From: Coprinus comatus | Taxonomy: Eukaryota > Basidiomycota > Agaricomycetes > Agaricales > Agaricaceae | Length of the DNA: 64,000 nt | Reading direction: 5' to 3' | NCBI GenBank assembly: GCA_034638255.1 | Contig: JAWPGT010000022.1 | Coordinates: 310,001 to 374,000 of the forward strand | Shown here: positions 1 through 64,000 of the stretch, piece after piece | Layout: every line of letters starts with the position of its first letter | Position numbering within the stretch: the first letter of the stretch is position 1 | Notes under the pieces: generated by a model | What the model was told of the DNA's origin: nothing | Database searches by the model: none | Seen by the model: the letters and a program-made list of their open reading frames with translations, nothing else | Translations under genes and position numbers: made by a program

Positions 1-900
1 TGGTAGTTCTGAGTTTCTGTGGTAGAGTCTATCTTCTTACAGTACACTTATTCCCACTTTTTTTTTTTTTTTTGCTTTTCATGTTTCTCCTGGATTCCGA
101 AATATTCACTATTTTGAAAGATACCCCAGAACTGAACAAGTAGAATACTTTTTCCTTTCTTTTTCTACTTCTATTATCATTATTTTAGCAAATACATTTG
201 CCAAATGTCAGATCACAGAAAATACAAATGTTGTGTATCTAAGTATCAGATATAATATCTACAACCATACCTACTGGATATAGGTTATCTGGTAGGTTTA
301 ATAATATGTATATATTTTGGTTTGTAGATATGCCATTCTTGCTGTTAAGGACTTATCTAGGTTGTAAGGGTAATTTAAGATTGGTGATGATGGTGCAATA
401 ACTAGCAAGGAAATCTGAAGTTGTATTAGGTTGGAAATATGATATAATGAATACACTATGTCTAGCAAGGAAATCCAAAGAGAAAGAGATGAGAATTAAC
501 TTGCTAGGCTTCTCCATTACTACTAAAAAATGAAAGTTGACCATCAAACCAATATTGGTGATTTATATTACAATATATATTTATCATGTTATCATTAGTG
601 TACTTTTTCCTATCTGTTTTACATAGCTTTCTGTTGGACTACTGTTTTGGACTTATATTTCATCCTGACACTTCTATAGTTGTTTCACCTTATGTTTCAG
701 ATGTATGATGTGCAGCTTGTAGTATTACAAATCCTGTACTAAGTAGCTGTATAAAGACATCAACCAGATAGAGGAAAGCTTCAGCTTTGCTCTGTTAAGA
801 CCTTAAACTGTTAGATGCCTGTGAATTTAACACAAGCACTGTATGGGAATGAGTTGGCAATCTTCTCTACTATCCTTCCAATTGGAAACCAGTGGCTAGA
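1..900. other. AT-rich intergenic DNA with decayed LTR-like relics
   Basis: No convincing gene is present. A T-run lies at about 58-73. Around 395-520 the order of motifs (actagcaagga, then tagcaaggaaatccaaaga) resembles the middle of LTR C seen intact at 18620-18984. Around 590-905 the sequence resembles the 5' half of LTR B near 17826-18050, including a gtataaa box and the motif gcttcagctt. Both matches were judged by eye and are divergent, so these are probably very old LTR copies of related families. Confidence 0.4.
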
Positions 901-920
901 GCCAGTTTGGGATAAGAGAG

Positions 921-1241
921 TGTTATGACCATGAACCATTAAGCTGAATACCCCTGGAACTTAAACCCTAGGGTATAATCATTTGGGAATGTGTTATGAC
1001 CATGAACCATTAAGCTGAACACTCCTGGAACTTAAACACTAGAGTGCAGTCGTGTAGGAACGTGCGATCAATAAACACTCTGCTGCAATCTCAAGGCCTT
1101 TCAACCTAGTGACCGAGAGGTATGGAGACAGAGATGTATAAGGGCTACAACAGAAGAGATTAAAGCTTAGGGCTTTAATCATCTAATACAGTGAGTATTT
1201 ATACTATTCTAGGGATGTACCTATTAATAGCTACTAACTAC
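921..1241 (-). repeat. LTR-like unit H, copy A, part 1, with a 71-bp tandem repeat
   Basis: This part matches 5846-6060 and continues beyond the hAT element at 5464, so it is one half of a split repeat. It begins with two tandem copies of a 71-bp block, at 921-991 and 992-1062, each starting tgttatgaccatgaacc. Read on the minus strand the unit has a TATA-like box (agtataaatac near 1200) and would end in CATAACA, which is LTR-like. The first eight bases of the hAT target duplication are at 1234-1241. Confidence 0.6.
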
Positions 1242-1364
1242 TAGGGATCACCAAGGGTATACCCGTGGCCTTAAAGTGATACCCCTACCTGTACCCATCA
1301 AACCCGTACCCATACAACGGGTTAAGGGTATGGCACGGGTATTGCACAGGTAACCGGTTATCAC

Positions 1365-1659
1365 TGTCAGGAATGCTCTAGACAGTCCCCAAGGTCAGTA
1401 CTTATTGTTGGTTGAGGTTAGAAGAGTTGTGGTTGGATATTCTCTTTAGAGTTCTGGACTTGTAGATTGTTTCCGCTTTCTGTGACATCACAATGTCACG
1501 TCACACGTTACTGAAGCGTCCTGCAGACACATGAAGACTCTCTAGTCTAATACAAGTGTCTGCAGTGTTTGTGTTTTATCTCAGTCATTTCTTATTGGTT
1601 TCCCTCCATTCCTTCGTCATCGTGCTCGTCTTGTCGTCCTCTACGATCCTGCACTTACA
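1365..1659 (-). repeat. Solo LTR, divergent family E, inside the hAT element
   Basis: A 295-bp block starting TGTCAGG and ending CTTACA is flanked by the 5-bp duplication ATCAC at 1360-1364 and 1660-1664. Length, termini and internal motifs (gaagcgtcctgcagacac, tgacatcac) match the reverse orientation of the 295-bp LTR E copies at 41061 and 56017. It is therefore a solo LTR of a related but more diverged element that inserted into the hAT transposon after the latter had arrived. Confidence 0.88.
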
Positions 1660-1762
1660 ATCACTGGTCCAGCATACCCGGTGTCTACCCAACATGAACT
1701 TTGAACGAAAACACACAAAAAAAAGTAAATAGACTATCTACACAAATGTACTACTATGTACA

Positions 1763-4700
1763 CTACTCTAAAACTATTACTTCATGTTCATCCACCAACT
1801 CCTTCTCTTTTGATAAGTACTTTACAATGTCGGGTGTAGATATATAGTCATTCCTACTCCACTCACCCAAGCACATAAGTGCCCGAGTGGTAGCAGGCGA
1901 AAGGCGGTTGCGTGTGTGTGGCAGGCATATATGGGCCTGGCTAAATATCCGTTCCACATCTACGGAGGCAGCTATGGCATTGTCTTTAGATTAGAATAGA
2001 AATTCAAATAATAGAAAATGTTTGTGGACTTACCAGGGACCGTTAAGAAATCTAATGCCATCCGAGACAGACAGGGATATAGATCCCGATGTTTATGCCA
2101 CCACCGAAGTGGGTCTTGGACAGTTGGATCCATTGGAGCAACAAGGTAGCAACTGAGCTCGTCATCAGTTGTTGTCTGTGTGTCGAAGAGGTGGGTGGCT
2201 GGTGAAGTGGTGCAGAGTTCTTCAAACTCGTCAAATACATTCAAATCTTTTGGTAATGTATTTGGCATATCCTAAAAAATGCAAATAATTGTATTAGTTA
2301 CAATAGTATAAGAGATAGAGAATGAAAAAAAAACTTACATTGTTGTTTGATCCCAGCCTGCTATCTGATTGATATTCAGCTCTCCATCTTTCCTGAACCA
2401 GCCTCTCAGCTTCTTCAATCCAATTCCTTTCCCAATGTAGTGTTTCGAAGTACTTTAATTTGTACTTTGGATTGAGAACTAGCTGAAATTAGTATATGTT
2501 AAAGTAAGAATAAAAAATGAAAGCTTACTCATTGCAATGCGGTAGAGGTCCGATTCATCAGTCTTTCTGTAGTACCGATTAAGAGTTTTCCGACCCATGG
2601 TGAGTGCAGCTTTGATAGCAGATGAGTAGTTTTGATAGTTTGGGTCCCGGCCACCAAGAATGTTGTCAATCCTGTCTATAACAGGAATGACAAGGCTGAC
2701 ATTAACATTGCTTTGTGAGAAGACATTCATTGCCAGCTTGAATACCTATAAATGAGAGACCAAAAGATATAAACACAAGTATTAAAAAGAGAACAAAAAA
2801 GCGCACCTTTAAAGCAGATACCAACTGCTCTACCAATTCCCATTCTTTCCATCCCAGCTTGTACTTTATAAGCTCAAAGTTCTTTCCGGGATTATCTTCT
2901 ATCCCATCATCAGTAAATCATGAGATGGCCACATGAAATTCTAGTGCAAATACTAGAAGATCATAAAGTGAGTTCCAACGTGTAGCTACATTGCGAGGTA
3001 TGATACGAATAGGGATTCCCATTCGTGTCAATATGGCCTCCCATTGTGGCTTGTGAATGGTTGGTGAGTTGATAATTGCCAAAGCAATCTTGCATAGCTA
3101 TTACATATTAGAATGAGGTTCGAATGAGAGAGTTGTGAGGAGTTATGGTGTGATGTGACACTGGGTCAGTAACGTGTCTTGGGTTTGAAGTCATCGACTT
3201 ACCTTGGTGACAGTAACTGAAGCTGGTTGAACCTGGGTATTCAACTCTTCTCGCTCCAGGGGAGGCAAATCCCTCCTTTCATCATACCATTCAGCTACAT
3301 TACCCTCCTCCTCTTCATCCAATAGAGCCTCGGATTCATCAAGTTCAGTTGTAAGTTCCTGATGTTCTTCTAATTGTGAGATTATTGTTTTGACTGTTAA
3401 ATTTAGAGTATGTGTGAAGCAATGACTACGTGTTACTTGACCTCCAAATGCTCCAACATTAGCTGCTAATGATGATACCATAGTATCATTATTACTAGCA
3501 TTATCGCAAGTAATTGCGAGTATCTATTGTAATGTGAGTTGATCATTAGATCCTGTTAGAGTAATAGTAAAATCTCACCTTATCTTCAATACCATAGTCT
3601 TTTAATACTACTTCGAAGGCTTTAGCAAGGTTTATGCCACTATGGGATTTTGCCAGATGGACGAAATCCAAGATATGGGAGAAGTGCTCTCCTTCTCTCT
3701 CACCATGAACACTAATGGCAACAAATGGTTGGTGGTTGGTTGATGTCCAGCAGTCAGTACCAAAGTTGAGTAATCCTGGGTAGTTCTAAAATCTCAGTAA
3801 GTACGTAAATTTTACTTTGAAGTTTGGATAGAAGATTAACCTGTAGATCTGTGGCTACCCGATTTTTAGCTCCCTCAAATGCATGGTAAACATCACGAGT
3901 AAGTGTTGTTGTTGATGGGATATAGCACTGAGGACGGCCAGTTTTGATAATATAGCGTAACCATCGATCTTGAACAATCCGAAAGGGTCTTTTATCTTCA
4001 GCAACCCAGCGAACATAGGCTGCACGAGATTTCATTTCGGTTAAGGGAATGGTTGAATAGAGCAGTTGTTTGTTTGTCCCCTTCTTCCATTTAAATGTAT
4101 CTGCTAATGTTGTATTATCTTCAGGTGACTTTGTAGGTAGCTTCAGACGAATTTCGGAGGCCGTTAAGCCCTGGGCGGCTTCGATTGCAGTTTTTCCCCA
4201 ACATCCTTCGGCATGCCGTTTCAGGTTCGTAGTTGATTTTGCATCTTGCATATCCAGATATCGTTTAACAACCCCCACACCCTTCGTAGTTTTCATCATA
4301 CAGCCTGATGACGCACACTTGAATTCATGCCATGTACGTGTTCCCAACTTCTTGGGAATTACTTCAGGTAGAAAGAATCCATATATATACGATGTCCATT
4401 TGGTTTGTAGAGCTTCTATAAGCATTGAAGGTGAGTATTAATTTGATCATCACAATTTAAAATAAATACTTACGAAGTTCCTTCTGCATAGATTCATCTT
4501 TGTCAACTCCTACTTCAATAAAAGACTTGGTACCAGGACTTCCTTCATCTTTGACACTCCCTTCATCATACCCACTTCGAGTCTCTACGTCCTTTAAGGT
4601 TATTTCCTCACTCAACCTTTGACTATCTCCATCATTTCCATTGTCTTGACTGTTTGAAACTATAGTAGTAGAGACTTGGGCACTGGTAGATATAGTTGGA

Positions 4701-4870
4701 TTTTGTTTCGGCTTTGCTTGTGCTGACTTGTGCTTCTTGGATACAGGTTGTATGGTTGAGGTCAGGGGGCCATACTCATCGGGACGGCGAGGTCTTTGTC
4801 TTTTCCGTCCACTTGAAGTCTCTGGCTGGTCTAGTGGCATTTCTGGTGGTATTAGATACTTCGAACTCAT
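1763..4870 (-). pseudogene. hAT transposase, spliced, probably inactive
   Basis: The gene runs leftward from an ATG at 4868-4870. The first exon (to about 4474) is low-complexity. Intron 1 spans about 4416-4473 with a GTAAGT donor; another lies near 2745-2802. Exon 2 holds a BED-type zinc finger (FKC-x4-C ... NLKRHAEGC). The central part (about 3191-3700) has the SHSG...CDNASNND and CFTHTLNL motifs of the RNase H-like transposase core. The C-terminal hAT dimerisation region (FSQAHICLP...LSPATTRALMCLGEW) is at 1763-1957. An in-frame TGA at about 2918-2920 (SerTerPhe, likely from CGA) suggests the copy is dead, although the exact exon joins are inferred. Family membership is secure from motifs plus the 8-bp TSD. 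Confidence 0.85.
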
Positions 4871-5463
4871 TTTGTGTAGTGTACTGAAGAGATGTTGTAT
4901 GGGTAGATGAAAGTAGAGGTTCAAGAGTGAATAATGGAGAGATCTATATAATGTATGTAGTATTTATATTATTTTCTCTATTAGAGAAAGGCCTTTGAAG
5001 GCCATTTCTACAAATAAAAAAGGTACTTATCATTGTCCAAGACATGTGTTTAGGGTTTAAGATTTCAAAATGTGGAACTGAATATAATAAAATGGTCTTG
5101 GCTAGAAAAGAGCAGTTAAATGTTCAGAAACACATGTGGTATTGAGTTTCTATGATACGAAACATTATGAAGCATTAAAAAGGGAAATAAAACTTTAAAA
5201 CTTTTGACATACTGATGAATGGGCAGTATGATTCTCAAAGTCATACCCTCTTCAATACAATACTTCCGGTCCGAGACTATGATTTTTGTAAATATAGGTC
5301 TGAGCGTTGTTTAAGAATGAAAGGGGAGAATTTTATATATATAGTTCTATATTGGGTGATACCCACCTCTGACCTCACAATCCTGTGGAACTAACCCATA
5401 CCCGTACCCGTCACAACCCGTGACTGTGACCTGCGGGTTTTCTGATACCCTTGGTTATCACTA

Positions 5464-5845
5464 CTAACTACGTATATCCTAAATACTTGTCATCGCTTTA
5501 TAATCTACTCCATACACAATGCTAGAACTGTCAACAGGAGTAGGTGAGACATCGGGGTCAGGGACTATTTACTCCATATACAATGAAAGATTAGTCAACA
5601 GGAGTAAAATGATGAAACAGATAACTAATACTGGAGCTGGGGAAATGCAGACTTCTAAGCATAAGTGGAGTCTCATACTTAGTTTGACGTTAGGTCATAG
5701 CGATGTCATAGTGATGTCACTGGGGAATGGTATGTCAGGCGGAGTCGTCCATGGTGTCATCATTGGGAATGAGTTCGGGGAAGATGGTGAACAAGTCTTC
5801 CTCGGTGGTGGTGGTACGGGCCGGTGGTTTGGGTGGACTCGTAAC
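5464..5845 (-). repeat. LTR-like unit H, copy A, part 2
   Basis: This is the other half of unit H copy A, resuming right after the hAT target duplication. It matches 6020-6390: it carries the paired motif gtcaacaggagta twice (near 5528 and 5598). Its last part (about 5735-5845) encodes on the minus strand the same acidic tail (DLFTIFPELIPNDD) that ends the ORF at 6279-6390. The unit of repetition is about 545-557 bp. It looks like a tandem duplication of an LTR together with the end of the adjacent coding region. Confidence 0.6.
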
Positions 5846-6278
5846 AGAATGTGCTTTCAATAAACACTTTTCTGCAATCCAAAGGCCTTTCTCTTTAGTG
5901 ACCAAAGGGTATGGAGACAAAGATGTATAAGAGTACAACAGAAGAGATTAAAGCTTAAGGCTTTAATCATCTAATACATTGGGTATTTATACTATTCTAG
6001 GGATGTACCTAATAATAGCTACTGACTAATTATATCCTATACATGTCATAGCTTTACTAATGCTACTCCATACACAATGATAGAACTGTCAACAGGAGTA
6101 GGTGAGACATCAGGGTCAGGGACTATTTACTCCATACACAATGAAAGATTAGTCAACAGGAGTAAAATGATGAAATGGATAACTAATACTGGAGCTGGAG
6201 AAATGTAAACTCTAAGTATAAATAGAAACTATACTTAGTTTGACATTAGGTCATAGTGGAATGCTTGGAGTGTCTCTG
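5846..6278 (-). repeat. LTR-like unit H, copy B
   Basis: This copy is uninterrupted and so serves as the empty-site reference for the hAT insertion. On the minus strand it contains a TATA-like box (agtataaatacccaat, near 5975-5990). It directly follows the stop of the minus-strand ORF at 6279, the position expected of the 3' LTR of the decayed gypsy H. A third, truncated copy in the opposite orientation is at 43830-44073. Exact LTR termini could not be fixed. Confidence 0.55.
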
Positions 6279-6793
6279 TTAGATGATGTCATCCATGATG
6301 GAGTCATCATTGGGAATGAGCTCAGGGAAGATGGTAAACAAGTCTTTCTTGGTGGTAGTGGTGCAGGCTGGTAGTTTGGGTTGGCTTGTAACATTACTTC
6401 CTTCCTTAGGAGGAATGTCCTCATTCTCAACTTCAGAGGTCTCAGCAAGGGGAGCCAGTGATGTTGGCTTCTGTGATGGGGTTGTAGTCTTCTCCAAATT
6501 CTTCTTCAAAATCATCTTGATGGAGTTCAGAAGTTTGGTATGAGCAACAGTGTGTTTGAACAGAGTTGGCATGGTGTTGATGATGTCTCTCACTATGAGG
6601 TCCTGTCAATTGTGAATGGCATATCTTTGGTAGTTCATGAATGCTAGAATGCATTGCCCTTTGATCAATTGATTATGGTGTTGGTTGCTGTTGTAGAAGT
6701 GTCCAATCTCCTTGTAGAATATCACTACCTGTCTTTTTAGTGGGGCAGAGTCTAGGGTTCTGGATATAGTGCTCCTCAACAATGGAGGCTGGG
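6279..6793 (-). pseudogene. C-terminal part of the extra ORF of gypsy H
   Basis: Minus-strand codons from about 6793 down to 6279 read LLRSTISRTLDSAPLKRQVV, then an FYKEIGHFYNSN region, an in-frame TGA at 6606-6608, and a tail with Lys/Glu-rich sequence ending PELIPNDD. I do not recognise the family. If gypsy A (6794-14819) and the inverted-repeat element (14836-15947) are removed with their duplicated target bases, the reading continues from the ORF at 15951-16189 without a stop, so I infer this is the downstream end of the post-integrase ORF described at 15953-16736. Confidence 0.45.
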
Positions 6794-7309
6794 TGTTAAG
6801 AACGGGGATTGGAGATGAGCTAGCGATGTCGGATTGAGGCTTCGGCTTCAATGTATGTGTTGTGCCCTCCCATACTGTGATTAGCCTCACTTGCAAGAGG
6901 ACCGAACGGTCGGAAAGAATGTCGGGAGGAATTACGGAGGAGAGTAGAGAATGAGAGCAGAGGCAAGATTGACTTAGAGTCAGAACAAGACAGAGACAGA
7001 GATGAGTGCGGATACTATGTTGATATCAGACTAAAGAATGTACAGGAGCGACTAGCGATTAAATACATTGTTTACCGATATCGGAATATAACATATCAAA
7101 ACATAAGATGACAGAACAATGGGCCGACATACTAAAAAGGATGATGCCGACTGAAAAGGGAAATAGCCGAAATAGGAAGTTGGGAATGGAACAAGCAAAT
7201 AATTGATGAAGGCCCAAGAGGTCGGCGACCGATAACAAGATTGACAGTCGGAACTGTCGGAAGGTCAGATGAGTTGTCGGAAGGTCGGTCAGTGGCACGG
7301 TACGTGACA
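6794..7309 (-). repeat. LTR A, 3' LTR of gypsy A
   Basis: 516 bp, TG...CA on the plus strand, preceded by the target duplication CTGGG. It is followed by a C-run that is the polypurine tract on the coding strand. I count about 26 CpG in it. Differences from the partner LTR at 14303 are mainly CG against TG or CA. Confidence 0.95.
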
Positions 7310-7322
7310 GTGCCCCCCCATT
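7310..7322 (-). promoter_or_regulatory. Polypurine tract of gypsy A
   Basis: On the coding (minus) strand the bases just before the 3' LTR read aatgggggggcac, with seven G at 7313-7319. This is the position and composition of the plus-strand primer for retroviral-type reverse transcription. Confidence 0.75.
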
Positions 7323-7508
7323 AAGGCCGAGCCCTTGAGGACTTAGAGTGGTGAACGTGGAAAGTTAAAATGACAGCGGGGAAGTGAAGTTGGAAGCATG
7401 TGGTCACCATGTGGTAAAAAGAAGTTGAGAAGTCGCCACGTGTTGGGCACGTGATCGATCGGCAGGGGACTTAAAAGGATTAAGTGGCAAGCTGTCAATG
7501 CATCCAAC

Positions 7509-8546
7509 ATGTCAAACCCCAACACCCTCGACACACTCTCTAAGCTCACTGAAAGTGAGCTCGCAAGCTTATTCGCGGCCTTGCAGGCCCAGCGGGCTGC
7601 TCAAGCGGCCACCTCAGCACCATCAGTGTCGGTACCGTCGGTACTGATGCCAGAAGTCCCCACCCCAGCCATCGACCGTGCACCGGTGGTGCCAAGTACC
7701 CCGGTGTTGACCCCCTTCCCAATTCCAACTCCGCCACCCATCACCCTGAGTATATCGGGGAGTTCAGTGCAGGTTTCGCAGGGAGATGGACAAGGAGGAG
7801 AGACCATCAAACGGAGGCGGGACTCAGATGGGAAGGTTTCGGGAACTGTGGTGAAGAAAAAGTCGAAGGCAGTGGTCGAGGATAGCGACGAGGATGTGGT
7901 GGTAGTGGATACCAGGCGAGTAGTAGTGGAAGTACCACATCGGCCCGAACTGACGGAACGTAGGAGGATTCGGTCCGTGACATGTGTTCGGTGTGCACAG
8001 AATGGTTGGGTGTGCGAAGAGGGTGCGGGGCCTGGGAGGCCATGTTGGAAATGTGTGGGTGACAAAAAGAAGTGTGTTGGGAGGAATGAGGACAAAGGAA
8101 AAGGAAAGGCAGAAGTGAAGAAGAGGCCGATGCCGAAGAAGGCCACATCTGTGGCAACCTCATCGTTGTCGTGGATGGTAGATTTTGAAGGGTCCGCCCA
8201 TCAATCGTCGGACATATTCCGACCTCCGCCAGTACCTGTGGCTAGTACCTCTCAGTTGGGCAACAACCGTCAACCAGCACGCGAGTCGGCCGTGATTGGC
8301 CAATTAAATTCGGCGGTGCGCAAGATGTCGGAAAACGTGGCGTTGCGGGACGAGCATGAGGAGAGTCGGCACATGGCATGGAGGAAGATGGCAAAGGAAC
8401 ATTGGGATTGGCAGAAAAGGGCACTGAGTGGAATGATGGGGGAATTGCAGGAGATTAATCGAAACCTGAGGGTGATGAGAACGGAGAGAGATGACGATGA
8501 CGAAGGTGAAGATGAGGAAGATGCAGAGGGTGAAGAGCAGGATTGA
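7509..8546 (+). CDS. Antisense accessory ORF with Zn2Cys6-type cysteine cluster
   Basis: A 345-codon ORF from ATG 7509 to TGA 8546, opposite in direction to the gag-pol of gypsy A and lying between the chromodomain end (8909) and the 3' LTR. Residues 35-85 are Pro/Ser-rich; 101-119 hold basic patches (KRRR, KKKSK) that could be nuclear signals. Cysteines 159, 162, 169, 179, 182 and 189 give C-x2-C-x6-C-x9-C-x2-C-x6-C, the spacing of GAL4-type fungal zinc clusters. Residues about 260-330 look helical and charged, and the C-terminus is acidic (DDDDEGEDEEDAEGEE). A role in DNA binding or transcription is inference from the motif. It is fully open although pol has four stops. It could alternatively be a captured host gene or a coincidental open frame, but composition and motif make it look real. 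Confidence 0.72.
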   Translation: MSNPNTLDTLSKLTESELASLFAALQAQRAAQAATSAPSVSVPSVLMPEVPTPAIDRAPVVPSTPVLTPFPIPTPPPITLSISGSSVQVSQGDGQGGETIKRRRDSDGKVSGTVVKKKSKAVVEDSDEDVVVVDTRRVVVEVPHRPELTERRRIRSVTCVRCAQNGWVCEEGAGPGRPCWKCVGDKKKCVGRNEDKGKGKAEVKKRPMPKKATSVATSSLSWMVDFEGSAHQSSDIFRPPPVPVASTSQLGNNRQPARESAVIGQLNSAVRKMSENVALRDEHEESRHMAWRKMAKEHWDWQKRALSGMMGELQEINRNLRVMRTERDDDDEGEDEEDAEGEEQD

Positions 8547-8908
8547 TATCCGGCGTCGGTAGTATACTTGTAGTTCATAGTGTAATTTTGTTTTACTACA
8601 AGTATTGGTGTCTTCTCTGCCCTGAAGTGTGAATGGAAGAAGCAAGAAAATTAGTGAGAAGTACCAGTAAAGTTGGCGACTTTCGGGATGAATCTGAATG
8701 GGTTACAAAATGAGAACCAACAGCCGAAATCGAACAACAGAATGAGAGTGCACGAAATGACTGATAGGTCGAAGGTAATAGCGCGAGAAGAGAGTACAAT
8801 ACGAGATTAGAGAGAGTAGTAAGATTGGAACACAATCGGCCAAGATAAACAGGAGTCGGAAGAAGTTGAAGTCGGGCCTAGCCCAGAATTGGCGATCAGA
8901 GACGATGA

Positions 8909-11900
8909 TTAAAGAGAAGGTAGAGGCCCCGGAAGGTGGGGATAGGAACGATGGAACGCATCAACCAATTCAACAGCATGCTCAAGTTTGTTCGCTGGCA
9001 ACCAAGAAAACTCCTCATCCGTATCCTCGTATCCCAACCAAGCAACTTTGTAGAGTAGTTTGCAGGCCCGACGTCGGTCGATCTTGGAATTGACGATTCG
9101 GGAGATTTCGTACTCAACGTCGCCTTCGATTTCAATTGGCGGTGGTGGAGGATCTGAACGGTTCAGAAAGGGGTTAGCAGTAAACAGTTCAAGCATGGAT
9201 ACATGGAAGACAGGGTGTACAGAATGGAAATTCAGAGGTAATTGAAGTGTATAAGAAAGTGTACCAGGTTGTGCAATGATCTTGTAAGGACCCAAATACT
9301 TTTTGGCAAATTTCTTTGCAGGACGAGTAGTTTGGAAGAATTGAGCCTTAACAAATGCTTGATCACCGACTTTGAAGCTCGGCGACGGAAGTCGCTTTGC
9401 GTCGGCAGAAGCCTGATACCTTTTCTGAGCGGAAGCAATCTCTAACTTGAGAGTTGCATGCAACTCATCAAGGTTAGTCGTGAATTCACGAGCTCGAGCG
9501 GACACCAGGTCGCGTTCGGGGTAAACTGTAATATTAGGATGGTAACCCTTGTTAGCAAAGAATGGTGATACATTAGTGGAAGCATTCGGCGCATTGTTAT
9601 ACGCGAACTTGGCAAGCGGAAGAAGTTCTGACCAGTCGGTCTGCTGATAGTTACAGTAGATCCGAATGTACTGTTCAAGAGTTTGGTTAGTTCGTTCAGT
9701 TTGACCGTCACCTTTGGGATGATAACCCAAAGTGAAGTGAAGTCGCATGTTCAACGCTTCACCAAGTGATCGGAAGAAATGAGAAACGAACTCTGAACCA
9801 CAATCGGAAGTGACATGGGACAGTACACCATGCTTCAAGAACACATGGATAACAAATAGTCAGGCTAAGTCAGCAGAAGTAATTGTATCATGACAAGGAA
9901 TAAAAACAGCTTGCTTCATGAATTGGTCAACAACAATGAGAATCACATTGAAGCCAGAAGAAGTGGGAAGCTTCTCAATGAAGTCCATTGAGATAGAATC
10001 CCAAGGGCAAGAAGGAATTGGAAGCAGCTTAAGCAAGCCATAGGGCTGATGATGCTGCAGTTTAGATTGCATACAGGTTACACAACTCTTGATAAAGAGT
10101 TTGACAGTTTCCCAAATACCAGGCCATGTATAGTCTCGATGAATAAGCTCAAGAGTTTTATTCTGACTGTAATGACTAGCAAGGGGATGGTTGTGATGAT
10201 ATTGCATAACCCAAACCTGAAGGTTCTCAGTGTTGGGGATGTAGATCCTGCTGTCAAGGCAAAGGAATCCATGATTGTCCCTAGACCACTGACCTGTCGG
10301 TTCGACGAGGTGTTTGGTGATCTCGGCATTGGAAGAAAGAGAAGAGAGTATATCAGAATGAAGCTTAGAAATGTCAGCAATAACAGAAGCACGAAGAGCA
10401 GGGGTAAGAAGATACATAGCACGAACAGAGGCCGCAAGTTGGTCTTGAGTGAAGACCGGTCGGAAGTTGTGAGGATTAACGGCTGCATAGCTGACTCCCC
10501 CCTCCTTAGGGTAGACGTCCCACCGACAAGTAAGAGCATCAGGCTTAGTGCTGAGGCACCCAGGTCAGAAGTGAATAACAAGATTAAAACCAGAGAGGTA
10601 CTCAGACCAGCGAGCTTGCCGACGAGTAAGAACCTTAGTAGTAGAAAAGTATTCCAAATTTTTGTGATCGGTGACAACATCAATCGGAAGCGAAGCTCCT
10701 TCAAGATAGTGTCACCAGATTCGGAAAGCTTCGAAGATGGCAAGAAGTTCTTTATCGTGGGTGTCATAGTTGAGTTCGGGAGCGGAAAAGGTACGGGAGT
10801 GGAAAGCAACAGGGTGGATGTCACCGTCATTGGTAAGTAAAGAAATAATAGCAGCAAGAGCGTAGTCGGAAGTGTCGGTCTCGACAATGATTTGAGCATC
10901 AGGGACCCAATGAGTAAGCACAGGAGCACAAGTAAATGCTTTTTTGAGAGCATTGAAAGCATCCCAAGCTTCGTCGTCAAACAACCAAGCTACACCCTTT
11001 CGAGTGAGCCTTGTCAGAGGGACAACAATGTCGGAATATCCATAGATAAAGCACTGATAGAAGTTTGCAAAACCCAAGAAAGATTGAATGTCCTTTACCT
11101 TTTTCAGTTCGGGCCAGTCTTGAATAATTTGAACCTTGTCCTGAGCCATAGTAAGACCTCCAGAGCCGAGAATGTAGCCAAGATATTCCACCGATTTGGA
11201 ATGAAATTCACATTTGTCAGCACAAGCATAAAGACCATGCTTGCGCAGACATTTGAGAACTTCGTGGACATGTTTTTTATGAGAAGCAATGTCGTCAGAA
11301 TAAATGAGAATGTTGTCAAGATAGACGACTACACAGACATCGAGCATATCCGAAAAGATGTCATTCATAAAGCATTGAAAAGCAGCGGGAGCATTGGTAA
11401 GCCCGAATGGCATGACAAGCCATTCAAACGAACCATAGCGAGTTCGGAAAGCCGTTTTCCATTCATTGCCTTTGGCGATACGAACGAGATGATAAGCATG
11501 ACAGAGGTCAATCTTGGTGTAGATATGAGCCTTTCGGGGAGAGTCTAAGAGGTCGGAAATGAGTGGAAGTGGGTAACGGTCCTTTTTAGAGATGCGATTA
11601 AGACCACGGAAATCAACACAGAGTCGGAGGGATCCGTCCTTCTTTTTTACGAAAAGAACAGGTGCGGCATGAGAAGAAGAAGATTGTCGAATGAAACCAG
11701 AAGTTAAGTTCTCGTCGATGAACTCACGTAAGGCCTCGAGCTCGATTTGCAACAGCAAATAGAGCACACCGATAGGTGGTGAGGTGCCTTCCTCAAGATC
11801 AATCTTAAGGTCGTAAGGTCGGTGAGGTGGTAACGTGTCGGCTTTGGCTTTGCTGAACACGTCGGCGAATTCATGATATTCGGAAGGGATGGCAGAAAGG

Positions 11901-12784
11901 TCAGGGGGTTCTGGTGAAGCAGATTTGAGAGCGGCAGCGGCAGCTCAAACGTTAGACTTGAGATCCAATGTGAACTGTTGCGAACCAGGCAGTCGGCGAG
12001 CACAATCGAAAGCAATTGCATTCACGAAACTGATGTGTGGCTTGATCGGTGATGCAGAGGCAGAGCACCCTACAGGAGTGACAGAAGAAACAAGATTGTC
12101 AGAAGACGAGTCGGAAGGATTGACATCGGAAACGTTGGAAAGAGATGGAGTGACAGGGGCATCGGCCACCGTCGGTTTTCGCAGCGAAGCAGAGAGAGCA
12201 AGATCAGTGTTAGTCATAGATCGGAAAGATATACTGCCCGAGACCCAGTCAATCAACGGATTGTAGCAGGTGAGCCAGTTGTAACCAAGAACCATAGCAC
12301 ACGAAGAGTCAAGCCGAGTCACATAGAAATCAATAGCCATAGATTCACCAGAGGGAAAAGTAATAGGTAAGGACAGAGATTGGTTAATATAAGAGTTAGA
12401 AGAGCCATCGAATAATCGTAATTCAACTGGAGGACAAGAACTAGTGGGTATAGCGAACTCGCAAACGAATTTGGTGTCAATGAAGCAATGAGTAGAACCA
12501 CTATCAATAAGAGCAACAATTGGCGATTCGGAACAAGAAGCAAAACAAGGAGCGGAAGAAGACAAAGGAATATGAAGTGAATCGGGGTTAGAAAGAGCGG
12601 AAGCATTCAAACGAACAAAGGGAATAGTGCAGGGAGGAAGAACGCGATCCTCGGTCTGCACACCTGAAGGATCGCAGATCAGTTTCCCGAACTCTCGGTT
12701 TGAGAGGACGAGGTCGTTTCCGAAGTCGTAGTAGCTGCCCGAGCCTTGGCTTTCTCCGCTTCCGAAGCTGCTTTCTTCCGACAA
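8909..12784 (-). pseudogene. Gypsy A pol: protease, RT, RNase H, integrase, chromodomain
   Basis: All parts lie in one minus-strand frame with no indel over 3.9 kb. Order: protease (LIDSGST, about residue 94), reverse transcriptase (VDFRGLNR, MPFGLTNAP, YLDN at 11312-11323), RNase H ([20 protein letters not shown]), integrase zinc region, integrase core (DCGSEFVSHF, HPKGDGQTERTNQ), a GPYKII-type C-terminal region and a chromodomain (YEISRIVNSK...YKVAWLGYEDTDEEFSWLP). Four in-frame TGA codons occur at 11945-11947, 10712-10714, 10565-10567 and 9860-9862; each sits where Arg CGA is expected. The second catalytic Asp of YLDD is Asn, explained by CpG-to-CpA. The frame is -1 relative to gag. The copy cannot make a functional polyprotein. 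Confidence 0.95.
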
Positions 12785-14259
12785 ACGCTAACACTGTGAC
12801 CGGCGGTGCCGCAGAAGAGGCAGAGGTTGTTAGCAATCCGATGTTGACGTTCTTCGGCGGTGAGCTTGCCATTAGAGTCAAGTTTATTGGAGAGATCGGT
12901 TGCAGGTTTAGGAGTAGTGGAAGTAGTAGCAGTGGCTTTCGGAGCAGGGGTCGCCAATTTGGTTTTATTGGATGACTTGGACTTGGAAGACGATTGACCC
13001 GATGTGGAAGTAGAAGTGGAAGAATTGGAAGTGGAAGACTGAGTAGTCGCAGCGGGAGTATTCGGCGGGTTGCGACTTGCAACACGCTTCTTTTTGCGTT
13101 GACGTTCCCAATAGCGTTGATCGATATGAATGCAAGTGTCACGCATATCGGCAAGAGAGGTTGGTTTACCCTGGGGTAGTGCATAGAGAGTGTCTTTGAG
13201 TCGGTCGGGAAGACCTTTGTAATAGGTGCGGCAGAGAAGATAATCAGGGTATTGGAGGACCCCGGCCAAACGGTTGAACTTGACATTGTAGGTCGCGATT
13301 GGACCGCCTGAAGCCATAGTGAGGTTGTCCAATTCCTCCGCAGCTTCAGCGACTAAGTCGGAACAGCCGAAGTTAGCGGTGAGTTCTAGGACGAATAGAT
13401 CCCAGTCGGTGTACCAGGGGACTAACATCCAGTCATGAGTATTCTTGAGCACAGTTTGAAACCATTGATGGGCAGAACCCGAGAGATAGGAGAGAGCGAA
13501 CCCGACCCGACTGACGTCGGAGGCCAGGCTCTGATGGTGTTGGAAATAGAGACGGCATTGGAAAAGGAATTCCGACAGCTTCGTTGGTTTAGAACCATCA
13601 AAGACTGCGGGTTCACGAATATGTGCGTGATCCAACGTCCGAACAGGAGGATTAGGGGCAGGAGTAGCCGAGGCATGGGCCTGGGCGGTCAAGGCACGAC
13701 TAAGTGTGCCGAGACCATGCAAGAATGCTTGTAGTTGATCCTCCACATTATCCCGACCATGCTGTTGGGCCAAGGGTGGATCGGGATTGTTCGGGTGTTC
13801 GTCATTATCATCTGCATTATTGTCATCATCATCATTGCCACCGCCACCACCGCCACCATCACCACCATCACCACCGTCAGGTGGGTTTGGGGGGTTTTGC
13901 GGAACTCCGTTAATAGGATCGGCTGGAAAATGGGGATTTTCGGGATGATTTTCGGGATCAGAATCCCTTTCGTTCTCGTCCATCGGAACTTCAGGACGAA
14001 AACCACCGGGAGGGTTCGGAGTTGGGTTGTTAGCTCGGTGATGACCAAAGTTAAATGCAGGTAGACCTCCGCGACCACGAATATTGGTCGCAGAGTTGGA
14101 TCGAGAAAGATTCGGTGAACGATAACCAGAGGGAGTAGGGGTAAGAGGGGAACCAGTATCAAAAATAGACCTAGCAGCAGGAGTAACCTGAACACGAGCA
14201 GGTTCTTCGGCCTGAACATGAGCAGACCGGGAAGGAACAGTAGTAGTAATTCCAGACAT
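12679..14259 (-). CDS. Gypsy A Gag (capsid and nucleocapsid)
   Basis: Starting at the ATG 14257-14259, about 44 nt inside the 5' LTR, the ORF has 526 codons and no internal stop; two further upstream codons are open but the first is GTG. The N-terminal 190 residues are disordered (Pro, Gly and Asp/Asn rich, with polyGly). The middle part (EPAVFDGSKPTKLSEFLFQC, then WFQTVL...WDLFVLELTANFG) is a retrotransposon gag capsid domain. A CCHC zinc knuckle, CLFCGTAGHSVSVC, lies near residue 482. The end overlaps the start of pol by about 105 nt in another frame, so pol was probably made by -1 frameshifting. Confidence 0.92.
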   Translation of the reverse strand: MSGITTTVPSRSAHVQAEEPARVQVTPAARSIFDTGSPLTPTPSGYRSPNLSRSNSATNIRGRGGLPAFNFGHHRANNPTPNPPGGFRPEVPMDENERDSDPENHPENPHFPADPINGVPQNPPNPPDGGDGGDGGGGGGGNDDDDNNADDNDEHPNNPDPPLAQQHGRDNVEDQLQAFLHGLGTLSRALTAQAHASATPAPNPPVRTLDHAHIREPAVFDGSKPTKLSEFLFQCRLYFQHHQSLASDVSRVGFALSYLSGSAHQWFQTVLKNTHDWMLVPWYTDWDLFVLELTANFGCSDLVAEAAEELDNLTMASGGPIATYNVKFNRLAGVLQYPDYLLCRTYYKGLPDRLKDTLYALPQGKPTSLADMRDTCIHIDQRYWERQRKKKRVASRNPPNTPAATTQSSTSNSSTSTSTSGQSSSKSKSSNKTKLATPAPKATATTSTTPKPATDLSNKLDSNGKLTAEERQHRIANNLCLFCGTAGHSVSVCRKKAASEAEKAKARAATTTSETTSSSQTESSGN

Positions 14260-14290
14260 AGACACAAGAGAGACAGTACCAGAAGCTTGG

Positions 14291-14302
14291 AGTCTGATAT
14301 AC
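14291..14302 (-). promoter_or_regulatory. Gypsy A primer site, predicted self-priming
   Basis: On the coding strand, two bases after the 5' LTR, the sequence is ATATCAGACT (14300 to 14291). Its exact reverse complement, AGTCTGATAT, occurs inside the LTR at 14542 to 14533, 33 nt downstream of a TATA-like tatttaat. This is the arrangement of Tf1/sushi elements, whose mRNA 5' end anneals to the primer site. I see no tRNA-like TGG start here. Confidence 0.65.
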
Positions 14303-14819
14303 TGTTAAGAACGGGGATCGGAGATGAGCTAGCGATGTCAGATTGAGGCTTCGGCTTCAACGTATGTGTTGCACCCTTCCGATACTGCGATTAGCCTCAC
14401 TTGCAAGAGGACCGAACGGTCGGAAAGAATGTCAGGAGGAATTATGGAGGAGAGTAGAGAATGAGAGCAGAGGCAAGATTGACTTAGAGTCGGAACAAGA
14501 CAGAGACAGAGATGAGTGCGGATACTATGTTGATATCAGACTAAAGAATGTACAGGAGCGACTAGCGATTAAATACATTGTTTACCGATATCGGAATATA
14601 ACATATCAAAACATAAGATGACAGAACAATGGGCCGACATACTAAAAAGGATGATGCCGACTGAAAAGGGAAATAGCCGAAATAGGAAGTTGGGAATGGA
14701 ACAAGCAAATAATTGATGAAGGCCCAAGAGGTCGGCAACCGATAACAAGATTGACAGTCGGAACTGTCGGAAGGTCGGATGAGTTGTCGGAAGGTTGGTC
14801 AGTGGCACGGTACGTGACA
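14303..14819 (-). repeat. LTR A, 5' LTR of gypsy A
   Basis: 517 bp, same termini as 6794-7309, followed by the target duplication CTGGG at 14820-14824. I count about 27 CpG. On the coding strand it holds a TATA-like box near 14568-14575 and a predicted transcription start at 14542. Confidence 0.95.
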
Positions 14820-14835
14820 CTGGGATAGTACTTGA

Positions 14836-15947
14836 AGCCCAGTGAAAAAAAAATATGAGTGTTTACAACTGTTTATAAGTATTTATGAGTCTGAACACAG
14901 AATATAACTATTTATGAGAAATCTTGAGTCTAAAATCTGAGTAAATATGATGATATGTCAGTTTTCATGACTTTAGTGTCAGACTCAGAGAATGTGAGGT
15001 TTTGTCCCTGACCTCATTAAAACTAATTGGTGTGGGAATATTTAGACAAATTTTGATGGTATATGTTTGCATACAAGACATATGTGAATGAACAAGAGGG
15101 TATATACACAATATATTACACTACATTTGAAAGAGATCTAGCACTAGTTAATGAGTATATTAGAAATAAAATAATACATTTGGTTCAAGTATCACATACC
15201 TTATACACACTTTGTAAACCAGCATCAGCACCTCGATTCCAATTTCACGCCCTCCCAGCAGAACCAAAAGGATCTATTCAACCTTCTTCATTGAAATGTA
15301 TGCATCTGAACATTCGCCATTTGAACTTTGGTTTATTATTCTTTGTTCTACCTACTTCCTCCCCCTGGACAGTGGAATATGCACATGGTGTAATGAGTCC
15401 AGTCATTGGTGTAACTCAAAGTCACACTGAGTTTATGTTAATAATAAGTGTGATGTAATAATCTTTTGTCTGGCTTTGCAGTGTCCTTGTAGTGTAGAGG
15501 TATTATTGTAGTTAAAATAGTCATTAGTCATTAGATACCAGGTTTGATTCCAGCTAATAACAGCACCTTTAATTACTTTAAATTGATAATTTAAGTTATA
15601 GTATATAATATATAATAAATGTGATAATAAGTATAATTTGTCAGATTCTCTCATGGAAATTCTCATATTTTGTTGAGGCATATTAAGTGGAAATTCATAT
15701 TAGTGTCATATTATCTGATGTTTTCTGATGTATTGTTAAATACCCATACCTATCTGTATGGATAGAAAATAACTTCTCATAACTTTTGACTTTACCATGG
15801 GAAAAGTCAGGTAAAGTTATGAGAAGTCACAAAATGAGGATGAAAAGTGTCCAGATTTCATGACTTCTCATAACTCTACCCAAGAAAATATGAGTCATAT
15901 TTTCTCAGGTATAGTTAGGAATACCCATATCCTTTTTTCACTGGGCT
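14836..15947. mobile_element. Non-autonomous inverted-repeat DNA element
   Basis: The ends are inverted repeats: left AGCCCAGTGAAAAAAAATAT and the reverse complement of the right end AGCCCAGTGAAAAAAGGATA. The trinucleotide TGA flanks both ends (14833-14835 and 15948-15950), a possible 3-bp duplication. The interior is AT-rich with no convincing transposase; a 131-codon frame at 15063-15458 shows no recognisable domain. Near the right end an interrupted palindrome (15772-15827, arms acttctcataact...) and a further copy of acttctcataact near 15871 look like subterminal repeats. Superfamily is uncertain. Confidence 0.65.
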
Positions 15948-15952
15948 TGAAG

Positions 15953-16736
15953 GGAGACCCTTGTACTTGTTTCAGGAGCAATGCTTGGCATAATGGCTAG
16001 GAGCAGTTTGTTTACAGTGGTTGCAGAAATAACTTTGGCAGTGTGGTAGGAAATGGTTATGTCCATTACATGCAGGGCACCAACACTATGTGGATTTAAT
16101 TGGTGGCATGTATGGGGTCTGGGGACATTGGCTGAGAACATCTCATGTGATAGCAGATTGGTCAGGTTCCAGGCCCATTGCTCGAGCATGTAGTGGTTCC
16201 TGAGGAGGGATGTGAGTCACTTCCAAGTCTCCAGAAAGGGTTCTGTCCCTTTGAGTCTCAAGGTTGCTAGTGCTAACATATTGTGGTCCAAAACTAATGC
16301 TGAAGAGCAAAGGTCTTGAATTTCAGGATCTGTCAAGATCTTGGAAAAGCTGGTGGAGGCCAGCATGCTCTGGTTGTGAAAAACCATTTGATTGGAGTTT
16401 TTGACAAGTGTGGGCCAAGGTGTCCCAAATGTACAGTTCCTTAGCTCTTTGAGGAAAGCAACTAGATAGGTCTTCCTGAAGGGTGTGAAGGAGTGTGCAG
16501 TATTCAGAGTTGTTTTGATGAACAGATTGGAGGTCAGTGATGTATGTTTCACATGATAATTGGAATTGAACAAGCTGAGTATCAGGGGAATATGGGATAG
16601 GGATGCATGAGGTAGAACCATTGGCAGGAGCCAAGGTTTGGGTTGGGAGTATGGTGGTGGAGGCATTGGTAGTAATAGTAGTGGATGTGTTGGGAGGAGA
16701 GTAGAGCATCAAACTGAGGATTTGGTTAGAGTCCAT
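15953..16736 (-). pseudogene. Extra ORF after the chromodomain of gypsy H
   Basis: An ORF starts at ATG 16734-16736, and its first bases overlap the stop of the chromodomain frame (ATGGACTCTAA, stop at 16726-16728). It reads MDSNQILSLMLYSPPNTSTT and continues to 16323; further pieces in other frames reach 15953. One frame near 15960-16090 has a dense Cys/His run (CPACNGHNHFLPHC, then CNHCKQTAPSHYAKHC), a zinc-binding pattern. I do not recognise the family. Stops and frame changes make it a relic. The arrangement shows that this gypsy lineage carried a separate gene downstream of integrase. Confidence 0.6.
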
Positions 16737-17815
16737 GTTTCTCTTTATAGTCTTTTAGAATTGCTCCTGAATTGGTAAGATTCAATTCAGGCTCCCAAGA
16801 ATCTTCCATGGAAGAGTATCCTTTCCAATGAACAAGATACCATCTTGTCCTTGGCATTCCTTGGTGGTTAAGAATACTTTCTACTTTATACTCCTCTTCT
16901 CCATTTACAATGTCTGGAGGTAATGCTGTAAACATTTGGCCATATATGTCATTCTTCTTGACTAGGGTAAGAAGCTGGATATGGAATCTGTTGTGGATTC
17001 TCCAAGTCTTTGGTAACTCTAGCTCATAGGTGGTTGTCCCTATTTTGCATAGAATTTTGAAGGGGCCTTCTCTCTGTTATGCCATCTTCTTAGATTTGTA
17101 TTTGATTTGGAGGTTTCTGTTATTGAGCCAGACCTGTTGTCCTGGTTCTAGGGTTGGTAATGGTCTGTTCAATTGAGTGGCCATAAGTTGGTGCATATGT
17201 TCATGAGCTTCCTGAGCCTGTTCTCTTGTTTGTTTGAGGTATTCAAATTAGGAAGAGATAGATGGAATGTTTGAGGGTTCCTCTTTTGTGTAAAAGGTTT
17301 TAGGTGCATAGCCATACATTAGCTCAAATGGTGTTTGAGAGCAGCCAGCATGGGTGCAAGAATTGTGTGTAAATTCAAGGATGGGCAGTGCTTATACCCA
17401 AGAGTTGGGGTTTGCAGAGCAATAGATGGATAGAAATAGTTCAATCTCTTGATTGAATCTTTCAGTTGATCCATCAGATTGGGGGTGATAAGCAGTCAAG
17501 TATGCTGGTTCTATATTTAGTTTTGAATAGAATTCCTGCATTGACTTGGTGATGAATTGGGGTCCTCAATCTGAGATAACCTTTTTGGGAGTTCCAAATT
17601 TTGAGAATAACTATTCTAACAATAGCTCAGCTATGTCATCAGTGGTGGCTGTTTTCGAGGTAGGAATAATTAATATCCCCTTTGTAAGTCCATGGTCCAC
17701 TATGGACAAAATAGAGTCATAGGGGCCATCTGGCAGTAGATCCATAATCATATCCATGGAGATTTGGGTGAATGTGTTATGGTTTCTATATTTATCACAC
17801 TTAATCATTAGTTCT
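16726..17815 (-). pseudogene. Gypsy H pol relic: integrase and chromodomain
   Basis: Minus-strand frames read integrase core (SMDMIMDLLPDGPYDSILS, IVDHGLTKG, YHPQSDGSTERFNQE) with several in-frame stops, then a chromodomain at 16726-16935 (EEYKVESILNHQG...YLVHWKGYSSMEDSWEPE). The relic is cut at about 17815, where LTR B begins, so the upstream reverse transcriptase is lost. The pol 3' end and downstream ORF are oriented toward unit H, which fits H being its 3' LTR. Confidence 0.82.
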
Positions 17816-17825
17816 AATGATGGAT

Positions 17826-18596
17826 GATAGTATACTTCCTCTTATCTGTTTCATACAGCCTTGGACTGATGTTTTGTATAGCCTCAGACTAGTAGTTTCT
17901 ACGGACTTCCACTTGTCATTTCACTCACTGTTTCAGTTGTAGATAGTTTCACTCTCCTGTCTCACATGTATCAAGCATAGCCTACAACCTGTACTTGTAG
18001 TTGTATAAATACATGGACAGTGACAGAGGTTAAGCTTCAGCTTAACACTCTAAGTTGTTTCTCTCTTTGTTACTCTCACTCTGTTCTCTGCCTTGACAAA
18101 CCTAGAAACTGGAGTCAGCTCTAACTCTTATATGAACAGCTTATTAGTAAGGAATACCTGTGATCTACAATCTGTGTACTGTGGAGGTTGTCCCCCAAAA
18201 GTAGTCTCAGTAAGAGTAGACATTCTCCTCCTACAAGCACCTTGAAGAGGTCCATTGTAGCATCGTCTATATTGAAATGGAGGTATAGGCAAGAATCATA
18301 ACATTGTGTTAAGCTACAACTTGATGAATCCCTAACCAGGATCTCTGTCATTGTCTTCCTCTGTGAACCTCTAACCCAGGTCTCTGCACTCGTCACCCTC
18401 CCCAACCCAACTCTGTGTGAACTCCTAACCAGAGTCTCTGCAATCCTTTGCTTTTATTCCTTTGACAACTGCCTAACCCGCAACTGTCATTATTTGGAAA
18501 ATTAGCACAAACCTTCATGCATAAGATCAAGATCCAGGCTGATAACATACCTTGCCATTGAGCAGGTCTACCTTAAGCAAGTAGTGGCTGAGAACA
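17826..18596 (+). repeat. LTR B (5' LTR of gypsy B)
   Basis: About 640 bp from 17955 on are shared with 62178-63337 (apart from a solo LTR there). A TATA-like gtataaatac lies at about 18003. The start is estimated from similarity of 17826-17950 to 590-720 and is uncertain. After the LTR, 18597-18619 resembles the gypsy B leader at 63338-63358 and ends in GGGCT, the target of the gypsy C insertion. A 94-codon antisense frame inside (18121-18405) is preserved in both copies but shows no domain. Confidence 0.7.
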
Positions 18597-18619
18597 TACC
18601 CTCTTAAAGAAGAAGGGCT

Positions 18620-18984
18620 TGTAAGGGTGACTCACATCAGTGACGAACGGCCCAACAACTAGCAAGGAATCCAAAGTTATATTTGATCAGAAACATATTA
18701 CAGAACAGATACAACATACCTAGTGAGGAATCCAAAGAGAAAGAGTTGGGGATTCACTCACACAGGCTACACACAATATATACTACTATGCAAACAGAGA
18801 TGCCAGCTATTGTCCAGAGGGATGTCATAACATGGACAATGGGAACAATGGGGGACAAGTCATGTGAGGGGGCAAGTGGTGAAAGTGTGAAGTCGGGAGG
18901 TGTTCCGATGGAAGTTGGAATGTCAGAGGATCGGTCGGTAGTCGGTGTGTTGGTGTAAGGGTCGGTGAGGAAGGTCCCCTTACA
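18620..18984 (-). repeat. LTR C, left LTR of gypsy C copy 1
   Basis: 365 bp, TGTAAGGG...CCCTTACA. It is followed at 18985 by the polypurine tract of the minus-strand element (C-run at about 18990-18996). It differs at many CpG sites from the right LTR. Confidence 0.95.
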
Positions 18985-19975
18985 TCTACCCCCCCTTCTA
19001 GGGTGCAGCGTCTTGATGTACCTGTGAACTGAGTGCAAGGTCGGAAAGGAATGGAGTTGAAGGCTGTGGAATGGATAAGTCGAGGTGCAGTGAGGTTCTT
19101 GCGATAGAACTCGGCAATCTTTTTGGGGGTGTGGATGTCAGCTGCGAGTTCCCAAGAGTTCTTTTCCATGCTGAAGTCTTGCCACTTGATCAGAAATCTG
19201 AGTTTACCTCGTTGCACTTTACTGTCCAATATTTCTTCTACTTCCCATTCCTCTTCATTGTCCACCAGTATTGGCATCAGTATTTTTGTTGGCTTCTGAC
19301 CAGGGATCAGGTCTTCGGGAGCTGGGGTGAGTTTAGCCACATTGAACACCGGGTGCAGGCGAGACAACCTTCGGGGAAGCTTGAGCTGATATGCCCCAGG
19401 CCCGACCTTGCAGTCGATGGTGAAAGGACCTAACCATGTGTGCTTGAACTTCTTTGAGGGCCAACTCGTTGCAATGTCTGATGCATCGAGGTAAACCATG
19501 TTACCTGTCTTGAGCTCAGGGGCGGGGGTCTGACATCAATTGTAGTACTTCACCATATTATCCTTTGCCTTCACCAGTGCCGACTTTGCTTCTTCTAGTG
19601 CTGACTCCATCTGGGTTTTGAACTCATTGACCGTTTTGAGTCGGGAGGGGTGTTGTTGGGGTTCGAAGCCCATGCGAGGGTCACAGCCAGTGTCTAACAC
19701 AAAGGGCGATTGGTGGGTCGCAGTGTGAACATGGTTGTTGTGTTGGAATTCGGCGAGCGGGAGAAGGTCATACCAATTGTTCTGTCTTTGGTTAACAAAG
19801 ACTCAGATGTACTGGTCAAGTTCTTGGTTAACTTGTTTGGTTTGACCATCGGCTTGTGGGTGCCAAGCTGTAGTCACAGTGACCTTGATGCCTAAGAGTT
19901 GGTACAACTTGTGGGTGAATTCTGACACGAACTGCGGGCCTCGGTCAGAGACAACACATTGAGGTAGGCTGTGGA
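18985..19975 (-). pseudogene. Gypsy C copy 1 pol: integrase end and chromodomain
   Basis: Minus-strand frame with the end of the integrase core (HPQADGQTKQVNQELDQYI near 19800-19860), the DMVYLDASDI linker, the LGPFTIDCKVGPGAY and PVFNVAKL region, and a chromodomain (EWEVEEILDSKVQRGKLRFL, 19200-19280) ending near 19000. In-frame stops occur near 19535 and 19790. It differs from copy 2 at many CpG-type sites, whereas the part on the other side of copia F is nearly identical to copy 2. Confidence 0.88.
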
Positions 19976-20214
19976 TGTTGAACTATTATTAGTTCTATCA
20001 TGACATTCTCATATGGCATCACACTTGATGAATATACCTTCATGATCTATATCATGTGACATAGTATATTCTTGCATGGACCACTGTAAATATGTATATA
20101 AGTTTGTACTCCTGCATTATATACTTCAGTTCCTTTTCTACTAACAACCAACACCCTCAGTAAGTCCAGAGTCATACCTACCCATGTTTCATACACTACA
20201 CTCTTGTTTTAACA
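19976..20214 (+). repeat. LTR F, 5' LTR of copia F
   Basis: 239 bp from TGTTGAAC to TTTTAACA. A TATA-like gtatataag is at about 20093-20101. It is followed directly by a primer-binding site. Confidence 0.95.
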
Positions 20215-20226
20215 GGTTATGGGCCC
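20215..20226 (+). promoter_or_regulatory. Copia F primer site, half initiator-tRNA type
   Basis: The bases next to the 5' LTR, GGTTATGGGCCC, match the anticodon-side complement of initiator tRNA-Met with at most one mismatch and resemble the primer site of Drosophila copia, which uses a cleaved half-tRNA. The same site is kept in copy 2 (43601-43612, minus strand). About 270 nt of leader follow before gag. Confidence 0.75.
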
Positions 20227-20498
20227 CGGTTAGCCTGTACGACTCTCAACGTGCACTTGACAAATATTATTCATCGTGCAGCTCAGAGCTTGAGGGTGAA
20301 GCTGGATTCACCTGTGAGGGAAGTCCGAGTTCCGCTCACTCAAGACGTCGACCCACTCAGTGTTCTCTATGCAACCCCTTACTGTACTCGGTTAGATGGG
20401 CAGCTTATAGCTCTGTAGAACATAGCGCATGTAGTGCAGCTTTAGTTCATAGATCTGACACATGTTTTGTTGTAGATTATTATCTCCAAGCATTACTC

Positions 20499-23400
20499 AT
20501 GGCCGCTTTGATCCCCTCGATCCCGGTCCTCACAGGCACTGCCAACTACCAAGTGTGGTCAGCACATGTTATGTCCATTGCTAACATGATCCACATGGAT
20601 GGATGGTGTGTAGCGAGAATGATCAATGGCAGTGCCACAAGGCCTGCAGCTATCAGTGGTTCCCCCACAACTGCCAATACCACTATGGTACCCCCCATGA
20701 ACATCGAAGAAATTCGAAAGTTTGATAACGTTGAGGCATTTGCACTTGGGATGCTAAATTCCCGATTGAGCAATGACATGCTTTGGCATGGTGAAACAAC
20801 CTCAGATGATCTTTGGACACACCTGAGACGAGTTTATGGCACATTTTCAGCAGGTGCAGCTTATGAGCTGTATGCTTCTGTGGATTTGTTCTGATTATCT
20901 GGTGTGAATGATCCCTCTAAGGAGATCTCCACCTTTAGGAATTACTTTACACAGTTAGAGCAAGCCATGCCCCCAATTAACGTCCCCAGTATTCTCTGTG
21001 CATTGATGTTAATGACACACATTCCTCCTCAATGGAGTGCTACTCGTGCTGCCCTCCTTGTTCAATATGGTAACTCCCTTTCGACCTTAACGGTCCAGAT
21101 CGTCTCTGACGCAATTATGGGTGCATGGCGAGATTCCCGTGGTGCCGCCTCTGCTTCTCATGCCGCTTCCACCAGCATTAAAAACTATAAGGGTGCAAAG
21201 CCCTATTCCAAATCCTCCAGTGGTGCTTCTCAGCAGCCCCAGCAACAGCAACAACAACAGAAGTCATCATCTGGTGGTTCTAAACCAAATCAGACCCAGA
21301 ACTCCGGTTCTGGTGATACTTCTGGGGGGGATAAGGATAAAAAGAAGAAGCATCAACATGGAAAATGTGGAGGCAATAAGGCTAACAATGCCAAAGAGGA
21401 TGCTGGTAATGTAGACATGATACTGTCACCTGCTGTCTTGGAGTCTTTCACGACTCCCACTAACAAACCTTCCAATACTCATTCTCTTGTTGAGAGGATG
21501 AAGACTACTGATCCCTGCCTCAGGGCAGTGGCCTTGAAAAAGGCTGCAGATGAAGTCGTCGTACACGGTGTCAAGCCTCCTGCTCCTCGTGCTACTCTTC
21601 TTCCCCCTGCTGGGCACCTGGTCGGTCGTACCCGATATCAGAAAAAGAAGACAGAGGTCTTTGAGAAGATGGGTGCTCGCCTTGGCTTTGGCTTGGTTGA
21701 ACCCTGTCCCCCATCACCTCCACTATCGCTTGATGCGATGGTGTCACACATCCTTCCTGAAGAGGAAGTTGATTCATCTTCGGTTTCTACACCTGGGTCC
21801 CCCACGTGCAGATCTGAGTCTCCTTCATATGTCCCTCCTTCCGATGTCCCCAAAGCGATCTCCAAGGCTGATGCCTATATGAATGATCTGGACTATGAAG
21901 CTGATGGAGACTACAAGGTCGATGATGGTTGGTATAACAAGTATGTACCTTTCTTTTCTCAAGATTTCTTCCTTACTAAATGGGATATCCAGAGATGCCC
22001 CCGCCAAATGGGGAGACGAACAAATTGCTCCATCAGACCCAATGTTCTAGTGTGCTGTAATGGACTGCCGGACTATAGTTGGACACTTAGTTCTCATGTA
22101 TCTACTGTTGATGTAACTTCTCCTGTTTTGGTAAATGCGATGGATTCTCCCGTTTCCTCATGTGATCCTTTTGTCTTATTGGCAAAATATTTAAGAGATC
22201 CTGAAAGTGGTGATGAACTGGTAAAAGATCTTGAATGCTTATGCAACTTCTGTGAAAACAAAGAAAAACCTAATTATGCTAGAGAGTCTGCTACTTGGCT
22301 CCTTGATTCAGGCGCTAGCTTTAATTGCACCCAGCATATAAGCGACTTTATCGAGTTAGAGGAAGGAGTGTTTGGCAACGTTAGAACTGCTAATGACAAA
22401 CTCATTGGCATTACTGGCCGTGGGAAAGTCCTCTTTCAACATGAAGTAGACGGAGTCACAAGAACAACTCCACTGTATCCGGTCTATTATATTGCGTCTC
22501 TCTCCACTAGAATCATTTCACCTGGCGCCTTATGGCTGCAAGGAATGAGGAGTGAGTCTAATTTAAAATGAACTAACATATTTCATTCAAACGGAAAATT
22601 ATTTATGCATGCTACACACATACCTGTGTTCAAAGAGTTAGAAGATGCACTCCACCACATTCACACTTGGATTGTGCGTCACTATACTGCGAATCAGGTG
22701 CTATCTTATTGCACATCTAAATTATCTGTTTATGATCTTTGGCACTGTCGATTGGCGCATCCTGGAAAGGAAATATTGCGACAACTTCCAAAACACTCAG
22801 AAAAAGTACCTGAGTTTGACATTCCTATTTCTCGTCAAATTTGTGATGGTTGTGCTCGAGGCAAAATGTCCAATGATGCACATCGTCCTTCTTCGACACA
22901 AGTGAAGTCATTTTTAGAATTGATCCACAGTGATCTTCTAGAATTCCCCATTGCCTCATATCACAAGTACAAGTGGGCAATGACATTCTATGATGACTAT
23001 TCTAGCCATGCCTGGATCCTCCTCCTATGAGCCAAATCTGATGCCTACTCAGCACTTGAAAGATTCTGTGCCTTTGAGGAAAAACAATTCAGTAAAAATG
23101 ATTAAGCGTATCCAGACCGACAATGGCGGAGAATATGTCTCTAAGAAATTTGAGGAATTCCTTCACTCAAAAGGGATAGTACACGAGACGTCTGCACCAC
23201 ATATACATCAGCAGAACAGTAGAGCAGAAAGACTGAACTACACACTTCAGGAAAAGGCGCAGGCCATGCAACTTACTGCATGCTTACCAGAATCCTGGTG
23301 GGAATTTGCCCTTAACACGGCAGTTCATTGTTATAATAGAACTCCCATCAAACGTCTTGAATGGAAAACTCCCACTGAAATGGTAACAGGGAAAAAACCA

Positions 23401-25996
23401 GATCTATCTGGTCTTCACGTGTTTGGCTGTGCAGCTTATGTTTTCATTCCTAAGGAATCGCGTGATGACAAATTGTCACCTAGATCTGAAATAATGATCT
23501 TCCTTGGTTAGGCTGGCGCAAACTATACGTTTATGCGACATCAGAAGGGAAATGTTATTTATACTGCAAAAACAGCCATTTTCGACGAGGGCTGGTATCC
23601 CAAATGTAAGCCAGATCACGAAAAACATAAGGACTCCGGTTCTTCTAAAAACCCCAAAATAAATCCTCCTCCTCCGGCGTCTGATGAAGATGACGAGGAT
23701 ACTACACCTGATCTTTATCCTGATGATCCTATGGACACATCTCGACAAGATGACAGTGATAGAACTCCACAGCCTAGACCACAAGGTCCAATCCCAGAAC
23801 CATCTACTTCTCAAAAACCTCCTGTTCCCAGTTCGAGCAAACCTGCTCCCAGGAAAACAACAGTTGAGGAAGTCACTGATGAAGATGATGATGACGTGTT
23901 ATCATACACTGATCCTGGATCACCCATTCGTCACCTGAGTCCGAGCCCTGCTCCTCGATCTGACTCCACCCATCCCATTTCTCCATCACCTGAATGACCT
24001 GCTAGACCAGTCGAACCTTTACCTCACCGTTCTGGCTGAGAAAAGTTTGTTCCTTTTAGAGAAGGTAATGTTTATGGGGAGAGAACACATCCATCTGAGA
24101 TCCTACAAGACTATAATCATAATGAACCTCTACCACCTCAGGGGAGAGTTTGTCTCTGTGGTCATGATTTCAGAATCCAAAATCAACAAGATCGCCCTAA
24201 AGCAGATCCACGTCCTATTTCACCCGAGGAAGTCCGAGAACATTGCGATGAAATACGCAGACAACACGAGGATGCCTCATGGCAATATGCGAGGGAACAA
24301 CAACCTGACGCAATGGAAGAAGATGTAGATTGTAAGATTCAATGGATAACTAAGGAAGGGGGGTTAGAATTGATGAACTTTTTATTGGCAAAGGCAAGTT
24401 CCACATCAGTTCCTGAGCAATTCTGTGATCTTGTAAAATTGAATCCGGAGGAACATAAACACTGGCACAAAGCTTGTCTCAAAGAACTAGCAGTGCTTAA
24501 AAAGTGAGAAGTTTACGAGTTGGTGAAACTTCTGGAAGGAAGGAAAACCATAAAAAATAGATGGGTCTTTAATGAAAAGAGTAATGGTCGCAAATGTGCT
24601 AGACTAGTTGCTAAAGGATTTTCTCAAGTCGAGGGCATCGACTTTGATGAACTATTTTCTCCAGTAGTACGATATGAGTCCGCTCGAATCCTGCTTGGGT
24701 TAGCTGCCCTTGAAGACTGGGATATTGAGTCTGTCAATGTAAAGACAGCATATCTCTATGGCAAACTGGATGAGGAAATCTATATGGATCAACAAGGGCA
24801 AGGAACATATGGTGTGGAGGTTATGATGTGCATTGTACGGCCTTAAACAAGCTGGCTTGGCCTGGTGGAAGGAGATGGTATCTTCCATAAACCAACTAGG
24901 CTTCAAGCAATGTGAATCCAATGCCAGTATTTATATATATCATTGAAAAGATGGCAAGTTTGTCATTGCTGTCATGTATGTTGATGACATACTCTTTATG
25001 GGAAATGACTCTGCCTTACTTAAAAAGTTAAAAGGAGAGTTCATGAAAAAGTGGGAATGCCAGGACCTTGGAGAAGTCAAAGAATTTCTCAGTATGCGCA
25101 TCAGGAGAGATCAAGCTAATCGAAAGATCTATCTTGATCAATGTGCTTATTTAGAAAAGATCCTGGAAAGGTTTAAAGTCACTGGCTCTGACCGTGACAC
25201 CAAGCCGGCGTGAACTCCGCTGCCAGAAGGGTACTATCCAGTTCCTAATGACAAGCTGATCAACTCCTCCATCCGTTCTAGGTACCAACAGGTGATTGGA
25301 TCACTGTTGTACATTGCTATTGGCACGCATCCGGACATTTTGTTTGCTGTGACTAAGCTTAGTCAACATTCTCATAACCCTACAGAAGAACATTTGCATA
25401 GAGCTCTCTACATTTGCAGATACCTCTTAGCAACTCGGGAATACCAAATGACGCTTAATGGTGCTGGTAATGAGGGCTTCATTGCTTACAGTGATTCTGA
25501 TTGGGCTAGTGATCCTTCTACCCGAAGATCCCAAACTGGTTATCTGTCCACTGTTGCATCCTGCCCAGTAGCCTGGGTTAGTCGATCACAGAAGACTATT
25601 GCGTTATCATCCACAGAGGCTGAGTACATGGCTATTTCCGATTGTAGTCGTCAGTCCATCTGGATCAGAAGCCTAATGACTGAACTTGGTTTACACAACA
25701 ATGAACCAATGGATATTTGTGGAGACAATATGGGCTCTCTCTTTATTGTGCAAAACCCTGCCGTCGAAAAGAGATCAAAACACATAGATATCATTTTCCA
25801 CTTCATTCGTCAAGTAATTGATGAAAAGAAGGTTCAGCTCTATTTTATCCCAGGCACTGAGAACCCTGCAGATCTTCTCACAAAGAATCTCGGATGTGTG
25901 AAGTTTGAATACTTCCGTGATAACTATTACAGGTTGGAGTTTTCTAATCCCACATATAGCACTGCCAAGCACTCAAATAATATGGTCCCAACATAA
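20499..25996 (+). pseudogene. Copia F gag-pol polyprotein, broken
   Basis: From ATG 20499 the frame encodes a copia Gag (YQVWSAHVMSIANMIHMDGW), a TGA at 20892-20894, then a Gln/Lys-rich region without a clear CCHC knuckle, protease (WLLDSGASFNC), a stop at 22569-22571, the GAG-pre-integrase HHCC region (HCRLAHPG...ICDGCARGKM) and integrase (DLLEFP, DNGGEYVS, SRAERLNYT). Stops lie at 23028-23030 and 23509-23511. A frameshift occurs near 23090. Reverse transcriptase follows (RWVFNEKSNG, VNVKTAYLYG), a second shift near 24850-24970, the YVDD box (about 24977) and RNase H (SDSDWASDPSTRRS, SSTEAEYMA, KRSKHIDI). Too many breaks for function. Confidence 0.92.
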
Positions 25997-26032
25997 GGCG
26001 CTTCATAGCTGCCATGTTCGTATTCAGGGGAG

Positions 26033-26271
26033 TGTTGAACTATTATTAGTTCTATCATGACATTCTCGTATGGCATCACACTTGATGAATATACCTTCAT
26101 GATCTATATCATGTGACATAGTATATTCTTGCATGGACCACTGTAAATATGTATATAAGTTTGTACTCCTGCATTATATACTTCAGTTCCTTTTCTACTA
26201 ACAACCAACACCCTCAGTAAGTCCAGAGTCGTACCTACCCATGTTTCATACACTATGCTCTTGTTTTAACA
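26033..26271 (+). repeat. LTR F, 3' LTR of copia F
   Basis: 239 bp, nearly identical to 19976-20214. It is preceded by the purine-rich cagggga-g (26025-26032) and followed by the target duplication GTGGA. Confidence 0.95.
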
Positions 26272-29200
26272 GTGGAGCTTCCAGATGTTGTGGAGGAAGA
26301 GTCGGGCAACACCTTCGGCAGTGCAAGTCATGTGGGTCGGCAGGAAATGAACTTGTTTCAATACCGAATTGACGACTGTGAGTACCGGGTCATAACCATT
26401 GGACTCTGGGAGTTCGATGACAAAGTCAATGCTGATAGTGTCCCAGCAGGCATTGGGGATGGGGAGTGGGTGAAGTTCACTGACTGGTTGGTGTTGGTGG
26501 GGCTTTGTCCATAAGCACAAGTCACAAGTAGAGACGTACTGACTGATGTAACGAGACATAGAAGGCCACCAGTAGTTCCAACCCATAAGTTCAAGGGTCT
26601 TCCAGCGTCCTGCATGTCTGCCAACTTTGGAATCATGGTGTTGGGCCACAATGCAACATCTAAGGTCAGGGATGTTAGGAACATAGATTTTACCTTGATG
26701 AAGTAGCAACCCATTATCCTCTGACCACTCGGAACTCTTAACTGATTTTGACTTTAACAACTTCAACTCCTGTGCTGCCTTCACCACTGCCTCCTCTTGT
26801 TCACCATCCCAATTACCATGTCTGATCTCTTGCAACACATCCTGCTCTTCTCCAACTAAAACAACACCTTCCAGGGCTCGAACAGCAAATAGCGATGGAG
26901 GGAGGAGGGTGAGGTTGTCATTATTGTCCTTGCCAGTTTCATGGTCAGCCCATCAGGAGAGTGCATTGGGTTTGCCCATGGATTGGCCTGGTTGATGATA
27001 AGGTGAGAAGTTGAACTGGGAGAGGTAGAGGGACCAGCAGGCTTGTTGGCAGTTGAGTTTCTTTGCAGTCATGAAGTACTTGAGGTTCTTGTGGTCAGTC
27101 CAGATTTCTACCTTGTGCTCACTGCCCTCCAGGAAGTGCCTCCACTCTTCAAGTGATCGGATGATAGCCAACATCTCTTTGTCATGGATCTCATAATTGT
27201 GTTCGACTGGCGACAGCGATTTTGAGTAGAATGCAATGGGGTGCCACTTGTTGTCTTCCAATGAAAGCTATGACAAGACAGCTCCAGTTGCAAAGTCGGA
27301 GCTGTTGGCCTCCACTCGATAAGGTGTGGTGTCATCAGGAGAAGACAAGATTGGTGCCAATGTAATGGCTGTCTTCAGAGCGTTGAAGGCCTCCTGCTGT
27401 TCAGTACCCCAGTTCCAAGGTATACTGGACTTGGTCAGATCAAAGAGCAGCCGACTGATGTGTGAAAAATCCCAAATAAAATGTCAGTAGAAATTGGCAA
27501 ACCCAAGGAAAGACTGAACTTCCATCTTGTTTTTTGGAATCAGCCAGTCATGAACTCCTGCAACCTTCACTGGATCCATCTCTACACAGTTCTCCGAAAT
27601 GATCAACCCCAAGTATTCTATCTTCTGCTTCTCAAACTCACATTTTTCAGGTCGGAGGTACAGCTTGTGTTCCTTGAGTACCTCCATCATGTGTCAGATC
27701 ACCTTCTGATGTTCCTCCAGGGTCTTCGAAAAGATCAGGATGTCGTTGAGGTAGATGATGACAATTCCTTCCATGATAAGGTCATGGAAGATGTTGTTCA
27801 TCACTGTCTGGAAGGTCGCTGGGCTGTTAGTCATGCCGAAAAACATCACCAGAGGCTCAAAGAGCCCCCAATTCATTCGGAAAGCTGCCTTCCACTCATC
27901 GCCAGGCTTGATACAGATGTTGTTGAAGCCCCATTGGATGTCAAGTTTGGTGAAGTATTTTGTGCCCTGCAGTTTTGACACGATTTCAGAGATGAGTGGG
28001 ATGGGGTACTTGTTCTTCACTGTGATAGCATTGAGGTTCCAATAGTCTTGTACCAACCGAAGCGAACCGTCCTTCTTTTTAATAAAAAAAACAGGGGCTG
28101 CCATTGGCGACTTTGAAGGGTGAATCCTTCCCGAAGTGAGGTTCTCTTGGAGGAACTCGTCAAGTGTGGCTTGTTCCTTTGGTGAAATTGGGTAGACCTT
28201 GGTAGTTTTGGCAGTTTCACCTGGGATGAGTTCAATAGCATGATCCCAAGGCTGATTTTCAGGGAGCTCTTGGAAGACAGCCTCAGAGAAAATGGTTTTG
28301 AAGTTGTGTAGGTAGTTGGGAATATGAGCCTTGAAACCAAGGTTGGCAGCCATGGTGTTCTTCCAATGTGCTTTGGCAAGTTATTGCGATAGAGTACCAG
28401 TGGCTGAAATCTGTTCCGAAACCGAGAGAACTGATGAGCGAGGGATGGTGGCAAAAATACAATCTCCTTCCTCCAATTCTGACCAACTAACTCCTTCTTC
28501 CGACTCTTCATCCTCTTCTTCATTCACCTCTTCCACAAGCACTAGAAAAGGCCCTGAAGTGCAGACCCTTAGCACCTTCTCCTGGAACTTCTTCTCCTCC
28601 TTGTATTCCTGTCAGCAACCTTTGCAAGTCCTCAGGCACCTTGACATTTTGACTTCCTTTGTTACCCAATCGACTTCAGGGTTGTGTGCACGAAGCCAAG
28701 TATAGCCAAGTATAACGGACTCCTTTCTGAGGCTGGTGACAGCGAAGATTGCACGTTCAGAATGGTTCTTGTATTGGAGAACCATATCAACAACTTCAGC
28801 AATTTCTCCAGCTTCGTTTGGGGTGCCGTCAATATTGAAGACAGGGATTGGGTGTGATAGGTGGCAGGTGGTGAGCTTATGTTGATGAGCGAAGTCCCGA
28901 TCAATGAAGATACCAGTGGCACCAGAGTCCACAAGTGCTTCTGATGAAAATCGGACTCTGGTGTTGGTGGTTTCAAGGTCGATCGGCAGTTTCAAGGCAT
29001 TGGCAGGGGTGGTGGATGAAATGACATACTGGGTTGGGAGGTAGCGACATTCCCAGTGAGGTCGGCGGGGTTTGGACATGGCTATAGGTTTGGGTGTAGG
29101 TGGGGAAATAGTAGTTTCATTTATTTCTTCTATGGGTAATACAGCAAACCTATTAACACCAGACAATCAGGGCGTGGCCTCCACTGACTGATTGAGTTAC

Positions 29201-30366
29201 CAAAAATCCTGCGTATCTGTTTCCACTGACCCTTCCAACTTCCTTCCAACGTTGGCAACATCTTTCTCTACCAACAGGTTCATCAGCAATTCATCCTTCT
29301 CTTCCAAGGTCATGAGCCAGATATCAAAGTGTCAGGGGCAATCTGCTTTGATGTGTCCAGGCTGCTTACATTGGTAGCAGGTGGAGGGGGTCAGGTTATG
29401 TAGTTTGGACGCATCGATGTCCATCAGAGTCGGGTTCCTGGGTGTTGGCATTACATGGGCGAATGTCGGTAGGGGAATCAGGGGAGTTGGATGAGGTGGG
29501 GGTTTTGGGAAGGAGTGAAAAACAGGTTTGGGAGCTGGCAGTGGCACAGGGCAATGATTTGCCTTGAATGCAACATTGGCAAGTCGGGAAGCTTCGAAGC
29601 AGGTGGCTGCATGATACCAGCCATTGGGATCAGAGTCGGAGGGTCGGCCCAGGGTCATAGTGGCAATGGAGTCAGCCAAGTTGGTGCAAAGACCTCAACA
29701 AAACTTGATGACAGTGACCTTCTAGTTGGTGTACCCGGATGCTGAAATGAGTGCTTTGAAGGTGTCCAGGTAATCCTCCAAAGTCCGATCTTTCTGGAAG
29801 TAAGTATCCCCTTCCAATGTGATAACCGCTTCCAACTTGGCATCAATTGGCAAGAAGCGAGCCTTGAACTGGGTTTTGAAGTCCTCCCAATCCTCAAAAG
29901 GCAAGTTTCCGACCTGTGATTCCAACCTAAATATCTCTTCCGTCCATGTAGCAGCCCGACCGCTCCTCATGTAGGACATGGCCCAGAGCATCTTTTCCTT
30001 GTCCAACTGGAATTCACCTGAGAGTCGGATGTACAGGTTACAGGCATTGAGGAAGGCCTGGCCTGTCTTGTGGTCACCATCATAATTGGGTGGCATAGCG
30101 ACTCATCCTCAGAATGTCCATGGATGTTTGGGGGGAGATGGAGGAGCTGGCATCGCAGGGGTAGCAGGTGAAGGGGTGGTCTGAGAGGCCGAAACGAGTG
30201 TGGAGAGTTGGGCAGTGATGGTGGCAAGTACATTGGCAGTGGTGGCAGAAGTGGATTTGGTAGCTTCTACTCACTGCCGTAGAGCATCAAGTGATGCCCG
30301 AAGCTCGTGGAATGTGCCTTCAATGATTTCATTCCAAGTTGGCTGGGGTGGTGCTGGATCAGTCAT
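26272..30366 (-). pseudogene. Gypsy C copy 1 gag-pol, from Gag to integrase core
   Basis: A single minus-strand frame from ATG 30364-30366: Gag (MPPNYDGDHKTGQAFLNA; CCHC CYQCKQPGHIKADC at about 29334-29380), protease (ALVDSGATGIFIDR), reverse transcriptase (FFIKKKDGSLRL, MFFGMTNSPATFQ, YLND), RNase H ([20 protein letters not shown]) and the integrase HHCC and first-Asp region. Gag and pol are in the same frame, as in Tf1-like elements. Numerous stops, mostly TGA at expected CGA, and Asn for the first catalytic Asp of YLDD. It is nearly identical, stops included, to 50206-54296. Confidence 0.93.
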
Positions 30367-30473
30367 GGTTTGGCGAGTAAGGGATAGAGGGATGCATCGG
30401 TGGGAAGTCTTCTGTTGTGGCAAACAGGGCTCTTCTGTCCAGCGATGCTAGCCTCTTGAAGAACTCTTTCTTC

Positions 30474-30822
30474 TGTAAGGGCGACTCACGTTGGCAACAA
30501 GCAGCCCGACAACTAGCAAGGAATCCAAAGTTATATTTGATCGGAAACATATTACAGAGCAGATACAACATACCTAGTGAGGAATCCAAAGAGAAAGAGT
30601 TGGGGATTCACTCACACAGGCTACACACAATATATACTACTATGCAAACAGAGATGCCAGCTATTGTCCAGAGGGATGTCATAACATGGACAATGGGAAC
30701 AATGGGGGACAAGTCATGTGAGGGGGCAAGTGGTGAAAGTGTGAAGTCGGGAGGTGTTCTGATGGAAGTTGGAACATCGGAGGATCAGTCAGTAGTCGGT
30801 GTGTCGGTGTAAGGGTTGGTGA
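30474..30822 (-). repeat. LTR C, right LTR of gypsy C copy 1, truncated
   Basis: 349 of the 365 bases are present; the last 16 are replaced by LTR E. Next to it on the left, 30462-30471 (aactctttct) is the primer site on the coding strand, two bases from the LTR. The sequence is almost identical to the inverted LTR at 49750-50098. Confidence 0.93.
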
Positions 30823-31117
30823 TGTAAGCGCAGGAACGTAGAGCATGACGGGACACATAGATTAACAAAGGAACAAAGGTGATTGATTAAGAAATGAGTG
30901 AGATACACTGCAGACAATGGTATGAGACTAGAACATGATATTAAACTATAACTACTCACCTGCAGACAATGGTATGAGACTAGAAGGTCACCAAGTGTCT
31001 GCAGGACGCTTCTACAAGCTGTGACATCACACAGTAACACCACATGATCAGAAAAGCGATCACAAGCTACAACTCCATCAACTACTGACATTGGGACTGC
31101 CTGGAGCAATCCTGACA
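30823..31117 (+). repeat. LTR E copy, forward, at an element junction
   Basis: 295 bp, TGTAAGCG...CTGACA, with an internal 24-bp direct repeat (tgcagacaatggtatgagac...). Left flank GGTGA and right flank CACAA do not match, so it is not a simple solo insertion. It joins truncated LTR C to truncated copia E. Confidence 0.85.
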
Positions 31118-31198
31118 CACAACTGTAGAAAGATCAAGTCCAGGAGCTAGTGGGGTCTTCACAGGCTTGCAATCGGACATCTGGAAGCGTTCTAGAAG
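31118..31198 (-). pseudogene. Copia E pol, 3' fragment beyond the LINE
   Basis: Minus-strand codons read LLERFQMSDCKPVKTPLAPG, the segment that follows the palm and thumb of copia reverse transcriptase. They continue the frame that stops at the LINE insertion at 37651. The RNase H domain is missing because the element is cut by LTR E at 31117. The last 15 bases are the LINE target duplication. Confidence 0.88.
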
Positions 31199-31303
31199 CA
31201 TCACTTCTTGATCTGTTACCACCACCTGCCTATTTGAGAAACCACCCACCAGCAACTTGTACCTCCAATTTCTCATCCCCTGGCCGGCAGTTTCACTTGA
31301 AAC

Positions 31304-33214
31304 TTGGTATCCCAAATGCCACAAACACCCTCTCACCCTGTTCCAAATTTGAGGCGGTCACTTTATCCTGTTAACCCGGGAGAAGGTGATCTTTCCCCAG
31401 ATGCTCCCATGAACCCCAACACTCCCCTGGACCTCCAGGGCACTTCTAGTGCTCATTATGCACTCAACAGCGGACTTGGCCTTGATGCCCGAGGACGTTA
31501 TACTGGTACACTTCCTTCCCAAAGTCGCAGGGAGTCCACATCAAGGCATTCTTCTCATAGGAGGAGCCACTCCTTATCATCCAATCCATCTCCGGATCAT
31601 AGCCGCCCCAGTTCTCCTCACCTTGCCTTGCCGTTTGGAGTGGAGGAAGAAATATCTCGTATCCCCGTCCCTCCCCAATGATCAGGCGATCAGGAGGAAT
31701 ATGAGGGTAATATGAAGGAAATAGACGAAACACTTGGCAGGATTGCTAAGTGGCTCACTGTTCCTGCTCCTGAGGGTGTTGACCTTCATTCTGAGCTTCA
31801 CAAATCCCTAGCCTCCACTATTCTACAGTTTGGTGAGGCCCTTGTATCTTCTGGCTTTGCTGAAGTCAGGATTGGTTCCTGGTTTACTCCCAAGAGTTTG
31901 AGGGCTAACCTGGCTAGTACTCTTGGCGTCTCTGCTTATGGGCAGGCACCTTCTACTCCCCGGGTGTTGCTGCAACAGGATCCTGCTGCACCACACCCAA
32001 TTCCATTCACTCCTCCTCGCCTGGATCCAGGCGTTGAGGCAGATGTCGAGATGACTCCAGTTCCCCCCTCAGGCAAGAGTAAGGGGCCAGCTGCTATTCC
32101 ACCAGTTGCTACCCCAGCTCCTGCGCCCTCTGCTCCTACAGGCCCAGCTAACCATGCTCGTCGTGGTCCTCCTCCTGTTGTTCCTCTTGCTACTAAGCCC
32201 AAGGGTAGACGTACCTTTGCGCAAGCAGCCCGACAGAATCTGTCACCTCAACCAGTGAATACATCTTCTTCTGAAGCCCTTGTGGCTTTGGCAAAGGTGT
32301 TTCCTAGTTTGTCCCCTGAGCGGTTGGTAGCTCTTGCCAACCAAGCCTCCTCACCGTCATCCCCCAAGTCCTCTCGTCGACCTCAGATGACCACCTCTGG
32401 CCCAACACGGCGCCAAGTCCTCCGAGCTTTGGTATCAGCCAAATCCACTGTTCGGGTAGAATCAACGAGCAGAGCATATGATGGCTTTTCAATGGCCACC
32501 ACCACTGTTGCTTTGCCTAAGGATCTGGAGGTCCTTCAGGCAAGTATGGTCTGTCTTTTTGGAGAAGCGTCCAGCCCATCCTGCCACCTCCCCGCATCCA
32601 AGTCTTACCTCAAGATTCTGGATGTCCCTATCACTCTGCATGATATACGCACCACTCCCCAGGACATTGAGGCCGCTATGAGGTCTTCAAACCTGTCAGA
32701 TCGTTTTGCGCTGGTTGGCTCTCCCTGCCTAGTTTGCAACTCAGCCAAGGCAGACACAGTTACAGTCTGGTTTGACATATGGGACTCTGCAAAGGGTACA
32801 CGCGCTAAGGGTCTTGTCAACAGAACCCTTCACATCAGCTCTTATACCTGCTACATCCAAGCAGCACGGGCCAACCCGGGGGTTGCTCTCTGCCAGTGTT
32901 GCTGGAAGTGGGGACATGTCGAGCTCAAGCTCTCAAGTGTCCTCACTGTGGAGGTCCTCATAAGGAAGACCACCATCATCAATTCTGTGGATCATGTAAG
33001 GGTAATGCTAAGGCTACTCCTCCTGTCCTCCCCACTCCTGCCAATGAAGACTGTCCTCATGCTGCTCATTGTCTCAACTGTAAAGGTGCTCATCACGCCC
33101 ATGAGCGCAAGTGCTCATTCTGGAAACACCGCTTTGACTCTGCTTGGATTCAACGGCACTATCAAGAGTCCAGGGACTCTAAATCCGGGGGTAATTTATG
33201 ATGGACAACCCTAA
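31304..33214 (+). pseudogene. LINE ORF1 (Gag-like nucleic-acid-binding protein)
   Basis: One frame from ATG 31304 with a TGA at 31679-31681 (position of a likely CGA), reopening to 33214. The first 300 codons are Pro/Ser-rich; the middle (PKDLEVLQASMVCLFGEASS ... ITLHDIRTTPQDIEAA) resembles LINE ORF1 RNA-binding domains. Zinc knuckles follow: the first (CQCCWKWGH) is in this frame but the next ones (CPHCGGPHKEDHHHQFC, CLNCKGAHHAHERKC) are in the frame of 32896-33201, so a small indel near 32910-32930 splits the Cys-rich region. ORF1 overlaps ORF2 by 17 nt. Confidence 0.85.
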
Positions 33215-36200
33215 CCAACGAGTAAGGGGGTCTAGGGAGGTTGTTCATAATATCTGCATTATTTCTTTCAATGTCAACTGCAATTATGGAAATGTTGACT
33301 ATCTTCTCGAGCATCTTAAGTCTGATTTTGATGTTTTCTTTATTCAAGAACCACCCTGGCGGACGGTTCGACAAGCTCCTTCTTCTTCTAATCCTGAAGG
33401 GGAAGATGTTATTGGTGCTCCTATTCATCCCAAGTGGCTGTATATGGTGCGCCCCCCAACTGCCCAGGAGGCAGCTCCACGTGTTATGGCCTATGTCCAT
33501 AATTGTCTTCAAAGTCTGAGGCCGTCTATGTGACGTGACCTCATTGACCATAGGGACATCCTCATTCCCTCTCTGTTCCAGGGAGGTGAGACCATGAACC
33601 TGATGAATGTCTACAACAATGACCAGAACTCTGCTATGCGGCTCCTCCAGGCCCAGGCAGATCATCTACCTTCTCATATATTCATGGGTGGGGACTTCAA
33701 TTGCCGATCATCAGTGTGGGATCCTGAATGGAACCAACATCATACTTGGGCGCAAACCATCCTGGATTGTGCATCTGACCTCAACCTGGACCTTTCTCTT
33801 CCTCAAGTGCCTGGCCCTACCCACATCCCATTCGCTCAAGGTCTTAACCCCACTGTTATTGACCTTGTCTTTGTCCCCATACCTCAGAGTCTCAATCTTC
33901 GACCAGAGCTCCGGCCCGACCTCCAGGGACCTTCGGATCACATCCCAATGGCCCTGACATTTCCTGTCAACCCTGTTCGCACCGGGGTCTGACGTAAGGT
34001 TCTGCCAAAGAAGTCTGATGAAGAGAAGAACTTTGTCAATACGTCAATGGTGATGATTGGCCTGTTGAAAGACCGGCCTCTGACTTCCCCTGACCTGGTG
34101 GAGGAGCTTGCTTCGGCTATCTCCCGAACCTTCTCCGATGCCTGGGACGCCAGTGCAAAGGAGGTCTTTATTTCACCTGCTGCCAAGTCGTGGTGGGATG
34201 ATCAGTGCAGTGAGACGCTTCAAGCCTACAGGGCCAATCACACTCCAGAAGGTTACTCCTCATTTCGCAAGGCTGTATGGTCTGCTAAGCACAAGTTCTT
34301 TGACGGCAAGGTCAAGGAAATTGCAACTACCAACAAGCGTCCTTGGGATCTCATGAACTGGGTCCAGGCTCGCAAACTCCCTGCATGTGAAGCTATTCAG
34401 TACAATGGCCACCCGTGTCACGATCTGGACAACCTATGGGATGCTCTCAACGGCACATACAATGCGGCCTCTGACCGTGCTGTAGATGTCTCTGTTTTGG
34501 ACGAACTTCCTGATCTCCCTAGTCGGAATTGGCAGTTGTTCTCTGAACAGGAGCTAGAGGATGCACTTGACGGGTGTGCTTCTAACTCTTCCCCTGGTCC
34601 TGATCATGTTACATGGTCCCATCTCAAGTGCATTGTGGCTGATGATGACTGTCGCAGTGTGCTGATCAATCTTGCCAATTCCTGCATGTCAGTGGGATAC
34701 TGGCCTCGTCACTTCAAGGAGTCTGTCTCTGTGATCATTCCGAAGCCGGGTAAGGCCTCTTATGCCACTCCCAAATCCTTTCGCCCCATTGTGCTTCTCA
34801 ACACAGTGGGCAAGCTTATTGAGAAGATGATCTCAACTCGACTCCAGTTTGATTGTGTCAAATGGGGAGTCTTTCATCCTAATCAGTGTGGCGGCATCAT
34901 CCAGCGCTCTACTGAAGATGCGGGTATGTACCTCACCCATCTGTAAGCGCAGGAACGTAGAGCACGACGGAACGCGTAGATTAACGAAGGAACGAAGGTA
35001 ATTGATTAAGAAATAAGTGAGATACACTGCAGACAATGGTATGAGACTAGAACATGAAGTTATACTATAACTACTCACCTGCAGACAATGGTATGAGACT
35101 AGAAGGTCACCAAGTGTCTGCAGGACGCTTCTACAAGCTGTGACATCACACAGTAACACCACATGATCAGAAAAGCAATCACAAGCTACAACTCCATCAA
35201 CTCCTGACATTAGGACTGTCTGGAGCAATCCTGACACCATCTGGTTCGTGCCGGGTGGTCTAAAGGTCTCAAGACAAGCGTGGTTGCCTTTGACATCGCT
35301 CAGTTCTTCCCCTCTCTGAATCATACCATGATCATGGCGATTCTTCGCAAGCAAGGATTTGGACCTCAAGTAGGTGGATTCTTTGCTTCATACCTTGTTG
35401 GGAGAGAGACTGCGTACCTCTGGAACTCTTTCCAATCCCAGTTCTTCAAGGCGTCAGTGGGGGTAGGTCAAGGCTCTGCCTTATCTCCAGTGATGTCTGC
35501 TATTTTCATTGCCCCGGTGATGAAGATCTTCGACATTCGTGCACTTGGTCTTGGGTGCACCATGCTCTCATATGTTGATGATGGTACTATCGTTGCACAA
35601 GGCAAGACATGGGATGAGAATATTACTACTCTGCAAGGAGGGTATGGCATCGTCTATTGACCTTGGCTTTGTCCCCTACACTGGCCTCACTCCTCTCTGT
35701 CCCAAGGTATACTGGCGATACCTTGGGTTCTTCTTTGATCGTGCCCTCAACTTCCATGAACACGTTCGTTTCTACTCTACCAAGGCTCTATCTACCGTCA
35801 AGTCAATGGGGATGCTTGGTAACTCATCTAGGGGTCTTCTCCCACAACAGAAGTGTCTTCTCTACCGATCCTGTGTTATGCCCATTGCAACATATGGACA
35901 TCGACTCTGGTTCTTCAATGGTGCCCGGAACAAAGGTGCTGTGAAATCCCTCAACACTATGCAGCGTAAAGCTGCACTGTGGATCACTGGTGCTTTTCGC
36001 ACTTCCCCCACTGGTGGGACTGAAGCTCTTGCTGGCCTCATTCCCATTGGACTCCATCTCAAGAAGCTATCTGAACGTGCAATCTTCCGGCTAGCAACTC
36101 TCCATCCTACTCACCCTCTCCGAGCTCTGCTGGATAGGCCATTCTCTGGTGCTGCACCCCCACATCACCAATCCATTGCCAACATGACTGAAGCTCAGAA

Positions 36201-37302
36201 GCGTAAAGTCAAGTCTGCTCTCCTGGAAGCCAACAAACGGCTCCCAGAACTCAGTGAGGTATTCAACCCTATGGTGGATGAAGCTCGCCCTGGATCTCGC
36301 TTATTGGACCTGTTCTCTACCCGGATCAAGTTCACAGTGTACGTCAAACCAAGTGAAGATGCCACTCAGCACCTTCATACTTATGTCTCAAAATTGGATG
36401 TGTTTCTTGACAACATCCGGGGTGATCCACAGGGTGCCTATGTAGCGGCAGATGCAAGTCTGCCTCTCACAGGTACTCACCAGGTTATTGCAGCAGCCAT
36501 GGTATTTCAGGGGGGATGCTGTCTATCTCAGAGACAGGTCGCTGGAAAGGTAACAGCTCCTGGAGGGGAGTTATTTGCTATCCGTATGGGCATCCAGAAG
36601 GCTTTGGCCTTTCCAGATGTTCGTCGCTTGTTTGTCTTTACTGATTCCATTGCGTCGGCAAGGCGATCAGTAAGTCCAGTTGCTACCTCAGGTCAGAGTC
36701 AGGCATTGGCTGTGATATGTTCTCTAGAAGACTGGTTCACTCGTGTCCCAGGCTCCTCCATCCACTTCATCCACGTCCCTTCCAAGGCTCAATGGTTGGT
36801 CCACCAGCAAGCTCATCAACTTGCCACCTCCCTTCGCATCCCTATGGGCCGCAACCCACTTTCTTCTCTTGAACGACTCCGTCAAGACTGTACTCAACAA
36901 TGCAAGGATAAATGGACTACCCTATTCCAATCTCCTTCATATCGCGGCCACAACTTCCTTGATCTTGCTGGGGGCAAGGGTCGTCGCCTCCAGCCGGATT
37001 ACCTCAAGGGGGGAAGTTGGCTCCCACTTGCGTCTGCATCCCTGTCCCTCTCGACTCGTATGTGCCGCGCCATCCTCAACCATGCTCCTATAGGTGACTA
37101 TCGACGTCAGTTCCATCCAACTCTCTCTGCTGGGTGCCCTTGTGGGCACCAGCTTCAAACTTGTACTCATATCTTGGCAACATGTAGAGAGTATCATCGA
37201 CACGGAGGTCTCCCGGTTTCAGCTGAAGGACTTGTGGAATTTCTGACTCGCAATCCTCAAGCATTTGCATTCAGGCCTGAACATATTGATGGTGTGGGAT
37301 AA
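33198..37302 (+). pseudogene. LINE ORF2: APE endonuclease, RT, RNase H
   Basis: From ATG 33198 the frame encodes an AP-type endonuclease (FIQEPPW; MGGDFNCRSSVWD; GPSDHIPMAL) with TGA stops at 33531-33533 and 33990-33992, both followed by CGT and matching an expected CGA. Reverse transcriptase follows (SFRPIVLLNTVGKLIEKM, FDIAQFFPSLNH, GVGQGSALSPV, YVDD near 35571). The frame changes near 35645, where a stretch between palm and thumb seems deleted. The second frame (to 37302) holds the thumb (YWRYLGFFFDRAL), RNase H (VAADASLPL, GELFAIRMGIQ, FTDSIASA) and a terminal Cys/His cluster (CPCGHQLQTCTHILATC). Solo LTR E splits it at 34942. Confidence 0.92.
34942..35236 (+). repeat. Solo LTR E inside LINE ORF2
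   Basis: 295 bp, TGTAAGCG...CTGACA, with perfect 5-bp duplications CCATC at 34937-34941 and 35237-35241. Removing it and one duplication (300 bp) restores the reverse transcriptase frame. It still has many CpG, so it is one of the least decayed LTR E copies here and the youngest layer of this nest. Confidence 0.96.
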
Positions 37303-37650
37303 CACGAGTGTGAAGTGGTCTAGGGAGTGCTTCAGTTGTGGAGCTGGAGGGAGGGTTCTTGGGGGAATGGAGTGTTTGTTCATTCTGGCGTCCTTTCTTT
37401 TTCTTTCTTTTCTTTTCTGCTTCAAAGAGGTGTCTTTTCCTTTCTTCTTCTATCTCTATTTGGTTAGGCGTTAAACTAATCTCTCTCTCGAGTGTAGCGT
37501 GTGGTGCACTTTAATCCAGTTAGCCAGACTGTTTCTGTATGTATGATATTTGTAGGTACTATGTATTTACATCTGCGACCCCTTTGGGGTCGCTAGCGGA
37601 CTGTGTACGTGCACCGCGAATATAAATTCTGATGTCAAAAAAAAAAAAAA
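37303..37650 (+). other. LINE 3' untranslated region and poly(A)
   Basis: About 330 bp between the ORF2 stop and the 14-A tail contain a T/C-rich stretch (37392-37460) and no gene. This is the expected 3' UTR of the LINE. Confidence 0.85.
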
Positions 37651-40600
37651 GAAGCGTTCTAGAAGGTCCCTGGTGTATTTCTCTTGGATGAGAGAGATAG
37701 AATGATGAGGAAGGTCTTGTTCAACCTTGACAGCCAGTAGCCAGGATGTTGGACCAAGGTCACGAAGTTTGAAGTGAGCTGAGAGTTCCTTGACTGTGTC
37801 ATCCATGGCCTTGTCATCCTTCGAAGCAAGAGTAATGTCATCAATAAACACAGGAACAATGACCTTGACTGGACCTTTGGAGTAGAGATAAATAGAACTG
37901 TCAGATTGGAGTCTGGTATAACCAAGAGAGATGAAAATCGAGTGTAGCTTCTTGTTCCACTGCCTGGCAGCTTGTTTGAGGCCATAGAGCGACTTCCTGA
38001 GCCTAAAAACCATGTTGGGAGCGCCCTGGTGATATCCTTCAGGTTGCTTCATGTAAATCTCTTCCTCCAGGTCTCCATAGGTGAAAGCAGATGAAATATC
38101 CAAAGAGCGCAGTTTGTAGCCCTCTTTAGCAGCCAGAGCAACAATGAGCCTAAGAGATGCAGGCCGAAAAGTAGGAGCAAAAACCTCAGTATAATCACAA
38201 CCAGGCCTCTGTGCATATCCCTTGGCCACAATGCGAGCTTTGTAGTGCTCTATGGAGCCATCTGGGTTCTCCTTCACCTTGTAGACCCATCCAGACTTGA
38301 TAGCCTTCTGTCCTGAAGGCAAAGGAATGAGTTCCCATGTCCCATTAGCCTCCAGGATCCCAAACTCCTTATCCATGGCTTCTTTCCAATCTTCGGATGC
38401 ACAAGACTCCATAGCAGCCTTGAATGAACCAGGTTCACCACCAGTAACAGCTCCTGCAAACTCTACCACCCAAAAATCTTCATCATTCATGTAGAGAGCC
38501 AACTCTTCAAGCTCATCATCATCTTCTTCATCATCATTCCCATTGTTCTGAGCTACTGGAACTGGTTCAACTGGTAGTCTAGCTATAGGACGACGTTTTA
38601 GCTGTTCTTTGGCATCCCACCAGTTGTAGGGAGCTGTTCTGATGCGAGTACCTCGTCTTCTAGCTGGTGGTTCAGCTGAGGGAGGTTGCTGGTGGACAGG
38701 AGTGGTTGGAGGAGGTAAAGAAGAGGATGGAGGCATTGGAGGTGTAGATGGAGGTGATTGCTTTGGTGAGAGTGTTGGTGATGGAGATGGAGATGGAACA
38801 GGTTCTTGAAGAGGAATAGGAGCCACAGGAGGTAAAGCGACTGCAGGGAGAGCAGGAGGAACAATTGGAGCTGCAGGAGCGACTACAGGATGTGATACAC
38901 TACCCCCCTCATCTTCAGAAGCTGAAACATCGTCAGGAGGAGGAATAGAAGAGCTAGAGGGCAAAGAAAGCGAAGTAGAGGGAGAAGATGGTGTTTCAGA
39001 CAAGCCAAAGTCAGGAATAGCATCCATTTTCGCTTTTGAGAGCCCAGGGAACCACCTCTCATCAAACTGAGCAGTCTGAGAGATGATAACCTTCCTTGTA
39101 GTGGGGTTGTAGAACTTCCAGCCCTTGTAGCCAGTGGGATATCCCAGAAAAACGCATTTTTCCATGTGAGGCTCCAGAGATTTCCTTTTATCCTTCTGAA
39201 TATAGACATAGGCAGTGCAGCCCCATACTCTAAGGTGAGAAACGTCGGGTTTTCGCTTATAGAAGGCCTCATAAGGTGTAGTGTTGGGTAGAGGTGAGGT
39301 GGGAAGGAAATTCCAAACATGAACCATGGCAGCCAAGCATTCACCCCAGAAAGATGGAGGTAAACCTGACTCTGAGAGCATTGTGGTGATTCTCTCACCC
39401 ATAGTGCGATTGGAGCGCTCTGCTAGGCCATTCTGCTGTGGTCTATTGCGAGTAGAATGTCTCCTTTCAATGCCACACTGAGTTGTGAAGGAAATGAATG
39501 CTTTAGACATGTATTCACCCCCTTTATCATCCAGTAGAGCCTTGATCTTGGTCCCCAGCTGGTTCTCAGCCCATGATTTGTATGCTTTGAATGCTTCAAA
39601 GGCTTCTGACTTGGCCTTGAGCAGGTACACAGCCCGAAAACGCATAGAATTGTCAATAAACGTCACCCAGTACTTGTAGCCTTGAGCTGTAGCTGTAGGA
39701 AGCGGTCCATGAAGATCTGAGTGCACTAGATCAAGTGGGGAGTGAGTATGGTGTGTAGAAGGAGGGAATGAGGCTAAATGCATCTTCCCAGCGAGGCAGG
39801 GCTCACAAATCGCGTCAGGGAGCGTTCCAGAGACTAGGGAAAGGCCAGTAACAAGTTCCTGACTGATTAGCTTCTTCAAATCAGCAAGATTATGGTGTAT
39901 AAGGCGTCTGTGCCACAGGGAAAGGTCAAGAGGGAGTGTAGAGGCCGAAAATGCGGTCTCTGAAGCGACCACAGTGCCATTGAGCAAGGCATTGTTGGAT
40001 TTAGTGATGGTAGCAGTAAATAGAGTCTTCCTATCCTTCCTGAAGGCCAGAGAGTGTGAAGATATGTTGATATTAAAGCCCTTATGGCGAGTAAGGTACA
40101 AACAAGCAAGGAGATTGTTTCTTAACGCAGGAATATGTAAAACTCTAGAAAACTCGACCACTCTCCCCTTCTTTCCTCTCAACACTGCCTGAAACATCAC
40201 TGAACCCATTCCAACTGCAAATACAACTGAATTGTCTGCTAAGCGGACAGGAATGCGAGTTTGGGAGTAGGTCTTGAACCAGTGAAGGTGTGGGGTCATA
40301 TGAGAAGTGGCCCCAGTGTCTGCAAGCCAATGAAAGTCAGCATCCAGCTGAAGAGGTGATGAAGAAGAGGAAGAAGAGAGACAACTTGCATTGCCAGCAA
40401 ATTCCTTGATGCAGGCGGCCGATTCAGCGATGGAGGTGGTGGGAGAAGGTGTAGAAGCTTCTGAGGCCTTGTTGGCCTGAGTTTGACGCGAATTGGAACG
40501 CTTTTGAGCGTTTTCTACAGCCTTCTTCTGAGCCTTCTCATACTGCCAGCATTTGGCCATAACATGACCAGACCTGCTACAAAAATCGCATTTCTGAGAC

Positions 40601-41060
40601 GAGGAGGAGGGCTGGGACCTTGCGGAAAAAGCGGAGGCATGGGAGGGAAGGTCTACTGCCCTTCTACGACGTTGAATTTCCTCACTGATGAATGCCTGGT
40701 GGATGGTGGCCTTGTCAAGTTTGTCAAGGAGTAGGAGGTGAGAGGTGAAGGAGGAGTAATCCTCAGATGGGAGAGCTCTAATAAGAGCCATGGAAGCGAG
40801 TTCTTCATCCAGGGAGGCCAGGGAGAAGCCCTGTGGCCGAAGATCTTTGATTTTCTTCATACATTCCTCCACCCTGTTGATCAAAGACTGCAGAGATTCA
40901 TCATCCCCCTTCCTAATGCTAAAAAGGTCGTCATAGCTGTTGAACCTTGCCCCAGGCCTCTTCTGCAAATGCACCCCCTCCAAACTCTTCCACATCTTAC
41001 ATGGATCATCCTGAATCCCATTGAAATGAATCCTCTGCTCTGGCTCAACCATGAGGAACA
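37651..41060 (-). CDS. Copia E gag-pol, open frame, truncated at both ends
   Basis: One uninterrupted minus-strand frame of over 1,100 codons. It enters at 41060 in the middle of a copia Gag (VEPEQRIHFNGIQDD, HLQKRPGARFNSYD), then CCHC CDFCSRSGHVMAKC, protease WLADTGATSHMT, GAG-pre-integrase HRRLIHHNL...CEPCLAGKM, integrase (VHSDLHGPLP, DDKGGEYMS, NGLAERSNRT), a Pro/Ser-rich linker and reverse transcriptase (SGWVYKVKENPDG, LDISSAFTYG, FIDDI). The LINE ends it at DLLERF; the continuation is at 31118-31198. The Gag N-terminus is cut by LTR E and RNase H is missing. No nonsense change is seen, unlike its neighbours. Confidence 0.93.
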
Positions 41061-41355
41061 TGTCAGGATTGCTCCAGGCAGTCCCAATGTCAGGAGTTGA
41101 TGGAGTTGTAGCTTGTGATCGCTTTTCTGATCATGTGGTGTTACTGTGTGATGTCACAGCTTGTAGAAGCGTCCTGCAGACACTTGGTGACCTTCTAGTC
41201 TCATACCATTGTCTGCAGGTGAGTAGTTATAGTATAACATCATGTTCTAGTCTCATACCATTGTCTGCAGTGTAACTCATTCATTTCTTAATCAATCAAC
41301 TTTGTTCCTTCGTTAATCTATGTGTCCTGTCATGCTCTACGTTCCTGCGCTTACA
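41061..41355 (-). repeat. LTR E copy, reverse, at an element junction
   Basis: 295 bp, TGTCAGG...CTTACA. Flanks GAACA and CCATT do not match. It joins the truncated Gag of copia E to the truncated Gag of copia F copy 2. It is inverted relative to the LTR E at 30823 on the other side of copia E, so the two cannot be the LTR pair of one normal element. Confidence 0.88.
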
Positions 41356-43328
41356 CCATTTGGGGGCATCTCTGTAAGTCCCATTTAGTAAGGAAGAAAT
41401 CTTGAGAGAAGAATGGTACATACTTGCTATACCAACCATCATCAACCTTGTAATCACCATCAGCTTCATAATCCAGATCATTCATATAGGCATCAGCCTC
41501 AGTGATCACTTCAGGGACATCAGAAAGTGGGACATAAGAGGGAGACTTTGATTGACACATGGGGGACCCAGGTATAGAAACTGAAGACAAATCAACTTCC
41601 TCTTCAGGAAGGATATGAGCCAATGCCATCATCAAGTGATGGTGGGGGAGATGGAGGAGAGGGCTCTGCAAATCTGAGGCAAGCACCCATCTTTTCGAAC
41701 ACCTCAGCCTTCTTCTTCTGGTACTGGGTTCGACCAACCAGATGTCCAACAGGAGGAAGAAGAGTGGCATGAGGAGCCACATAAGGCTCAACTCCATGCA
41801 TGACAACTTCATCAGCAGCCTTTTTCAAAGCTACTGCCTTGAGTCATGGATCAGTAGTCTTCATCCTCTCAACAAGAGAACAAGTTGAAGAGGGTTTGTT
41901 AGTGGGAGTTGTAAAAGACTCTAGAACAGTAGGGGACAAGATCATATCAACATTACCATCCTCACCATCAGCTTTGTTGGCCTTATTGCCACCAAGTTTC
42001 TGTGTTGATGCTTCTTCTTTTTATCCTTATCCCCCCCAGAAGCATCACCACTGGAACTGGAGTTCTGGGTCTGATTTGGCTTGGAGCCAGATCTGGATGA
42101 CTTCTGTTGTTGTTGGGGCTGCTGTGGAGCACCACCAGAGGGTTTAGAATAGGGCTTTGCACCCTTGTAGTTTTTAATGCTGGTTGAAGCAGCACAAGAA
42201 GCAGATGCAGCTCCACAGGAATCCTGCCAGGCTGTTATGATCCTAGATCTCTAGGGCACTAAGCCGCTTGAGACAGGTGTTCAATCTCTACAAGTTAAAC
42301 TACTGTTCTGGTGTTCAGGCAGAAGGTCATACATAGAACAAGTAGATTAGAAGTTAACCAACTTGAAGCTTGAGGCTCCAAGGGCTAATACAAGCAACTA
42401 TTTATACTGTCTACAAATAGTCCAATAATATGTGAAACAAAGATGAAACATATAGCTATCCCTTCTCCTACCGAAACTTGTAACAAAGGTGAAACATGTA
42501 ATAACTAAGCATGAAACTGGTAAGAGCACAAGGGATGAGATGAGATAAAAGAAAATAACTATGCTAAATATAATTGCACTAACTATAGCCTGGCTGAGTA
42601 ATTAGTGTAAGTTAATAATAGTTCAGTTAGAAATAGAATCAAGCGGTATTTCTGGAACTTCCTTAAAATAGTCTGGTGACATGCTAGCATTCATAACACA
42701 GGCACCTATTATTGTGTCAGAGGTGATCTGGACTGTTAAGGTCAAAAGGGAAATTACCATATTGAATGAGGAGGGCAGCATGAGTCATACTCCATTAGGG
42801 AGGAATATGAGTCATCAACATGAGAGCCCAAAGGATCTCAGGAACATTGATGGGGGGTGAGGCTTGCTGTAACTGCATGAAATAATTCTGGAAGGTGGAG
42901 ATCTCCTTGGAGGGAGCATTCACACCACTCAGATAGAAGGAATCTGCAGAAGCATATAGCTCGTAAGCTGCGCCTGCCAAGAATGTACCATACATTCATC
43001 TCAGGTAGGTCCACAGACCATCAGAGGTGGTTTGTCCATGCCAAAGCATGTCATCACTCAATCGGGAATTTAGCATCCCAAGAGCAAAAGCCTCACAATT
43101 ATCGAACTTTTGAATTTCATCAATGTTTGTAGGGGCCACCATAGCAGTGGTAGTAGTTGCTGGTGAACTACCAACAGCTGCAGGCCTTGAGGTACTGCTA
43201 TCGATCATATGCGCAATGCACCATCCATCCATGTGGATCATAGAAGCAATTGACATGATGCAAGCCTCCCAAATTTGGTAGTCTCCAGCACTGGTGAGAA
43301 TTGGGATTGAGAGGATCAGAGAAGTCAT
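41356..43328 (-). pseudogene. Copia F copy 2, Gag part only
   Basis: Minus-strand Gag homologous to 20499-22020 of copia F copy 1, starting at ATG 43326-43328 (MTSLILSIPILTSAGDYQIW). Stops interrupt it near 42993-42995 and 42795. A solo LTR (42233-42698) splits it. Gag continues leftward (VFEKMGACLRF, DVPEVITEADAYMND, FFSQDFFLTKWDLQRCP) until LTR E cuts it at 41356. Protease, integrase and reverse transcriptase are absent. Confidence 0.85.
42233..42698. repeat. Solo LTR G inside copia F copy 2
   Basis: 466 bp, TGTTATGATC...TTCATAACA, flanked by the 5-bp duplication CAGGC at 42228-42232 and 42699-42703. Copy 1 of copia F gives the uninterrupted sequence. It has few CpG. No full-length partner occurs in the window. 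Orientation is not known. Confidence 0.9.
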
Positions 43329-43612
43329 GATCAAGGTTTGGAGATAAAAATCTACAACAAAACAATTGTCAGAACTAGGAACTAAAGCAGCATTACTGCA
43401 CCTATGTTCTACTAAGTTATGTGCTGCCTGTCTAACTGAGTATGGTAAGGGTATGCATAGAGAACACTGATTGGTCAAAAATCTTGAGTGAGTGGAACTT
43501 GGACTTCCCTCACAGGTAAATCCAGCTTTACCCTTGAGCTCAGAGCTGCACAATGAGTAGTACTCATTGAGTGTGCATCTAGAGTCGTACAGGCTAACCG
43601 GGGCCCATAACC

Positions 43613-43829
43613 TGTTAAAACATATGTGTAGCATGGTATGCATGGGTAGGTATGACTTAGAACTTACTGAGGGTGGTGGTTGAGGTAGAAGGAACTGAAG
43701 TATATAATGCAGTAGTACACAGGTTTATATACATTAATCTAATGGTCTGTGCAAGAACATATTAGGTCACATGTTCATCAAGCATGATGCCATAGAGAAT
43801 GTCATTGTAGAACTAATAATAGTTCAACA
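43613..43829 (-). repeat. LTR F, 5' LTR of copia F copy 2
   Basis: 217 bp on the minus strand, from TGTTGAAC (43829) to TTTTAACA (43613), homologous to the 239-bp LTRs of copy 1 with small deletions. The half-tRNA primer site GGTTATGGGCCC follows on the minus strand at 43601-43612. Confidence 0.88.
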
Positions 43830-44073
43830 GTATAGTTTCTATTTATACTTAGAGTTTACATTCCCCTGACTCCAGTATTAGTTATCCATTTCATCATTTT
43901 ACTCCTGTTGATTAATCTTTCATTGTGTATGGAGTAAATAGTCCCTGACCCTGATGTCTCACCTACTCCTGTTGACAGTTCTATCATTGTGTATGGAGTA
44001 GTATTAGTAAAGCTATGACATGTATAGGATATAATTAGTCAGTAGCTATTATTAGGTACATCCCTAGACCAAT
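43830..44073 (+). repeat. LTR-like unit H, inverted truncated copy
   Basis: The sequence is the reverse complement of about 6000-6235, including both gtcaacaggag-type motifs and the gtgtatggagta repeats. It ends at ccctaga, before the TATA-like box present in the other copies, and abuts the start of the gypsy D coding relic. Confidence 0.75.
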
Positions 44074-47000
44074 CCCACCAAGAATTCCAACTCCCATCAA
44101 TCCAACAACTCCACACACTCAGACATTACCCCTGGCTCCACCAAATCCCCCCATACCTACTAGAAACCCCTTGTCAAGCTCAAATCCAAAGATGCCTATC
44201 TCAACCACTATCCCAGTACTCAAACTCCCAGTACCCCCACCATTTGCTGGAGACACAGCATCCTACAGTCATTGGAAACAACACATTGGAATCTACTATG
44301 CAGCAGACCAAGCCTGATTCCATGACAGTGAAACAAAAATCTTATACACTCTTTCCCTTATGGTTAGACTGGCAGCCACATGAGCACACTCATTCACAGA
44401 AAACAAATATGATGACACTGCCAAAACCTACAACTTCAGAACCTTCAAAGCATTCATCACAGCTCTGGACACCAGCTTCTGCTCATTTACCCATGTCTCA
44501 GATGCCATGGCCAGGATTACCAAATTTAAACAAGGAATGGGCAATATACATAAATACATCACCAAATTCGAAGCCCTCACACTTGAGGCACAAATCACAC
44601 AAGACACACTCAAAATCCATCTCTTCAAAATGGGTCCCAAACCCACAATTGGAATGTATGCCATCAGAGCTATGCCAGCTGATACTTATGAAGCATGGAA
44701 AGGCACTGCCTGTGCAGCCAGCCACATACTTCAGTCTGAACAAGACTATTGTCAGACACACTATCCCCAAAGGAACTCTCAAATATGTCAAAACCCTCAC
44801 TATCACCAAACTCAAAACTTTCATCAACCACAATCTATCCTGTGTTATGTTTAACCACCCTTGGTTGCAAAAGACCTGTATGCCATGAATGTTAACTACA
44901 TCAAAGAGGCAATCAATAACCTTTGCCTCAACAGTGAAGAGGAACTCTGTAACATATATAGTGAACAGGAGGACTTTGAAGAAGAAACCCCTCAGCCACC
45001 TCAAATTGATCCTGGAGAAATCCTTAATCAATTCATCAACAGAGTCTTCACAAGCAAACAGAAAGAACTATTCAGAGATTGACTTTGTTTCCTCTGCAAG
45101 AAACCAGGCCATTTTGCCAACCAATGCCCAGCTCAATGAACTGGCCTATCACCTAATCACCTGAGGTCAATCCCTTGCCAGGCATACAACCAGAGGAAGG
45201 CCCTGTCCAAAAATCAAAACCCCCATCTATGACACCAGATCAACAACCTCATCAAAAATGCCCCAGAAGAAGTTGCAGATGTTTATGACTATTTCTCCCA
45301 AGACAACATGAACAATGATTTCAACAGTGAAATCAAGGATTTTGCTTAAAGAGATTAGCCACCATGTCTAACTCTCTTCCATCTGTGTCTACTGCCCCAT
45401 CTACCTCATCATATTCTATTCCTCTTCCACTCAATGCTGTACAACTTGGAGGAAATGGATCCAACTCTATCTATGCCCCCACTAAAACTTCCAGTGCAGT
45501 AGCCAACTCAGAAACTGTGGATATCCTTGCCCTCATTGACTCAGGAGCAGGAGGAAATTTCATTGACCCAGCTTTGGTAAAACAACACCAATGGCCTGTC
45601 AAGAAACTCTTAAAACCCATTACTGCTTACAATGCAGATGGTACCAAAAATGGTGTTTGTTCATTCTATTCCCCATTGAACTGTATAGTTAATGGTCAAC
45701 AAACAACTATCAAAGCAAAAGTAATTGGTCTAGGAAAACCCAGAATCATACTAGGATTCCCCTGGTTGCAGGAAGATAATCCAGACATCAATTGGTCTGA
45801 CAGATTACTTAAATGGAGAGAAGAAGAATCAAGCAATGATGTGTACCTTGATTTAATTCAAACCATTACAGATAATGACACACAACTGAACAAAATCTAC
45901 CTTGACAAGGAAAACTCAGTTGAAATCAATGTTAAGACCATTCTCTAACACCATCACTCAACAATTTGGTGACAAGAAACAAGATGACCCCACAAAAGTT
46001 GTTCCCAATGAGTTCAAAGAATTCTACAAACTCTTTGGTCAGAATGCTTTCCTCAAACCTGACCATGGGATCACAAAATTGAACTCAAAGATTCATTTGA
46101 AGCTTGTTCAATTAAACCATATAGGTTATCACCTCTAGAAGAAAAGGAACTCAATACCTTTCTCAAAGAAAATCTCAAAAAAGGTTACATTCAACCCTCA
46201 AAATCACCTATGGCCTCCCCTTTCTTCTTTGTAGGAAAGAAAGATGGAAAACTATGTCCCTGCCAAGACTACAGATATCTGAACTAGTACACAATCAAAA
46301 ATGCATATCCCATTCCCCTCATCTCTTCAAAACTTGACAAATTAAGAAATTCAAAATGGTTCACAAAACCTGATGTTTGTCTAAGATATAACAATATCTG
46401 CATAAAGGATGGAGATCAATGGAAAGGAGCCTTTAAAACAACTAAAGGACTTTTCAAACCTACAGTTGTGTTCTTTGGAATGTGCAACTTGCCAGCTACC
46501 TTCCAAGCAATGATGGACTTATTGTTTAGAAAGCTGATAGACAATGGAGAAGTCATTGTCTATATGGATGATATTCTCATTTATGCTAAAACAAAGCAGG
46601 AACTTCAATGTATTACTAAAGAAGTACTACAAATCCTCCTAAAGAACAATCTATTTCTCAAGATAGAGAAATGTGAATTCAAAAAACAACACCTTGAGTA
46701 TCTCAGTGTAATTATCACTCCCAACAATATTGCCATGGACCCCACCAAATTACAAGGTATCCAACAATAGCCTGTACCAAAAACTGTATGAGACATTCAC
46801 AAGTTCATTGGATTTTGCAACTTTTACCACAAATTCATTTGAAACTACTCTGACCTTGCACATCCACTTAACACTCTTATGTCTAATACTAAAGTATTTG
46901 ATTGGACATCTGAATGCCAGTCTTCATTTGAAGATCTGAAAGTGCAATTTCTCACACAACCAATCCTCACAGTTGCAGATCAAACTAAACCATTTGAAAT

Positions 47001-47276
47001 AGAATGTGATGCATCTCTATATGCAACAGGAGCCATCCTACTACAACAAGACACCAATGGAGTCAAACATCCAGTAGCTTATCACAGCCAAAGTTTTAAT
47101 CCTACCAAATGCAATTATTATTGCTTGGAACAAGAATTTCTAGCAATAATTCACACACTCACCAAGTGGAGACACTACTTCAAAGGATCACCACACAAAA
47201 CTATAGTATGGTCTGATCATGAAAACCTCAAATGTTGGAAGAATCCTCAAGATCTCAAAACAAGCACACTGGACAG
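44074..47276 (+). pseudogene. Gypsy D relic: Gag, protease, RT, RNase H
   Basis: Plus-strand frames encode Gag (PFAGDTASYSHWKQHIGIYY; DAMARITKFKQGMGNIHKYI), a CCHC knuckle near 45090-45130 (CFLCKKPGHFANQC), protease (LALIDSGAGGNFIDPALVKQ), reverse transcriptase ([28 protein letters not shown] at about 46561) and RNase H (ECDASLYATGAIL, HENLKCW), where LTR C cuts it at 47277. Several stops and frame changes are present, but the catalytic YMDD remains. CpG is almost absent. It follows a truncated LTR H in the same orientation, so it may be the 5' part of the gypsy H family whose 3' part is at 15953-17815. Confidence 0.88.
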
Positions 47277-47551
47277 TGTAAGGGGACCTTCCTCACCAAC
47301 CCTTACACCGACATACCAACTACCAACCAATCCTCCAATGTTCTGACTTCCATTGGAACACCTCCTGACTTCATGCTTTCACAACTTGCCCCCTCATGTG
47401 ACTCATCCCTCATTGTCCCCATTGTCTATGTTACGACATCCCTCTGGACAATAGCTGGCATCTCTGTTTGTATAGTAGTATATATTGTGTATAGCCCATG
47501 TGAGTGAATCCCCAACTCTTTCTCTTTGGATTCCTCACTAGGTATGTTGTA
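47277..47551 (+). repeat. LTR C fragment
   Basis: The first 275 bp of LTR C (TGTAAGGGGACC...GGTATGTTGTA) abut the RNase H of gypsy D on the left and the protease region of gypsy B on the right. The last 90 bp are missing. No target duplication is visible, so it marks another recombination or deletion junction. Confidence 0.88.
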
Positions 47552-49733
47552 CTGTACATTCCACAACTACTTTTTCAGTGATTGTTCCACTGATGTTTTC
47601 TGTTCCATTGACATTTGTAACAGTGATTGGGGGTTCCACAGGGATTCATTGGAGGTTAAGAAAGCATGCAGTTTTCTCGGAAACAAAGTTTCCTTGAGCT
47701 CCGGAATCAATCAGGGCATTGAGGGTGGCGATCTGGTAGGAGTGGTGATTTTGAAGATAGATGGGTAGATAAATAGATTTTTCATTGTGAGACAGCATGA
47801 GCGGAATAATGGAGATGTTCACTGGAGGCAAATTGTCTGGTTTGGGAGAATAAATAGGGTCTGGTATGTCCATTGTCTTTGAAGTAGAGGAGTGAGTAGT
47901 ACTAATGTCTGATTCGTTGTCTGTAAAAGAGAGGTTGTCTGAGTCTTGAGAATCTTCATGAATCACCAAAAGGATAGTGGAGGCTGGATGGGTTCGACTT
48001 GTTGCCTTAAGCAAAACCCAGCCTAAAAATTCAAATCTTCTTCATCTTCAATCAGTGTTGATGCCACTTTCATGAAGCTATGGAATTTGTCAATTCCATT
48101 CTTCTTCTTCTTTTTGAAAGGTCGGTTTGATGAGGATGATTTCTTGTTGCAGGGTTTAGAGGAGGAGGATTGACATTTGGGGCATTCTCAGAAGAAATGT
48201 CCAGCATTTCCACAAGAGAAGTAGACACCTTGGCTATGACATTCCTTTTGTCATTCTGTGAGGACCATTCCAAGAATTAATTCAGCTTTGTTTTCTTCAT
48301 CAGATTCTTCTTTGTCAGAAGAGTCAAAATCTGGGATTCCAACTTCTTCATATTCATCATCATATCATCCAGCAGCATCAATCTCCATTGGTTCTCCTTG
48401 GGGTAGCTTGGAGATGTTGAAGTTATGTTTCTGATAGCTTTTTGGAGGATGGGGTTTGTGGTTGATCTGACAGATAGCTTGATCAAGTTGGGTGGCAATG
48501 GTAGTCCATTCATCAAATGTAGTTGGTTGAGGGTAGCAAAGAGCAATGGCTTCTCAGATTTTAGGAGGGAGGGTAGAACAGAATGAATCGACTTTGTAGG
48601 CATCATTGTCAATTCCAGCCAAGTCAAGAAGTTGTTTGACATTATTAACATGATCTTCCATATTTTGCCAAGGAAGCATGCAATAAGTCTTGAGCTTGTT
48701 GCAAGCATTGGTGGCTTCAGCATGGGGTTGGAAGGCTCGGTTGAGACTCATGATGAAATTGTGCCATGTTCCATATCTATATGTTCCAGCTTCTTTACCT
48801 CCATGAGAACTCAAGTATTGCCTTTGGAAATGACCACAACTCCCATGAGTTAATAATTGGAGAACAACTGGTATGGCTTGTTCTGTTTGAATAGCACCAT
48901 TTCGAAAGTATTTGGGTTTCGATTGTAGGGCAAGGATGATGCTATCTTTCCAATTCTCATAATGGATGGGTTTTCTGTCAAACTTTTCGATTGGGATATT
49001 GAACTTTCCATTGTAGTTTTCTTCGGTAGGTTGGTTGGTCATTCTGGAGGGAGGATGAGCTGGGTTTCTGGGTGTAGGTGATTGAGCGCAAGAGTGGGTT
49101 GGTGAATTTGAGTGGATAGAAGCATCATCAGGTGATGAGGGGTTGGGGTTGGCAGGAGGGTGAGTTTGGATAGGTGATGATGTAGGGAATAGGTCTAGAG
49201 CAATGATTTTGTCGCAGACTGCATTTCTAAGGTTTGCAAGTTTGTTGCTGTAGAATAGGGTTTGTGTGTGGTTGACTTTGATAGTAGTGGTAAGGTTGGG
49301 GTTTTCAACTGTTGGTTGGTAGAATCTATCAACTGCCAAGTATAGTTCATAGGTGTTGATTTGGATAAGGAGAGAGGTGGATTTATAGGGTAATAGGAAA
49401 TGGAAGATATAGTGGATGTCGGCAGCAATTTGAGAACTTCCTGCTTTGTTGAGTTCTTTGAATCGTTTCCAGGTATCAGTGATGCAAATTTGCTAATTGT
49501 TTGAGAGTTTAACTCCTGGTGGAAGGTACCTCCTGACTAAAGGAGTTCCAAAGGTTGTGCTGACCTCTGGGATTCATACGGCAGAGTCAAAGAGATCAAC
49601 TAGTTCTTGTTCCTTTGCATCTCTGGATACAGGAGGAGGAGCAGGTGGTTGTCTGGAAGATGAGGGAGTGGAAGAGGAAATTCGGTGGGAGGCAATTGTG
49701 GAAACTTGGAGTGCTGCTTGCTAAAGGCAGCCC
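47552..49733 (-). pseudogene. Gypsy B relic: Gag and protease
   Basis: Minus-strand Gag starts near 49430 (AVDRFYQPTVENPNLTTTIK, FDRKPIHYENWKDSIILALQ), with a zinc-knuckle relic near 48180 (SCGNAGHFF then a TGA then EC, first Cys lost) and a protease (NALIDSGAQGNF, 47655-47690). Frames are interrupted by stops. The 5' leader at 49690-49733 matches the leader of the plus-strand copy at 63354-63400. It ends in AGCCC, the reverse complement of GGGCT at 18615-18619. Its natural LTR is therefore the one at 17826-18596. Confidence 0.85.
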
Positions 49734-50098
49734 TGTAAGGGGACCTTCCTCACCGACCCTTACACCGACACACCGACTACTGACTGATCCTCCGATGTTC
49801 CAACTTCCATCAGAACACCTCCCGACTTCACACTTTCACCACTTGCCCCCTCACATGACTTGTCCCCCATTGTTCCCATTGTCCATGTTATGACATCCCT
49901 CTGGACAATAGCTGGCATCTCTGTTTGCATAGTAGTATATATTGTGTGTAGCCTGTGTGAGTGAATCCCCAACTCTTTCTCTTTGGATTCCTCACTAGGT
50001 ATGTTGTATCTGCTCTGTAATATGTTTCCGATCAAATATAACTTTGGATTCCTTGCTAGTTGTCGGGCTGCTTGTTGCCAACGTGAGTCGCCCTTACA
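49734..50098 (+). repeat. LTR C, 5' LTR of gypsy C copy 2
   Basis: 365 bp. A TATA-like tatatatt lies near 49936-49943, and AACTCTTTCT at 49971-49980 is the predicted mRNA 5' end. Confidence 0.95.
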
Positions 50099-50100
50099 GA

Positions 50101-50110
50101 AGAAAGAGTT
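50101..50110 (+). promoter_or_regulatory. Gypsy C primer site, predicted self-priming
   Basis: AGAAAGAGTT, two bases after the 5' LTR, is the exact reverse complement of AACTCTTTCT at 49971-49980 in the LTR. That LTR sequence lies 35 nt after the start of a TATA-like box. Spacing and length equal those of gypsy A. Confidence 0.62.
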
Positions 50111-50205
50111 CTTCAAGAGGCTAGCATCGCTGGACAGAAGAGCCCTGTTTGCCACAACAGAAGACTTCCCACCGATGCATCCCTCTATCCCTTACTCGCC
50201 AAACC

Positions 50206-51240
50206 ATGACTGATCCAGCACCACCCCAGCCAACTTGGAATGAAATCATTGAAGGCACATTCCACGAGCTTCGGGCATCACTTGATGCTCTACGGCAGTG
50301 AGTAGAAGCTACCAAATCCACTTCTGCCACCACTGCCAATGTACTTGCCACCATCACTGCCCAACTCTCCACACTCGTTTCGGCCTCTCAGACTACCCCT
50401 TCACCTGCTACCCCTGCGATGCCAGCTCCTCCATCTCCCCCCAAACATCCATGGACATTCTGAGGATGAGTCGCTATGCCACCCAATTATGATGGTGACC
50501 ACAAGACAGGCCAGGCCTTCCTCAATGCCTGTAACCTGTACATCCGACTCTCAGGTGAATTCCAGTTGGACAAGGAAAAGATGCTCTGGGCCATGTCCTA
50601 CATGAGGAGCGGTCGGGCTGCTACATGGACGGAAGAGATATTTAGGTTGGAATCACAGGTCGGAAACTTGCCTTTTGAGGATTGGGAGGACTTCAAAACC
50701 CAGTTCAAGGCTCGCTTCTTGCCAATTGATGCCAAGTTGGAAGCGGTTATCACATTGGAAGGGGATACTTACTTCCAGAAAGATCGGACTTTGGAGGATT
50801 ACCTGGACACCTTCAAAGCACTCATTTCAGCATCCGGGTACACCAACTAGAAGGTCACTGTCATCAAGTTTTGTTGAGGTCTTTGCACCAACTTGGCTGA
50901 CTCCATTGCCACTATGACCCTGGGCCGACCCTCCGACTCTGATCCCAATGGCTGGTATCATGCAGCCACCTGCTTCGAAGCTTCCCGACTTGCCAATGTT
51001 GCATTCAAGGCAAATCATTGCCCTGTGCCACTGCCAGCTCCCAAACCTGTTTTTCACTCCTTCCCAAAACCCCCACCTCATCCAACTCCCCTGATTCCCC
51101 TACCGACATTCGCCCATGTAATGCCAACACCCAGGAACCCGACTCTGATGGACATCGATGCGTCCAAACTACATAACCTGACCCCCTCCACCTGCTACCA
51201 ATGTAAGCAGCCTGGACACATCAAAGCAGATTGCCCCTGA
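50206..51240 (+). pseudogene. Gypsy C copy 2 Gag
   Basis: From ATG 50206 (MTDPAPPQPTWNEIIEGTFH) the frame reads a coiled N-terminal segment, stops at 50299-50301 and around 50461-50470 (expected Arg codons), a capsid region (MPPNYDGDHKTGQAFLNA; EDWEDFKTQFKARFLPID) and a CCHC knuckle CYQCKQPGHIKADC at about 51193-51234, with further stops at about 50848 and 50874. It ends at TGA 51238-51240, again a likely former CGA. Confidence 0.9.
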
Positions 51241-54200
51241 CACTTTGATATCTGGCTCATGACCTTGGAAGAGAAGGATGAATTGCTGATGAACCTGTTG
51301 GTAGAGAAAGATGTTGCCAACGTTGGAAGGAAGTTGGAAGGGTCAGTGGAAACAGATACGCAGGATTTTTGGTAACTCAATCAGTGGAGGCCACGCCCTG
51401 ATTGTCTGGTGTTAATAGGTTTGCTGTATTACCCATAGAAGAAATAAATGAAACTACTATTTCCCCACCTACACCCAAACCTATAGCCATGTCCAAACCC
51501 CGCCGACCTCACTGGGAATGTCGCTACCTCCCAACCCAGTATGTCATTTCATCCACCACCCCTGCCAATGCCTTGAAACTGCCGATCGACCTTGAAACCA
51601 CCAACACCAGAGTCCGATTTTCATCAGAAGCACTTGTGGACTCTGGTGCCACTGGTATCTTCATTGATCGGGACTTCGCTCATCAACATAAGCTCACCAC
51701 CTGCCACCTATCACACCCAATCCCTGTCTTCAATATTGACGGCACCCCAAACGAAGCTGGAGAAATTGCTGAAGTTGTTGATATGGTTCTCCAATACAAG
51801 AACCATTCTGAACGTGCAATCTTCGCTGTCACCAGCCTCAGAAAGGAGTCCGTTATACTTGGCTATACTTGGCTTCGTGCACACAACCCTGAAGTCGATT
51901 GGGTAACAAAGGAAGTCAAAATGTCAAGGTGCCTGAGGACTTGCAAAGGTTGCTGACAGGAATACAAGGAGGAGAAGAAGTTCCAGGAGAAGGTGCTAAG
52001 GGTCTGCACTTCAGGGCCTTTTCTAGTGCTTGTGGAAGAGGTGAATGAAGAAGAGGATGAAGAGTCGGAAGAAGGAGTTAGTTGGTCAGAATTGGAGGAA
52101 GGAGATTGTATTTTTGCCACCATCCCTCGCTCATCAGTTCTCTCGGTTTCGGAACAGATTTCAGCCACTGGTACTCTATCGCAATAACTTGCCAAAGCAC
52201 ATTGGAAGAACACCATGGCTGCCAACCTTGGTTTCAAGGCTCATATTCCCAACTACCTACACAACTTCAAAACCATTTTCTCTGAGGCTGTCTTCCAAGA
52301 GCTCCCTGAAAATCAGCCTTGGGATCATGCTATTGAACTCATCCCAGGTGAAACTGCCAAAACTACCAAGGTCTACCCAATTTCACCAAAGGAACAAGCC
52401 ACACTTGACGAGTTCCTCCAAGAGAACCTCACTTCGGGAAGGATTCACCCTTCAAAGTCGCCAATGGCAGCCCCTGTTTTTTTTATTAAAAAGAAGGACG
52501 GTTCGCTTCGGTTGGTACAAGACTATTGGAACCTCAATGCTATCACAGTGAAGAACAAGTACCCCATCCCACTCATCTCTGAAATCGTGTCAAAACTGCA
52601 GGGCACAAAATACTTCACCAAACTTGACATCCAATGGGGCTTCAACAACATCTGTATCAAGCCTGGCGATGAGTGGAAGGCAGCTTTCCGAATGAATTGG
52701 GGGCTCTTTGAGCCTCTGGTGATGTTTTTCGGCATGACTAACAGCCCAGCGACCTTCCAGACAGTGATGAACAACATCTTCCATGACCTTATCATGGAAG
52801 GAATTGTCATCATCTACCTCAACGACATCCTGATCTTTTCGAAGACCCTGGAGGAACATCAGAAGGTGATCTGACACATGATGGAGGTACTCAAGGAACA
52901 CAAGCTGTACCTCCGACCTGAAAAATGTGAGTTTGAGAAGCAGAAGATAGAATACTTGGGGTTGATCATTTCGGAGAACTGTGTAGAGATGGATCCAGTG
53001 AAGGTTGCAGGAGTTCATGACTGGCTGATTCCAAAAAACAAGATGGAAGTTCAGTCTTTCCTTGGGTTTGCCAATTTCTACTGACATTTTATTTGGGATT
53101 TTTCACACATCAGTCGGCTGCTCTTTGATCTGACCAAGTCCAGTATACCTTGGAACTGGGGTACTGAACAGCAGGAGGCCTTCAACGCTCTGAAGACAGC
53201 CATTACATTGGCACCAATCTTGTCTTCTCCTGATGACACCACACCTTATCGAGTGGAGGCCAACAGCTCCGACTTTGCAACTGGAGCTGTCTTGTCATAG
53301 CTTTCATTGGAAGACAACAAGTGGCACCCCATTGCATTCTACTCAAAATCGCTGTCGCCAGTCGAACACAATTATGAGATCCATGACAAAGAGATGTTGG
53401 CTATCATCCGATCACTTGAAGAGTGGAGGCACTTCCTGGAGGGCAGTGAGCACAAGGTAGAAATCTGGACTGACCACAAGAACCTCAAGTACTTCATGAC
53501 TGCAAAGAAACTCAACTGCCAACAAGCCTGCTGGTCCCTCTACCTCTCCCAGTTCAACTTCTCACCTTATCATCAACCAGGCCAATCCATGGGCAAACCC
53601 AATGCACTCTCCTGATGGGCTGACCATGAAACTGGCAAGGACAATAATGACAACCTCACCCTCCTCCCTCCATCGCTATTTGCTGTTCGAGCCCTGGAAG
53701 GTGTTGTTTTAGTTGGAGAAGAGCAGGATGTGTTGCAAGAGATCAGACATGGTAATTGGGATGGTGAACAAGAGGAGGCAGTGGTGAAGGCAGCACAGGA
53801 GTTGAAGTTGTTAAAGTCAAAATCAGTTAAGAGTTCCGAGTGGTCAGAGGATAATGGGTTGCTACTTCATCAAGGTAAAATCTATGTTCCTAACATCCCT
53901 GACCTTAGATGTTGCATTGTGGCCCAACACCATGATTCCAAAGTTGGCAGACATGCAGGACGCTGGAAGACCCTTGAACTTATGGGTTGGAACTACTGGT
54001 GGCCTTCTATGTCTCGTTACATCAGTCAGTACGTCTCTACTTGTGACTTGTGCTTATGGACAAAGCCCCACCAACACCAACCAGTCAGTGAACTTCACCC
54101 ACTCCCCATCCCCAATGCCTGCTGGGACACTATCAGCATTGACTTTGTCATCGAACTCCCAGAGTCCAATGGTTATGACCCGGTACTCACAGTCGTCAAT

Positions 54201-55282
54201 TCGGTATTGAAACAAGTTCATTTCCTGCCGACCCACATGACTTGCACTGCCGAAGGTGTTGCCCGACTCTTCCTCCACAACATCTGGAAGCTCCACGGCC
54301 TACCTCAACGTGTTGTCTCCGACCAAGGCCTGCAGTTTGTGTCGGAATTCACCCGCAAGTTGTACCGACTCTTAGGCATCAAGGTCGCTGCAACTACAGC
54401 TTGGCACCCGCAAGCCGATGGTCAAACCGAACAAGTTAACCAAGAACTCGACCAGTACATCTGAGTCTTTGTTAACCAAAGACAGAACGATTGGTATGAC
54501 CTTCTCCCACTTGCCGAGTTCCAACACAACAATCATGTTCATGCTGCGACCCACCAATTGCCCTTTGTGTTAGACACTGGCCGCGACCCTCGCATGGGCT
54601 TCGAACCCCGACAACACCCCTCCTGACTTGAAACGGTCAATGAGTTCAAAACCCGGATGGAGTCGGCACTAGAAGAAGCAAAGTCGGCACTGGTGAAGGC
54701 AAAGGACGATATGGCAAAGTACTATGATCAACGTCAGACCCCTGCCCCCGAGCTCAAGATGGGTGACATGGTTTACCTTGACGCATCCGACATCGCAACG
54801 AGTCAGCCCTCAAAGAAGTTTGAGCACACACGGTTAGGTCCTTTCGCCATTGACCGCAAGGTCGGGCCTAGGGCATATCGGCTCAAGCTTCCCCGAAGGT
54901 TGTCTCACCTGCACCTGGTGTTCAATGTGGTTAAACTCACTCCAGCTCCCGAAGACCTGATCCCTGGTTGGAAGCCAACAAAAATACCAATGCCAATACT
55001 GGTGGACAATGAAGAGGAATGGGAAGTAGAAGAAATATTGGACAGTAAAGTGCAACAAGGTAAACTCAGATTTCTGATCAAGTGGCAAGACTTCAGCATG
55101 GAAGAGAACTCTTGGGAACTTGCAGCCAACATCCACGCCCCCGAAAAAATCACCAAGTTCTATCGCAAGAATCCCACTGCACCTCGACTTATCCGTTCCA
55201 CGGCCTTCAACTCCATTCCTTTCCGATCTCGCACTCAGTTCACAGGTACATTGGGACGCTGCACCCTAGAAGGGGGGGTAGA
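51241..55282 (+). pseudogene. Gypsy C copy 2 pol: protease to chromodomain
   Basis: One frame without indels from about 51402: protease (ALVDSGATGIFIDRDF), reverse transcriptase (KKKDGSLRL, FGMTNSPATF, YLND at 52815-52826), RNase H ([15 protein letters not shown]), integrase (HHCC; SIDFVIELPES; SDQGLQFVSEF; HPQADGQTEQVNQ), and a chromodomain (EWEVEEILDSKVQQGKLRFL). TGA stops occur at 52871-52873, 53082-53084, 53613-53615 and 54462-54464 where Arg is expected, and TAG at about 53298. The first catalytic Asp is Asn (52821-52823). A 4-bp CAGT deletion near 51385 relative to copy 1 puts gag and pol in different frames. A purine tract (55268-55282) precedes the LTR. Confidence 0.93.
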
Positions 55283-55647
55283 TGTAAGGGGACCTTCCTC
55301 ACCGACCCTTACACCGACACACCGACTACCGACCGACCCTCCGATGTTCCGACTTCCATTGGAACACCTCCTGACTTCACACTTTCACAACTTGCCCCCT
55401 CATGTGACTCATCCCCCATTGTTCCCATTGTCCATGTTACAACATTCCTCTGGACAATAGCTGGCGTCTCTGTTTGTATAGTAGTATATATTGTGTGTAG
55501 CCTGTGCGAGTGAATCCCCAACTCTTTCTCTTTGGATTCCTTGCTAGGTATGTTGTATCTGCTCTGTAATATGTTTCTGATCAAATATAACTTTGGATTC
55601 CTCGCTAGTTGTCGGGCCGTTTGTCGCCGACGTGAGTCGCCCTTACA
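55283..55647 (+). repeat. LTR C, 3' LTR of gypsy C copy 2
   Basis: 365 bp, clearly diverged from the 5' LTR of the same copy (many CG against TG or CA differences). The 5' LTR of this copy is instead almost identical to 30474-30822 of copy 1. Confidence 0.95.
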
Positions 55648-56009
55648 TCAACACTATGCAGTGTAAAGCTGCATTGTGGATCACTGGTGCTTTTCACACT
55701 TCCCCCACTGGTAGGACTAAAGCTCTTGCCAGCCTCATTCCTATTGGACTCCATCTCAAGAAGCTATCTAAATGTGTACTCTTCAGGCTAGCAACTCTCC
55801 ACCCCACCCATCCTCTCCGAGCCCTGCTTGATAGGCCATTCTCTGGTGCTGCACCTCCACATTGCTGATCCATTGCTAACATGACTGAAGCTCAGAAGCA
55901 CAAAGTCAAGTCTGCTCTCCTGGAAGCCAACAAGCAGCTCTCAGAACTCAGTGAGGTACTCAACCCTATGGTGGATGAAGCTCACCCTGGATCTCACTTA
56001 ATCTCTCCA
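55648..56009 (+). pseudogene. LINE ORF2 fragment
   Basis: The sequence starts inside codons NTMQ and matches 35951-36300 of the LINE (CKAALWITGAFHTSPTGRT; PFSGAAPPHC; MTEAQKHKVKSALLEANKQL), with a stop at about 55866. CpG sites of the intact LINE are mostly TG or CA here. It lies between gypsy C copy 2 and LTR E. Confidence 0.9.
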
Positions 56010-56016
56010 GTGACCT

Positions 56017-56311
56017 TGTCAGGATTGCTCCAGGCAGTCCCAATGTCAGGAGTTGATAGACTTGTAGCTTGTAATCGCTTTTCTGATCATGTGGTATTAC
56101 TGTGTGATGTCACAGCTTGCAGAAGCATCCTGTAGACACTTGGTGACTTTCTAGTTTCATACCATTGTTTGCAGGTGAGTAGTTATAGTATAACTTCATG
56201 TTCAAGTCTCATACCATTGTCTGCAGTATATCTCACTCATTTCTTAATCAATCACCTTCGTTCCTTTGTTAATCTATGTATTCTATCATGCTCTCCATTC
56301 CTATGCTTACA
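56017..56311 (-). repeat. LTR E copy, reverse, at an element junction
   Basis: 295 bp, TGTCAGG...GCTTACA, CpG-depleted. Flanks GACCT and TTTAT do not match. It joins the LINE fragment to the MULE region. Confidence 0.85.
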
Positions 56312-56499
56312 TTTATACACCTGTGCACAGTTCCAGTACTCTATTAATGGCAATGTTCATATTACCCTTGTGGATCCAAACTCTGTTGTTTGGATTTTGC
56401 ACTCACACTCCTTGGTTGTGACACTTGCGTCACATCAATGAGCAATGAAAATATTCTTCTACCTGGATTCTCTGTATCCCCTGTACCCTCTTCAATAAT

Positions 56500-59370
56500 A
56501 TGAGCTCTCCATTGTCCTCCCCTCCACTATCCAGTCTTGATCTGGTCTCTGGGCTTGAGGATTTGCCTGTTTATCAGCTGAAAATTAAGGATCAGGCACA
56601 GCATCAACATCAATTGTTCACAACAGCTACTACTCTTCTCAGGGCTTCTCCAAACACTATCACTATGATGGAAGAACATGTTGGGGCTGTTGGTTTGGAC
56701 TATAGGAAGTTTCAATACACTTTAGATGATCAAAGTCAGTAAAACTCATGCATATATTCATGTTTTCATAGCATATATTGACAAATTAAATTCAGTTTAT
56801 GCATATAAGCTTATTGTAGGAACATATGACATTCATATTCCCAACTCCAACATCTCCCTCTCTCGTAATGTCCAGTCAAAGTATTCTATTATCAAAACAC
56901 TTCCAAAACCATTCCAACAAAAAGGAAAAACTCATCTCAAATGAGTATTCCATTATTACCAATGTCAATGTGGTCAATCTCATGAATCTGGTGCTGGTCA
57001 TCAAACCCGAGTTGCACAAGATTGGATAATTCCTTGGAAGGATGTTGGGTGTTTATCTTGGATTCAACTTGTTAGTCTTCATGATACCAAACAAAGTACA
57101 TAAAATATTTCTTTTTATGAATAAAATTTAATAAAAGTATTTTTAGATAACCAGCTTCTTGCAATTGATGAGATTGCTGGTATATTTGATCACTCCTTGG
57201 AATGTCTCGAAGAAGTTGTGATGGATCAAAACCCCCGAATTCCTTTACATCCTGATCTTCGCCAATATGCATTAGACCTCCTTCACAAGAATTTCACTCT
57301 TCCCTTATTACGATCTGCATGTAAGGAGTGGGCAGAAGAAAAATGGGGGGATGAAGTTGGTAATCATTTTCATTGTTATCGTCTCAATGATAGTGATCCA
57401 TCATCCATCTACTGTACTCTGGCTCAACAATCTGGTATCCGGCAATGTACTGCAGCTGAAGATAATCTTGATCTTTGGTTTTGCTCCAACTCTCTCTCTC
57501 CTCCCTCTCCTTTACTTTCACAATCTTGTCTTCACTATCAGCCATATTTGCAAGATCCTGATCATTTTGAGCTCATTATTTCTACTCCAGAGATGCAAAA
57601 GTCTGCTTGGGCTCATGGTCACAACTCTCATGTTCTCATGGATTTGACTTTTGGTGTTTGTTCTTCTCGTGTTCTTCTCATTATTCTCCTTGCTTTCAAT
57701 GAAAACTGTACTGGAATTCCAATCTGCTTTATTATTTTCTCTGCTTGTGATTTTGCTTTGGCAACTCATGCAGATTATGATCATCAAATTCTTACTTGAC
57801 TTTTGGGTCTTTCAAGGCAAATCTTGGTACCAATGCTACTGGTGAGGTCTTCAATATTTCTGTTGCTTCTACTGATAGCGATACTCGTGAATGCAAAGCT
57901 CTTATTGCTCATTGGCCTGGTTGCTATTTACTGTTGTGTTCATTCCATATATGGCAATCCTGGAGGAATGGTTTAAATGCAAAACTCAAGATAATTCCAC
58001 AAGGCCCATTACAGCAAAAGGTCCGTGCTCAACTCGGCAAGCTTATGATGGCATTATTGAAGGATGTTGCTATTTATGATGATGCTCTTGCTTTATATGA
58101 TGCTGAGGTTGGTTATTGGAACCAGATGGCAGTATGTAGAGGTCCAGGTGCTCCAAATGCTAGACTTCAAGCTCAGGGTGCTCTTAATTTTCTGGTTTAC
58201 TTCAAAAGTTACCTTTGTATTGAGGATCACTGGTTTTCTTGGTCTCCTGCTAGTGCAATTCAGGCTAGTCATATTCTTCATCTTCCATTATCACAAGTTC
58301 CTCATACTACCAATGCTCTTGAGTCCTTTAATCATCATATCAAAATTGACTATTGGCAACATCTTCAACATAATGGTTGACTTCCTTGTCTTGATACATG
58401 GGTTCTCTGTACTGTTACTGAAGTTCTTCCTCAATTCTTTGAATGTATTATAAACAAGGAAAAAATGAAAAACTACTTTCATGACTTGCAATACCTTCCC
58501 TCATCCTCTTCCTCTGACTATCTTGATGATGCTATTGATTCCTTAACTCCTGATACACACTCCTCTCAAGAAAAGGAATCCATGGATAATTTTGCTCATC
58601 AATGGTTAGAAGATGTTGCTAAAGCTGTTGAAGTTGACAGTTTTATTTTTTGTTGTTGTATATCTTATCTATTTGATTTTTAAAGGAGTCCAGCAGTATT
58701 TGATGTATATGTTCCTTCCACTCCATTTGACAATATTGAAGTACTTGAGCTCCCTCCTGCTATTGTATCTTCTCCTATTCTTTCTCTAGCCAATTTCTCT
58801 CCCATTAATGAAGAATATGCTTCTTATATTTTTGAACAACCCTTCAACTCTCCAGATTCTTCCTCTAATTTGGAAATTATGGCCAACTTGTCACTTTCTC
58901 TCTTAATTGCTGGAACATCCGATTCTGATACTTCAGCTTCATTCAATGAGTTTATGGAAGGTGTTTATGATCCTTCTCCACCACAACCTTGTACTTCAGC
59001 TATACCTGTTCTGAATCAAGTTCTTGGTAATCAATATGCAACAGTAGCAATGGAATATCAAAATGCTCTGGATACAGTGGTGGAGAAGCTTGCTGTTATG
59101 TATCATTTGTGAGGTGCAGGTGCAGTTGGAGAGCAGGTTCAGCTTGGATGGGAGTATGTTCAAAACTGGGTTAATCATTTCCAATGGTCTACTCATCACA
59201 GGAATCACAGTCAGATTGAGAATGAAGCAGTAGGTGATATTGAAATGGAGGCTTCTATTAATCCAGTAGGATCTCAGGTGAATGTAGAGATTAATGAAGA
59301 AGCTGGGCCCCTTCCAAGGCTTCCAAGGGTTCACAAGGAAAAGAGGAAGGAATCTCACCAAGTTAGATAG
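56500..59370 (+). pseudogene. MULE-type transposase, decayed
   Basis: From ATG 56500 a spliced gene can be followed: an N-terminal exon to about 56740, a Cys/His DNA-binding-like segment (QCQCGQSHESGAGHQ, 56958-57002) after a TGA at 56942-56944, an intron at 57096-57146, then the transposase core. The core has the first Asp in HVLMDLTFGV, the second in ASTDSDTRE, the C-x2-H motif in LLCSFHIWQSWRNGL and the Glu in TTNALESFNHH, as in MULE elements. A frameshift near 57796 and stops at 58378-58380 and about 59110 disable it. The C-terminal part (to 59370) is Ser/Pro-rich. I could not identify terminal inverted repeats; 56312-56499 is probably its 5' flank. Confidence 0.82.
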
Positions 59371-59690
59371 ATTAGTACAACTGAATTGAAAAAATGAAAT
59401 TGGAACCGAAATTGTGTAGTGTTACCAGTACTTGTACAGTCTGTGTTACTACGATTGAGTGTATGAAATAAATGTGTAAAAGAAGTATTCAGGGAAATTG
59501 TTGCACAGAGCGCAAAAATTTGTAAGTTGTAAGTTGTGTAGAGCACAAGAATTTGTGCATGCAGTGCTGTGTACGTGTGTCACACATGTGACAAGCCTCA
59601 GTGTGACATATATGTCACACTCAAGGAGCACAGGTTCAGTATCCCTGTTGTTTAAGTAACTGTCCTAGCTGAACACTGTATTTGCAATAC
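59371..59690. other. Non-coding stretch with perfect 20-bp palindrome
   Basis: No gene seen. A perfect palindrome GTGTGACATATATGTCACAC is at 59601-59620, next to a similar imperfect one (gtgtcacacatgtgac, about 59576-59591). It may be the 3' terminal region of the MULE. Confidence 0.5.
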
Positions 59691-61624
59691 AGGGTCTCAG
59701 GATTTTTGAAGTTCAATAATTTGACTACTAGTCAAGGAGACAATAGCATACACCAATCAGATTTTACATTAAGAAATACAATTCCAATCTCAATCTCACC
59801 AATATCCTACTATATGATTTCACCTATCATATTCACTTCACAACCATATCAAAGACATCTTTGAAATACAGTTTTCAAGCCTATGTGATCCATCAGTAAT
59901 CAAAAGTTTTGCCTATAAGAAAGTTGCTCACTGAATTAAACCAGTTTCTACTACCCTACCTGGGAAGTTCCATATTATTTGTTGCACCCCTCCAAACCCT
60001 TGCAAATCACTTCCTATACTCCCTACTCATCCACCAGACTTTACTCCTAGTATATGTTATACTGAAGAATGGAAAATGCTACAAACATCAATAAAGAAGG
60101 TTTCTTATGGCCTAAAGAAGAAAAGTTAGTACAAAGAAAGACAAGAAATCATTGTGCCTTATCTATAATCTCCAACCTCTTAATGCAGTCACAATCAAGG
60201 ATGCTGGATTACCTTCCACCATTGAGCAATATGCAGAATCTTTTGGTAGTGGAGGATGCTATGGAGTCTTTGATCTATTCATGGGTTTTGACCAGCAAGC
60301 ATTAGCAGAATAATCAAGAGACCTTACCACTTTCCAAACTCCCCTTGCAACACTTCAACTCAAATCTATTCCTATGAAATTCCACATGTAGCTGCTCCAT
60401 TTATTGACAATGTGTCAGGTGATGACAGGACAAGTCACCTGACAGGACAGGTCCTTTGAGTTCCCATGCTATATCATACAGTGCCTATGCCCCTGCTTGA
60501 GCCAGTGACTGGGAAACAAGACTATATCCTGGTACATATATTCAGTATCTGTTCCTACAATACCCAAGGCCATATAGCTTAGTGGTTAGAGCTCCCAATG
60601 CACATTTGGGTGGTCCCAGGTTCAATCCCTAGTGTAGTCACTTTTCTCTTTTTACACAATATACCAGGCAAAGGACCCAAAATGCAATATGAACTTGATG
60701 ATGGAGGTTTTGAAGTCATTGCCAAAAATCCCAGAATTTATCATTTCATTTGGGAACACCTTTAGAATATCAATTGTATTATCTAATGCATTAAAGATGT
60801 AGGAGGAACTTTCTTAACTGCCAAAACTACCATCTGTACACCATCAGCAATAGTCATTGGGCATCTATGTACATACAAAGGTCACTTACCTAATCCCTCT
60901 CATATTCAGAAGATAATGGATTAACCACTATGCAAAAATACATCCAAAGTTCAAGGTTTTCTTGGTACAATAGGTACCATCCATATTTTTATTCAAAATT
61001 TTGCAAGGATCTCATGACCACTTGTAAGGTTAACTAGAAAAGGAGTAGAGTTCACATGGGGAGAAGATGAGGAATTAGCAATGAAAGAATTAAAGGATCT
61101 TGTGAAAAACTCACCTGCAGTTCAGGAAATTGATTATTGAAGTGGAGGAGAGGTTATGCTGGCAGTTGATATATCATATATGACAGTGGATATATTCTTC
61201 TATAAGTTGGAGGAGACAAGAAGTGCTATCCTTCAAGATTTGGGTCAATTACACTAAATAAATGAGAATCAAGATACTCACAAGCAAAGTTGGAGTTGTT
61301 TGGACTGTTTAGGGCATTAAAAGATATTGGGATCTGGATAGTTGGGGTGACAGATTTAGTTGTTAAGATAGATGCAAAATATATTAAAGGGATAAATAAC
61401 AATCCTGATATTCAACCAAATACAACAATTAACCAATGGATTGCTGCCATATTGCTCTTCAACTTCAAACTGCAGCATATACCTGGACACCTTGATGGAC
61501 TCTCTTGGTGACTATAAGCCCCCAAAGATCCTATTCTTGAAGATGACTTTGAAAGATGGATTGATCAAGCAAATGCATTTCATATTTTGGTACCTAATGG
61601 AGGACAAGAACAGTGGTATATAAC
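59690..61624 (+). pseudogene. Gypsy RT and RNase H relic of another lineage
   Basis: Plus-strand frames with many stops read KKVAH, LPGKFHII, THPPDFTP (59910-60060), CYGVFDLFMGFDQQALAE (60255-60310), then after an interruption GKGPKMQYELDDGG, YHFIWEHL, VQGFLGTIGTIHIFIQNFAR (60950-61010), LTRKGVEFTWGEDEELAMKE, and RNase H-like ELFGLFRALKDIGIWIVGVT (61292-61350) with IKGINNNPDIQPNTTINQWI. The order and motifs are those of a Ty3/gypsy polymerase of a type common in mushrooms. Between about 60400 and 60660 unrelated DNA with a tRNA-like sequence is inserted. CpG is nearly absent: a very old copy. Confidence 0.8.
60568..60640 (+). tRNA. tRNA-like sequence (SINE head or tRNA pseudogene)
   Basis: A 73-nt stretch folds as a cloverleaf: acceptor ggccata with tgtagtc (one mismatch, wobbles), D stem gctt/gagc, anticodon stem cccaa/ttggg with a 7-nt loop tgcacat, T stem ccagg/cctag with loop ttcaatc. 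Box A-like tagcttagtgg and box B-like ggttcaatccc are present, and a T5 run follows at about 60650. Position 33 is G instead of U and the T stem has a mismatch, so a working tRNA-Val(CAC) is unlikely. The site is inside an old insertion in a gypsy relic. Confidence 0.5.
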
Positions 61625-61816
61625 TACAAATACAATGAGTATTGAACTGGTAAACAAAAAACCCAAAATACTCACCATAATTAATTTACAATATCTATCT
61701 CCATCTCTAATCTGTATATATAGTCTGTGGTAAGTTCTTGAGGCTATACATACTGTGCAGAACTATGAATAGTTCTTCTAGAGAGCAGTAGCACCATCTT
61801 CCACTGAGTGATATTC

Positions 61817-62111
61817 TGTAAGCACAGGAATGTAGAGCATGACAGGACACATAGATTAACAAAGGAACAAAGGTAATTGATTAAGAAATGAATGAATTAC
61901 ACTGCAGACAATGGTATGAGACTGGAACATGATATTAAACTATAACTACTCACCTGAAGACAATGGTATGAGACTAGAAGGTCACCAAGTGTCTGCAGGA
62001 TGCTTCTGCAAGCTGTGACATCACACAGTAACACCACATGATCAGAAAAGCGATTACAAGCTACAAGTCTATCAACTCCTGACATTGGGACTGCCTGGAG
62101 CAATCCTGATA
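61817..62111 (+). repeat. LTR E copy, forward, at an element junction
   Basis: 295 bp, TGTAAGC...CTGATA (terminal CA changed to TA). Flanks TATTC and GCAGG do not match. The following 70 bases (62112-62183) are an inverted copy of about 60429-60500. Confidence 0.85.
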
Positions 62112-62177
62112 GCAGGGGCATAGATGCTGTGTGACATAGCATGGGAACTCAGAGGACCTGACCTATCAGGTGACTTG

Positions 62178-63337
62178 TCCTGTCTCACATGTATCTGTTA
62201 AGAATAGGGATCGGAGATGAGCTAGTGATGTTGGATTGAGGCTTCAGCTTCAACATATGTGTTGTACCCTTCCAATACTGTGATTAGCCTCACTTGCAAG
62301 AGGACTGAATGGTCAGAAAGAATGTCAGAAGGAATTATGGAGGGTAGAGAATGAGAGAAGAGACAAGATTGACTTAGAGTTGGGACAAGACAAGGACAGA
62401 GAATGAGTGCAGATACTATGTTGATATCAGACTAAGGAATGTACATGAGCAACTAGTGATTAAATACATTGTTTACTGATATTAGAATATAACATATCAA
62501 AACATAAGATGAACAGAATGATGGCTGACATACTAAAAAGGGTGATGCTGACCAAAAGGGTTATAGCTGAAATAGGAAGTTAGAATGAAACAAGCAAACA
62601 ATTGAGAGAGGTCCAAGAGGCCAGTGACTGATAGCAAGATTGACAGTTGGAACTGTTGGAATGTTGGAAGAGTTGTTAGAAGAATGGTCAGTGGCACAGT
62701 ATGTGACAGTATCACACACAGCCTACAACCTGTACTTGTAGTTGTATAAATACATGGACAGTGACAGAGGTTAAGCTTCAGCTTAACACTCTAAGTTGTT
62801 TCTCTCTTTGTTACTCTCACTCTGTTCTCTGCCTTGACAAACCTAGAAACTGGAGTCAGCTCTAACTCTTATATGAACAGCTTATTAGTAAGGAATACCT
62901 GTGATCTACAATCTGTGTACTGTGGAGGTTGTCCCCCAAAAGTAGTCTCAGTAAGAGTAGACATTCTCCTCCTACAAGCACCTTGAAGAGGTCCATTGTA
63001 GCATCGTCTATATTGAAATGGAGGTATAGGCAAGAATCATAACATTGTGTTAAGCTACAACTTGATGAATCCCTAACCAGGATCTCTGTCATTGTCTTCC
63101 TCTGTGAACCTCTAACCCAGGTCTCTGCACTCATCACCCTTCCCAAACCAACTCTGTGTGAACTCCTAACCAGAGTCTCTGCAATTGTCTGCTTTTATTT
63201 CCTTTGACAACCTCCTAACCCACAACTGTCATTATTGGAAATTAGCACCCAACCTTTATACATAGGATCAAGATCTGGGCTGATAACATACCTTGCCATT
63301 GAGCAGGTCTACCTTAAGCAAGTAGTGGCTGATAACA
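62178..63337 (+). repeat. LTR B, second copy, split by solo LTR A
   Basis: Homologous to 17955-18596 after removal of 62196-62708 and one 5-bp duplication. The TATA-like gtataaatac is at about 62743. The first part of the LTR (before tcctgtctcacatg) is missing. It leads into the gypsy B leader and Gag on the plus strand. Confidence 0.82.
62196..62708 (-). repeat. Solo LTR A, heavily CpG-depleted
   Basis: 513 bp homologous to the LTRs of gypsy A over its whole length, TGTTAAG...GTGACA, with the 5-bp duplication GTATC at 62191-62195 and 62709-62713. I count one CpG, against about 26-27 in each LTR of gypsy A. The empty site is seen in the LTR B at 17965-17985. Confidence 0.93.
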
Positions 63338-64000
63338 TACCATCTTGAGAGATGGGCTGCCTTTAGCAAGCAGCATTCCCATTTTCCACAATTGCCTCCC
63401 ACCAAATTTCCTCTTCCATTCCCTCATCTTCCAAACAACCACCCACTCCACCCCCTACTTCCAGAGATGCAAACAAATCAGAGCTAGTTGATCTCTTTGA
63501 CTCTGCTGTATGAATCTCAGAGGTTAGCACAACCTTTGGAACTCCATCAATACAGAGATATCTTCCACCAGAAGTCAAACTCTCAATCACTCAACAAAAC
63601 TGTCTCTCTGAAACCTAGAAAGGATTTCAAGAACTCAATCAAAAAGGAAGTTCTCAAATTGTTGCTGACATCCATTACATCTTCCATTTCCTCCTATCCT
63701 ATAAATCCACCTCTCTCCTTGTTCAAGTCAACACCTACAACCTATATCTAGCAGTTGACAACCTCTATCAACTAACAGTCAAAAACCCCAGTCTCACCAC
63801 TACTATCAAAGTCAACCAAGCACAAACCCCATTCAATAGCCATGAGCTTGGAAACCTTAGGAATGCAATCTGTGATAAAGTCATCATCCTAGACTTATTC
63901 CCTACACCATCACCTATCCAAACTCACTCCCCTGCCAATCCATTCAGAACCAATCCTAATCCTCATTTGCCAAATGACACTTCTGTTCACTCAATTTCAT
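63338..64000 (+). pseudogene. Gypsy B leader and Gag, runs off the window
   Basis: The leader (63338-63400) is the uninterrupted version of the site into which gypsy C inserted elsewhere (GGGCT at 63354-63358). Gag follows with stops and frame changes; frames near 63750-63960 read VDNLYQLTVKNPSLTTTIKV and NLRNAICDKVIILDLFPTPS, matching the Gag at 48554-49339. The element continues beyond 64000. Confidence 0.82.

Follow-up and report, generated by a model that had tools for sequence, protein, structure and literature searches.

Antisense accessory genes are known in Gypsy elements, with brtn, the TRP28 genes of Retand and gene23 of Grande as examples. In HTLV-1, the spliced antisense gene HBZ encodes a bZIP protein, a DNA-binding regulator of the virus's own LTR. 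In fungi, an antisense gene named brtn was reportedly described by Zhao et al. in Virology 417:248 in 2011, in Boty-like Gypsy elements of Botrytis cinerea and Sclerotinia. Accounts of brtn present it as an additional gene of a fungal Gypsy-type element, located antisense after pol and before the 3' LTR (PMC7264820; cited in PMC8365987 and PMC4227169). The plant Retand elements, also Gypsy, are said in the relevant section of their source to have antisense ORFs with a TRP28 domain (PF04195), predicted to bind DNA and proposed to have a regulatory role (PMC11963269), and Grande gene23 appears in such sections as an antisense accessory gene that has its own promoter and encodes a nuclear product (PMC7264820, PMC11963269). 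According to the same sections, Gypsy genes of this kind are known in plants and Botrytis, and their function is unsettled (PMC7264820, PMC11963269). The antisense promoter of HTLV is placed inside the 3' LTR in the part of the source that treats it (PMC7264820). VANC of the Arabidopsis VANDAL elements is described, in the corresponding part of its source, as an element-encoded, sequence-specific DNA-binding protein with an anti-silencing function; its motifs are short and dense in the cognate element, differ between related elements, and lie in noncoding tandem repeats (PMC5735166).

Here we describe an antisense gene of a fungal Gypsy element. A gene of zinc-cluster type, a predicted antisense intron and an exchange of alleles were not met with in the open literature searched, which is only a part of all the literature.

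The element and its antisense reading frame

The window is the whole stretch of 64,000 nt that was analysed. It contains a Gypsy element on its minus strand, with a 3' LTR at 6794-7309 (TGTCACG...CTTAACA in the sense direction) and a 5' LTR at 14303-14819, both on the minus strand and identical at 503 of 517 positions. The 5-bp target duplication CTGGG stands at both ends, at 6789-6793 and 14820-14824. The gag-pol gene is interrupted and split over several frames. Its last part, the C-terminal part of pol, lies at 8909-9748 (minus strand) and consists of the integrase end and a chromodomain, both named by eye. A run of seven G on the sense strand (7313-7319, minus strand of the window) adjoins the 3' LTR, and we take it to be polypurine-tract-like.

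Between the end of pol at 8909 and the 3' LTR there is an antisense open reading frame (aORF) at 7509-8546. It lies on the plus strand, convergent with pol, and runs for 345 codons from ATG to stop. This confirms the original prediction, which had placed a frame of this length antisense to gag-pol, between the chromodomain and the 3' LTR and within the target duplications. Because the aORF is clear of pol sequence, nothing interferes with the reading of its substitution pattern. The aORF is preceded by a leader, the putative promoter of the antisense gene (7310-7508, plus strand), and an inverted repeat with an 11-bp stem (8564-8605) comes immediately past its stop.

Two other Gypsy copies lie in the window, at 18825-19880 (minus strand) and 54390-55460 (plus strand), with integrases (INT) about 31-33% identical to that of the present element; no antisense ORF of at least 220 aa was found beside either. 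An intact copia-like gag-pol ORF of 1164 aa, judged by eye, is located at 37567-41061 (minus strand), and this element may be young. At 3754-4870 (minus strand) there are two ORFs that resemble, by eye only, pieces of BED-finger or hAT-type transposases.

Copies of the gene and selection

It had been regarded as evidence for the gene that the frame is open although pol is broken. This argument does not hold. In a simulation with the 13 LTR substitutions, the chance of an ORF-breaking substitution since insertion is about 32%. With a chance of about 68% of still being open, the openness of the window copy is by itself uninformative. The other copies, to which the original prediction had pointed as the test, keep the ORF antisense in this place and under purifying selection, so the prediction is not refuted by them.

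A search of the same genome with the window aORF protein gave 33 matches, 31 of which we grouped into 24 copies or fragments; the grouping is our own and omits two matches of this search with E>1. We call the family of the window element family A. In 18 of the 24 homologues the gene has a family INT near it on the other strand, and these are all of the 18 places where both were found (139 of 234 INT candidates were scored). Three of the other six (C14, and C13 twice) adjoin the LTR and leader of family A. The last three (C61:8396, C5:29738 and C97:2498) have no other element part in the 1.5-kb flanks examined; they are partial matches, and two of them contain stops. Frames of 343-362 codons from ATG are open in 7 of the 24, one of these (C2) having a frame-shifted end. 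Counted from the integrase side, 20 INT copies were assigned by us to family A (at least 78% identity), of which 18 have an A-type gene. There is no aORF match at C116, where another Gypsy INT match is found about 560 bp downstream of the INT. The last of the 20, C85, has a B-type gene (see clade B below).

Among 8 distinct alleles, with the near-duplicates L017, L018, L021 and L025 excluded, omega is 0.141 in the GY model and 0.143 in the MG model. Fixing omega at 1 changes the log likelihood from -5629.1 to -5972.7 in GY; the loss is about 344 log units in GY and 368 in MG, so that twice the difference is about 687 and 736, respectively. Pairwise dN/dS is about 0.07-0.32 among diverged alleles where dS is computable, and near-identical pairs of family A (dS below 0.06) give ratios scattered over about 0.16-1.26, from few changes. 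The differences per codon position are 0.25/0.23/0.51. All 80 of the 80 pairwise indels at 7509-8490 are multiples of 3, compared to 13 of 73 at 8547-8760; this count is from 6 copies, the pairs share history, and the last 56 bases of the aORF fall outside the range counted. For INT, omega is 0.36 and kappa about 28 (mostly transitions, against a kappa of 3.1 for the aORF), because of decay after insertion.

These comparisons of sequences show that the aORF is protein-coding, conserved in its antisense position and under purifying selection. They also leave next to no room for a chance open frame without function, for which one could say that an open window copy, at about 68%, is unsurprising: such a frame is excluded by omega, by the phase of the indels and by its deep conservation, intact frames being found in alleles whose dS is near or at saturation.

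Could the frame be a host gene, captured by the element or inside it by chance? Fungi possess many Zn2Cys6 genes, there are 17 places above the Zn_clus cut-off in this genome, and 3 of the 24 homologous places have no other element parts in their 1.5-kb flanks. Nevertheless we consider this origin very improbable. The 17 Zn_clus places are all distinct from the aORF copies, the 18 homologues beside INT are joined by three more beside the family LTR and leader, the remaining three are the partial matches noted above, and the next matches have E>1. A sister Gypsy clade (clade B, below) has the gene in the same place. The search of this genome gave no intact stand-alone homologue, and in particular no stand-alone intact host gene was found that lies nearer to one of the aORF alleles than these lie to one another. 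No homologue was found either in a large protein set, searched with the single protein, a 7-sequence alignment and the clade B frame, or in viral contigs; fungi are apparently few there.

Divergent alleles in a near-uniform backbone

The aORF differs between copies far more than the element around it. C42 and C50 have INT DNA that is 98.0% identical (dS 0.08), whereas their aORFs are 57% identical and dS is saturated. In pairs between the two main allele groups, the aORF is 55.7-60.3% identical and INT 91-98%. Sliding identity, about 84-100% over the LTR and the pol side, drops to 36-76% between C22 and C50 from about 7420 to 8700. The gag-pol of these two copies is 95.1% and 97.1% identical in two aligned blocks (window about 10027-13787), which for C50 stop short of the final 500 bp of gag and of the 5' LTR. 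The divergent part is thus approximately 7420-8750 (plus strand), comprising the ORF, about 90 bp upstream and about 200 bp downstream. C50 and C42 (L069, L070) also contain copia-like insertions, judged by eye, which match each other at about 98% identity over 1.5 kb.

There are mosaics within the ORF. C22 and C42 share 86-99% identity as far as about 8000 and 64-85% beyond it; for C50 and C76 the values are 55-88% up to about 8100 and 82-96% from there on. The trees conflict as well. The backbone tree (8 rows, with a second run omitting the long-branched row C92) rejects the groups {C22,C42,C61} and {C22,C42}, each with p 0.0005, and the aORF tree (9 rows) rejects the backbone group {C42,C50,C2} with p 2e-64, these groups having been picked after the data were seen. 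A cassette-like conflict of the aORF with its backbone is thus shown.

We read this as old aORF alleles that have been exchanged among recently active elements; homogenisation of the backbone by gene conversion would look similar. It is a minority prospect in our estimate that the cassette arose otherwise, by local hypermutation or by gene-conversion homogenisation of the rest. Homogenisation would leave a pattern much like that of exchange, with donor and recipient indistinguishable. Against both stand the conflict of the two trees and the mosaics, which share opposite halves (the N half in C22/C42, the C half in C50/C76); hypermutation, moreover, would fail to preserve the reading frame. On the preferred reading of exchange, the gene would pass between co-expressed elements by recombination, probably by template switching, and this would result in old divergent alleles within one recently spread backbone.

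The zinc cluster

Residues 159-189 of the protein (7983-8075, plus strand) hold six cysteines in the spacing C-x2-C-x6-C-x9-C-x2-C-x6-C, exactly as predicted. GAL4-type regulators have the pattern C-x2-C-x6-C-x5-12-C-x2-C-x6-8-C. The x9 loop of family A is within the Zn2Cys6 range of x5-12; that of clade B, x14, is beyond it. One of 7 full-length alleles (C76) has Tyr at the sixth Cys. In GAL4-type clusters the basic residues are in the first half. In the aORF protein, which is rich in basic blocks, they are in the second half.

Zn_clus (PF00172) is listed at E of at most 10 for 20 of 21 zinc regions from both clades, with a best E of 5.5e-4. The scores are 11.3 bits for the window region and 10.7 for clade B, against a Pfam gathering cut-off of 21, and the full-length window protein alone has no Pfam match at E of at most 1. 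A profile search of the PDB to E 10 returned four matches only, namely LEU3 (twice), C27B12.11c and Pho7, the best being LEU3 at E 0.026. The AlphaFold2 model of the zinc region is poor (pLDDT 52), with helices directly after Cys1 and Cys4. All nine of its Foldseek matches are Zn2Cys6 domains; the best E is 0.41, and none is significant.

The protein is thus likely to be a member of Zn2Cys6 (PF00172), the profile, PDB and Foldseek matches being consistent but weak and the window and clade B scores lying below the Pfam cut-off. The cluster that had been proposed is Zn2Cys6-like in its sequence profile and in its weak fold matches. In the full-length AlphaFold2 model the helices alone are usable. 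A long C-terminal helix is predicted at residues 256-330 (8274-8498, plus strand), with 10-residue mean pLDDT of 81-95 over residues 261-320 and 71 over 321-330, and is followed by an acidic tail to 8543. Judging from the model, this helix is likely to be a dimerising coiled coil.

The antisense gene of clade B

A sister clade of Gypsy elements, clade B, with INT about 71-77% identical to that of the window, has an antisense gene in the same place. It is absent from the matches listed for the window protein. Its own search gave 10 copies (our grouping, which omits five weak matches with E from 0.007 to 0.89), all 10 antisense to INT and 6 without a stop over the matched part. Profile comparison of A and B with hhalign aligns only the zinc cluster, over 41 columns (probability 92%, E 6e-7). 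A block KRRR(D/E)SDG is common to most sequences of the two clades.

Near its end, the clade B frame contains a 48-bp intron-like sequence, GTAAGT...CTGAC...TAG, which 5 of 6 copies share without a difference and the sixth with a single change. Its removal lengthens the frame to 393 aa in copies C114 and C1, and the extended end has a helix-like region and an acidic tail, like family A; in copy C90 the second exon is frame-shifted. We predict from this pattern a spliceosomal intron of 48 bp. Retrotransposition would not remove an intron that is antisense to the genomic RNA, which argues for antisense transcription. Pooled pN/pS comes to 0.36 in exon 1 and to 0.52 in exon 2, the copies being close and decaying, so that purifying selection is less clear here than in family A.

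It can be added that C85 (G000:C85:22933-25011) has an INT 81% identical to that of the window, yet a B-type antisense gene adjoins it; this is perhaps an exchange between clades A and B.

Putative promoter, hairpin and candidate target sites

The leader of the window copy has a TATA-like box, TTAAAAGG, at 7471-7478, which is 31-38 nt before the ATG, and CACGTG at 7437-7442 and 7448-7453. In clade B, all 4 of the 4 copies examined have a TATAAAAA box at 50 nt before the ATG, and upstream of this box there are two copies of TCCGGACA in three of them and one in the fourth. A promoter on the side of the 3' LTR had been proposed as possible; with a TATA-like box here and an evident TATA box in clade B, the leader of about 200 bp is a likelier promoter than the LTR itself. 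In the 110 nt before the ATG, in 10 rows of family A (four of them near-duplicates), GTCGG is present in 9, a pair of them 15 nt apart in 7, CACGTG in 9 and TTAAA in 9. The window copy has no GTCGG in these 110 nt.

At the other end of the gene, the hairpin past the stop is kept in seven family A copies. At the corresponding position of clade B copy C114 there is a related hairpin whose loop is similar and whose stem is altered. The hairpin folds better than shuffled sequences (z -2.5 and -4.6 for the two strands in A, -4.1 in B), and perhaps serves 3'-end formation between the convergent genes.

The LTRs are rich in CGG motifs. That of family A (taken as 6794-7310, one base longer than above, for the enrichment, its controls, the counts across LTRs and the column test) has GTCGG as its most enriched 5-mer, with 10 against 0.7 expected, and contains 21 CGG, both being counts over the two strands. 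The LTR of clade B has 16 CGGAA against 2.3 expected, and 12 CCGGA against 1.5. None of 500 dinucleotide shuffles matched the enrichment in A or in B, and in ten controls taken from the window, made up of six repeats or LTRs and four 600-bp pieces, z was at most 4.1, against 7.0 for both LTRs, with mild GTCGG enrichment in 2 of the 6 repeat or LTR controls. The flanks of the CGG differ between clades: no CCGGA occurs in any of the 8 A LTRs counted, and no GTCGG in any of the 3 B LTRs counted (a fourth had no clear limits, and C92 was excluded). One candidate binding site in the 3' LTR is CCGATATCGG, an everted CCG-N4-CGG pair at 7075-7084. No consistent spacing of CGG pairs was seen beyond direct pairs 9 apart and single everted pairs, in an analysis that had no shuffle control.

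The link of the protein to these motifs is suggestive only, because TCGG is common in gag-pol as well (16/kb in family A, the motifs being raised in coding parts too) and because the LTR flanks of TCGG are no more conserved than those of other CpG (1 of 44 against 1 of 28 columns variable). A low pairwise divergence at motif flanks (10/1834 against 1834/23488) vanished in this column-wise control. In the family A LTRs, 43 of 73 CpG columns are variable, against 65 of 356 non-CpG columns outside CpG flanks, which looks like decay by CpG deamination. Repeats near the two other Gypsy copies of the window (18620-18968 and 49734-50098) are mildly GTCGG-rich, and may share a host factor.

Proposed function

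The original prediction held that the element may encode its own regulator on the opposite strand. The conserved, element-encoded gene stands (antisense in 18 of 18, omega 0.141), and for the regulator role we infer the following. The aORF would be a third gene of the element, transcribed antisense to gag-pol, with a promoter of its own in the stretch from the 3' LTR to the ORF. Its product would be a nuclear, dimeric protein with an N-terminal helix, basic blocks, the zinc cluster, a dimerising C-terminal helix and an acidic tail, which would bind sites containing CGG, both within the LTR and ahead of the TATA box of its own gene. Under autoregulation, it would govern how its own element is transcribed, most likely by activation or anti-silencing. 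We consider it reasonably probable that the gene encodes an autoregulated Zn2Cys6-type regulator of this kind, with a promoter in the leader, binding of LTR CGG motifs and exchange of alleles. The apparent swapping of the gene as a cassette between near-identical copies suggests that the element controls its own activity.

The same coding evidence would hold for a real antisense gene whose nucleic-acid-binding product has an accessory, non-transcriptional role in import of the preintegration complex, choice of target site or handling of RNA. To this role, the main rival, which we rate as a one-in-several prospect, the many basic blocks, a zinc cluster under the Pfam cut-off and the negative site-level test in the LTR would be congenial. 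It accords poorly with profile and fold neighbours that are DNA-binding Zn2Cys6 regulators, and with LTRs strongly enriched in CGG motifs whose flanks are clade-specific.

For the sign of regulation, repression is the chief alternative. A repressor of its own element, acting in copy-number control or exclusion as HBZ might, with alleles changing who represses whom, overlaps the regulator proposed above and differs in its sign; we hold it to be fairly improbable, about as much so as the accessory role. In most copies examined, CGG-type motifs immediately precede the antisense TATA boxes, which would fit autorepression, and many old alleles in one backbone resemble variation of an immunity type. 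Yet LTRs are about 84-100% identical between copies with very different alleles, so target specificity is probably constant across alleles, and the acidic tail fits activation better, acidic tails being by analogy closer to activation than to repression.

More speculatively, the locus may act as an 'immunity region', in which many old alleles, swapped whole or in halves into one spreading backbone, would be kept diverse because selection favours rare ones, whether against host silencing or rival copies, and in which the protein would diverge between clades together with the CGG arrays of the LTR; we regard this as a minority prospect.

The exchange of deeply divergent alleles into a near-uniform element points to an arms race, or to some system of recognition, within one family of retrotransposons. 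With a recognisable domain, a predicted intron, and candidate promoter and targets, the idea that a retrotransposon has its own regulator, as proposed here, is directly testable by expression and binding assays.

Comparison with known systems

Within the cluster itself, LEU3 is like the aORF protein in having the identical spacing C-x2-C-x6-C-x9-C-x2-C-x6-C, in appearing among the profile and fold neighbours, and in the helix after the cluster. The aORF protein differs from LEU3 and the GAL4 type in its weak scores, in the basic loop in the second half of the cluster, and in being encoded by a retrotransposon.

As to position, brtn is the same kind of gene, in that it is antisense between pol and the 3' LTR of a fungal Gypsy element, so far as its published descriptions go; those descriptions, where they treat brtn, do not mention a zinc cluster, allele exchange, an antisense intron or LTR motif arrays. 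Grande gene23 is also an antisense accessory gene, as we read the aORF to be, whereas a zinc cluster is absent from the descriptions of it in the sections concerned. Both genes are compared here by description alone. The TRP28 proteins of Retand belong to another protein family (there is no TRP28 among the Pfam matches listed for the aORF) and to plants rather than fungi. HBZ is a bZIP protein and the aORF protein a probable zinc-cluster protein; the two would be alike as products of antisense genes that regulate their own LTR by binding DNA, and in splicing, which is predicted here for clade B.

In its proposed working, the closest known system would be the VANC proteins. VANDAL is a DNA transposon, VANC belongs to another protein family, and anti-silencing is shown for VANC and proposed for the aORF; by analogy, nevertheless, VANC appears to be the nearest relative in function of the regulator proposed here.
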